35,884 nucleotides of DNA. Source: a bacterium (lineage in GTDB: Bacteria > Patescibacteriota > Patescibacteriia > JACPHY01). The stretch lies in contig JAUSKG010000004.1 in the NCBI GenBank assembly GCA_030647005.1, positions 1 through 35,884 on the forward strand, in the 5' to 3' direction. Below the pieces are notes generated by a model. It saw only the letters and a program-made list of their open reading frames with translations. It ran no database searches and was not told where the DNA came from. Positions 1 to 35,884 of the stretch are shown piece by piece (position 1 is the first letter of the stretch; every line of letters starts with the position of its first letter). The translations under genes and the position numbers were made by a program.

Positions 1-70
1 GAGGTTTTCCCTGGCGATATGGGAGCGGGGGGATTCGGAGGGGGGACGTTCGGACATAATGGATCTTCTC

Positions 71-101
71 TCTCCGCAGCTGGCGCGTGAGCGCCGAGGA
101 T
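71..101 (+). repeat. Dispersed hairpin repeat, copy 1
   Basis: A 31-bp stretch matches 20471-20501 at about 24 positions without gaps. Its core is a perfect 5-bp hairpin (GGCGC, loop GTGA, GCGCC; 82-95). In the second copy the stem is GGTGC/GCACC with loop GAGA, so one pair has changed on both sides and the loop stays a GNRA tetraloop if the plus strand is transcribed. Positions 1-70 upstream are G-rich; I see no gene in them. Confidence 0.6.
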
Positions 102-102
102 T

Positions 103-190
103 GTAGCGGAGGTCTTTAGACCTCCATCCGGATGGTGTGGGCGACTTTGGTGGCGGGAGAGGATGGAGACCTGAAGGTCTCCGCTACGGG
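103..190. repeat. Inverted pair of 'GTAGCGGAG' hairpins
   Basis: Two perfect 7-bp hairpins face each other: GGAGGTC/GACCTCC (108-125, loop TTTA) and GGAGACC/GGTCTCC (165-182, loop TGAA). Outside each hairpin lies the same GTAGC box in opposite orientation, so the unit is an inverted repeat of about 26-bp arms around a roughly 35-bp centre. A related arm pair (GGAGGCC/GGCCTCC) occurs at 20410-20458. It lies just downstream of the minus-strand M16 gene and could help end its transcript, but no T-run follows. Confidence 0.6.
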
Positions 191-193
191 GAT

Positions 194-1462
194 CTACAAA
201 CTCAGCAACTTCTTGAACCGCCCTGCATCCGCGAAGTCGCCGATGAGGGCCATGTGGAGGCGATCGCTGCGGAGGATGTCCTGCGCGACCTGTTGCACCT
301 GCGCGCGGGTCACCTGTGCAACTTCCTGCATCTTCTGTTCCGGCGTGCGCGTGCGCGTACGCAGGAGAACCTGCTTGCCGTACCACTCCGCGCGTGAGCA
401 CGAATCCTCAAACCCAAGTATCATCCGCCCCTCGATGTTGTCCTTTGCGCGCGCGAGCTCCTCTGCGGTCACCCCGTGCTCGCGGACGCGCCCGAGCTCG
501 CGGAGAATGACGCGGAGTGCCTGCTCGATGCGCGATGGGTCTAAGCCCGCCATCACGGTGAATGATCCCGTATCCGTATACGCATCCGCGGATGCGTGGA
601 CGGCGTACGCGAGCCCGTGTCGTTCCCGCACCGCCACGAAGAGCCGTGAGCTCATCGTGCCACCGAGAATGTTCGCGAGCAGGAGCAGCGCATCGGTGCG
701 CGGGTCTTCTGCGCGGAACGTCGGGACACCCACGGCGAGGTGCGCCTGCGCCGTCTCCTTGCGATGCACGTGGACGATCGGCCCCCGCGGCCGATTCCGA
801 AACGGCGCTGCGGTCGGACAAACGCGTTTCCGCACACTGATCCGTCCGAATGCGACGGACGCGCGCGCGACCGCATCATCGCCGATGCTGCCCGCGAGCA
901 CGAGCACCATCTTCGCCGGATGATAATGGCGATCGCGGTACCGGACGAGCGCGTCGTGCGTGATGCCGAGCATCGTTTCGCGTGTGCCAGAGATGATGCG
1001 CCCGATCGGATGACCACGATAGAGGAGCTCCTCAAAGAGGTCGTCGAGGTGCTGGCTCGGACTGTCCTCGTACATGCTAATCTCCTCGAGGATGACCTTC
1101 CGCTCCCGCACGAACTCCTCCTGCTTGTACGTGGAGCGGAAGAGCATGTCGGAGAGCATGTCCAGTGCGAGGTCGAGGTGCTCGCCGTTCGCCTTGATGT
1201 AGTAGCCAGTGTACTCCTTGCCGGTGAATGCGTTGTACTCCGCGCCGATGCGGTCGAGATCGCGCGTGATGTGGAGCGTCGTCGGACGCTCCCGCGTTCC
1301 CTTGAACATCATGTGCTCCACGAAGTGCGATGCGCCATTCTGCGCGAGCGTCTCGTGGCGTGAACCAACGGGGAACAGCGCGTACACGCACGCGGCCTTC
1401 GTCTCCGCCGATGGCGCGAGCACGATGCGGACGCCGTTCGGAAGCGTATGGGTCGTAAACAT
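194..1462 (-). CDS. M16 family zinc metallopeptidase (insulinase/MPP-like)
   Basis: This 422-residue protein has the inverted zinc motif HxxEH at residues 46-50 (HFVEH) and the third ligand Glu126 inside VILEE, 76 residues later, as in mitochondrial processing peptidase and insulinase. It therefore looks catalytically complete. It has one M16 N-domain and one C-domain, the usual 420-residue half-unit that dimerises into a clam-shell protease. No signal peptide is visible, so a cytoplasmic role in degrading short peptides is likely. It starts 27 bp after the permease gene on the same strand, so the two are probably cotranscribed. The specific substrate cannot be told from the sequence. Confidence 0.93.
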   Translation of the reverse strand: MFTTHTLPNGVRIVLAPSAETKAACVYALFPVGSRHETLAQNGASHFVEHMMFKGTRERPTTLHITRDLDRIGAEYNAFTGKEYTGYYIKANGEHLDLALDMLSDMLFRSTYKQEEFVRERKVILEEISMYEDSPSQHLDDLFEELLYRGHPIGRIISGTRETMLGITHDALVRYRDRHYHPAKMVLVLAGSIGDDAVARASVAFGRISVRKRVCPTAAPFRNRPRGPIVHVHRKETAQAHLAVGVPTFRAEDPRTDALLLLANILGGTMSSRLFVAVRERHGLAYAVHASADAYTDTGSFTVMAGLDPSRIEQALRVILRELGRVREHGVTAEELARAKDNIEGRMILGFEDSCSRAEWYGKQVLLRTRTRTPEQKMQEVAQVTRAQVQQVAQDILRSDRLHMALIGDFADAGRFKKLLSL

Positions 1463-1489
1463 AGGACGCCGGTGGTCAACGGAGCGACC

Positions 1490-2635
1490 TCACGCGAGGA
1501 GCTCTCGGATCGTCACGACCATGCCGATGATAAAGATGAGCGCAACGAGGTAGTTCACAAACGCGGGGAGCCGTACGCGGAACTCGGGATCGCGATCCCC
1601 GTGCCGCCGCGCGGCGAGCACGACGAGCGCGACGAGGATCCCATCGAGACCCGCAAAGATTGCGCCGGTGACCATGAGGATCTCGATGAAGCCGGGCTGA
1701 CCGAGAAGGAAGACCGCGATAGGTACGCCAACGCCAAGGAGGAACGCCGCCGCGCGTGGCAAACGAAAGTCGAGATGGAAAACGTTGCGCGTGTAGAGCC
1801 CGAGCATGAGGAATGACGTGAGGATCGTCGAAAAACCAAGGATTGCACCGAGGATGACGACGGACGCGCCGAGGGTGGGCGTGAGACCGGCGATCGCGTC
1901 CTCCGTGGTGTGCGGGCCGGAGACCCCGACGACGATGATGGCGAACACCGCAGTGAGTGCTGCCGCGAGGAGCGTCCCCCAGGCGATCGCGCGCGGGAGG
2001 AGACGTTCGCTCCCGCGGAGCGTGTCACGAATCTCCGCGATGGCTGAAACACCGCCGAGCGAAAAGAGGACAACCCCGTATGGGAGGAAGACGTTCGCCA
2101 TGTTCGTGAGCGAGAGGTGCACCGGATCGACGCGCTGGATGCCGACGATGGCGATGAGTGCGATCGCCATGAAGATGAACGCGGTGAAGACGAACTCGAT
2201 CTCCTCAATGAGGCGCAGCCCGAAGAGCACCGCGACGGACGCGACGAGCGCGAACACGATGCTGTAGTGCCACGCGCTCCCACCGAACATCTGTCCGAAG
2301 AGCTGCTCGAGGAACGCGCCTGCGAGCACGATGTACGCGAGGAGCGCGCCCCACATGCCGAGGACACCGGAGAGCGACGCGAGGATGCGCCCGGGCATAC
2401 CAAAGTACCGCCCCGCGTACCCGACGAGACGATGGTGCGCAGTCGTGCGCAACGTGAGCTCACCAAACCAAAGGTGGACAAGGAGCACTGCGCCCGTGAG
2501 CACCGCGAGGTGGACAAGCCCCACGGAGACACCCGCACGCGCGAACACATAGGGCACACCAAAGATACCGGCACCAACGATGGTGCCGATGAGCATGGCG
2601 ACCGCCCGAGCATAGGGCCTGCGTGCACTTTCCAT
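1490..2635 (-). CDS. Amino-acid permease (aromatic amino-acid/SLC38-like fold)
   Basis: A 381-residue integral membrane protein with about 11 hydrophobic segments. The first helix carries the IGTIVGAGIFGVPYVFA signature, which matches the unwound sodium or proton/substrate-binding helix of the Trp/Tyr permease family and related APC-superfamily carriers. Substrate is inferred only at family level: an amino acid, possibly aromatic. For a host-dependent CPR bacterium a permease next to a peptidase suggests peptide and amino-acid salvage, but this is context only. The start is ATG at 2635, eight bases downstream of a -10-like element, so the mRNA may be leaderless. Confidence 0.85.
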   Translation of the reverse strand: MESARRPYARAVAMLIGTIVGAGIFGVPYVFARAGVSVGLVHLAVLTGAVLLVHLWFGELTLRTTAHHRLVGYAGRYFGMPGRILASLSGVLGMWGALLAYIVLAGAFLEQLFGQMFGGSAWHYSIVFALVASVAVLFGLRLIEEIEFVFTAFIFMAIALIAIVGIQRVDPVHLSLTNMANVFLPYGVVLFSLGGVSAIAEIRDTLRGSERLLPRAIAWGTLLAAALTAVFAIIVVGVSGPHTTEDAIAGLTPTLGASVVILGAILGFSTILTSFLMLGLYTRNVFHLDFRLPRAAAFLLGVGVPIAVFLLGQPGFIEILMVTGAIFAGLDGILVALVVLAARRHGDRDPEFRVRLPAFVNYLVALIFIIGMVVTIRELLA

Positions 2636-2643
2636 AGTTCACA

Positions 2644-2652
2644 AGTTTAGCA
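2644..2652 (-). promoter_or_regulatory. Candidate extended -10 for the permease
   Basis: On the minus strand TGC precedes TAAACT, an extended -10 form, and the hexamer ends eight bases before the ATG at 2635. No good -35 is visible. If real, transcription would begin at or next to the start codon. I see no convincing promoter for the divergent dnaB gene in the rest of 2636-2728. Confidence 0.35.
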
Positions 2653-2728
2653 CATATCATACACCGCGCACACCATTCCGCGCTCCCGCCGATGTGGTAC
2701 GGTGGCAACAGTTGAGCCCCGTGCATCT

Positions 2729-4132
2729 ATGCCCCACGCGGAACGCATCCCTCCCCAGAACCTCGAGGCCGAACAGTCGCTCCTCGGCGCGCTCCTCATT
2801 GATAAGGACGCGATGATTCGTGTCGCGGACCGCGTCAACCCTGAGGACTTCTACCGCGATGCGCACCGTGAGATATATGCTGCGATACTCACGCTCTTCG
2901 AGCGGCGCGAGCCCATTGACCTCCTCTCGCTCGCGAACAAACTCGCCGAACGCGGCAAGCTCGAACAGGTTGGTGGACGAAGTGCAATCGTGGAACTCTC
3001 CACGATCGTACCCACTGCTGCACACGCACGCCACTACGCCGACATCGTCGCGAAAAAGGCAACGCTCCGGCGCCTCATCCATACGGCCTCGGAGATCACC
3101 GAGCTGGGGTTCAAGGAGGACGAGGACTCATCCACGGTACTCGACGAAGCCGAGCGCAAACTCTTCGCGGTCTCCCAGAAGCACCTCACCCAATCCTTCG
3201 TGCCGATTCAGAGCGTGCTCTCCGAAGCGTTCGACCGCATTGACGTCCTCCACCGCGAGAAAGGCAAACTCCGCGGACTCCCCACGGGCTTCACCGAGCT
3301 CGACAACCTCCTCGCGGGGCTCCAGGCCTCCGACCTCGTCGTCCTCGCCGCGCGACCAAGCGTGGGAAAAACGAGCTTGGCGCTCGATATCGCGCGGCAA
3401 GCCGCCATCGGTTCCAAGACACCCGTTGGCATCTTCTCACTCGAGATGTCCAAGGAGCAACTCGTTGACCGTCTCATCTGTACGCAGGCGAACGTCGAAC
3501 TCTGGCGCATGCGCACGGGCAAACTCTCGGATCGCCCGGATTCCGACGACTTCCCGCGTATCGGGCACGCCATGGGCCAACTTTCTGAAGCGCCGATCTT
3601 CATTGATGACTCCGCCATGACGAACGTCATGGAGATTCGCGCAAAAGCGCGACGGCTCCAAATGGAGCACGGCCTGGGACTCATCATCGTGGACTACCTC
3701 CAGCTCATGGAGGGACGATCAAAGAACGCCGAGAACCGCGTGCTCGAAGTCGCCGAGATCACGCGAGGCCTCAAAGGCATCGCGCGTGAGCTGAACATCC
3801 CCGTACTCGCGCTCTCTCAGCTCTCCCGCGCCGTCGAGATGAGCAAGCCCGCCATCCCGAAGCTCGCCCACCTGCGCGAATCGGGCGCGATCGAACAGGA
3901 CGCGGATGTCGTCATGTTCATCTACCGCAAGGCCGCGGATCGCAACTACCGCCTCGAGGACATCTCGCCGGACGAGCGCAACATCGCAGAAATTCACATC
4001 GCGAAACATCGCAACGGCCCCACCGGACTCGTGAAACTCTTCTTTGACGAGGCGCGCGTATGCTTCCGTAACCTTGAACGCCGCCGCGAGATTACCCCGA
4101 TGACTGCGGCACCCGCCGTGGCGGCAATGTAG
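2729..4132 (+). CDS. dnaB: Replicative DNA helicase DnaB
   Basis: A 467-residue hexameric replication-fork helicase. The N-terminal primase-interaction domain (IPPQNLEAEQSLLG near the start) is followed by a RecA-like motor with Walker A ARPSVGKTS at about 208-216 and Walker B IIVDYLQLM ending near 325. The tail keeps the DADVVMFIYR and HRNGPTG elements of the family, and no intein interrupts the gene. I chose ATG 2729 rather than the in-frame GTG at 2702, because the protein then begins at the conserved DnaB N-terminus. recR follows after three bases, so the two are cotranscribed. Confidence 0.97.
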   Translation: MPHAERIPPQNLEAEQSLLGALLIDKDAMIRVADRVNPEDFYRDAHREIYAAILTLFERREPIDLLSLANKLAERGKLEQVGGRSAIVELSTIVPTAAHARHYADIVAKKATLRRLIHTASEITELGFKEDEDSSTVLDEAERKLFAVSQKHLTQSFVPIQSVLSEAFDRIDVLHREKGKLRGLPTGFTELDNLLAGLQASDLVVLAARPSVGKTSLALDIARQAAIGSKTPVGIFSLEMSKEQLVDRLICTQANVELWRMRTGKLSDRPDSDDFPRIGHAMGQLSEAPIFIDDSAMTNVMEIRAKARRLQMEHGLGLIIVDYLQLMEGRSKNAENRVLEVAEITRGLKGIARELNIPVLALSQLSRAVEMSKPAIPKLAHLRESGAIEQDADVVMFIYRKAADRNYRLEDISPDERNIAEIHIAKHRNGPTGLVKLFFDEARVCFRNLERRREITPMTAAPAVAAM

Positions 4133-4135
4133 GCC

Positions 4136-4810
4136 ATGCAGTACCCTCCCGCAATCGAGCACCTCATCGCGCACTTCCGTCGCTTCCCGGGCGTGGGGCC
4201 AAAAACGGCGGAACGCTTCGTATTCCACCTCCTTCGCCTTGACACCCGCGCGATAGATCAACTCCTCGTGGCACTCCGCGAGCTCCGCAGCCGCGTAGAT
4301 CGTTGCGCGACCTGCGGCACGTTCGCGGAGCAGTCGCCCTGTACGATCTGCGGTGACCCGAGGCGCAACCACGCACTCCTCTGCGTCGTTGCCGAGCCCG
4401 GCGACCTCCTCGCCGTGGAACGAACGAACGAGTTCACCGGTGTCTACCACATCCTCGGCGGCCTCCTCGCGCCCATCGAGGGCATCGGGCCGGAGCAGCT
4501 CAGGATCGCGGAGCTCATCGCTCGAGTATCCCAACAATCATCAATCGGCAATCTCCAATCAAAAATTACCGAGGTCATCTTTGCGTTCGACCCCACCATT
4601 GAGGGTGAGACGACGATCAACTACCTCGTCCAGCAACTCTCCCCCACCGGCGTGACGATGTCGCGCGTGGCACGCGGACTACCGGTCGGCGGCGACATCG
4701 AGTACGCCGACCCCACGACGCTCTCCGACGCGCTCACGTGGAGACGGAAGCTCCGCCTCGCGACACAGCCCACACCGAACATTCCGCAGACGAACGAGCT
4801 CGTGTTCTGA
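4136..4810 (+). CDS. recR: Recombination mediator RecR
   Basis: A 224-residue RecFOR-pathway protein that clamps DNA and helps load RecA on SSB-coated gaps. It shows the helix-hairpin-helix [12 protein letters not shown] (residues 17-28), a C4 zinc finger (C57, C60, C69, C72), a Toprim domain starting near residue 80, and the C-terminal GGDIEYAD and TLSDAL elements. An unusual patch, [12 protein letters not shown], replaces a four-residue linker just before [11 protein letters not shown]. It is encoded by AT-rich, repetitive DNA unlike the rest of the gene. The reading frame stays open, so the protein should still be made. Confidence 0.96.
4527..4569. repeat. AT-rich CAATC-type repeat inserted in recR
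   Basis: About 40 bp built from short CAATC, AATCGGC and AATCTCC units, AT-rich inside a GC-rich gene. It adds roughly eight residues to RecR between the Toprim helices without breaking the frame. It resembles a small dispersed repeat that landed in coding DNA. Confidence 0.5.
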
Positions 4811-4815
4811 TCCCT

Positions 4816-5277
4816 ATGATGAACGAGCGTGCCCTCCAAACGATTGCGGCGACCAAAGGCGTCACCACCGCGCGACGCCACATCTTCCTGTGCGCGGACC
4901 AGACGGAACCCAAGTGCTGCACGCGCGAGACCGGCATCGCCTCCTGGGACTTCCTCAAGCGTCGCCTCCGTGAACTTGGCCTCTCCGATCAGGGTAGCGC
5001 GGTTCCGCTTGACGCGGACGGCCTCGACGACGTGGACGACGCGCTCGATATCCTCCGTGAGGAAGTCCCACGACACGATGTGCAGCACCGCACGGTATGC
5101 CGCACAAAAACGAACTGCCTCCGCATCTGCACCGGCGGCCCCATCGCCGTTGTCTATCCCGAGGGCGCGTGGTACGCTGGCTGCACGCCCGTGGTGCTCG
5201 AACGCATCATCCAGGAGCACCTCATCGGCGGAACCATCGTTGCGGAGTACTGCTTTGCGAAAAATCCACTCGCGTGA
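4816..5277 (+). CDS. Thioredoxin-like [2Fe-2S] ferredoxin domain protein
   Basis: A 153-residue protein resembling the thioredoxin-fold 2Fe-2S ferredoxins. It opens with [14 protein letters not shown] (C26, C34, C35), and the second half has [20 protein letters not shown] followed by YPEGAWYAG, the typical pattern in which cysteines C101 and C105 complete the cluster site. It probably transfers single electrons in the cytoplasm; the partner is unknown. ATG 4816 lies five bases after the recR stop, and a second in-frame ATG follows at 4819. It is the last gene of the dnaB-recR unit and ends before a strong hairpin. Confidence 0.85.
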
Positions 5278-5309
5278 GCTGCACGCTTCACCCAACAAGC
5301 ACGAACGTA

Positions 5310-5339
5310 ACACCCCTCCGACGAATGTCGGAGGGGTGT
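5310..5339. terminator. Bidirectional hairpin terminator between convergent genes
   Basis: A perfect 13-bp stem (5310-5322 with 5327-5339) and a four-base GAAT loop lie between the plus-strand ferredoxin gene and minus-strand rplU. The stem is GC-rich, but neither side has a clear T-run, so termination strength is uncertain. Confidence 0.65.
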
Positions 5340-5362
5340 ACTCTGCACACTGCTCGTGATGG

Positions 5363-5683
5363 CTAGGCCTTCGTGCCGATCGTCTCAATCTTCACCTTCG
5401 TCTGGTACTGGCGGTGACCGTAATGACGGCGGTAGCGGGACTTCGCCTTGTACTTGAGGCCGACGATTTTCCTCGCGCGGCCCTGCTCGACGACGGTCCC
5501 CACCACCGCGATGCCCACGATGGGAGCACCAATCGTCACCGCACCGACATCGTCAAACGTGCACAGTACCTCATCAAAGGACACCGAGCTCCCCGCGTCG
5601 CCTGGGAGCTTCTCAAACGTGTGCGTCTCGCCCGGCGCCACGATGTACTGTTTCCCACCGGTCTTGATAATGGCGTGTTGCAT
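5363..5683 (-). CDS. rplU: Ribosomal protein bL21
   Basis: A 106-residue large-subunit protein that binds 23S rRNA. It starts MQHAIIKTGGKQYIV and ends with the basic stretch YKAKSRYRRHYGHRQ and KVKIETI, both typical of bL21. The ATG at 5683 is chosen because it is the conserved start; the frame stays open upstream but that part is not bL21-like. The usual partner gene rpmA (bL27) is not next to it; the gene downstream on this strand converges from the other side. Confidence 0.96.
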   Translation of the reverse strand: MQHAIIKTGGKQYIVAPGETHTFEKLPGDAGSSVSFDEVLCTFDDVGAVTIGAPIVGIAVVGTVVEQGRARKIVGLKYKAKSRYRRHYGHRQYQTKVKIETIGTKA

Positions 5684-5716
5684 AGAAAAACGAAAGCCCA
5701 TGTGGACACTAGAACC

Positions 5717-5745
5717 AGTGAACCACCACACGGGCCGTCTGTCAA
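5717..5745 (-). promoter_or_regulatory. Probable rplU promoter
   Basis: On the minus strand a perfect TTGACA (5740-5745) is followed by a 17-bp spacer and TTCACT (5717-5722), preceded by TGG, an extended -10 form. The -10 hexamer itself is weak (3 of 6). It would give rplU its own leader of about 25-30 bases, separating it from the DUF192 operon upstream. Confidence 0.5.
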
Positions 5746-5789
5746 ACTTTGGCGCTCCCGCGCCAGCTTCGGAGGGAGTATCCCACGCT

Positions 5790-6290
5790 CTACTCATCTT
5801 TCGCATCAAAATCAATGCGGACCTGGTCACCGTGGATAATCCCATACTTCGCGACGGTCCCCGCGGGAACCTCGAGCACAAAGAGCGCCTGGGGACGTGG
5901 ATTGAAGTACGGGAGCGATGCCGGATCGCGTCCGGGTGACGGAACGGGGAGCTGCTCGTGCGTATCAACGACCACACCCCCCGCGATCCAGATGAGGTCA
6001 ATGGAAAACCGCATGTCCTTCATCCAGATGCGGTGCTGGTCGAGCATGTCGAACACGATGAGGAGTCCCGCATCCGCGGCGAGCGCATCGCGGCCGGATA
6101 ACCCCTGCCGTCGTGCTGCCGGCGTTCGTGCAACCTCCGCGCGCGCCTCGTACGCCGCACGAGAGATCGTAATGGTCGCGCCTCCCGCATCCATCCGCAC
6201 AAGATCGTGCACGGAGTTCCACGCGCGTTCTCCGAACATCCCGAGCATGAGCACCGTAAACACCGTGATCCCCCACTGTCTCATCGTCAT
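5790..6290 (-). CDS. DUF192 family protein, membrane-anchored or exported
   Basis: A 166-residue protein with an N-terminal hydrophobic segment (residues 5-20) that should act as a signal or anchor, so the domain lies outside the cytoplasm. The body fits DUF192 (COG1430): EVARTPAARRQGLSGRDAL, then IWMKDMRFSIDLIWI, VLEVPAG and a final GD. The biochemical role of the family is not established. It begins three bases after the ClpC-like gene ends and is the last gene of that operon. Confidence 0.85.
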   Translation of the reverse strand: MTMRQWGITVFTVLMLGMFGERAWNSVHDLVRMDAGGATITISRAAYEARAEVARTPAARRQGLSGRDALAADAGLLIVFDMLDQHRIWMKDMRFSIDLIWIAGGVVVDTHEQLPVPSPGRDPASLPYFNPRPQALFVLEVPAGTVAKYGIIHGDQVRIDFDAKDE

Positions 6291-6293
6291 ACC

Positions 6294-9029
6294 CTATGAT
6301 GCTCCCGTGAGCGACTCCGCCTGCGTCACCGTGAGCGCGCCACCGACATCCAGCACCACCGTGTCGCGCCGGCTCAACGTGTGCTGGAGCAGGAACTCTG
6401 CCAACGTGTTCTGCACGCGCTCCTGGATAACGCGACGCAACGGCCGCGCGCCGAACTGCGGATCGAACCCCGCCGCGGCGAGCTCCGCAATCGCCGCATC
6501 GGTCGCGCGGAAGTGGATCCCCTTCTCCGCGAGCTGCTTCGCGATACCTGCGAGCATGCGACGCGCGATCTCGAGAATCTCGTCCTGCGTGAGCGGCGTG
6601 AAGACGACGACCCCATCGAACCGGTTGAGGAACTCCGGACGATACGTCCCACGGAGCTCGCGTTCCATGAGCGTGCGCTGCATCTCCTCCTGTCCCGTCC
6701 CCGCGACCACCGCGTCCTGGATGTACTGCGCGCCGGCGTTCGATGTCGCGATGAGGATCGTGTTCGTGAAATCAATCGTCCGGCCGCGCGCATCGGTGAG
6801 ACGCCCATCCTCGAAAACCTGGAGGAAGAGATTGAGGATATCCGGATGCGCTTTCTCGAGCTCGTCGAGGAGCACAATGCTGAAGGGATGGTGCCGCACC
6901 GCCTCGGTGAGTTGTCCGCCGGCATCCGCCCCCGGGTGCCCGGGCGGCGCGCCGATGAGTCGCGTCACGCTCGTCTGCTCCTGGTACTCGGACATGTCGA
7001 GACGCACCATCGCCTCCTCCGACCCGAAGTACGCATCGGCGACGGTCTTCGCGAGCTCGGTCTTCCCAACGCCGGTTGCGCCGAGGAAGAGGAACGTCGC
7101 AATGGGCCGTTTTCCGGAACGCATCCCCGCGCGCGCACGTCGAAGTGCGGCCGCAACAGCGGAGACCGCCTCGTCCTGCCCGACCATCCGCTCGTGGAGT
7201 ACCTGTTCAAGGTGGAGGAGCTTCTCCGCCTCATCTCGCGCGACATCACCCGCGCGCACGCCGGTTTGTTCCTCGATGCGCTTCGCGATATCCTCGCGCG
7301 TCACCAGCGCGCGCTCGCCACGATGGGCGCGCACTGCCGCAGCCGCTTCCTCGAGAAGGATGACCGCTTGCTCGGGCATCGCGTGATCATGGAGGTACCG
7401 CCCACCGAGCGTGAGGGCACCGTCAATCGCTTCGTAGGTAAAGAAAACGCGCTGGAGGCCCTCGATGGGAATGGACCTGGCAGCGACGATGCGGATTGCG
7501 TCATCACCCTCCGGCGGTGTGATCGGGATGCGCTGGAGGAGGCGACCGAGCGCCGAGCCCTCGACGTACTGCGCGTAGACATCGGGCGTTGTCGTGCCGA
7601 TGACCGTGAGCTGCCCGCGCTCCACTTCGCCCGCGAGCACGTCGTCGAGATCAAGCGATGCCGCACCACCGACGAGGTGCTCGAGCTGCTCGACGACGAG
7701 GACGATATTCTGCGATTTCGTCGCCTCGTAGAGTGCGCGCATGAGCCGCTCCTGCGCCTCCTCCGGTGCCGCGCCACTCGTGAGCCGCGCCACCTCGAGG
7801 ACGACGAGCCGATGGTCCGCGATGAGCGCGGGAACGTCCTCGCCGATCATGCGCTCCGCGAGCCCCTCGACGATGGCGCGCTTGCCAACGCCATGCTCCC
7901 CCACGAGGACGATGCCGCGACGCCCGCTCGCGAACACCTGGAGCACCTCGCGGAACACGTGATCGCGACCGACGACCGGCCCGGTGGCACCGCGCGCGGC
8001 GAGCTGCGTGAGGTCGGTGCCAAACTGGTCGAGCACCGGTGTGGCGATGGCGGTCATCGCGCGGTTCATCCCGCTCCGCGGACGGAGTGCCGAGCGCGCG
8101 CGATACCGTGCCACGCGCGTGCGGAGATCTTCGTACGTGTGCACCCACAGTGCGACGTTCGCCATCTGCTCCGGTGTGATCCCCAGGTCTGCGAAGATAT
8201 CCTGGACAACCCCGACACGATCCGCGAGCTCATGGAGGATGCGAAGGACGCTGAGCGTCTCACGCCCCTCGCGAGCTGCGACCACGTACGCGCTAAAGAG
8301 CACCACGAAAACCTCCGGCGAGCAGACGACCGATACCTGGTTGAAGGTCTGGAGCTGCCGGAGCGCGAAGGTGATCCGCGTCGTGAGACCCTTCGAATCC
8401 ACACCCAGCCGCCCGAGCACCGACGCACCGCTCGATGTTGCAACTGCGGCGGCGAGAACGTGGATGGGCTCCACCGTCGCGTGGCCAAACCGCGAGGCGA
8501 GCACCCCCGCCTCCTCGATCGTGCGCCGCGCCATCGGCGAGAGCGTGCGGTCCACCGCGGTGTGGTTTCCACGTCCCGCAGCATCCCATGCACTCGCAGC
8601 GACGAGCGCGACGGGCTCCGCGACGTCCTGCGCAGGGCGCTGCGGACGTGCCGGGATCGCGGCAATGAGGATCCGTTTCCGCTGGGCGAAAACGAGCGCG
8701 ATGAGGAGCATGGCGAACCAGAACGGCGCACCGCGGAAGGATGTCGCGAACACCATCGCCTCAACGCGGTTAATGAGCGGTGCTGTCGGATCGAGGAGCG
8801 CGGCCACTGCAATGCTCATGAGCGCGACGAGGAGCACGATGACCGTGACGGCGATGCGCATGCGCCGCGCGAGCGCGCGTCCGCGCGTAGACCGCCGATC
8901 AATGGGGAGCCCGAACGTGAGCACGGTATCCGCCCAGAGCACCGCAGCACCCCCGCCGGAGCACACCGAACACACCGCACCGCGCACGGTTGACGCACCA
9001 TGGCACTCGTGGCAGATGAGCGGGAGCAT
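6294..9029 (-). CDS. Membrane-anchored ClpC-like AAA+ ATPase with degenerate D1 ring
   Basis: A 911-residue Clp/Hsp100 relative. It opens with a zinc-ribbon-like CxxC pair (CHEC and CSVC, residues 6-23), then two membrane helices (about 57-79 and 93-115), a Clp-N-like region (about 160-300), D1 (340-560) and D2 (600-880). D2 has intact Walker A GATGVGKT (650-657) and Walker B LLDE (720-723). D1 is altered: Walker A ends GKR, Walker B reads VVEQ instead of an acidic DE pair, and the RR finger is RL. The D1 KYRG pore loop is missing and the D2 GYVG loop reads GHPG. No ClpP-docking GF loop is visible. It is therefore probably a membrane remodeller, not a ClpP-coupled unfoldase; this is inference. 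Confidence 0.88.
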   Translation of the reverse strand: MLPLICHECHGASTVRGAVCSVCSGGGAAVLWADTVLTFGLPIDRRSTRGRALARRMRIAVTVIVLLVALMSIAVAALLDPTAPLINRVEAMVFATSFRGAPFWFAMLLIALVFAQRKRILIAAIPARPQRPAQDVAEPVALVAASAWDAAGRGNHTAVDRTLSPMARRTIEEAGVLASRFGHATVEPIHVLAAAVATSSGASVLGRLGVDSKGLTTRITFALRQLQTFNQVSVVCSPEVFVVLFSAYVVAAREGRETLSVLRILHELADRVGVVQDIFADLGITPEQMANVALWVHTYEDLRTRVARYRARSALRPRSGMNRAMTAIATPVLDQFGTDLTQLAARGATGPVVGRDHVFREVLQVFASGRRGIVLVGEHGVGKRAIVEGLAERMIGEDVPALIADHRLVVLEVARLTSGAAPEEAQERLMRALYEATKSQNIVLVVEQLEHLVGGAASLDLDDVLAGEVERGQLTVIGTTTPDVYAQYVEGSALGRLLQRIPITPPEGDDAIRIVAARSIPIEGLQRVFFTYEAIDGALTLGGRYLHDHAMPEQAVILLEEAAAAVRAHRGERALVTREDIAKRIEEQTGVRAGDVARDEAEKLLHLEQVLHERMVGQDEAVSAVAAALRRARAGMRSGKRPIATFLFLGATGVGKTELAKTVADAYFGSEEAMVRLDMSEYQEQTSVTRLIGAPPGHPGADAGGQLTEAVRHHPFSIVLLDELEKAHPDILNLFLQVFEDGRLTDARGRTIDFTNTILIATSNAGAQYIQDAVVAGTGQEEMQRTLMERELRGTYRPEFLNRFDGVVVFTPLTQDEILEIARRMLAGIAKQLAEKGIHFRATDAAIAELAAAGFDPQFGARPLRRVIQERVQNTLAEFLLQHTLSRRDTVVLDVGGALTVTQAESLTGAS

Positions 9030-9035
9030 AGCGTG

Positions 9036-9398
9036 CTACGCGAGGAACGCACGGACGATCATGAGGAGAGCAAACGGTGGGAAGAGCACGTAGAGTACCG
9101 CAAACACGATGACGAGCACCGAGCCAACGAACACCTGGATACAGCGACCGCAGAGGATCGCGATGCGCATGAAGAAACTAATGATGCGACCCTGCCAATC
9201 GGTCTGACCGTACATGGGTGTGAAGAGGTTGCGCAACCACAACCCGAGTCCCACGGACTCCTCCCAGGAGTGGATGGATCGCCCAACCCAGCGGAGGACC
9301 ATGAGCAACCCATGGCCATACCACCACGCGAGCGTCATCGCGAAGTGCCACCATGCGAGCGCGACCCCGCGACCGAGCTGGAAGACGATGTTCTCCAT
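9036..9398 (-). CDS. Small integral membrane protein, putative partner of the ClpC-like ATPase
   Basis: A 120-residue protein with two strong C-terminal membrane helices (about 72-90 and 92-117) and an aromatic N-terminal half rich in Trp that may form another helix or lie along the membrane. The middle NLFTPMYGQTDWQGRIISFFMR is polar and basic and would face the cytoplasm or form a membrane-surface loop. No named family is recognised. It sits six bases from the MFS gene upstream and six from the ATPase downstream. Because the ATPase is itself membrane-anchored, a physical complex is plausible but unproven. Confidence 0.75.
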   Translation of the reverse strand: MENIVFQLGRGVALAWWHFAMTLAWWYGHGLLMVLRWVGRSIHSWEESVGLGLWLRNLFTPMYGQTDWQGRIISFFMRIAILCGRCIQVFVGSVLVIVFAVLYVLFPPFALLMIVRAFLA

Positions 9399-9404
9399 AT
9401 TTGC

Positions 9405-10532
9405 TCAGAGCACGACGTGGATGAAGGCGCCGATCACTCCCGTGAACAGCCCCGCCCGCACCTCGAGCACCGCGAAGAGCACGAGGGCGGCCGCGAGCGC
9501 ACCGTGCTCAAAGAGCTGGTGCCCAACGACGTACGGCACGATCGCGTGCCGCGGTGCTCGATCGTACACCTCCTTATCGAACGGCACATCAGCCATGGTC
9601 CACGAAATGCCGTAGAGCATATCGGTGATGAAAACCACGAGCGGCGTCTGCGCGATCGCGCGCACGAGCCAAATCAATGCGTTCATCCCCGATCCGACGC
9701 GGAGCATCACGCGACCCTTTCCCCCATCGCTCATCCGCCCCACGATGAGGATTGCCACGGTCGACGTGAGGAACGTCAGCGACGAGACGAGTCCCACCCC
9801 CTCGAAACTATGGAGGATCGCCGTGAAGATGATGATCGGCCACACGATGCCATCAATACCGATCTCGATCCCGAACACCATGAGCCCGAGGACCATCCGT
9901 GGCGTCCAGGCGCGGAAGCAATCGCGAATCTTGAACGGGAGGCGCTCATGGACATCGCGCGACGCGAAGAGTGGCACCGTCGCGACGAGCAGGAGGATGG
10001 ACACGATGATGAAGAGCGGCGGGAATCCCACCCGCGCGGCGATGAGTCCCCCCGCGAGCGGACCGAGCGTTTGGAAAAGTGCCGCGGCAACCTGTGCGCC
10101 ACCGATCTCTCGCCCGCGGTGCGCACGATCGGAGAAGGTGATGAAGTCAATGTGGTAGCCGGTCCAGTAGAGCGCAGTCGCCACGGCAAACGGTAGTGCA
10201 ACAATCCAGAGCATGCCACTCGTCACCTCCACGACGCGAAGCATGAGGAGGAACAAAATCGTGAACGGCGTGCTCCAGAGGATGACGTGCTTGAACCCGA
10301 ACCGTGCCGCGAGGTGCGCTGCGGGAATCGTGAGGAGCGCCTTTAGCCCATGGACGAGCGCGTAGAAGAGGAAGATCACCGGAATGCTCACCCCGCGCTC
10401 CAAGAGGAAGAGCGGGATGAACACGCCAATCATCGAAAGCGCGAACGCGCGAATCGCAACCGTCGCGTAGAGCTCGGAGAGCTCCCGACGCTGCAAGAAG
10501 TGGAGGTGATGCCGATGACCGTGCCGGTGCAT
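9405..10532 (-). CDS. Major facilitator superfamily transporter
   Basis: A 375-residue membrane protein with about 10-12 hydrophobic segments and a basic loop, LAARFGFKH, after the second helix, as in MFS carriers. The N-terminus is rich in histidine (MHRHGHRHHLHF), which could bind a metal or simply be a cytoplasmic tail. The substrate cannot be assigned. It is the first gene of the tight minus-strand run MFS, small membrane protein, ClpC-like ATPase and DUF192, with gaps of six, six and three bases. Confidence 0.8.
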   Translation of the reverse strand: MHRHGHRHHLHFLQRRELSELYATVAIRAFALSMIGVFIPLFLLERGVSIPVIFLFYALVHGLKALLTIPAAHLAARFGFKHVILWSTPFTILFLLMLRVVEVTSGMLWIVALPFAVATALYWTGYHIDFITFSDRAHRGREIGGAQVAAALFQTLGPLAGGLIAARVGFPPLFIIVSILLLVATVPLFASRDVHERLPFKIRDCFRAWTPRMVLGLMVFGIEIGIDGIVWPIIIFTAILHSFEGVGLVSSLTFLTSTVAILIVGRMSDGGKGRVMLRVGSGMNALIWLVRAIAQTPLVVFITDMLYGISWTMADVPFDKEVYDRAPRHAIVPYVVGHQLFEHGALAAALVLFAVLEVRAGLFTGVIGAFIHVVL

Positions 10533-10584
10533 AGGACCGTTCCGTCATGCCAAATGCTGCTCGCCCTCATATTCACGTCACCAC

Positions 10585-10704
10585 CTCCTCCCGGAGCTTC
10601 CGCATGAGATCCCCCTCCCCGCGTCATTCCGAGGGCTTCCGAGGAATCTCACACGTCCCGTATCATGCCGGCACGGTGATCTCCTCCTGGAGCTTCCGCA
10701 TGAG
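10585..10704. repeat. Duplicated tgt 3'-end segment around a GTCATTCCGAGG repeat
   Basis: The 24 bases 10585-10608 match 10681-10704, inside the 3' end of tgt, at 23 positions. Between them lies a partial palindrome, ATTCCGAGG to GAGGAAT (about 10625-10646), of the same general type as the TGTCATTGCGAG element at 22348. This suggests a small repeat inserted or recombined here and duplicated the end of tgt. Confidence 0.5.
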
Positions 10705-11820
10705 CTGAAAATAGAACGTGAGGTTATGCACGGTGAGCAACCGCGCTCCGAGTGGCTCACCAATCGCGGTGAGGTGGCGCAAGTACGCGAGCGAAAACGA
10801 CGCGCACGCAGCACACGGACACGTCGCGTCAATGGGCCCATCATCGCCACGGAACTCCGCGCGTGTGATCGCAACCCTATTGTACCACGCCCCGTGATGT
10901 GCACTGCTATCCCCGAGGAGCTGCACACTGCGATCCACCCATCGGTACATGCGGCCATGACGCGCGTCCCGCGTCGGCAGCACGCAATCGAACATGTCCA
11001 CACCATGCGCCACAGCGCGTACGATGTCATCCGGCGTCCCGAGGCCCATGAGGTAGCGCGGCTTCTCTGCCGGCAGGAGCGGCGCTGCAATCGCGATCGC
11101 GCGTCGGATCGCCTCGCGCTCCTCCCCCACCGCAACGCCACCGATCGCGTACCCGTCGAAATCAAGTGCGATGAGCTCCGCCGCGCTCTGTCGTCGAAGC
11201 TCGGGGTCCGACCCGCCCTGGACGATACCGAACAGCGCCCCCGCGGACGACGCGCGCGTGCGGTCCCAGTACGCTTTCGCGCGCTTTGCCCAACGCGTCG
11301 TCTGCGCCACTGCGGCCACGAGCTCCTCGTGCGAGCACGGCTGCGGCGGGCACACGTCGAGCACCATCGCGATGTCGCTCCCGATCTTGCGCTGGTGATC
11401 AATGACGGACTCCGGCGTGAGCACCTGCCGACTGTTGTCGAGGTGCGATCGAAATCGCACACCTGCTTCCGTGAACGTCACCATGTTCTCCCCACCACGC
11501 GCCGTGCTCTTCGCACCGAGCGAGAAGGCCTGGTACCCACCGCTGTCCGTGAGGATCGGCCCGTCCCACCCCATGAAGCGATGCAACCCGCCTCGTCGCG
11601 CGAGCTCGTCCGTCCCTGGCCGCAGCATGAGGTGGTACGTGTTGCTCAAGATGATCTGTGCCCCTGCGGTCCGAAGCTCTGCGGGTGTCATGTGCTTCAC
11701 GGCACCTACGGTACCGATCGGCATGAACGTCGGCGTCTGTATCGTTCCGTGCGGCAGCACAAACTCTCCCGCTCGCGCAGCGGAAGTCGCACTCGTATTC
11801 GTAATCGTAAAATGAGACAT
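10663..11820 (-). CDS. tgt: tRNA-guanine transglycosylase
   Basis: A 385-residue enzyme that exchanges guanine-34 of GUN-anticodon tRNAs for the queuosine precursor. Catalytic Asp92 lies in DSGGYQAF and nucleophile Asp278 in FDCVLPTR. The zinc site is C334, C336, C339 and H365, and GIVQGG and GGVAVGE line the base pocket. All key residues are present; the usual PTRNARHG reads PTRDARHG. No other queuosine-synthesis gene is in the window, so the cell may salvage the base. The last 24 bases are partly duplicated downstream. Confidence 0.96.
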   Translation of the reverse strand: MSHFTITNTSATSAARAGEFVLPHGTIQTPTFMPIGTVGAVKHMTPAELRTAGAQIILSNTYHLMLRPGTDELARRGGLHRFMGWDGPILTDSGGYQAFSLGAKSTARGGENMVTFTEAGVRFRSHLDNSRQVLTPESVIDHQRKIGSDIAMVLDVCPPQPCSHEELVAAVAQTTRWAKRAKAYWDRTRASSAGALFGIVQGGSDPELRRQSAAELIALDFDGYAIGGVAVGEEREAIRRAIAIAAPLLPAEKPRYLMGLGTPDDIVRAVAHGVDMFDCVLPTRDARHGRMYRWVDRSVQLLGDSSAHHGAWYNRVAITRAEFRGDDGPIDATCPCAACASFSLAYLRHLTAIGEPLGARLLTVHNLTFYFQLMRKLQEEITVPA

Positions 11821-11863
11821 GTGAGAGATGTTAGACGCTCATTATCATCGTAGCGCAAAGAGA

Positions 11864-11894
11864 AGCGCCCCGATCCGTGGAGGATCGGGGCGCT
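11864..11894 (-). terminator. Intrinsic terminator of the DUF4258-like/PilZ-like unit
   Basis: A perfect 13-bp GC-rich stem (11864-11876 with 11882-11894) with a five-base loop. Read on the minus strand it is followed by TTCTCTTT, a fair U-rich tail, and it lies 16 bases after the PilZ-like stop codon. It separates this unit from tgt. Confidence 0.8.
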
Positions 11895-11909
11895 CACGCA
11901 CCGTCTCGC

Positions 11910-12254
11910 TCAGCGACGAGGAGCTCGCTGTCGCTGTCGCCGTGCGCTCCGCTCCATGAGGGCTACGATCGCACGTTGGGTTGCCGGGAGCATGGAGGTG
12001 AAGCGCACCGTAATACGCACATCATCGTGTCTCTGCACTTCGCCCGCGACGACCAGCACGTCCTGCGAACCCGAAAGCATGAACTGGAGGCCGCAGGTGA
12101 AGCCGTAGTTCACTGGCATGAGGATTGGCTCGACCACCGCACGCTGCAGGCCGAGCTCGCGCATCCGGCAGGTGTACGGATGATCATCCACGAACAGATT
12201 GCCGAACATATCCACGGGACAGGTGTCCGCGTGATGACTCTCCTGGACAGACAT
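11910..12254 (-). CDS. Small PilZ-like domain protein
   Basis: A 114-residue protein. The ATG at 12254 is set by a strong Shine-Dalgarno (GAGGAGGG, about five bases upstream). The C-terminal half, LVVAGEVQRHDDVRITVRF followed by an ATQRAIVALMER helix, resembles the last strands and helix of a PilZ domain. The RxxxR and D/NxSxxG c-di-GMP-binding motifs are not clear, so nucleotide binding is doubtful. It ends in an Arg-rich tail that could contact nucleic acid. It begins 16 bases after the DUF4258-like gene and shares its promoter and terminator. The PilZ call rests on pattern only. Confidence 0.6.
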   Translation of the reverse strand: MSVQESHHADTCPVDMFGNLFVDDHPYTCRMRELGLQRAVVEPILMPVNYGFTCGLQFMLSGSQDVLVVAGEVQRHDDVRITVRFTSMLPATQRAIVALMERSARRQRQRAPRR

Positions 12255-12270
12255 GGAACCCTCCTCGGAT

Positions 12271-12888
12271 TTAGGCGGCACACGTTGCCGGTTGGAGTTG
12301 AAAGGACAGGGACTGGCGATTGCGCTTGCCGCCCATAACTGCGAACAGACCGCCGGCGCGCCAGGGTTTCCCGTGGATCTGCGCCATGGTCGTGGGAAGA
12401 TGCTGTCGCACGACATCGTGTACGCTGCTGTCCACGACGATGTCGCGGAGCTCACGTGCGTGATCCACCTGGAGCTCACACACCTCCAACTGCTTATGCC
12501 CGTTGGTACGGCAGTGGACGACGTACATGAGGATGCGTACGGTCCGCTTCGAATCGCTCCGTGACGCGGAGACCTCCGCCGCAGGAGCGCGCACGGGATC
12601 GCTTCCCGTCGCGAGTGCTCGCGCTCGCGCGAGGACATCGGCACCTACCGGCCACCGCGCGTAGGCGATCGGTAGCACGGTGACGACCCATCCGGAGTCG
12701 TGCAGCACCGCGATGAAGTAGTCATCGTCCACGCCGCTGTAGAACAGGTGATGCGTACGTCCCTCATCTGCATGGGCTCCGATGAGGACGCTCAGGTCCC
12801 AGTGGAACAGCGTCGCAATGGCTTCCGCGTCCATGGTGAGACGCTTCTCCACGCGATCGAACGCGTGGGGAGAGAATTGTATTTTCAA
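12271..12888 (-). CDS. DUF4258-like N-domain protein of unknown function
   Basis: A 205-residue protein that I start at TTG 12888, since an AGGAGGAG ribosome-binding site lies five bases upstream; the frame stays open further up but crosses the promoter. The first 80 residues, beginning KIQFSPHAFDRVEKRLTMD and ending in a hydrophobic strand (WVVTVLPIAY), resemble the RelE-like DUF4258 fold seen in some toxins. The C-terminal half (about 115-200) is not recognised. The rare start codon and a palindrome inside the promoter suggest tight, perhaps self-regulated, expression. A toxin-like role is speculation. Confidence 0.65.
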   Translation of the reverse strand: MKIQFSPHAFDRVEKRLTMDAEAIATLFHWDLSVLIGAHADEGRTHHLFYSGVDDDYFIAVLHDSGWVVTVLPIAYARWPVGADVLARARALATGSDPVRAPAAEVSASRSDSKRTVRILMYVVHCRTNGHKQLEVCELQVDHARELRDIVVDSSVHDVVRQHLPTTMAQIHGKPWRAGGLFAVMGGKRNRQSLSFQLQPATCAA

Positions 12889-12939
12889 CGATCTCCTCCT
12901 GTCCGCACATGCCCAATCCGTGGGCAGACGGAACATAAA

Positions 12940-12968
12940 AAAATAGCACGATTTCGTGCTTCTGTCAA
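12940..12968 (-). promoter_or_regulatory. Strong promoter with palindromic operator in the spacer
   Basis: On the minus strand TTGACA (12963-12968), a 17-bp spacer and TATTTT (12940-12945) preceded by TGC form a consensus -35 and extended -10. The spacer holds the palindrome AGCACGA-TT-TCGTGCT (12945-12960), perfectly placed for a dimeric repressor to block polymerase. The leader also has a small hairpin (TGCCCA/TGGGCA, about 12909-12926) before the ribosome-binding site. Confidence 0.8.
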
Positions 12969-13052
12969 GGAGGAGACAATTATTTCCGCTCAGCTCAGCA
13001 CAAATACCACGATAGTATCTTGCTTGCATTTCCGAGAAACTACCACTCGCAG

Positions 13053-13133
13053 CTCATGTCCCCCTACGAAGTACGAAATGGGGGATGAAAGAACGGGGTG
13101 GGCAAAGCCCACGGTGTCGTAGGGGAACATGAG
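13053..13133. repeat. Nested palindromic element (81 bp)
   Basis: Outer arms 13053-13069 and 13117-13133 pair over 17 bp with one mismatch. A second perfect hairpin, GTGGGC/GCCCAC with loop AAA (13099-13113), sits inside. The element lies between ftsL and the DUF4258-like promoter and has no coding potential that I can see. It looks like a small non-autonomous mobile element or a structured RNA. Confidence 0.6.
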
Positions 13134-13165
13134 GTGCGACGACGTCGCCTCGAAGGGGAAAGGTC

Positions 13166-13537
13166 CTACCGCCGTGCCACGGAGCCATCCTGTGTGAGGT
13201 AGCGGACGCTCACCACCTCGACGTAGCCGAGATCAACAATGCGTGCGCGGACGCGCTCCTCGGACTGCATCGCAATGGTCTTGAGCTCGAGCTGGCGCGT
13301 GGTGTCCTGGAGCACCAATGCGCGATCCTCGAGGTCCTGGAGCTCGTAGCCCGCGGTGGCATTCCCATTCACGAGCGCGAGGTAGCCCAGCGTGCACGCG
13401 CAGAGCGCGAGGATCATGAGGACGTTCCACGGCCGCACATCGATGCCCCGCGCGCGCTGGAGCACCGACGTTCGCCCGCGGCGCCGTCGGCGTCGCGTCA
13501 ACTGCGTCAGAGAGAATGGGAGTGCGATGGAGAACAT
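13166..13537 (-). CDS. ftsL: FtsL-like cell-division protein
   Basis: A 123-residue bitopic protein: a basic cytoplasmic head (RRRRRRGR), one membrane helix (about 38-56) and an extracytoplasmic heptad-rich coiled coil (LQDLEDRALVLQDTTRQLE). This layout, and its place after rsmH in a mraZ cluster, fits FtsL, the partner of FtsB/DivIC in the divisome. Sequence identity in this family is too low for proof. Unusually, ftsI does not follow; the cluster stops here at a palindromic element. Confidence 0.7.
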   Translation of the reverse strand: MFSIALPFSLTQLTRRRRRRGRTSVLQRARGIDVRPWNVLMILALCACTLGYLALVNGNATAGYELQDLEDRALVLQDTTRQLELKTIAMQSEERVRARIVDLGYVEVVSVRYLTQDGSVARR

Positions 13538-13566
13538 GGGGTAGGAGTGGTGCGAGGAATGGGGGG

Positions 13567-14430
13567 TCAGGTGCGGCGCGCAATGACGCGAAGTTTTGCA
13601 GATCGGCTCCGAGGGTTCGACTCAAGCTCCTCGCTCGACGGTGTCACGGGCTTCTTCGTGATGCGGGTGCCCCAACCACGTTCCTCCGCACCCTGGAACT
13701 CCTGCTTGACGATCCGATCCTCAAGCGAGTGGAAGCTCACGATTGCGACACGTCCGCCAGGAGCAACAAGCGCGAGCATCTTCGGAATGGATAGCCGTAT
13801 CGTCGCGAGCTCATCGTTCACCGCAATGCGGAGGGCCTGGAATGTTCGCGTCGCAGGGTGGACCTTCCCACGCTTGGGCAGGATGGCCACAATGCAGTCC
13901 GCGAGATCGCCGGTAGTCGTGAGCGGCTTCCGTGCACGTCGGTCTACGATTGCCGCAGCGATCGCGCGCGCGTGGCGTTCCTCGCCGTACTCGCGAATGA
14001 TCCGCTCGAGATGCTCCTTCGGCAGCGTGGCGATGAGTGATGCCGCGGTTGGTTGGTCGCTCGTCGGATCAAACCGCATGTCCAGCGGACCGTCGTGCTG
14101 GAAGCTGAACCCGCGGTCTGGATCGGCGAGCTGAGGCGAGGAGAGGCCGAGATCGGCGACGATCGCGCGCGGCGCGAGAAACCCCGTCTCCGCTGCGGTG
14201 GTGTCAATGTCCTGGAATGAGCCGTGCACGAGCACCACCCGCTCATCAATGCTCGCACCGCGGACGCTCGGATCACGATCAATCGCGAGGACTCGACCAT
14301 CCGGAGCTGTCTCGCGGAGCATCGCACACGTGTAGCCACCCGAACCGAACGTGCAATCAATCGCATCATCATCTGGCCGCAGCCCAAGGTGCGAAACGAC
14401 CTCTCGGAGGAGCACGGGGACGTGTTCCAT
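13567..14430 (-). CDS. rsmH: 16S rRNA (cytosine-1402 N4) methyltransferase RsmH
   Basis: A 287-residue SAM-dependent enzyme that methylates C1402 in the ribosomal decoding centre. It starts MEHVPVLLREVV, has the SAM loop DCTFGSGGYT (25-34), then DLGLSSPQL, RGFSFQHDGPLDMRFD and SFHSLEDRIVK, all family hallmarks. ATG 14430 is chosen as the conserved start, four bases after mraZ. The frame upstream overlaps mraZ and is not conserved. Confidence 0.96.
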   Translation of the reverse strand: MEHVPVLLREVVSHLGLRPDDDAIDCTFGSGGYTCAMLRETAPDGRVLAIDRDPSVRGASIDERVVLVHGSFQDIDTTAAETGFLAPRAIVADLGLSSPQLADPDRGFSFQHDGPLDMRFDPTSDQPTAASLIATLPKEHLERIIREYGEERHARAIAAAIVDRRARKPLTTTGDLADCIVAILPKRGKVHPATRTFQALRIAVNDELATIRLSIPKMLALVAPGGRVAIVSFHSLEDRIVKQEFQGAEERGWGTRITKKPVTPSSEELESNPRSRSAKLRVIARRT

Positions 14431-14434
14431 GATC

Positions 14435-14869
14435 CTAAATCCCCAACTCTCCCTCGAGCGCCTCCGCCACGGCATCAGATCCCTGCTCGGCCGTCGTGCG
14501 GTAGCGCTCCCATGCGTCCTGATCCCACACCTCCAGGCGATCGTAGAGACCGGCAACCACGACGGACTTTCCCATTCCGGCAAACGCACGCAGGTACTCC
14601 GGAATGACGATCCGTCCTTGCTTGTCGAGCTCCACATCCATCGCTCCTGCGAGCAGAAACCGCGAAAATGAACGGGTATTGGACTTACTGATAGGCAGTG
14701 ATGCGAGTTTCCCTGCGAGTGCCTTCCACGATTCCGCTGGATAGATAGTCAAGCAGCGATCGAGCCCACGTGTGACGACTGCACCCTTGGCGAGCTTCGC
14801 ACGGTACTTCGTCGGCACCGCGAGCCGCCCCTTCTCATCAATGCTGTGGCGGTATTCTCCGATGAACAT
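14435..14869 (-). CDS. mraZ: Transcriptional regulator MraZ
   Basis: A 144-residue protein with two AbrB-like halves, each with the DxKGR motif: IDEKGRLAVP near residue 10 and LDKQGRIVIP near residue 81. MraZ forms ring-shaped oligomers that bind repeated GTGG boxes upstream of its own operon. Such boxes are present at 15004-15059, so autoregulation of mraZ-rsmH-ftsL is likely. Confidence 0.96.
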   Translation of the reverse strand: MFIGEYRHSIDEKGRLAVPTKYRAKLAKGAVVTRGLDRCLTIYPAESWKALAGKLASLPISKSNTRSFSRFLLAGAMDVELDKQGRIVIPEYLRAFAGMGKSVVVAGLYDRLEVWDQDAWERYRTTAEQGSDAVAEALEGELGI

Positions 14870-14924
14870 ACGATTCCGACGTGAAACCCAAAATCCTAGC
14901 GGAGGATAGAAGAAAGCGGCTCAG

Positions 14925-14998
14925 CTGAACAAAAAATGGTTGAACACTCTTTTGGTTCGAACACCGATCGTGTTCACTTGCTCACAAAGATAGTTCAG
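14925..14998 (-). promoter_or_regulatory. GAAC/GTTC half-site cluster in the mraZ leader
   Basis: Six GAAC or GTTC sites fall in about 75 bases. They include GAACAC-N5-GTGTTC (14959-14975), the palindrome GTTCGAAC (14955-14962) and an outer CTGAAC/GTTCAG pair. They lie downstream of the predicted start of transcription, so they could be a second operator or a folded leader RNA. The protein involved is unknown. Confidence 0.45.
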
Positions 14999-15003
14999 TT
15001 ATC

Positions 15004-15067
15004 CCCATTCTTATCCACTTTCTACCACTTCAATACTATTATCCTCCACTTTCATCCACTACGTCAA
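15004..15067 (-). promoter_or_regulatory. mraZ promoter overlapped by MraZ boxes
   Basis: On the minus strand TTGACG (15062-15067), an 18-bp spacer and GATAAT (15038-15043) form a promoter. GTGG boxes (CCAC on the plus strand) begin at 15056, 15046, 15025 and 15015, with a TGGG at 15004. Spacing is 10, 21, 10 and 11 bp, one helical turn or two, as known for MraZ operators. Binding would cover the promoter. Positions 15068-15209 between this and the next terminator show nothing else. Confidence 0.75.
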
Positions 15068-15209
15068 TCCACACTGACAAAACCGAACAGATACCGAACA
15101 CAATGAATACCACAAAAACACCCAACAATACACGCTCCGAACGATTCTCTATCCTTTTTATTATGGTCCATATGCCAGAGGATATGAGCATAGAGACGTA
15201 CAGGACGCA

Positions 15210-15240
15210 AAAACACCCCCGATATGCTCGAGGGTGTTTT
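15210..15240 (-). terminator. Intrinsic terminator of the DUF4015 gene
   Basis: AAAACACCC (15210-15218) pairs with GGGTGTTTT (15232-15240), and an inner CGA/TCG pair extends the stem past one mismatch. On the minus strand the stem ends in GTGTTTTTG, giving a U-run. It lies 28 bases after the stop codon at 15269. Confidence 0.8.
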
Positions 15241-15268
15241 ACGATCCGCTGTTCCCATGGCGGCGAGA

Positions 15269-16348
15269 TCACTCTGTGCCCGACGCGCGCATTCCCTCGC
15301 GATGGAGAGCGCCCGTATGGAACCTCCCCACGGGATTCCAGAGCATCCAACCGGAGCCGCCGTTATCATCCACTGCCTGCATCTGTGCGCGTACCATTGC
15401 GTCGGTGTAGACGGCACCGAGGTTAAAATCCTGGAGCCACGGCCGCACCGCTGGACGCTGCTCCTCTGGCAGCGCAGCGATGCGCGCCATACCGCGCTCG
15501 AGCGTGCGATTGATGACATCGTAGGGTGCATCGGCGGGATTTGCATGCCCACCAAATCCACTCGCGTAGTGCGAGGGGTAGACCATTGGCGCGAGCACAT
15601 CAAAGTACGGCGCAAACGTCTCGAGGTGCTGGCCGATGCCCATGCCATCTGCCGCGTAGAAGGAAAGCCCAAAGACGTCCGCAGAGGTACGGATGCCCGA
15701 ACCGCCTACATCCCGCTTGATCGTCTCACCAAACCGCCGCACGATCTCGGTCTTTGGTGTCTCACCATCCCAGTGCGGGAACACGATGCTCCGGAGCGCA
15801 CCATCGGACGGAAACCGTATGTAGTCGAAGTTCACCTCGTCAAATCCCAACGCGGCGGCCTCATGCGCCATGTCAACGGCGTACTGGCTGGTGACCGGTG
15901 ATGCCGCATCGAGCCATGCGTACCCAATGCTGTCGCGCCAGAGCGCGCCGCCGGGCCGCTGCAGTGCCTCGGTTGGATGACGCTCGGCGAACCAATTGTC
16001 CTGAAAAACTGCGACTCGCGCGATCGCAGAACCGCCCGCCGCATGGATGGCATCGAGTTTTCGAGGCAAATCCTTGATCGTGTAACGCTCCGGCGCGATC
16101 GCGCGGATGGGTTCTGTTACCGGTCGAAACGCAATGCGTCCATCCGGGTCCTTGAGGTCTATGACAATCGCATTGACTTCAGTCGAGGCAACGATCTCCA
16201 CGTATCGGTCGAATGACGAACTCGCCGCACCACCAGAAGTGAGGTAGATCGCTCGCAGGGGCGCATCGAGGTCCGGCGGTTGATCGAACACACCCGCCAG
16301 CGTCCCGCTGGTGAGCAATGCAACCGTGAGGACAAATGCGGCAAACAT
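15269..16348 (-). CDS. DUF4015 putative glycoside hydrolase, secreted or anchored
   Basis: A 359-residue protein with an N-terminal hydrophobic signal (about 2-19). The body fits the DUF4015 TIM-barrel family: IYLTSGGA, then NAIVIDLKDPDGRIAF, ARVAVFQDNWFAERHP, the acidic GFDEVNFDYIRFPSDG, ADVFGLSFYA and MVYPSHYASGF near the end. The acidic residues in VNFDYIRFP are the best candidates for catalysis. The substrate, perhaps an envelope polysaccharide, is unknown. The start is uncertain: ATG 16348 begins the signal but lacks a good ribosome-binding site, and ATG 16392 is possible. A small hairpin (GGAGGT/ACCTCC) lies just upstream. Confidence 0.82.
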   Translation of the reverse strand: MFAAFVLTVALLTSGTLAGVFDQPPDLDAPLRAIYLTSGGAASSSFDRYVEIVASTEVNAIVIDLKDPDGRIAFRPVTEPIRAIAPERYTIKDLPRKLDAIHAAGGSAIARVAVFQDNWFAERHPTEALQRPGGALWRDSIGYAWLDAASPVTSQYAVDMAHEAAALGFDEVNFDYIRFPSDGALRSIVFPHWDGETPKTEIVRRFGETIKRDVGGSGIRTSADVFGLSFYAADGMGIGQHLETFAPYFDVLAPMVYPSHYASGFGGHANPADAPYDVINRTLERGMARIAALPEEQRPAVRPWLQDFNLGAVYTDAMVRAQMQAVDDNGGSGWMLWNPVGRFHTGALHREGMRASGTE

Positions 16349-16426
16349 AGGGAGGTCTTCCGTGAACCTCCAGTATACCAGAGAGACGCTCATTCCTTCT
16401 GATCCTCCCCCTCTCCATGGTCTCAT

Positions 16427-16543
16427 GGGGAGGGAGAGCGAGAGGCCTGCGCTGCGCCGTGCCCTTCCGTAGCGTTGCGCGAAGGAGGGTAGCTCGCAGA
16501 GCGAAGTAGCGGGGAGGGGCGGTATGTAGGCTTGGCAATAACC
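16427..16543. other. Non-coding purine-biased stretch between genes
   Basis: About 120 bases after the 2H phosphoesterase stop. They hold short inverted pieces (for example CCTTCCGTAGCG/CGCGAAGGAGG near 16464-16488) and G-rich runs, and no open frame of interest. It may be another dispersed repeat, but no second copy was seen. Confidence 0.3.
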
Positions 16544-17161
16544 CTACGAGCGAAGTGCAAAGGTGCTCAGGAGCCGCACACACGTCCCGTGCGCACCAGC
16601 GGCAAACAATCCAATAGCTGCAGGAACGCATGAGAAGTGCTCAAGCTCCTCCACTGGCAGCACTCCCCCATCGTCATCATTCGCCATCCGCGTCAACGTG
16701 AGATGTGGTCGGTACAGTGCGCCCACGGATCGGTAGCCGTACTGCTCAATGTTCTGCCGCACCTCCGGAAGAGCGCGAGGGAGACGTGCGGCATCTCTGG
16801 CACGCAAATGACCCGCTCGCAGTGGGTTCACTGCCTCGATGACCGCTCGCTGGAGTGTCACCAACGCTGCGTGCGATTCGTATTCCACATCAATCCACCG
16901 CTCTTGGCGGGCGAAGCGCGTCGCGACGAGCAGTGGCCGCTCCATCGCTGTGGCGATGCGTGCGAGACGCTCGCGAACGATGTGCAGCACGCCACTGGGA
17001 AGTATGGTGTAGTAGAGTGTGACGTGCGGACGCTCACGGGTCTTGTCGAGTACGAAGAGGCCTCCGCGTCGCTGGAGCGCCTGGCTCATCGCAATGGCAC
17101 GTGCCGCGACCTCCGCTGGCGGGATACACGCGATGATGTACTCTCGCATACTAAAAAACAT
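16544..17161 (-). CDS. 2'-5' RNA ligase/2H phosphoesterase (LigT/ThpR-like)
   Basis: A 205-residue protein with both HxT motifs of the 2H phosphoesterase fold: PHVTLYY (H46, T48) and PHLTLTR (H153, T155). The family opens 2',3'-cyclic phosphates or ligates and cleaves 2'-5' RNA bonds; the substrate here is unknown. It begins three bases after the rlmN stop. A second start at ATG 17149 (MREYII) would remove four residues and cannot be excluded, as neither has a clear ribosome-binding site. The length is typical. Confidence 0.88.
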   Translation of the reverse strand: MFFSMREYIIACIPPAEVAARAIAMSQALQRRGGLFVLDKTRERPHVTLYYTILPSGVLHIVRERLARIATAMERPLLVATRFARQERWIDVEYESHAALVTLQRAVIEAVNPLRAGHLRARDAARLPRALPEVRQNIEQYGYRSVGALYRPHLTLTRMANDDDGGVLPVEELEHFSCVPAAIGLFAAGAHGTCVRLLSTFALRS

Positions 17162-17164
17162 TCA

Positions 17165-18244
17165 TCACGATGCCGAACGTTTCACCGTTGCGAGCTGTCC
17201 ACAGGCCGCGGCGATGTCGTCGCCCATGGTCTTCCGCTGCGTGACGGTGTATCCGGCATCGAGGAGGACGCGCTTGAAGGTGTCAATGCGCTCCTGCTGT
17301 GCGCGTACGAAGGGCTTGCCCGCAACGGGATTCCACGGGATGACGTTCACCTTGCTCGACCCTGTTCGCGCGATGAAACGCGCGAGCTCCCGCGCGTGCT
17401 CGGGTGTATCGTTCACCTCGTTGAGGAGCGTGTACTCGTACGTCACATGGTGGCGACGATTCCCGAGCGACTGGTGGTATCGCTGCGCCCAATCCGCGAG
17501 GCGTTCGAGGAACTTTGGAGCGGTCGTGGGGACGATCTCGCGGCGACGTTCCTCATTGGCACTGTGGAGGGAGATGGCGATGCGGACGTGCGGCCACGCG
17601 GGATCCGTGAGGATGCGCTCGAGCTGCGGGAGGACACCAACGGTCGAAACGGTGATACGCGTCGTCCCGATGTCCGTCACACGCAGCCACGTCGTGATCG
17701 CGGATTTCACATTCGCGTAGTTCGCAAGTGGCTCGCCCATGCCCATGAACACGATGTTGCTGATGCGCGCATACTTGACCGTTTCGGCGTGGTCCTGGAG
17801 CCAGTACATCCAGAACCGGTACTGGTCGGCGATCTCATCTGCAGTCAAGCTCCTCGTGAGTCCCATCGCGCCGGTTGCGCAGAAGGTGCACCCCATCGCA
17901 CATCCCACCTGCGAGGACACACAGATCGTCCACTGCCCGCGACGATTCGCCATGAGCACGCTCTCGAAAACGAGCCCGTCCTCTGTGGCGAGCGCCGCCT
18001 TGAACGTATCGCCCGCGCGACTCTTGAGGATCGCCGCCTGCGTCACGGACATCCACGGGACCGCGGCGAGTGCCTCCCGCATGGCGTGGGAGAGCGTCGT
18101 GACGTCTGCCCACGCACGGATGGACGGATCGAACAGCGCGACCTCAATCTGCCGGAAGCGGAAGTCCTGCACATCACGAAGAACCGCGCGGATGCGATCC
18201 GCGCGAAGCGTCGCGGGTGGCGGTGTGTGCTCGTCCTGCGTCAT
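17165..18244 (-). CDS. rlmN: 23S rRNA/tRNA adenine-C2 methyltransferase RlmN
   Basis: A 359-residue radical-SAM enzyme that makes 2-methyladenosine in 23S rRNA (A2503) and some tRNAs. The iron-sulfur motif CxxxCxxC is C115, C119 and C122 (CAMGCTFC), followed by GAMGLTR. The methyl-carrying cysteine is in GDDIAAACGQL near residue 348, so both essential cysteine sites are present. ATG 18244 is preferred over an in-frame start at 18328 because the family N-terminus begins there. Confidence 0.95.
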   Translation of the reverse strand: MTQDEHTPPPATLRADRIRAVLRDVQDFRFRQIEVALFDPSIRAWADVTTLSHAMREALAAVPWMSVTQAAILKSRAGDTFKAALATEDGLVFESVLMANRRGQWTICVSSQVGCAMGCTFCATGAMGLTRSLTADEIADQYRFWMYWLQDHAETVKYARISNIVFMGMGEPLANYANVKSAITTWLRVTDIGTTRITVSTVGVLPQLERILTDPAWPHVRIAISLHSANEERRREIVPTTAPKFLERLADWAQRYHQSLGNRRHHVTYEYTLLNEVNDTPEHARELARFIARTGSSKVNVIPWNPVAGKPFVRAQQERIDTFKRVLLDAGYTVTQRKTMGDDIAAACGQLATVKRSAS

Positions 18245-18355
18245 ACGATAGTGACCGGATCGTAGCACAACCACGAACCACGTCAAGCCGTACCACGGAA
18301 TGATGGCTGACGGAGGATATGCTGCCAACGCTCGCCACCGATGATGAGGTGGTCG

Positions 18356-18814
18356 TCATCGTGTCGCGAACGAGAGCTCGTCGTAGAACTTGCCTTCGGC
18401 GAGGGAACGAAGGACTCGTACGATGAACGGCATGACGTTCGGTGGAAGTGCATCGGGTGAAAGCCAAGCGAGTGCATCGCACTTGTGGGGCTCGCAGATA
18501 CGAGGTGACCCGCTCCACTGCCGGACGCGAAAGAAAAAATCAACGCGCTCACCCGTCGCGTCCTCTGCCGCGCGGTAGAGCGTGTGGACGAATTCCACAT
18601 CGTCCACGCGCAACGTGATGCCGATCTCCTCATGCACCTCGCGGAGCAATCCAGCCACGGGGAGCTCCTCGGGTTCCACGTGTCCCGACGGAACACCATA
18701 CCACCCATCGAAGTACCCACTCCCCTTGCGGAGCATGAAGAGGTACCGCCCCTCCTGCTCAAAAAGCGCGTAGACCGCGGGCACTGCGGTGTGCCGATGG
18801 CGTGAGACATGCAT
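18356..18814 (-). CDS. Nudix hydrolase
   Basis: A 152-residue protein with a complete Nudix box, GHVEPEELPVAGLLREVHEE followed by IGI, matching Gx5Ex7REUxEExGU. The family cleaves nucleoside diphosphates linked to other groups, such as oxidised nucleotides or coenzymes; the substrate cannot be read here. WYGVPSGHVE just before the box is typical. It follows the VIT gene by five bases. Positions 18245-18355 between it and rlmN hold nothing recognisable. Confidence 0.9.
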   Translation of the reverse strand: MHVSRHRHTAVPAVYALFEQEGRYLFMLRKGSGYFDGWYGVPSGHVEPEELPVAGLLREVHEEIGITLRVDDVEFVHTLYRAAEDATGERVDFFFRVRQWSGSPRICEPHKCDALAWLSPDALPPNVMPFIVRVLRSLAEGKFYDELSFATR

Positions 18815-18819
18815 AACGA

Positions 18820-19320
18820 TCAGACAAACCCATGGACGACACGACCGACAGCAACACCGATAGCGAGCGCACCGCCACCGACGAGAAGCATTTCGAGGCC
18901 GTGCCCGATCGCTCTCGTCCGGAATACCAACGCGCCGCCGATGCCAAGGAGGAAGAGCGCGAGGAGCGAGCACGCGATGGAGACCCAGAACGCTGCCTGC
19001 ACGGACAGGAAGACGTACGGGAGCAACGGGATAAATCCGGCGAAGAAGTACGATGCGAGCATGATCGCACCGCCGAGCACGTCGCGCTTCGTCACCCGTG
19101 CCTCCTTGCCCTGAAATTCCGCAACCGAGTGCTCGGTGAGCAAACTCCCAGCGCCCATGGAGAATCCCTCCACGAAAATGAGGATCGCGCCGGTGACGAT
19201 GATGGTGGAGCGCGAAACGCCGGACACCGCAACGCCGGCGAGGAGACCCATCGTGGATACCAAGCTATCCTCCACGCCAAAGATAATGTTGCGCACGAGG
19301 AGCTCCGTGATCCTGGTCAT
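18820..19320 (-). CDS. VIT1/CCC1-family metal transporter
   Basis: A 166-residue membrane protein with about five helices. It has the signature IIFGVEDSLVSTMGLLAGVA in helix 1 and EGFSMGAGSLLTEHS in helix 2, where Asp, Met and Glu residues coordinate Fe2+ or Mn2+ in this family. The cytosolic metal-binding loop between helices 2 and 3 is short, with ARVTKRDVLGG straight after it, so this is a compact member. It probably exports or stores iron or manganese. ATG 19320 begins the conserved region; further upstream the frame is not family-like. Confidence 0.88.
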   Translation of the reverse strand: MTRITELLVRNIIFGVEDSLVSTMGLLAGVAVSGVSRSTIIVTGAILIFVEGFSMGAGSLLTEHSVAEFQGKEARVTKRDVLGGAIMLASYFFAGFIPLLPYVFLSVQAAFWVSIACSLLALFLLGIGGALVFRTRAIGHGLEMLLVGGGALAIGVAVGRVVHGFV

Positions 19321-19390
19321 AGTAGGGAGATCATGCGCCGATAGTAAGGAGATCACTGCGCTGATTACGCAGATAATGCGCTGATATGCA

Positions 19391-20380
19391 CTAGGGACGC
19401 GTGCGGAAGCGCTCGAGGAAGGGGGCGCCGGAGTACGCGCACGCACGGACGAAGGACCAGTCCCAGAGATCGTCGGGCTGCTCGCCCGCGGGCTTCAGAA
19501 CGAGCGTTTCACCGTGGTAGGACTGGAGCGATGCATCGGTAAACGCGGTAATGCACGCACGCTCACGATCGAGGTTCCGTCGCGATGACGCGAGCACCGG
19601 GAAGTACGTGAGGTACTTAATCGCCCACCAGTCACGATCGGCGAGCACCTGTGAGAGCGGTTCACCACTCGCGTTCTGCGATGGGAGCCGCCCGAAGAAC
19701 CTCGTGAACGTCCGCAGCGCGAGCGGCTCGAGATCAATGCGACGATGATCGGGGAACTGCTTCGTGATGTCAATGGGTGCATCGGGGTTCGTCACGAGGG
19801 AGCAGGTGAACTGGTAGTCGGTCGTCTGCTCGGGGAGTGCGCCCTGCGTGCGGACGTACGCATCGAGCAGCGCGGCGCGCTCTCCGGCACCAATGGTGAC
19901 GCAGGGGTCGCGGTCATCAACACCATCCGGACCGAGCGCGATGAACGCGATCGCCGCGCGCTCCTCCGCATCGCTCGCCCCGCGCGCGATGGCATCTGGC
20001 ACGACGCGTGCAAACAGGTTCGTCGCGGTCGTGCGGAGTGGCGATGCCGCAGTGACATTACGCGCATCGAGTGATGATGGCCAGGATACTTTTGCCACCT
20101 GTTCCGGTACGCCACCGACGACACGACGCGCGTCCTCCGCGCGGGGCGCTGGGGTTTCCGCGATGAGGCCGTCGGGTTGCACATCAGTGGGCGCAGCAGC
20201 CGGGGCCTCCTGCACAACGACCGCTGCGGGAACTCCTATGTCATCGCTCGCATCCGTTCCGGCGGACCGCACGCCGTACACGGATGCGCCAATGGGGGTC
20301 TGGAGGAGGACGATGGCGATGGCCGAAATGCCGATCACCAATCCGCCTGCAAAAAATCCGTACTCACGAGTGTGGATCAT
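19391..20380 (-). CDS. Hypothetical membrane-anchored extracytoplasmic protein
   Basis: A 329-residue protein of no recognised family. One N-terminal membrane helix (about 9-27) is followed by an Ala/Pro-rich linker (about 50-80) and a globular domain of about 230 residues with four cysteines, which could form two disulfides outside the cell. The helix is not followed by an obvious cleavage site, so it is probably an anchor. The start ATG lies eight bases after TACACG, a motif shared with the DUF2330 gene. Confidence 0.75.
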   Translation of the reverse strand: MIHTREYGFFAGGLVIGISAIAIVLLQTPIGASVYGVRSAGTDASDDIGVPAAVVVQEAPAAAPTDVQPDGLIAETPAPRAEDARRVVGGVPEQVAKVSWPSSLDARNVTAASPLRTTATNLFARVVPDAIARGASDAEERAAIAFIALGPDGVDDRDPCVTIGAGERAALLDAYVRTQGALPEQTTDYQFTCSLVTNPDAPIDITKQFPDHRRIDLEPLALRTFTRFFGRLPSQNASGEPLSQVLADRDWWAIKYLTYFPVLASSRRNLDRERACITAFTDASLQSYHGETLVLKPAGEQPDDLWDWSFVRACAYSGAPFLERFRTRP

Positions 20381-20409
20381 ATATTAAGCGTGTAGAAAAA
20401 TGATGTAGC

Positions 20410-20501
20410 GGAGGCCTTCCCGCCTTCGCATAAAGCTACGGCGGACAGGCAGGCCTCCATCCGAATGTTCCCTCCGAAGCTGGTGCGAGAGCACCAAAGA
20501 T
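20410..20501. repeat. Dispersed repeats: GGAGGCC stem and second GNRA-type hairpin
   Basis: Arms 20410-20416 and 20452-20458 pair as GGAGGCC/GGCCTCC and carry the same TAGC prefix and CATCC suffix as the pair at 103-125, but with a 35-base loop. Next to it, 20471-20501 is the second copy of the 71-101 hairpin repeat (stem GGTGC/GCACC, loop GAGA, 20482-20495). The whole 20381-20579 gap between two minus-strand genes is therefore repeat DNA with no gene. Confidence 0.6.
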
Positions 20502-20579
20502 CGGTTCCGCCCTCCCAGAGAATGCGACGCTGCTCCAGTGTGAGCTCGCGCCCGTCTGCGCCGTGGGTCTCCTGTGCGC

Positions 20580-21281
20580 TCATAGGATGATGGGAGGGTC
20601 GAGCGGTGACGATTCCGACTGGTGCGCGGCGTGCTCCTGCCGCGCGATGCGACGTGCGCGACGGACAATCGCGCCACCGCCACCGAGGACGATGAGGAGG
20701 ATGATCGCCCACGCCACGCCGATGCGCGAACCCATAACCTCCAGGATACTCCACCCGAAGAATTGCACCTTGAGGAGCGGCAACACGACGAGGAGTCGGA
20801 CGACATCGAGAGCGTTGAAACGTTCGATCTCCCCCAAGGCGAGCGCGTACTTCCCCTGCATCGCATCGTTCCACACGACAATCTCGTAGGTTCCGGGGGT
20901 GACACGCTTGCCCAACTCTGGCCCCTTACGGTAATCATCGTCTGCGAACGGCTCGTGGAACAGTGGCCACTCCCCTTCCGTGCCATCGAGATCTGCGATG
21001 GGCGCGCGCCGTTCGCCGATGCGCTGTACCACCTGCACGGAGAATCGTCCATCCGGATTGGATCGCAGCGGCGTGAGGATGTTCACGAAGAGGTTGAACC
21101 CCTTTTCAGCAACGATCCGATACGTCACCGCATCGCCTGCGAGCTCGCCGTAGAAGACCTGGGAGTGCTCCGGGTCGGTGACGACCACCTCCGATCCCGT
21201 CGCGGTGCGCGGGAGGTGTGCCGATGCAGGCAGCGCGATGAGGAGGAACGCCGCCGTGAGTACGAACCGTCCGATGCGCAT
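20580..21281 (-). CDS. Hypothetical secreted protein with C-terminal membrane anchor
   Basis: A 233-residue protein with a clear signal peptide (MRIGRFVLTAAFLLIALPASA, cleaved near 21), a beta-rich domain of about 150 residues, then one C-terminal helix (about 185-205) followed by a basic cytoplasmic tail (RRARRIARQ). No Pfam-like family is recognised. The domain has no cysteine pairs or catalytic motif that I can identify. The layout resembles a surface-exposed, membrane-tethered ligand-binding protein. Confidence 0.8.
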   Translation of the reverse strand: MRIGRFVLTAAFLLIALPASAHLPRTATGSEVVVTDPEHSQVFYGELAGDAVTYRIVAEKGFNLFVNILTPLRSNPDGRFSVQVVQRIGERRAPIADLDGTEGEWPLFHEPFADDDYRKGPELGKRVTPGTYEIVVWNDAMQGKYALALGEIERFNALDVVRLLVVLPLLKVQFFGWSILEVMGSRIGVAWAIILLIVLGGGGAIVRRARRIARQEHAAHQSESSPLDPPIIL

Positions 21282-21300
21282 AGGGAACGCTCGCGTGCAC

Positions 21301-21483
21301 TAAGGCCTCACACCAAAATAACCTTGCCACCTTGCATCCCATCGTCCGACCATCTTCCGCCGCTCCTCGGTCATGAAATCCTCACCGTAGCTCGGCTACG
21401 CTTACGGTTTCATTCGGTCGGAGCGACGAAATCTGGCCAGACGCTGGGCGCAAGTTGAACAAGTTATTTTGGCGCGAGGCCTA
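21301..21483. repeat. 183-bp palindromic element
   Basis: Two imperfect arms of about 90 bp (21301-21390 and 21394-21483) mirror each other from end to end: the outer GGCCTC and CCAAAATAAC blocks, then CTTGC, and CGCTCC near the tip, all recur inverted. The centre GTAGC-TCG-GCTAC closes the hairpin. Its right end includes the SIMPL stop codon. It has the form of a MITE or a very long RNA hairpin. Confidence 0.7.
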
Positions 21484-22245
21484 ATCCATGCGGTACGTCA
21501 CGCTCACAGAAACGACGACGTTGTTCTCTCCGGTCTGAATATCGGGTGCGCTCTTCTCTGCCGCGCCCCCCATGCCGAGCGCGTAGTCGAGGAAGACGGG
21601 CGGCTGCGCGCCACCGGATTCGGAAAAGTACGTCACCGGACCGAGCCGAACATCGAGGAGCGTAGCGATGTTCTGTGCGCGCACACGCGCGTCCGCAATA
21701 GCATCTGTGCGCGCCTGCGTGTGGAACTGCTCCGGATCGTCAAGCGTGAACTGGAGCGCCCCCACATTGGTCGCGCCGCTCGTGCGGAGCGCATCGAGCA
21801 CCGCGTTCACGAGATCGAGATTCCGGATTGTCACGGTCACGGACTGCGATGCCGTGTAGCCGCGCAGGATGCGGTCCCCGGTGTTCGGGTACTCGTACCG
21901 CGGGTAGACCGAGTAGTCCGAGGTTTGGAGGTCGAGATCCGGAATACCTACACCGACAACGGCATCCGTCACCTGGCGCATGAGGCGATTTCCCTCCGAC
22001 TGCGCGCGCGCCGCGTCGGATTCCTCGACGGTCACGCCGGCACTGATGCTCGCGAGATCCGGAACCGCACGCACGGTACCGATGCCGGAAACAGTCAACG
22101 TGCGTTCGACGGGCGTTGAACCGATCGTGCGGTACTCACGCAGCTTCACGGCGGTCGCCGCGGCGGTGAAGACCGTGAGCGCAACGGCAAGGAGTCCGCC
22201 GAGCACACCGAGGACAACGTGACGTGAGAGTGGAGGCATGACCAT
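21481..22245 (-). CDS. SIMPL domain (DUF541/YggE-like) envelope protein
   Basis: A 254-residue protein. One N-terminal membrane helix (about 10-33) precedes a SIMPL domain: LTVSGIGTVRAVPDLASISAGV, then SDYSVYPRYEY, GYTASQSVTVTIRNLD and ARVRAQNIATLLDVRLG. The family is linked to envelope stress and, in some animals, interleukin signalling, but its molecular role is not settled. It should face the outside of the cell. ATG 22239 is an alternative start two codons later. The stop codon lies inside the palindromic element. Confidence 0.88.
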   Translation of the reverse strand: MVMPPLSRHVVLGVLGGLLAVALTVFTAAATAVKLREYRTIGSTPVERTLTVSGIGTVRAVPDLASISAGVTVEESDAARAQSEGNRLMRQVTDAVVGVGIPDLDLQTSDYSVYPRYEYPNTGDRILRGYTASQSVTVTIRNLDLVNAVLDALRTSGATNVGALQFTLDDPEQFHTQARTDAIADARVRAQNIATLLDVRLGPVTYFSESGGAQPPVFLDYALGMGGAAEKSAPDIQTGENNVVVSVSVTYRMD

Positions 22246-22309
22246 AGGCCGAGACGTGATGAGTACGATGGACGTGTCTGCACGAGCGATTATACCAACG
22301 TGGCACGCA

Positions 22310-22514
22310 ATACTCTAGAGTGCGACCGTAGAAAAACACCCCTGCGCTGTCATTGCGAGGAGTCCCGAGGCAAGCTCGGGATTCCGGCTTGCCTCCATCT
22401 CGCAACGTCGGAATCCGCGACGTGGCAATCTCGCGGAACCAAGTGGCCGGGATTGCCACGCCCTCGAGGACTCGGGCTCGCAATGACACACTTTTGCAGA
22501 AGTCCCTAGAGTAT
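22310..22514. repeat. Composite inverted repeat with TGTCATTGCGAG arms
   Basis: Outer arms ATACTCTAGAG (22310-22320) and its near mirror (22504-22514) enclose inner arms TGTCATTGCGAG (22348-22359) and CTCGCAATGACA (22477-22488), which are perfect inverses. The 205-bp unit fills the gap between rarA and the SIMPL gene. Related single arms occur near 10624 and 28334. Confidence 0.65.
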
Positions 22515-22531
22515 AGCACGTCCGCAAGAGG

Positions 22532-23752
22532 TCACATGTAGTGCGTTCCCTGGAGTTCTGGCGGGAGGTAGGTCTGATCGCGGTCGTCCTGCGTGTGGCC
22601 GTACCGGTAGCCCTTGCCATACCCGAGGTCCTCCATGAGCTTCGTTGGTGCGTTCCTGATGTGGAGAGGAACGGGGAGGTTCCCCCGTGCACGGACATCA
22701 GCGACGGCGCGCTGGTACGCGAAGTAGGCCGAGGCGTCCTTCTTGGATTTTGCGAGGTAGATGACGAGCTCGGCGAGGTGCACGCTGCACTCGGGCATGC
22801 CGATCCTGTGGCACGCATCAAAAACCGCGTTCGCGAGTATGAGTGCCGAAGGGTTGGCAAGACCAATGTCCTCCGCTGCCGCACGCACGAGCCGACGTGC
22901 GACGTAGACCGGGTCCTCCCCTCCCTCGAGCATGCGTGCGAGCCAGTAGACCGAAGCGTCGGCGTCGCCACCGCGGATGGACTTGTGGAGCGCGGAGATG
23001 ACGTTGTGGTGCTCCTCGCCGTTCTTGTCGTAGAGGAGGTGCGACCGCTGGAGAACGTCGTTGATGCGGGCAACGGTGACCGCTCCACCTCCGCTGCTCG
23101 CCGCTTCGAGCGTGTTGAGCGCCATACGCGCGTCGCCGTTCGCCATGCGCGCGATGTGGACGAGTACCTCATCTGCGACCGCGAGCTGCTGCGTGCCGAG
23201 ACCGCGCACGCGATCGGCGAGCGCAGCACGGAGGAGCTGCACGATCGCCGCTTCGGGAAGTCGCGCGAGGACGAACACCCGCGTGCGCGAGAGGAGCGCG
23301 GCGTTGATCTCGAAACTCGGATTTTCCGTCGTCGCGCCGATGAGTGTAACGGTGCCCCGCTCCACGTGCGGGAGGAGTGCATCCTGCTGCGCCTTGTTCC
23401 ACCGGTGAATCTCATCAATGAAGAGCACCGTGCGCTGGCCGAGCCGTCTCCCCTCCTCCGCACGCGCGACGTGCACACGGAGATCGCTGCGTCCGCTCTC
23501 CGTTGCGGATATCTGGATGAACTCGGCTGCAGTTGCCGCCGCGATGATCGTCGCGAGTGTCGTCTTGCCACTCCCGGGCGGCCCCCAGAGCACCATGGAG
23601 GGCACGCGGTCCTCCACGATGGCCTGTCGGAGAAAGGTGCCGCCCCCGACGAGCTCCGTCTGTCCGACGAACTCAGCGAACGAGCGCGGACGCATACGCT
23701 CCGCGAGCGGCACGGTGGGCGATGATGACGATGGACGCGAGTGCGGTGGCAT
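22532..23752 (-). CDS. rarA: Replication-associated recombination ATPase RarA (MgsA)
   Basis: A 406-residue clamp-loader-like AAA+ ATPase that acts at stalled forks. It has Walker [10 protein letters not shown], Walker [11 protein letters not shown], sensor-1 [10 protein letters not shown], arginine finger LLSRTRVF, and the C-terminal tetramerisation part with [23 protein letters not shown] and GYRYGH. It starts six bases after recQ, so both act in the same operon. Confidence 0.95.
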
Positions 23753-23758
23753 AGCGTG

Positions 23759-25966
23759 TCACGGTGACCCCGCTTCTCGCTGGATGACCGCACGGATGAA
23801 GTGGAGATCGGCGTAGGAGATGTCACGCGGGAGCGCCTGCTTGACCGGACTGAGTGCGTCGAGAACGCCAACCTGCGCGAACGCCGCGCGGATCGTCCGC
23901 TCGCGGTCTTCGGGAACGAACGCGCGCACGTCTTCAACCGGAATGCGCCCATCGCGAACGCACTGTGCGAGGTGCGCGACGATGGTCTGCTCCGTGAGCG
24001 CACGGTGCGTCGCGATGCGCGCGACCGACCAGCTCTGCCGGTAGTACGCGAGCGTTTCGGAGACGGTGTCGGAGTCGGATGCGAAGGAGCGTTTCGCCGC
24101 CGCTCCCTTCGTGGTGGGAGACGGGTAGTCGGCCATGCGCGACACGAGATTGTACTCCGCAGCGTGACGCGCGATTGTCGCGAGCATCGCGGTGCCAAAC
24201 CGCTGCGCGCGATGCGTACCGATGCCGGAAATACGGAGGAGCTCATCTGGCGTGTGCGGAAGGTACGCGGCGAGGTCTGCGAGCACCTTATCCGAGCAGA
24301 TGACGTACGGTGGAACGCCGTCGTTCCGCGCTTCTCCCGCGCGCCACGCGCGAAGTGCGTCGAAGAGCTCCGCGTCATACTCGGCCTCATGCTCTACCGC
24401 GCGTGCACGGCGCACGCGCGCGAGCACGCGCTCCTCGCCGCGGAGCACCGTCGCCGCGCGCTCCGCCAGTCGGAGCACCGGATATTTCCCGGATTCCTGT
24501 GCAAGGAAGCCACGATCTATACACGTATCAATGAGGTCACGGATAGCGGACCGCGGACGACCGCGAAGTGCACCAAAGGTTGGGTGCTGTGCAAACCGTG
24601 CGACGTCCGCGGCTGCGGACCCCGCGAGCACCTGCGCGAGCTTGCCTGCGCCCACGGGGAATCCGCCTCGCTCGATGTGCGCGACCGCCGCGAGCACGCG
24701 CTGGGCGTCCTCCGTCACATCGTGCTCATCGAGATGCTCGGTCTGACACGCATCGCATCGGTCCCCGCACGTCCACCCGTTTCGCTCCTCGCCAAAGTAG
24801 CTGAGGATCGCCGCGTGCCGACACTCGACGGTGCGCATGAACCGCACGATGCGTTCGAGCTGGCGGTGCATACGTGCGCGTTCGTCCTCCTGCTCCGCAC
24901 GATCAATGAAGTACTGCTGCGTGGCGATGTCACCGTTCGCGGTGATCGCGACGCACTCCGCCGGCAGTCCGTCGCGACCGGCGCGGCCAACCTCCTGGTA
25001 GTACCCCTCGAGCGACTTTGGCATGCCCGCATGGATGACGTACCGGACGTTCGACTTATCAATGCCCATGCCGAACGCGACGGTTGCGACGATGGTCTCC
25101 ACTTCGTCGTTCGCGAACGCGCGCTGGTGACGGTCGCGGAGCGTCGCGTCCATACCCGCGTGGTACGGAAGCGTCCTGAAGCCCGACTCGTTGAGGACAT
25201 GGTCGAGCTCCTCTACCTTCTTGCGCGTGGCAGCGTAGATGATGCCGGCCTCACCGCGATGCCGCGCGAGGATGCGGGAGACCTGTGCGAAGAGGTCACG
25301 CTTGGGCTCGACACGGAGCGTGAGATTCGACCGCTCGAAGCTCCCGACGAGGGTCTCCATGTCCGGAACGCGGAGCTGCTCGATGATGTCGTGGCGCACC
25401 TGCGCGGTTGCAGTTGCTGTTGCCGCGACAATGGGGACGTTCGGGAACTGCTCGCGGAGACGGCTGAGCTGCCGGTACTCCGGACGGAACTCGTGCCCCC
25501 ACTCGGAGATGCAGTGCGCTTCATCCACCGCGATGAGCGAGACGCGATCGAGCTTATGGAGGAAATCCTGAAACCGATCCGTGAAAAAACCCTCCGGTGC
25601 AATGTAGAGGAGGTCGAGCTCACCGCGCACGGCACTGCGACACACGCCATCACGCTCACCGCTCGTGAGCGTTGAGTTGAGCACCGCAGCGCGCACGCCC
25701 GCCGCGCGGAGGGCGTCCACCTGATCCCGCATGAGCGAGATGAGCGGCGAGAACACGATCGCGAGGCCGGCACGCGCAATCGCCGGAACCTGGTACACGA
25801 GCGACTTCCCACCACCCGTCGGCAATACCACGAGTACCGATCGTCCCTGCATGATGAGCTCAATCGCCTCCCGCTGGTACGGCCGAAACGTCTCGTACCC
25901 GAACACGTTTCGAAGGATGTCCTGTGGTTGTGCGGTGACAGCGTGCTGCATAGCAATACCGATCAT
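23759..25966 (-). CDS. recQ: ATP-dependent DNA helicase RecQ
   Basis: A 735-residue 3'-5' helicase. Motif I is PTGGGKSLVYQ, the DEAH box is AVDEAHCISEWGHEFRPEY, and motif VI is QEVGRAGRDG. A four-cysteine zinc subdomain (C..CGDRCDAC) precedes an RQC-like winged region, then an HRDC domain (ISGIGTHRAQRFG) and a C-terminal helix-turn-helix (SWSVARIATHRALTEQTI). Its ATG at 25966 overlaps the exonuclease TGA as ATGA, so translation is probably coupled; ATG 25951 is the next candidate. Confidence 0.95.
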   Translation of the reverse strand: MIGIAMQHAVTAQPQDILRNVFGYETFRPYQREAIELIMQGRSVLVVLPTGGGKSLVYQVPAIARAGLAIVFSPLISLMRDQVDALRAAGVRAAVLNSTLTSGERDGVCRSAVRGELDLLYIAPEGFFTDRFQDFLHKLDRVSLIAVDEAHCISEWGHEFRPEYRQLSRLREQFPNVPIVAATATATAQVRHDIIEQLRVPDMETLVGSFERSNLTLRVEPKRDLFAQVSRILARHRGEAGIIYAATRKKVEELDHVLNESGFRTLPYHAGMDATLRDRHQRAFANDEVETIVATVAFGMGIDKSNVRYVIHAGMPKSLEGYYQEVGRAGRDGLPAECVAITANGDIATQQYFIDRAEQEDERARMHRQLERIVRFMRTVECRHAAILSYFGEERNGWTCGDRCDACQTEHLDEHDVTEDAQRVLAAVAHIERGGFPVGAGKLAQVLAGSAAADVARFAQHPTFGALRGRPRSAIRDLIDTCIDRGFLAQESGKYPVLRLAERAATVLRGEERVLARVRRARAVEHEAEYDAELFDALRAWRAGEARNDGVPPYVICSDKVLADLAAYLPHTPDELLRISGIGTHRAQRFGTAMLATIARHAAEYNLVSRMADYPSPTTKGAAAKRSFASDSDTVSETLAYYRQSWSVARIATHRALTEQTIVAHLAQCVRDGRIPVEDVRAFVPEDRERTIRAAFAQVGVLDALSPVKQALPRDISYADLHFIRAVIQREAGSP

Positions 25967-26688
25967 GAAGTACCATTACCAACCTGCACATACTCCCGCC
26001 ATACGTCGTAGAGGGCTTTCGTAGCGCGAATATCGCGAGCGTTGTAGCGTGCGATGTCGAGGAAGTCGCCGCGGCGGAAGTACTCCCCCACCTCGCTACC
26101 ATCCATGCCGTCCTTGGGGGTCTCAATGCCAAACGCGCGACAGTAGAGGTGCAGTGAGTGGCGCCGGAACGTCGCGCCGTAGAACGTGAGCTGCTCCTTG
26201 AGGTCCACATGCTGCGCATTGGCAGCGCACTGGTAGAGATACCGCCCGCGCATGAGGTCCTTCGTCGGCTTGATCCGATGCACCGCAGAACGAATCATGA
26301 GGTACGGAACATCAAACGACCGGCCATTGAACGTGACGAACGTCTGTGCGTACCGCGCGATCTCCCAGAACTTCGCCAGGATCCCCGCCTCATCCATCGC
26401 CTCGTACTTCACGTCATCTTCCTCAAACGGTGCGACATCCGCACCCGGAGCCCGAAAGTACACCGCCCCCTTCTCCGTCTCCGCATCGAGCACCCCAACC
26501 GAAACGATCTCACCCGTCAACGGCGACAACCCGAGTTCCTCCTGCTCCTGCGCCAGCAGCACCTCCATGTCCAATCCCCTCTCCTCCGCCTTCCTCCCCA
26601 CCGCCTTCTCCACAACGCCTCGCGTCTGCTCATCCAAATCCTCCCATCGCTCTCCGATGGTCTCAATGTCGAAGATGAGGGTCTTCAT
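25963..26688 (-). CDS. DnaQ-like 3'-5' exonuclease (PolB-exonuclease type)
   Basis: A 241-residue RNase H-fold nuclease of the DEDDy type: Exo I is FDIETIG (D7, E9), Exo II is TFNGRSFDVPYL and Exo III is YNARDI. It resembles the predicted 3'-5' exonuclease family related to B-family polymerase proofreading domains. It may trim DNA ends unwound by RecQ, which is encoded directly after it. Its ATG overlaps the DUF2330 stop as ATGA. Confidence 0.88.
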   Translation of the reverse strand: MKTLIFDIETIGERWEDLDEQTRGVVEKAVGRKAEERGLDMEVLLAQEQEELGLSPLTGEIVSVGVLDAETEKGAVYFRAPGADVAPFEEDDVKYEAMDEAGILAKFWEIARYAQTFVTFNGRSFDVPYLMIRSAVHRIKPTKDLMRGRYLYQCAANAQHVDLKEQLTFYGATFRRHSLHLYCRAFGIETPKDGMDGSEVGEYFRRGDFLDIARYNARDIRATKALYDVWREYVQVGNGTS

Positions 26689-28295
26689 ACACCATCATTG
26701 AGGATACCTCCAGCGGGTGGATTGTTTTGTATGCGAAGATGCGCCGTACGAATCATTAACGCGACCATGACGTTAAATAGCACCGCGCCAAAAATCGGAA
26801 CGGCAAACAATAAACCGTACCACCTCGAATGGAAACAGGAACGCGCCATCTTCATCCAAAGACCAACCCATGTACCTGCCTGCTCCAGGGCAAGCAGGAA
26901 GAGCACACCAAAGAACGTAAGGAATACATAGAAATCCGGTTCGGGTGGTACATTGCGCTCGTACACGAATTGAGCAACGACCAAACTTGTCCAACCGATC
27001 GCCAACATCGCCGGTGGCAAAGCACTCCATACACCCCACCACCATGAGGCACCAACAATACGCCGTGCGATATCTATATTGAACAACGGAATCCAGGCAA
27101 TCCAGCTTCGATGCGGAATACCACGATGGCGCGCAAGCGTGTGGAGCGCGCGTGCCATGAATAGGTGAGCTGTAAAGAAGGTAGCAAGCACCATACCGAG
27201 TAGTGCCCATCGCCAGAAAAACTCGATGATGCGCTCCATCAAGGTTGGTGGTACATCGATGTTGTAGGCAGCGGTGGTGATCGTGAGCTGACTCCTCGAC
27301 ATGACAACACCAGCGGACTCTTGCACATGATTCGGCATGAGGAACATGAGCGGATCATCGTAGTGCACGCGCTCTTCGTACGGTGCATCCCACGGCACAA
27401 GCGCGAGATCTTCACGGATGCGAGTCGGATCGATATCCACTTCCATTGCAACCATCCACGCAGGGGACCAGAGGTACGGAGAGAGATGCGGATACGCGCT
27501 GTTCGAGGTGGACCGCCCAACTCGTCCACTGAATACCAGTCCGGCTCCCGGAATGACATACGGATCAATGCCGATCGTCCAAACAGAAAACCGTTGCGTG
27601 GGGTCGTTATCAGCAGCAAGACGTAGTGGAATGACGGGTTGAACAGGCCGAAATGCAAATGCGAGCGGCGGCGTGTTGTAGGTACCAAGGATGCTACTAC
27701 TCACCCGTGCACGCGTCGCATTAATACGCACGGCAACAAACACTGTCCCGCGCTGCGCGACCGCACGACGAAAATTCTCACGATCTTGATCCGTAATGAC
27801 ATAATCGCGATCTTCTAACCATTCCGTAAGCGCGCGAGCATCTGATGCGTCGAGCGTCGTCACATCAAAATCGCCAATAGATTGTTCTTTGATGACCGAA
27901 ACACCTGCAGCCGATGTCTGGCCGCGACCAAATTTTACCCTACTGACTCCCACATCAACACTTCCAGGAAGACGTCGCCTCGGGAGTGGCCTGGTGAACT
28001 CGATGAGTTCTTTAAACAACGCTTCGTGTGCCTTCGCGATGTTTGGTTGCGCTGGCAGCGCGAACACCGCACCGAAATCTTTTGCATCGCTTTGATAGGC
28101 GAGGTCCACCACGAATCGCTCCACTTCCCCATCCCACGTCACGAGCATGCGCGTTCGCCCGGTCAACTCAACACGCTGGCCCGGCCGAGTGAACTCTCCG
28201 CTCACGCACGCACGCGCCACTGGTACATGCAATCCGAGCAACAACCCCATCGTCATCAATGTGCCGATTGCCGTACGCATACCAGGGGAGTACAT
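26685..28295 (-). CDS. DUF2330 protein fused to a membrane domain
   Basis: A 536-residue envelope protein. A signal sequence (about 6-30) ends near the first cysteine, ACVSG. A DUF2330 domain follows (about 30-350), starting with the VTWDGEVERFVVDLAY and VFALPAQPN strands. At least four membrane helices make up the C-terminal third, with SWIAWIPLFNIDIARRIVGASWWW resembling DUF5684-type proteins. This looks like a two-domain fusion. ATG 28295 is chosen by analogy with the 20380 start, which has the same TACACGCT motif; ATG 28280 is possible. It overlaps the exonuclease start and so heads a repair operon, for no obvious reason. Confidence 0.8.
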   Translation of the reverse strand: MYSPGMRTAIGTLMTMGLLLGLHVPVARACVSGEFTRPGQRVELTGRTRMLVTWDGEVERFVVDLAYQSDAKDFGAVFALPAQPNIAKAHEALFKELIEFTRPLPRRRLPGSVDVGVSRVKFGRGQTSAAGVSVIKEQSIGDFDVTTLDASDARALTEWLEDRDYVITDQDRENFRRAVAQRGTVFVAVRINATRARVSSSILGTYNTPPLAFAFRPVQPVIPLRLAADNDPTQRFSVWTIGIDPYVIPGAGLVFSGRVGRSTSNSAYPHLSPYLWSPAWMVAMEVDIDPTRIREDLALVPWDAPYEERVHYDDPLMFLMPNHVQESAGVVMSRSQLTITTAAYNIDVPPTLMERIIEFFWRWALLGMVLATFFTAHLFMARALHTLARHRGIPHRSWIAWIPLFNIDIARRIVGASWWWGVWSALPPAMLAIGWTSLVVAQFVYERNVPPEPDFYVFLTFFGVLFLLALEQAGTWVGLWMKMARSCFHSRWYGLLFAVPIFGAVLFNVMVALMIRTAHLRIQNNPPAGGILNDGV

Positions 28296-28358
28296 ATTTG
28301 AGCGTGTAAAAAAGTAAAAAACTACCTCCCATGCTGTCATTGCGGGTTTGCGAAGTGG

Positions 28359-28400
28359 GGAAATGGGGTCAGGAAATGCGGAAATGGGGTCAAGTCCAAT
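28359..28400. repeat. Tandem half-arms of the MITE family and island edge
   Basis: GGAAATGGGGTCA occurs at 28359-28371 and 28380-28392, the second copy running on into AAGTCCAATTT. It is close to the arm of the 97-bp elements at 28946 and 29698. A TGTCATTGCGGG arm lies just upstream (28334-28345). Base composition drops sharply here, marking the left edge of the accessory region. Confidence 0.55.
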
Positions 28401-28438
28401 TTCTCCATCCAGGCATTCATTGTCACATTGTCTGTTGG

Positions 28439-28882
28439 TTAGATTTTTAGAAGATAGTCAGTAATCATTTTCCGTGCAGGAGGATTAAAACCACTATATG
28501 CTTCGCCGGCGATGTAGTCCTGAATTGAAACCCATTTCCATTCGGAAAATTTTTCTGGCTCCATGAGTTTTGCGTCCTGCTTCGTTGTGCAATAAAACAT
28601 AAGAACTACATCACCCTCTTTTGCGCCAGGCACTTCGCCAATAAAATCCAAAATATTCAAATCTGTGATATCAACTTCTTCAGCAACCTCTCGTCGGAGA
28701 GTTTGTTCAACTGTCTCTCCGATATCAGAGCGACCACCTGGAATTGTCCATACTGATATTTTCTTCCACTTATCTGGCGTATAATGACGATGACCAGTTA
28801 GAACTTTGCCGTCTTTCACAACGACTGCAATTGGACATGTTATTCCGTCTCCTTGTTTGATAAGTTGATTTTGCATAATCAT
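28439..28882 (-). CDS. Nudix hydrolase, island copy
   Basis: A 147-residue protein with the Nudix box GGRSDIGETVEQTLRREVAEE followed by VDI; the usual final Gly is Asp, while the Glu and Arg residues needed for metal binding are kept. ISVWTIPGG before the box is typical. The substrate is unknown. It is AT-rich compared with the backbone. Its ATG overlaps the TGA of a truncated Xre-type regulator, so it was once the second gene of a regulator-Nudix pair. ATG 28875 is an alternative start. Confidence 0.88.
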   Translation of the reverse strand: MIMQNQLIKQGDGITCPIAVVVKDGKVLTGHRHYTPDKWKKISVWTIPGGRSDIGETVEQTLRREVAEEVDITDLNILDFIGEVPGAKEGDVVLMFYCTTKQDAKLMEPEKFSEWKWVSIQDYIAGEAYSGFNPPARKMITDYLLKI

Positions 28883-28938
28883 TTCTTTAGTAGATCATCC
28901 ACTGAAACCTCAAGGGCTTTCGCAATCTTTTGTCGCAG
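28879..28938 (-). pseudogene. 3' remnant of an Xre-family HTH regulator gene
   Basis: Read on the minus strand, the codons before the TGA at 28879-28881 give LRQKIAKALEVSVDDLLKK, the usual last helix and tail of HTH_3 (Xre/Cro) repressors. Upstream, where the DNA-binding helices should be, the frame runs straight into the 97-bp MITE-like element. The N-terminal part was not found elsewhere in the window, so the gene is broken. The stop overlaps the Nudix start (ATGA). Confidence 0.7.
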
Positions 28939-28945
28939 AATAAAG

Positions 28946-29042
28946 GAGAATAAAGGGGTCAAGTCCATTTTCCACTCGATCACTTCGTGTTCCTTATAGC
29001 CATCATCGCGTCATCGTCAAAGAAATGGACTTGACCCCTTTA
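28946..29042. mobile_element. 97-bp MITE-like element, left copy
   Basis: It matches 29698-29794 at 96 of 97 positions (T/C difference near 28994). Inside, perfect 20-bp terminal inverted repeats (28951-28970 and 29023-29042) share the core GGGGTCAAGTCC. It is too short to code for a transposase. The GGGGTCAAGTCC core resembles repeats tied to IS200-like/RAYT transposases, but no such gene is here. Confidence 0.8.
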
Positions 29043-29094
29043 CTTATGTTTACTATGTATAGCAATTTATAGAGAACGTAGATAGACGGTCAGA

Positions 29095-29625
29095 TCACTT
29101 TTTTGAGCGTGTCCCAAGTAGATTTTGGATAATAACCTGCGCCTGTTTGAGTCTGAGATTAACCAAAACCGAAGAAACTTCTCCGACATCTTGATATAGG
29201 TTATTAGCGACATCCTTCAGGCTCAGGTTTGGGTTATACTTAAATTTCTTTTGAAACTTTCGTATGATGGCCGCACGCTTTTTATAAAACTGTTCTCCAC
29301 TCTTTTTCTTAATAAACACTCTCCAGTCTCCGAAATGTTTTTCCTTGTTGCACCGCTGACAGCAAGGAACGATATTGCCCCAAGCATGGAGGCCAAGTGC
29401 AGTTTTGTTTATTGGTACAAGATGATCGTTAGTTACGTTATCTTCAGTTAGTGCGACACCACAATAACAGCACGAGTTAGAGAACAGTGCTAAAACTTCC
29501 TTCCACTCTGTGCTTTTCGTATTGAATTTTTTGAAACCCCGAGCTTCATCATAAAATGATCCGGCTTCTTGCAAGAGCATCCGTATTGCTGAATTAGATA
29601 TGTCGGATTTTGATTTTGTGCCCAT
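29095..29625 (-). CDS. HNH endonuclease between two MITE copies
   Basis: A 176-residue AT-rich gene. The HNH core spans about 60-110: CCYCG, then NDHLVPINKTALGLHAWGN and VPCCQRCNKEKHFGDW. The two CxxC pairs bind a structural zinc, and His in DHL plus Asn in GN are the catalytic candidates. The rest is basic (KKKSGEQFYKKR), as expected for a DNA binder. I start at ATG 29625; the frame runs on upstream but is not HNH-like. Both flanks carry the same 97-bp repeat, so the gene may move as a cassette. Its target is unknown; restriction, homing or anti-phage roles are all possible. Confidence 0.82.
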   Translation of the reverse strand: MGTKSKSDISNSAIRMLLQEAGSFYDEARGFKKFNTKSTEWKEVLALFSNSCCYCGVALTEDNVTNDHLVPINKTALGLHAWGNIVPCCQRCNKEKHFGDWRVFIKKKSGEQFYKKRAAIIRKFQKKFKYNPNLSLKDVANNLYQDVGEVSSVLVNLRLKQAQVIIQNLLGTRSKK

Positions 29626-29697
29626 ATGGTAATTATGACGCTTTCTGGTCTTCCACGATAATGCGCTGACTAGTCCGGCAGGATTCAAATTTGTTTA

Positions 29698-29794
29698 GAG
29701 AATAAAGGGGTCAAGTCCATTTTCCACTCGATCACTTCGTGTTCCCTATAGCCATCATCGCGTCATCGTCAAAGAAATGGACTTGACCCCTTTA
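29698..29794. mobile_element. 97-bp MITE-like element, right copy
   Basis: Same unit and same orientation as 28946-29042, with its own perfect 20-bp inverted arms at 29703-29722 and 29775-29794. Together the two copies make a direct repeat around the HNH gene. Confidence 0.8.
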
Positions 29795-29850
29795 TCTGAC
29801 CCTTTACTTATGACCCCTTTACTTAAAGAAATGGACTTGACCCCTTTACC
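29795..29850. repeat. String of MITE arm fragments
   Basis: Right after the second copy, TGACCC(C)TTTAC is repeated at about 29797, 29811 and 29837, the last as a full arm AAATGGACTTGACCCC. These look like partial copies left by slippage or repeated insertion at one site. Confidence 0.6.
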
Positions 29851-29857
29851 CTACTGT

Positions 29858-29921
29858 CCGCCCGCCTCGTCGCGGGATCGATCGGGGCTGGGCGGACGAA
29901 TCGAGGTTGAGATTCTCTGCC
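29858..29921 (+). repeat. Inverted repeat family, left copy
   Basis: About 62 bp beginning CCGCCCGCCTCG and including GCGGG, GGGGCT and ATCGAGGTTGAG. The reverse complement of 35822-35884 matches it at roughly 80 percent with a conserved small hairpin (CCCGC/GCGGG). The rest of the gap up to 30028 shows no gene. Confidence 0.65.
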
Positions 29922-30028
29922 AACGGAGCTATCCTTTAGATGTGTAGGGAACTTAGGCCCCACGTTAACTTCCGTACCCATCTTAGCACCACGAGGCAGA
30001 ATGCGGAACGAGATCGAAATACGATTCC

Positions 30029-30379
30029 TTGTTTATGGGCGATCTACCGAATGCGCTCGAAAAGTATGGCTTAGAGTCATCCGAGAAGGAGATCGTTGAA
30101 GGTCTCCGGAGTGGAATCTATGCGAACGGCTTGAATCCGATGACAGAAGCGCCGATTTTCCAGAACTATTTGATCAGTCTCCTGAACTTGAAATCGAACG
30201 GAACATTGTCCACCTCCTTGCAGTGTTTGAAGGATGCGGTCGAAAAATTTTCTGCCTCGAGCACTGAATCAGCCCGGGCACTCAATCATTGGACGGAAGT
30301 CTTGGCGCGAGCAACGAGAGGTCTTGTTGTCGCTACGATCGGTCTTGGAATCGTGGCACTTATAGAGATCTTCTTTTGA
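30029..30379 (+). CDS. Hypothetical protein with C-terminal membrane helix
   Basis: About 116 residues, mostly helical and acidic, ending in one membrane helix (TRGLVVATIGLGIVALIEIFF), so it is probably tail-anchored. No family is recognised. The start is uncertain: TTG 30029 or ATG 30035, neither with a good ribosome-binding site. It ends two bases before the next gene, suggesting a shared transcript. Confidence 0.6.
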   Translation: MFMGDLPNALEKYGLESSEKEIVEGLRSGIYANGLNPMTEAPIFQNYLISLLNLKSNGTLSTSLQCLKDAVEKFSASSTESARALNHWTEVLARATRGLVVATIGLGIVALIEIFF

Positions 30380-30381
30380 AC

Positions 30382-30954
30382 ATGTCTATCCCGCTTCCAA
30401 AAGTTGCATCAAATATGATGCCAAATATTATAGCTCTTTGTGAACAATTAGTACCGAATGGGAAACCCTTGTATCTAGATGTTGAAGTAATCAACGGCTC
30501 AATAGAGAGTGAATGCTACAAGAATGTTGAAAGTGTGATTAAAAACAAGGGTGGTACAATTCAGTATGGTTGGCAGATATGGGAAACCATTCCCGATCTT
30601 ATGGCTGAAGCAGAATTTCATGCGGTGTGGGCTGATAATAGCGGCGAGCTTCATGATGTAACGCCGAAATCATTATCGGAAATCAACCAAATATTATTTT
30701 TGCCAGACCCTGTCCGTAAATATGGGAGTAGACAAATTGATAACGTAAGAGTCCCGTTACAAGATGAAATTCTCATCAAACAGTTTATTGAAAACGCCAA
30801 AAAGTATTTTGAAGCAACCAATCGTGATGAATTGGCTAATTACCACGGATGTATAGTTGCAAATTCAGAAATTCAAAAATTAGTGAAAGAGAAAAACGAA
30901 ATATTCCTTAATATTATTCAAAAATTTTGGGAACTATATACTAAATCACCCTAA
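30382..30954 (+). CDS. Hypothetical protein resembling the domain found with SEC-C motifs; 3' end replaced by a transposon
   Basis: A 190-residue AT-rich gene. The middle, GWQIWETIPDLMAEAEFHAVW followed by GELHDVTPK and FLPDP, resembles a domain often placed before SEC-C zinc motifs, though no SEC-C cysteines are present. Function is unknown. The last eight residues (WELYTKSP) are encoded by the left end of the IS1595 transposon. Removing it and one target copy gives a gene ending KFFT and a stop at 33337-33339, so the insertion only swapped the C-terminal tail. Confidence 0.75.
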   Translation: MSIPLPKVASNMMPNIIALCEQLVPNGKPLYLDVEVINGSIESECYKNVESVIKNKGGTIQYGWQIWETIPDLMAEAEFHAVWADNSGELHDVTPKSLSEINQILFLPDPVRKYGSRQIDNVRVPLQDEILIKQFIENAKKYFEATNRDELANYHGCIVANSEIQKLVKEKNEIFLNIIQKFWELYTKSP

Positions 30955-30980
30955 AATGGGTGTTTTTAGTTATCCACATT

Positions 30981-31016
30981 ACAGGACTTGACAACCCTAG
31001 AATGATCCTGTATGAT
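30981..31016 (+). promoter_or_regulatory. Transposon promoter with flanking palindrome, probably leaderless
   Basis: TTGACA (30988-30993), 17-bp spacer and TATGAT (31011-31016) form a near-consensus promoter. The -10 ends eight bases before the transposase ATG (31025), so the mRNA should start at or beside that ATG. ACAGGA (30981-30986) and TCCTGT (31006-31011) form an inverted pair around it, a possible operator. Confidence 0.8.
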
Positions 31017-31024
31017 GGGTATAT

Positions 31025-31951
31025 ATGGTGAAACCCGCCCAATTCAGTACACTCTTGGAGTTTTTGACCAACTTCAAGGACGAGGAGAAATGCCGCCAAT
31101 ACTTTGAGCAAATCCGCTTCAAGGATGGCGACTATTGCCCGCATTGCGCCCACGGCAAGATCAACCGCTTTGCGGATGGGAAGCGATACCGCTGCGCGAA
31201 GTGTCGAAAGGACTTCACCATCAAGACGGGCACCGTTTTTGGTGAGAGTAAAATCTCGCTGCAAAAGTGGTTCATTGCGATCTATCTCCTCACTACGTCT
31301 CCTAAGGGCATCTCGTCCGTGCAGCTCGCAAAGCAGTTGGGCGTGACGCAAAAGACGGCGTGGTTCATGGATCATCGTATCCGTAAGGCGATGAAGAACG
31401 GCGGCAAGCTGTTTGGCAATGTCGAGGTGGATGAAACGTACATCGGCGGCAAGGAAAAGAACAAGCACGCATCGAAACGGACAAAGGGTGTGCAGGGACG
31501 TTCGCTGAAAACAAAGAACGCTGTTATGGGCATGGTGGTACGCAATGGCAACGTCATTGCGTCCGTCATTCCAAATGCGAAAATGCGAACGCTCGAAAGT
31601 AAGATCGTCGCACACATTGACATTGGTTCCACGCTCTATACCGATGAACTCATGTCGTACTCGAAAATCGGATCGCTCTACAAGCATGAAGCGGTCAATC
31701 ACAGCAGCGGCGAATACGTCCGAGGCGATGCACACACAAATAACGTCGAGAGTTTTTGGGCATTGTTCAAGCGCGGGTATCACGGCACCTATCACACCAT
31801 GTCGGGCAAGCATCTCCAGCGGTATGTGGACGAGTTTGCTTTCCGATGGAACGAGCGGAATACCCCAATGGATAGTATCTTTGCCAATACGGTGGAAAGC
31901 GTCGCGGAGACAAAAACGCTACACTATAAGAAGCTCACCGCAACCGTATGA
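31025..31951 (+). CDS. IS1595-family (ISXO2-like) DDE transposase
   Basis: A 308-residue transposase. An N-terminal zinc ribbon (C38, C41, C57, C60) is followed by a helix-turn-helix (SSVQLAKQLGVTQKTAWFMDHRIR) and the catalytic core: VDETYIGG (D136), YTDEL (D207) and HTNNVESFW (E242), then KRGYHGTYHTMSGKHLQRYVDEF. All key residues are present, so it should be active. Its stop overlaps the methyltransferase start (ATGA), which suggests coupled translation. Confidence 0.95.
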   Translation: MVKPAQFSTLLEFLTNFKDEEKCRQYFEQIRFKDGDYCPHCAHGKINRFADGKRYRCAKCRKDFTIKTGTVFGESKISLQKWFIAIYLLTTSPKGISSVQLAKQLGVTQKTAWFMDHRIRKAMKNGGKLFGNVEVDETYIGGKEKNKHASKRTKGVQGRSLKTKNAVMGMVVRNGNVIASVIPNAKMRTLESKIVAHIDIGSTLYTDELMSYSKIGSLYKHEAVNHSSGEYVRGDAHTNNVESFWALFKRGYHGTYHTMSGKHLQRYVDEFAFRWNERNTPMDSIFANTVESVAETKTLHYKKLTATV

Positions 31952-32832
31952 GCCGTCCACCGCAAATCTTCCACCCTCCCATTTCCGCAGGTTTTGACGA
32001 GGTGCTTGGAGCCATTGCGAATGAGCAGCGACCACAGGCACGGAGCGTACCCGCTAAGCCGTTTGTCAAGTGGGTAGGCGGCAAGCGTTCTATTCTCCCG
32101 CTCCTCATGGAGCGATTGCCGAAGGAGTACACCGCATACCATGAGCCGTTTGCTGGTGGCGGTGCGTTGTACTTTGCGCTGCAACCGCAACGGGCGACGC
32201 TCTCGGATGTCAATTTGCATCTCGTCCTAACGTACATTGCCATTCGGGACGACGTGGAACGATTGATCACGCTCTTGCGCGAACACACGCAGAAGCACGG
32301 CAAGACATACTATCTCAAGGCGCGGAAACGCCTCTCTACGGAAGAGGACGGAACGGTCATTGCGTCGCTATTCATCTACATCAACAAGACGTGTTTCAAT
32401 GGCCTCTACCGCGTTAATAAGGATGGCGCGTTCAATGTTCCGATGGGCAAGTACACCAACCCGCCCATCCTTGACGAGGACACATTGCGAGCGGATCATG
32501 CAGTGCTGCAAGGCACGAAAATCGTTTGCCAATCGTTTTCATCCATTCGCCCAAAACAACAGGCGTTCTACTACCTCGATCCGCCGTATCACGCGACGTA
32601 TGACGGCTACAACGGGAGTGGTTTCAATGATGATAAGCACCGCGAACTTGCCGCCATGTGCAGAAAGATAGACGAGAAGGGCGGGTACTTTATGCTCTCA
32701 AACTCCGATACTCCCTTTGTGCGCGACCTCTACCGCGCATACACCATCGAACGGGTGGAAGCATCTCGCTCCGTGTCATGTAAGGCGCATCAGCGCGGCA
32801 AAGAACATGAACTCATCATCAGGAACTACTAG
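31948..32832 (+). CDS. Dam-like (D12 class) DNA adenine-N6 methyltransferase
   Basis: A 294-residue enzyme with KWVGGKR (41-47), the SAM motif HEPFAGGGAL (65-74), the Dam-typical FNGLYRVNKDGAFNVPMGKY (150-169) and the catalytic DPPY (211-214), followed by LSNSD. It closely follows the Dam/DpnM plan, so GATC is the likely target, but specificity must be tested. About 35 extra residues precede the usual N-terminus. It would protect host DNA from the nuclease encoded next. Confidence 0.93.
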   Translation: MSRPPQIFHPPISAGFDEVLGAIANEQRPQARSVPAKPFVKWVGGKRSILPLLMERLPKEYTAYHEPFAGGGALYFALQPQRATLSDVNLHLVLTYIAIRDDVERLITLLREHTQKHGKTYYLKARKRLSTEEDGTVIASLFIYINKTCFNGLYRVNKDGAFNVPMGKYTNPPILDEDTLRADHAVLQGTKIVCQSFSSIRPKQQAFYYLDPPYHATYDGYNGSGFNDDKHRELAAMCRKIDEKGGYFMLSNSDTPFVRDLYRAYTIERVEASRSVSCKAHQRGKEHELIIRNY

Positions 32833-33301
32833 CGGCGGCGGACGCGCTAACAAGACGGGCAATAGCTTGGAGCAGTTTGTCGAGCACAAGCTCAAAGAGC
32901 ATGGCTACACGGAGTTTTGGGATCACAAAAGACAGGTGTTTGCGAACAGGACGACGATAGGAGGCAAGCAGTACGGGAAGCAAATCTATTGCGGCAAAAG
33001 CATCTACGAGACGGATCGCAAATGCGACTTCCTCGTGCTCAATCAAGAGAAGTGGCCAGACGGCCTCATCATCGAGTGTAAGTGGCAACAGTCCAGTGGC
33101 TCCGTGGATGAAAAGTACCCGTTTGCATTTTTCAACATCTGTAAAATAGGCGTGCCGACCGTTGTTCTCCTAGATGGCAATGGATATAAACCCGCTGCCA
33201 TGCGGTGGCTCAAGGAGCAGGCGCATCCGCAGAGAGCACTCATCGCCGTATACAACATGGTGGAGTTTCAGACAGCGGTCAATAATGGTTTTCTTGGTTA
33301 G
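32807..33301 (+). CDS. PD-(D/E)XK nuclease, probable restriction partner
   Basis: A 164-residue protein. After a Gly/Ser-rich start, ANKTGNSLEQFVEHKL gives the first helix with E23, CDFLVL supplies D74, and LIIECKWQ supplies E90 and K92, a complete PD-(D/E)XK site. PTVVLLDGNGY is a further strand. ATG 32807 lies 26 bases inside the methyltransferase gene, so the two are translated from one message. It is most likely the restriction half; homology to a characterised enzyme was not recognised. Its TAG lies in the right transposon end. Confidence 0.82.
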   Translation: MNSSSGTTSGGGRANKTGNSLEQFVEHKLKEHGYTEFWDHKRQVFANRTTIGGKQYGKQIYCGKSIYETDRKCDFLVLNQEKWPDGLIIECKWQQSSGSVDEKYPFAFFNICKIGVPTVVLLDGNGYKPAAMRWLKEQAHPQRALIAVYNMVEFQTAVNNGFLG

Positions 33302-33354
33302 GGTTGCTTTGTATATAGTTCCCAAAATTTTTTACTTAAGCAGATCATCACTTT

Positions 33355-35808
33355 ATGAAAAATAAAATCACAATTTTACTTTCTGGCATATTTTTTGCAA
33401 TTTCATTTCTGGGCCGTGTTCCTGTCGTCAATGCGGACACGAACGATCCGATATCTTGGTGGAGTTTCGACAATGCCAGCGAGCTTAGTTCTGGGTTGGT
33501 AAAAGACAAAAGCGGAACCTACAATGGTCAAAATTTTAACGGAGTTCCGGTGAGCGGTTATAGAGGAGGCGCGTTATTTTTTGATCTCTCTGCGCCACTT
33601 GGTGGACATGGTAGTGGTAACGGCGATGGATTTACCGTTGCTGGTCTTCCGCAATTATCGCAACTGGCCATAACGTTCCGAATGAAAACCGATAATTCAA
33701 CCAACGCGATACAGTCGGTGATAATTGCGCAAAGCATAAGCCCGACTTATGGCGAGTTCAATATCCAATACAAAAATGGTTCCTTAGGTGTGGGCGTTAC
33801 TAATAATGGAAGCGCAGGAGCAACCGTAAGGATTGATGAGAATTTTCATTACTATGCGGTGAATTATGACGGACGAAACATTTATATTTATGTTGATGGG
33901 CAAGTAAAAGGATTCGGCACCGCAGCAGGTGTTGGCAGGATTACTGCTGATAAATGGAGTTTTGTTAGTAATAGTTCTATTGGTGGACAAGACAACATTG
34001 TAAACAAAATCGCTATTGATGATTTAAAAATCTACAGCCGTGTACTTAGTGAAGCTGAAATAACCTACGAAAAGGATAATAATCAGATCTGCTCTGTAGA
34101 TACATGGTCTTGCGGTGAGTATTCCGCCTGCTCTACTGATGGGACGCAATCCAGGGCCTGCAATAAAACCTTCGAGTGTCCTCTGGCGGATACCCCATCG
34201 CCCACCATTTCCCAATCCTGTACACCTCCGCTGCCTTCATGCACTTCTGACATGTGGTCCTGTGCTGACTGGGGTGATTGTTCTAGTAGCAACTCACAAT
34301 CTCGAACGTGCACTAAAAATATTGCCTGCATAGACGGCATTTCTTCCCCCGCGACATCGCAGACCTGCACCTACATTCCGCCGACTTGTAGTTCATGGAC
34401 GTACTTAAATTGGAGTTCTTGTTCTTCGGCTGGACAGCAAGACAGAACGATTACTGCATCGGCCCCAAGCGGTTGTACCGGTGGGAATCCAATCCTACAG
34501 CAAGCATGTACCCCGCCCTGCACCTCGGATACATGGTCTTGCGATGACTGGAGCGAGTGTTCGGGACGCGGTATTCAAAATCGAACATGCACAAAAACGT
34601 TTGATTGCCCCAGCATCGCGACTCCTCCGCCCGCAACGGTGCAGGCGTGTATTCCCGTACAGCCAGCATGCGATGCAGACGTATGGACATGTGGTGCATG
34701 GGGCGGATGCTCCCTTTCAGGAATACAAAATCGAAACTGCATAAAGTCATTCGATTGCCCAAGCGCAGAGACCGCACCACCGACAACGGCGCAGTATTGC
34801 GAACTACCGGCTCGGCCACAGCAGGCCCCACCAAGCGACTCTAGCGAGACAACGAATCAGGACACCATTGTAATGGCAACGGTGAAACTGCTGTGTCCAG
34901 TTGACGCACGCATGGCGAGTCAGGGGTCCGGTACGATGATTGACTCTTCAGGGATTATACTCACGAATAAGCACGTTATTGCAGGGACGGTGGGGTGCTT
35001 CGTTGGATTCGTAGATAATTTTGGCGATGATCCTTACTTTGGAGATCGACAAATTGCGGACATTGCTAAAACTTCTCCAACACAAGACGTTGCAGTTCTC
35101 AAGTTACGAAATCCTCAAAATAGGAAGCTCCCCGCAGTCAATATTTCAGGGGCCAACAGTAACCTTCGATTAGGAACCAAAATCGTTACCTATGGGTATC
35201 CTGCATCGTTTGGGCGCAACATGACATATACGAGTGGGGACTTTAGCGGAAGCGACGGTGCCTATCTCAAAACCACCGCCATCATTGAACACGGGAATTC
35301 AGGCGGCGGTGCATATCTTACGAACGGAACATATATCGGCATACCCAGCAAGGTTCGAAAGGGTGAGCTAAACGCTTTAGGTTATATTTTGTCCGTCAAT
35401 GCAATCAATGCATGGTTGAACAATTCAAACATCGCCCTTGGCAGTGGGAGCACCAATCAGTATTCAAGAGTTTCAGTTTTAGAGGAAATGGATTTGAAAA
35501 CGCTTGGTTCTCTTAAGCTGTTTATCCCAGATACGGATGCAACCGGTGCCCTTACGAAACCAGTGGCACCCGCGACGACCCCAAAAAAATCAAAAGCAGT
35601 AGAGCCACCAAAGCCGGGACAGAGGGCACCGGAAGTGCAACCGAGTAGTGCGCAAGGAGAATCCACGGTCATCGAACCGTCTAATGCCGATCAGGGGACG
35701 GAAGCGACCCCACAGAATCAAGCTGAACCGGAATTGAAAAAGGAACGACCCCAAAAAGTTCCATGGTTCAGGCGTCTATTTTCTTGGTTTGGGAATCTTT
35801 TCAGATGA
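33355..35808 (+). CDS. Secreted LamG / thrombospondin-like / trypsin-like protease
   Basis: An 817-residue surface protein. A signal peptide (about 1-27, ending VNA) is followed by a LamG/concanavalin-like domain (30-242), five cysteine-rich thrombospondin type 1-like repeats (246-490, each with TWSC..W..C patterns; the third is degenerate), then a chymotrypsin-fold protease. The triad is H540 (TNKHVI), D578 (DVAVLKL) and S649 (GNSGGGAY), with the oxyanion glycines present. A Pro-rich linker (about 725-800) ends in a basic aromatic tail, PWFRRLFSWFGNLFR. It is likely to bind and cleave proteins at the cell or host surface. Codon use is more AT-rich than the backbone, so it was probably acquired. 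Confidence 0.88.
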   Translation: MKNKITILLSGIFFAISFLGRVPVVNADTNDPISWWSFDNASELSSGLVKDKSGTYNGQNFNGVPVSGYRGGALFFDLSAPLGGHGSGNGDGFTVAGLPQLSQLAITFRMKTDNSTNAIQSVIIAQSISPTYGEFNIQYKNGSLGVGVTNNGSAGATVRIDENFHYYAVNYDGRNIYIYVDGQVKGFGTAAGVGRITADKWSFVSNSSIGGQDNIVNKIAIDDLKIYSRVLSEAEITYEKDNNQICSVDTWSCGEYSACSTDGTQSRACNKTFECPLADTPSPTISQSCTPPLPSCTSDMWSCADWGDCSSSNSQSRTCTKNIACIDGISSPATSQTCTYIPPTCSSWTYLNWSSCSSAGQQDRTITASAPSGCTGGNPILQQACTPPCTSDTWSCDDWSECSGRGIQNRTCTKTFDCPSIATPPPATVQACIPVQPACDADVWTCGAWGGCSLSGIQNRNCIKSFDCPSAETAPPTTAQYCELPARPQQAPPSDSSETTNQDTIVMATVKLLCPVDARMASQGSGTMIDSSGIILTNKHVIAGTVGCFVGFVDNFGDDPYFGDRQIADIAKTSPTQDVAVLKLRNPQNRKLPAVNISGANSNLRLGTKIVTYGYPASFGRNMTYTSGDFSGSDGAYLKTTAIIEHGNSGGGAYLTNGTYIGIPSKVRKGELNALGYILSVNAINAWLNNSNIALGSGSTNQYSRVSVLEEMDLKTLGSLKLFIPDTDATGALTKPVAPATTPKKSKAVEPPKPGQRAPEVQPSSAQGESTVIEPSNADQGTEATPQNQAEPELKKERPQKVPWFRRLFSWFGNLFR

Positions 35809-35821
35809 CGCAGCAAGCGCC

Positions 35822-35884
35822 AATAGTTTCAACTTCGATCCGATCCGCCCCAAGCCCTGATCACCCCCGCGCCGAGGCGGGCGG
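35822..35884 (-). repeat. Inverted repeat family, right copy at window edge
   Basis: On the minus strand it starts CCGCCCGCCTCG and continues with GATCAGGGCT and GGATCGAAGTTGA, aligning with 29858-29921. It lies 14 bases after the protease stop and runs to the end of the window, so its full length is not visible. Confidence 0.65.

Follow-up and report, generated by a model that had tools for sequence, protein, structure and literature searches.

A direct pair of REPIN-like mini-elements, probably of RAYT origin, frames an HNH endonuclease gene in a member of the Patescibacteriota

The window, that is, the whole 35,884-nt stretch of DNA that was analysed (contig JAUSKG010000004.1 of assembly GCA_030647005.1, here contig C4 of genome G000), contains an island in which small genes alternate with short repeats. 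The following features of this island are needed for what follows:

about 28334-28405, unstranded: older REP singlet of a second family, recognised by comparison with the RAYT element of the sister species
28439-28882, minus strand: NUDIX hydrolase gene of 40% GC, lying between REPs of two families
28946-29042, unstranded: unit a, a REP-doublet mini-element with a 52-nt spacer between two inverted 20-bp REPs
29095-29688, minus strand: HNH endonuclease gene; 197 aa if read from the TTG at 29688, with an ATG at 29625 as the likelier start
29698-29794, unstranded: unit b, a REP-doublet mini-element in the orientation of unit a, with 1 mismatch to it
29825-29848, minus strand: REP singlet (half-copy), the third and partial copy in the window
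31025-31951: IS1595 transposase gene, with a copy of the core GTCAAGTCC just upstream (30984-30992)

Units a and b form a direct repeat of 97 nt with an identity of 96/97, and both have perfect inverted ends, of 20 bp in unit a (28951-28970 / 29023-29042) and of 21 bp in unit b (29702-29722 / 29775-29795). Since the inverted repeat of unit a starts at 28951, its left end has five extra outer bases (GAGAA). Folded as single-strand DNA, the unit is predicted to form a long hairpin with a 20-bp stem (z = -7.3; none of 200 shuffled sequences did as well). For the 9-mer core GTCAAGTCC, 7 occurrences were counted in the window where 0.29 would be expected, and the REP ends of the window family read TAAAGGGG, in which the GTAG/CGTC tag is absent. 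A single REP of this family is predicted to fold weakly (-0.9 kcal/mol), compared with -4.9 kcal/mol for the sister-species family and -4.0 kcal/mol for the second family of the own genome. REPs lie in consecutive gaps of the island, the order being a 551-aa gene, a REP, the NUDIX gene, a unit, the HNH gene, and a unit followed by a REP; just before the half-copy at its end, at about 29797-29825, the outer half of the REP is repeated in incomplete tandem pieces. Such short tandem pieces were seen beside many REPs in both species (L037, 4018-4080; L038, 3815-3960; L050, 2797-2830; and the window, 29797-29825), and look as if they came from slippage or repeated insertion.

The first-pass annotation had described two direct 97-bp copies with perfect inverted ends and a one-base difference around a single AT-rich HNH gene, and this description was borne out. 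It had not mentioned the half-copy at 29825-29848, the tandem pieces before it, or the second-family REP at about 28334-28405. The HNH frame is the only one between the two units, its GC content is 40.9% vs 62.4% for window positions 1-28340, and its product matches Pfam HNH_5 and HNH above their cut-offs (PF14279, 28.1 bits; PF01844, 23.4 bits). It is an acquired gene, one of several such genes in the island. Assignment to a known defence family, including PtuB/retron effectors, was rejected, as the matches were merely weak ones to the HNH core and all stayed under the NCBIfam cut-offs (PtuB, 17.7 bits vs 150; TIGR02646, 27.3 vs 52.15; IscB also below). Searches of plasmids and phages returned only distant HNH relatives of 28-40% identity, and viral contigs gave no match to the REP, the HNH protein or the RAYT. 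Further along the window, a Dam-type methylase gene followed by a PDDEXK_11/DpnII-like nuclease gene (31948-33301) lies beside the IS1595 transposase gene; the two are probably a restriction-modification pair.

In the 1.06-Mb genome, all 14 exact copies of the 16-base core are at three loci (C4, the window; C31; and C21), and a search with the 97-bp sequence found full and partial units, five of them full, at these loci only. The REP cores are extragenic, and dispersed high copy number was not seen. Each locus has a same-orientation pair about 0.7 kb apart around one small gene, encoding the HNH protein, a DUF5680 protein and a 153-aa orphan, respectively, with spacings of 752, 742 and 691-759. 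At C31, the pair 742 bp apart frames the DUF5680 gene, and at C21 the orphan gene is framed by two half-units and one full unit. Thus, the repeat, which might have proved widespread with no cargo pattern, is confined to three loci and frames one gene at each, two of them in addition to the locus first noticed. Most of the framed or adjacent genes are AT-rich (HNH 41%, DUF5680 41%, 101 aa 39%, 218 aa 28%; surroundings 62-66%), which marks two of the three enclosed genes as clearly foreign, but the orphan gene at C21 has 59% GC, so that not every framed gene is clearly foreign. The spacer of unit a is akin to those of the C21 and C31 units, and an alignment with MAFFT revealed an 8-bp spacer insertion common to units a and b and present in no other unit. 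In contrast, one of the C31 units is 97% identical to a C21 unit and only 78% identical in the spacer to its own partner; the idea that the pairs are simple local duplicates at every locus therefore holds for C4 and fails for C31. No target-site duplication of 4-9 bp was detected at the five units, where only a 4-base chance match at offset 9 was seen, nor was a target duplication found flanking any composite pair, and a second copy of any unit-gene-unit block was not found. The earlier suggestion that the HNH enzyme cuts the target on behalf of the element found no support, the DUF5680 and 153-aa proteins matching no nuclease family.

The link to a transposase comes from the sister species (G001), the one further species of the genus that the searches turned up. 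It carries an intact 228-aa transposase gene between inverted REPs with the same core (GGGGTCAAGTCC, AAATGGGGTCAAGTCCCATTT). The flanking REPs read AAATGGGG-TCAAG-TCCCATTT, and the right one overlaps the stop codon of the RAYT gene. The protein matches Pfam Y1_Tnp with 51.5 bits (cut-off 23) and NCBIfam REP_Tyr_transpos with 71.9 bits, just under the cut-off of 80. The second-family REP at 28334-28405 in the window matches the right end of this element over 73 bp with 82% identity. Separate REPs of G001 contain fragments of the RAYT 3' end (147 bp at 98%, 120 bp at 85% and 49 bp at 90% identity). Read in frame from one REP, the spacer of the window family translates as FFDDDGYREHEVIE, with a stop codon beside the other REP in three of seven units (C21c, C31a and C31b); in the C4 units this frame is broken by their private 8-bp insertion. 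By analogy with the fragments in G001, the spacer of the window unit may have come from the 3' end of another RAYT that has since been lost. A gene containing the spacer peptide was not found at a convincing E-value in 380 genomes of the class and 379 of the phylum, the search yielding three outside matches with E-values of 0.1-0.3, and it is for this reason that we infer the partner transposase of the window unit.

The search for a RAYT/IS200-like transposase elsewhere in the own genome returned three Y1_Tnp genes, none of them flanked by the window REP, in an assembly that is 98% complete in 35 contigs. One of them, on C20, is a related RAYT truncated between REPs of the second family (ATCGTGTCAAGTCC); at this locus (L039, G000:C20, 1236-3842) the two REPs have the same orientation, two paralogous lipoprotein-like genes flank the truncated gene, and coding sequence nearby appears duplicated. 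A RAYT gene of a second kind was observed on C10 (L040, G000:C10, 667-1341). It has a 23-nt palindrome of its own, TGTCCAACACTTAGTGTTGGACA, which is found at about 837, within the reading frame, and again at about 1328, at the stop codon, with a variant upstream. Scanning genome contigs with a 19-mer of the REP gave two outside matches. A gammaproteobacterial contig has the same kind of REP in several copies, which suggests a REP type shared by distant bacteria; the copies (L069, 1500-2470), with almost the same sequence (AAAGGGGTCARGTCCATTTTTC), are found in either orientation. The other match, from Saprospiraceae, was discarded as a lone copy inside an apparent coding region.

The location of REP clusters was compared between the two species by seeking in G001 the orthologs of own-genome genes that lie beside REP clusters at three loci. 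Orthologs were found for two of the three loci (ftsX with tRNA-Gln, and a P-type ATPase), both within about 3 kb of REP clusters in G001. The gene of the third locus, left of the window island, had no ortholog in G001 and, in G002, one of just 39% identity. A third coincidence of REP clusters between the species, beside dus, was met by chance. The genes between the clusters differ between the own genome and G001, and neither the HNH gene nor the 153-aa gene has a copy in G001 or G002. With two species compared and their synteny patchy, the matching clusters at orthologous genes suggest, but do not prove, that REP clusters mark shared variable sites. On C18 of G001, REPs occupy four or more successive gaps, and REPs stand between several adjacent genes of this species, some of them unremarkable in GC content. 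G001 also has a tandem duplication of a micro-gene of some 50 codons, in which a REP lies between the copies (L050, 4892-5262).

Among known systems, REPINs and their RAYTs (Bertels and Rainey 2011, PMC3116915; Nunvar et al. 2010, PMC2817692) are alike in their inverted REPs with a spacer and their long single-strand hairpin, and share with the window element the extragenic location, the lack of target duplication, the RAYT flanked by the REP core (in the sister species) and the REP clusters between adjacent genes. The window element differs in its very low copy number (5 full units at 3 loci), in its conserved coding-like spacer, and in having neither the GTAG/CGTC tag nor a matching RAYT in the genome. 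These tags mark most known REPs (PMC3733652), and not all of the REPs listed in PMC2817692 have them. Given that the structure is that of a REPIN and that copy number, tag and cognate RAYT are not, we call the element REPIN-like and do not file it as a REPIN.

BIMEs lie within one intergenic gap, unlike the REPs of the window, and to our knowledge have not been noted for framing single acquired genes. They are alike in being REP mosaics in both orientations with partial tandem pieces (PMC2817692).

We consider it probable that the repeat is a REPIN-like REP-doublet that stems from a RAYT element and accumulates in islands of foreign genes, and that the near-identical pair of the window was made locally. 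The 97-bp unit would be a non-autonomous REP-doublet derived from a REP-associated tyrosine transposase element, and an IS200-like Y1 transposase would move it, or would once have moved it, in trans as a hairpin-ended single strand. The unit's own transposase, now missing from the assembly, would have been a RAYT ending in FFDDDGYREHEVIE between GGGGTCAAGTCCATTT ends. REP elements and their relatives would build up between the genes of a few variable islands, where foreign genes also collect, and single genes would thereby come to be enclosed by two copies. In the window, a short hop of the first copy, or else gene conversion or recombination, may have given rise to the second; the near identity of the C4 units and their private insertion suggest that one was made from the other at that site. 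The lack of a target duplication argues against a DDE or Tn3 origin and fits an IS200-like one: elements of the IS200/IS605 family insert without larger target duplications (PMC2817692). The proposal in the first-pass annotation of a MITE-like unit served in trans by a transposase of the RAYT/IS200 kind is thus probably right, the core of the unit flanking an intact RAYT in G001. A counterpoint to scattered insertion is that all pairs have the same orientation, about 0.75 kb apart, at three loci, a greater regularity than such insertion would lead one to expect.

In a rival reading, a resident unit would have taken up, through homologous recombination, a circle with one unit and the HNH gene, and the resulting pair could later excise the gene. 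Two near-identical units sharing a private 8-bp insertion are exactly the product expected from such an event, the orientation is direct at all three loci, the cargo has a foreign base composition, and there is a precedent in the directly oriented structures bounded by MITESen1 (PMC13367494). However, 97 bp is short for RecA, the spacers of the C31 units share only about 78% identity, one of these units being 97% identical to a C21 unit, and neither a circle nor an empty site was seen. Direct pairs could allow circle-type exchange, but as the origin of the window pair we regard it as unlikely. The comparison with TIME-COMPs (PMC4133298, PMC13367494) bears on the same point: these also consist of two transposase-less mini-elements around a passenger gene, an arrangement found here at three loci, and their directly oriented cases are explained by circle integration (PMC13367494). 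They differ in that they derive from Tn3, have 5-bp duplications, and can be traced as transposing in one block; for the window pair there is no duplication and no movement was traced.

The proposal that RAYT-derived REP-doublets bound exchangeable single-gene cassettes, gained and lost without an integrase through recombination or a Y1 transposase acting at the repeats, is in our view unlikely. Composite transposition, in which a Y1 transposase supplied in trans would act on the outermost ends of a pair of units and take the enclosed gene along as a single-gene cassette, appears quite improbable. Each of the three loci has a single gene per pair, the lengths are similar (752, 742, 691-759), and G001 has similar single-gene arrays between REPs, but no cassette was found at two places, the inner ends would compete with the outer ones, some genes are bounded by REPs of different families, and singlets and tandems are common. 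Indeed, with REPs occurring as singlets, tandems and doublets in successive gaps, the NUDIX gene too lies between REPs. For the composite unit of the first-pass annotation, neither a flanking duplication nor a second block was found; with the HNH gene and the 153-aa gene both absent from G001 and G002, their movement is not traceable, and movement of gene and repeats as one unit is possible but unproven. An origin of the unit as a MITE from an IS1595- or Tn3-like DDE element is highly improbable: the IS1595 gene is nearby with one core copy beside it, and Tn3 ends also begin GGGG, but no unit has a target duplication, inverted ends sought around the IS1595 gene were not found, and the core flanks a RAYT in G001.

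RAYTs and REPs are usually described as mobilising only themselves. REP-doublets at sites of single foreign genes, some of these sites being shared with the sister species, would make RAYT-aided gene capture testable in this genus. Bertels and Rainey speculated that REPINs incorporating useful DNA might be favoured (PMC3116915), and exchangeable cassettes, if the idea is true, would go beyond that speculation. At the least, RAYT-linked REP families with the core GTCAAGTCC exist in this genus, and a similar REP occurs in a gammaproteobacterial contig.

What the first reader, a model, noticed from the sequence alone, without database searches (positions are those of the whole stretch)
30929..33323. 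Restriction-modification system carried as cargo of an IS1595-family transposon
Transposase, Dam-like methyltransferase and PD-(D/E)XK nuclease lie between matching 26-bp terminal inverted repeats and an 8-bp AAAATTTT target duplication. The genes overlap (ATGA, then 26 bp) and share one promoter, and the last stop lies in the terminal repeat. A methyltransferase and nuclease inside the transposon would make it self-stabilising, since loss would expose the host to the nuclease. IS1595 members with passenger genes are known; I do not know of one with a full restriction pair in CPR bacteria.
Basis: partly seen in the sequence, partly recalled or inferred. Interest (0 to 1): 0.92.

Follow-up and report, generated by a model that had tools for sequence, protein, structure and literature searches.

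The report
Transposon carrying its own restriction system
A small jumping gene in an ultra-small bacterium carries a complete DNA-cutting and DNA-protecting enzyme pair, and the switch that turns on all three genes contains the very DNA letters (GATC) that its protecting enzyme is predicted to mark, so the element may read its own mark to control its own jumping.

Summary
Window 30929-33323 (2,395 bp) is an intact IS1595-family transposon: imperfect 26-bp terminal inverted repeats (22/26), a perfect 8-bp target duplication (AAAATTTT), and three overlapping genes, transposase, Dam-family methyltransferase and PD-(D/E)XK nuclease. It is not a one-off. All 10 other close elements that could be read have the same three-gene order with similar ends; they come from four CPR lineages, Acidobacteriota, Planctomycetota, Eremiobacterota, an unnamed MAG and two IMG/VR contigs. 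Four more distant elements carry the same pair. Ten of 14 elements with both ends have a perfect 8-bp duplication. The nuclease model has the restriction-endonuclease fold; the methyltransferase is closest to DpnM (GATC). The host has no other Dam-family gene. Best reading: a self-contained restriction-modification transposon, probably regulating its own genes by methylating its own promoter. Structure and cargo are shown; restriction activity, addiction and methylation control are inferred. Related IS1595 elements carry or adjoin other restriction systems (EcoRI-like, type IIG-like).

The parts
30921..30928 (.). left copy of 8-bp target duplication AAAATTTT
   Evidence: sequence
30929..30954 (.). 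left terminal inverted repeat GGGAACTATATACTAAATCACCCTAA
   Evidence: 22/26 identical to right repeat; similar ends in relatives
30947..30962 (+). terminator-like stem-loop CACCCTAAAATGGGTG followed by TTTTTA; might block read-in transcription
   Evidence: consensus scan only, no more such sites than chance
30988..31016 (+). operon promoter TTGACA-17-TATGAT
   Evidence: 11 of 12 consensus positions; TTGACA-CCC kept in all 17 close relatives' promoters
31004..31007 (.). GATC in the promoter spacer, 3 bp before the -10 box; predicted methylation site
   Evidence: invariant in 11/11 close Dam-bearing elements, absent in 0/6 Dam-less ones having it
31025..31951 (+). IS1595-family transposase, 308 aa
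   Evidence: NF033547 9e-64, PF12762, PF12760; catalytic residues invariant in 12 relatives
31948..32832 (+). Dam-family N6-adenine methyltransferase, 294 aa
   Evidence: TIGR00571 4.6e-81, PF02086; DpnM 2dpm 1.3e-53
32807..33301 (+). PD-(D/E)XK restriction-type nuclease, 164 aa
   Evidence: PF20472 7e-40, PF04556 1.4e-5; restriction-endonuclease fold
33298..33323 (.). right terminal inverted repeat; contains the nuclease stop codon
33324..33331 (.). right copy of 8-bp target duplication AAAATTTT

Best explanation
This is an autonomous IS1595-family transposon with passenger genes (a 'transporter IS') whose passenger is a complete type II restriction-modification pair of DpnM/Dam type, made as one operon with the transposase. 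Shown by sequence: ends, target duplication, three intact genes with conserved catalytic residues, wide occurrence of the same unit, and a GATC at a fixed place in the one promoter. Inferred: the methyltransferase marks GATC in the host and the nuclease cuts unmarked GATC, so the element defends the cell against unmarked DNA and punishes loss of the element. That would limit transposition and nuclease level with no help from the host, which has no other Dam-family gene.
For: Families. Ends and duplication. Same order tnp-dam-nuclease in all 8 complete close hits of the genome collection and in two IMG/VR elements, with similar ends; perfect 8-bp duplications in 10 of 14 elements with both ends. 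The three genes have diverged equally (mean identity 0.62, 0.61, 0.63; transposase-methyltransferase distance correlation 0.56, p 0.0008; transposase-nuclease 0.16, not significant), roughly as expected of a unit that moves together. Methyltransferase closest to DpnM 2dpm (1.3e-53), then E. coli Dam, both GATC enzymes. Nuclease has invariant D and E-x-K and the restriction-endonuclease fold. Promoter GATC 11/11 with Dam against 0/6 without in the close clade (Fisher 8e-5), while the neighbouring spacer positions vary; in L014 the promoter GATC is the only GATC in 3,155 bp where about 12 are expected. Distant elements L030 and L039 also have GATC in the spacer. The host's only Dam-family match is this gene. 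Precedents: Dam control of the IS50 transposase promoter (PMC4265352, which cites Roberts 1985 for IS10) and promoter methylation in CfrBI, AhdI and LlaDII (PMC12707154).
Against: No activity was tested. Two distant Dam-bearing elements (L075, L148) lack GATC in the promoter, so it is not universal. One distant element without Dam (L076) has GATC in its spacer. The association rests on related sequences: independent pairs on the tree are too few for a phylogenetic test. The nuclease's match to DpnII is weak and it has no sequence match in the PDB. Placing the nuclease in the same transcript as the methyltransferase leaves open how cutting is delayed on entry.
Confidence: 0.7

Rival explanations
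1. It is simply a restriction-modification transposon: the cargo serves defence and addiction, and the promoter GATC is an inherited sequence or a contact for RNA polymerase with no role for methylation.
For: All Dam-bearing close elements descend from related transposases, so shared promoter letters may be inherited; L075 and L148 do without the GATC.
Against: The five spacer positions before it vary freely while TGATC is invariant; some relatives that lack Dam lie among the carriers in the tree (weak support), keep TTGACA-CCC and have no GATC.
Confidence: 0.35
2. The methyltransferase acts as a repressor by binding the promoter GATC, perhaps with its N-terminal extension of about 35 residues, rather than by methylating it, as some restriction methyltransferases do.
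For: An N-terminal extension before the Dam core, with a conserved segment FDEVLxAIA, is shared by the relatives; self-control by methyltransferases is known in restriction systems (PMC3874152, PMC12707154).
Against: No recognisable DNA-binding domain was found in the extension; a methyltransferase that meets its own site will also methylate it.
Confidence: 0.2
3. The nuclease is not the restriction partner of this methyltransferase but a methyl-directed or other accessory nuclease; the pair does not work as restriction and modification.
For: Weak DpnII match and no close solved relative; fold match does not show specificity.
Against: The same two families occur as an adjacent pair without the transposase in cyanobacteria, alphaproteobacteria, a CPR genome and a plasmid, in differing orientation, as expected of a restriction-modification pair; the DpnII family match is above its curated cut-off.
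Confidence: 0.12
4. The element is a dead remnant or an assembly artefact.
For: Only one copy in the genome; repeats are imperfect (22/26); the G+C step along the window.
Against: All three genes are open with conserved catalytic residues; the duplication is perfect; the same unit recurs in many assemblies; the gene to its right has a 67%-identical counterpart in a genome of the same genus.
Confidence: 0.04

Closest known systems
tISCpe8 and MTnSag1 (IS1595-family elements with passenger genes)
   Same: IS1595-type transposase, about 25-bp inverted repeats and a target duplication, with passenger genes inside (PMC5704250)
   Different: tISCpe8 is described as a lincomycin resistance element, and both are mobilizable elements; here the cargo is a restriction-modification pair in one operon with the transposase
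ISPepr2 (named IS1595 element, Pelobacter propionicus plasmid)
   Same: IS1595 family transposase
   Different: transposase only 40% identical; its cargo was not examined
DpnII restriction-modification system (DpnM and R.DpnII, GATC)
   Same: methyltransferase closest to DpnM; nuclease has a weak match to the DpnII family
   Different: nuclease is about half the length of the DpnII model; the genes lie inside a transposon, behind its transposase
IS10 and IS50 (Dam-controlled transposases)
   Same: GATC in the transposase promoter (PMC4265352)
   Different: there the host's Dam does the marking; here the element carries its own Dam-family enzyme, and the GATC sits in the spacer before the -10 box
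CfrBI, AhdI and LlaDII restriction systems
   Same: methyltransferase marks a site in its own operon's promoter and alters transcription (PMC12707154)
   Different: not part of a transposase operon; here the effect is predicted only

Membership tests
IS1595 family | transposase of the IS1595/ISXO2 type with zinc ribbon and DDE domain | tested here: met
   NF033547 215 bits (cut-off 75), PF12762, PF12760; D136, D207 and E242 invariant in 12 relatives
IS1595 family | terminal inverted repeats of about 25 bp beginning GG | tested here: met
   26 bp, 22 identical; similar ends in relatives
IS1595 family | 8-bp target duplication | tested here: met
   AAAATTTT both sides; 10 of 14 elements with both ends have a perfect 8-bp duplication
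IS1595 family | actual transposition | not testable with these tools
   single copy, no empty site found
Type II restriction-modification system | DNA methyltransferase with intact motifs | tested here: met
   Dam family; DPPY invariant
Type II restriction-modification system | separate restriction-type nuclease with intact active site | tested here: met
   D75, E91-x-K93 invariant; restriction-endonuclease fold, BstEII Z 9.9
Type II restriction-modification system | both enzymes act on the same sequence; nuclease blocked by methylation | not testable with these tools
   needs biochemistry or methylation reads
DpnII/Dam GATC specificity | methyltransferase and nuclease homologous to GATC enzymes | tested here: inconclusive
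   methyltransferase clearly nearest DpnM and Dam; nuclease only 2 bits over the DpnII cut-off
Methylation-controlled transposon (IS10/IS50 type) | GATC in the transposase promoter | tested here: met
   31004-31007, conserved in 11/11 close Dam-bearing elements, but before the -10 box
Methylation-controlled transposon (IS10/IS50 type) | methylation changes promoter strength or transposition | not testable with these tools
   reporter and transposition assay needed

The most novel reading that the evidence does not exclude
A transposon that carries its own Dam-type methyltransferase and cognate nuclease and uses methylation of a GATC in its single promoter as a self-contained feedback that couples transposition, restriction and addiction: on in an unmarked new host, damped once the host is marked, briefly open after replication. 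This is methylation control of the IS10/IS50 kind without reliance on the host.
Probability: 0.45. Interest if true: 0.82.

Novelty: new variant of a known kind. Interest (0 to 1): 0.66.

Why it matters
Transposons with passenger genes, mobile restriction systems and methylation-controlled transposases are each known; here all three appear fused in 2.4 kb. It suggests how restriction systems reach CPR bacteria, whose genomes are small, and it gives a directly testable minimal system in which one methyl mark could set both transposition and restriction. If the promoter control is real, it shows a transposon that does not depend on the host's Dam. The wider finding that several IS1595 elements carry or adjoin different restriction systems points to this family as a vehicle for defence genes.

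Tried and rejected
Empty site: the same-genus genome has the right flanking gene (67% identical) but no counterpart of the left one, and the upstream DNA does not align, so no exact empty site. DNA-level search in relatives and plasmids found only the element itself and a second IS1595 element in the same genome. GATC avoidance as a signature of restriction: GATC is under-represented in the elements, but so are most other four-letter palindromes, and Dam-less elements too, so it is not specific; only the L014 and L008 cases are striking. Phylogenetic independent pairs: too few to reach significance. The nuclease had no match among PDB sequences, so its fold was predicted. L076 has GATC in its spacer without Dam; taken as chance, since by my estimate a spacer of this length holds GATC by chance in about 5% of cases. 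A scan of IMG/VR for the promoter pattern returned 38 stretches, only two of which hold this element, both already known. The nuclease is rare: found in 2 of 380 genomes drawn evenly from the phylum. Literature searches found no IS1595 element with a restriction pair, but the founding IS1595 paper (Siguier 2009) and the tISCpe8 paper are not held.

Full report
OBSERVATION. Window 30929-33323 is bounded by imperfect 26-bp inverted repeats (22/26 identical) and by AAAATTTT on both sides. Inside are three genes on the + strand: an IS1595-family transposase, a Dam-family methyltransferase and a PD-(D/E)XK nuclease. G+C is 51-54% in the element against 41-46% around it, in line with arrival from elsewhere. 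The element sits at the very 3' end of an upstream open frame: joining the flanks at the duplication would give that frame a stop a few codons further on, so the insertion only alters its last residues.

IT IS A RECURRING UNIT. A scan of 84,980 genomes with the nuclease gave 49 loci. The nine closest (60-72% identical) come from Colwellbacteria, Moraniibacteriota, Paceibacterota, Uhrbacteria, Acidobacteria (two), a planctomycete, Eremiobacterota and an unnamed MAG; eight have transposase, methyltransferase and nuclease in this order, and the ninth is cut by the contig end. Two IMG/VR contigs add more (L074, L124). The ends are GGGAACTATATAC...ACCCTAA-like in all; in L124 the contig starts inside the left repeat. 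Perfect 8-bp duplications, different in each, are seen in L001 (AAAATTTT), L006 (ATCTTTTT), L008 (TGAAAGAA), L010 (TAAAATTA), L011 (TTAAATTA), L013 (TAAAATTG), L014 (TTTAGAAA), L039 (GCACATTC), L075 (CTTATTTT) and L148 (ATTGTTTA); L007 has 7 of 8; L012, L074 and L030 none. Four distant elements (transposase 43-48% identical: L030, L039, L075, L148) also carry the pair. Several of these contigs are short MAG contigs, so their host labels are uncertain. L008, L014 and L124 hold one extra open frame between promoter and transposase, and L013 has about 600 bp between left end and promoter.

THE CARGO. The methyltransferase matches the Dam family model over its length; its nearest solved relative is DpnM (2dpm, 1.3e-53), then E. 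coli Dam, both GATC enzymes. DPPY is invariant in 13 relatives. The nuclease matches PDDEXK_11 strongly and DpnII just above its cut-off. In 22 relatives D75 and E91-x-K93 are invariant. Its predicted structure (mean pLDDT 85.5) matches restriction enzymes: BstEII Z 9.9, BsoBI 8.6, PspGI 7.7, with other PD-(D/E)XK nucleases among them; Foldseek alone gave no match under E 0.001. Outside transposons the pair exists in cyanobacteria, alphaproteobacteria, a CPR genome (G003) and a plasmid of Alicyclobacillus. In the transposons the three genes have diverged to the same degree.

THE PROMOTER. One promoter, TTGACA-17-TATGAT, serves all three genes. Between its two boxes lies GATC, 3 bp before the -10 box. 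In the 11 close elements with Dam the promoter reads TTGACAnCCCnnnnnTGATCnnnTA: GATC invariant, the five positions before TGATC variable. In the six close relatives without Dam (L004, L073, L144, L145, L147, L157) the -35 box and CCC are kept (one has TTGACG) but GATC is absent (Fisher 8e-5). In the transposase tree some of these six lie among the carriers, but with weak support, and independent pairs are too few for a formal test. In L014 the promoter GATC is the only one in 3,155 bp, against about 12 expected. Of the distant carriers, L030 and L039 have GATC in the spacer; L075 and L148 do not. Two closely related alphaproteobacterial pairs outside transposons (L019, L020) also have GATC 3 bp before a TATAGG. 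The host and its two nearest relatives have no other Dam-family gene.

MECHANISM. Shown: a structurally complete transposon with an intact transposase and an intact restriction-modification pair. Inferred from the families: GATC marking and cutting, hence defence and punishment of loss. Inferred from the promoter: methylation, or binding by the methyltransferase, adjusts the whole operon. Known parts of this idea are Dam control of IS50 (PMC4265352, which cites the IS10 work) and promoter self-methylation in CfrBI, AhdI and LlaDII (PMC12707154). Restriction systems on transposons, and some that themselves look like transposons, are known in general (PMC3874152). IS1595 elements with passenger genes are known (tISCpe8, MTnSag1; PMC5704250). 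I found no report of a restriction pair in an IS1595 element, but key papers are not held here, so this is not proof of absence.

WIDER CONTEXT. The same transposon clade has other cargo. L073 carries an EcoRI-family nuclease (PF02963, 2.8e-13) with an N6-adenine methyltransferase, divergent from its transposase. More distant IS1595 transposases in L078, L150 and L154 are followed directly by large N6-methyltransferase proteins, in L150 with an HsdR N-terminal nuclease domain; the right ends of L150 and L154 were not found and those of L078 were not sought. So restriction cargo seems to be a theme in this family.

VERDICT. As a kind it is a new variant of IS1595 elements with passengers; the self-methylated promoter is the part that would surprise a specialist and is open to a simple test.

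Noticed in passing
L073 2541-3233 and 3184-3858 (minus strand): A related IS1595 element carries a different restriction system: an EcoRI-family nuclease (PF02963, 2.8e-13) and an overlapping N6-adenine methyltransferase, divergent from the transposase.
   Followed up: partly
L078 950-3457; L150 4938-6584; L154 4932-6587: IS1595 transposases followed at once by large N6-methyltransferase proteins (L150 with an HsdR N-terminal domain), like type IIG enzymes; right ends of these elements were not found.
   Followed up: partly
L004 8791-8880, L145 4098-4184, L073 5074-5157, L144 842-926, L006 185-256: Five IS1595 elements hold a tRNA gene inside their ends; four are 84-90 nt with a long variable arm, and by ARAGORN three of those bear Ile (UAU) or Thr (UGU) anticodons and the fourth Ser (AGA). 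Long-arm tRNAs with mismatched anticodons carried by a transposon are odd (the L145 one is by ARAGORN alone).
   Followed up: partly
G000 contig C27, about 15071-17543 (L004 7072-9544): A second IS1595 element in the same genome, 61% identical transposase, duplication TTGCGAAA, no restriction genes, with the tRNA gene and a 144-aa open frame as cargo.
   Followed up: partly
L147 3119-3967: An IS1595 element whose passenger is a proteasome-subunit-like protein (PF00227, 6e-13).
   Followed up: no
promoters of L147, L157, L073, L145: In four Dam-less elements the promoter contains an inverted repeat of the form ACCCTA-n-TAGGGT (imperfect in some); its left half resembles the inner end of the terminal repeat, so it may be an operator for the transposase.
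   Followed up: no
window 29095-29688 (minus strand): HNH endonuclease gene near the element, weakly similar to Septu PtuB and IscB/Cas9d HNH domains.
   Followed up: no
window about 26000-30000: G+C falls from 62-68% to 41-46% along the window; the high-G+C left part may differ in origin from the right part, which has a counterpart in the same-genus genome.
   Followed up: no
L019 and L020 about 5055-5080: Alphaproteobacterial Dam-nuclease pairs outside any transposon also have GATC 3 bp before a TATAGG upstream of the methyltransferase, so the promoter GATC may be an old trait of this restriction system.
   Followed up: partly
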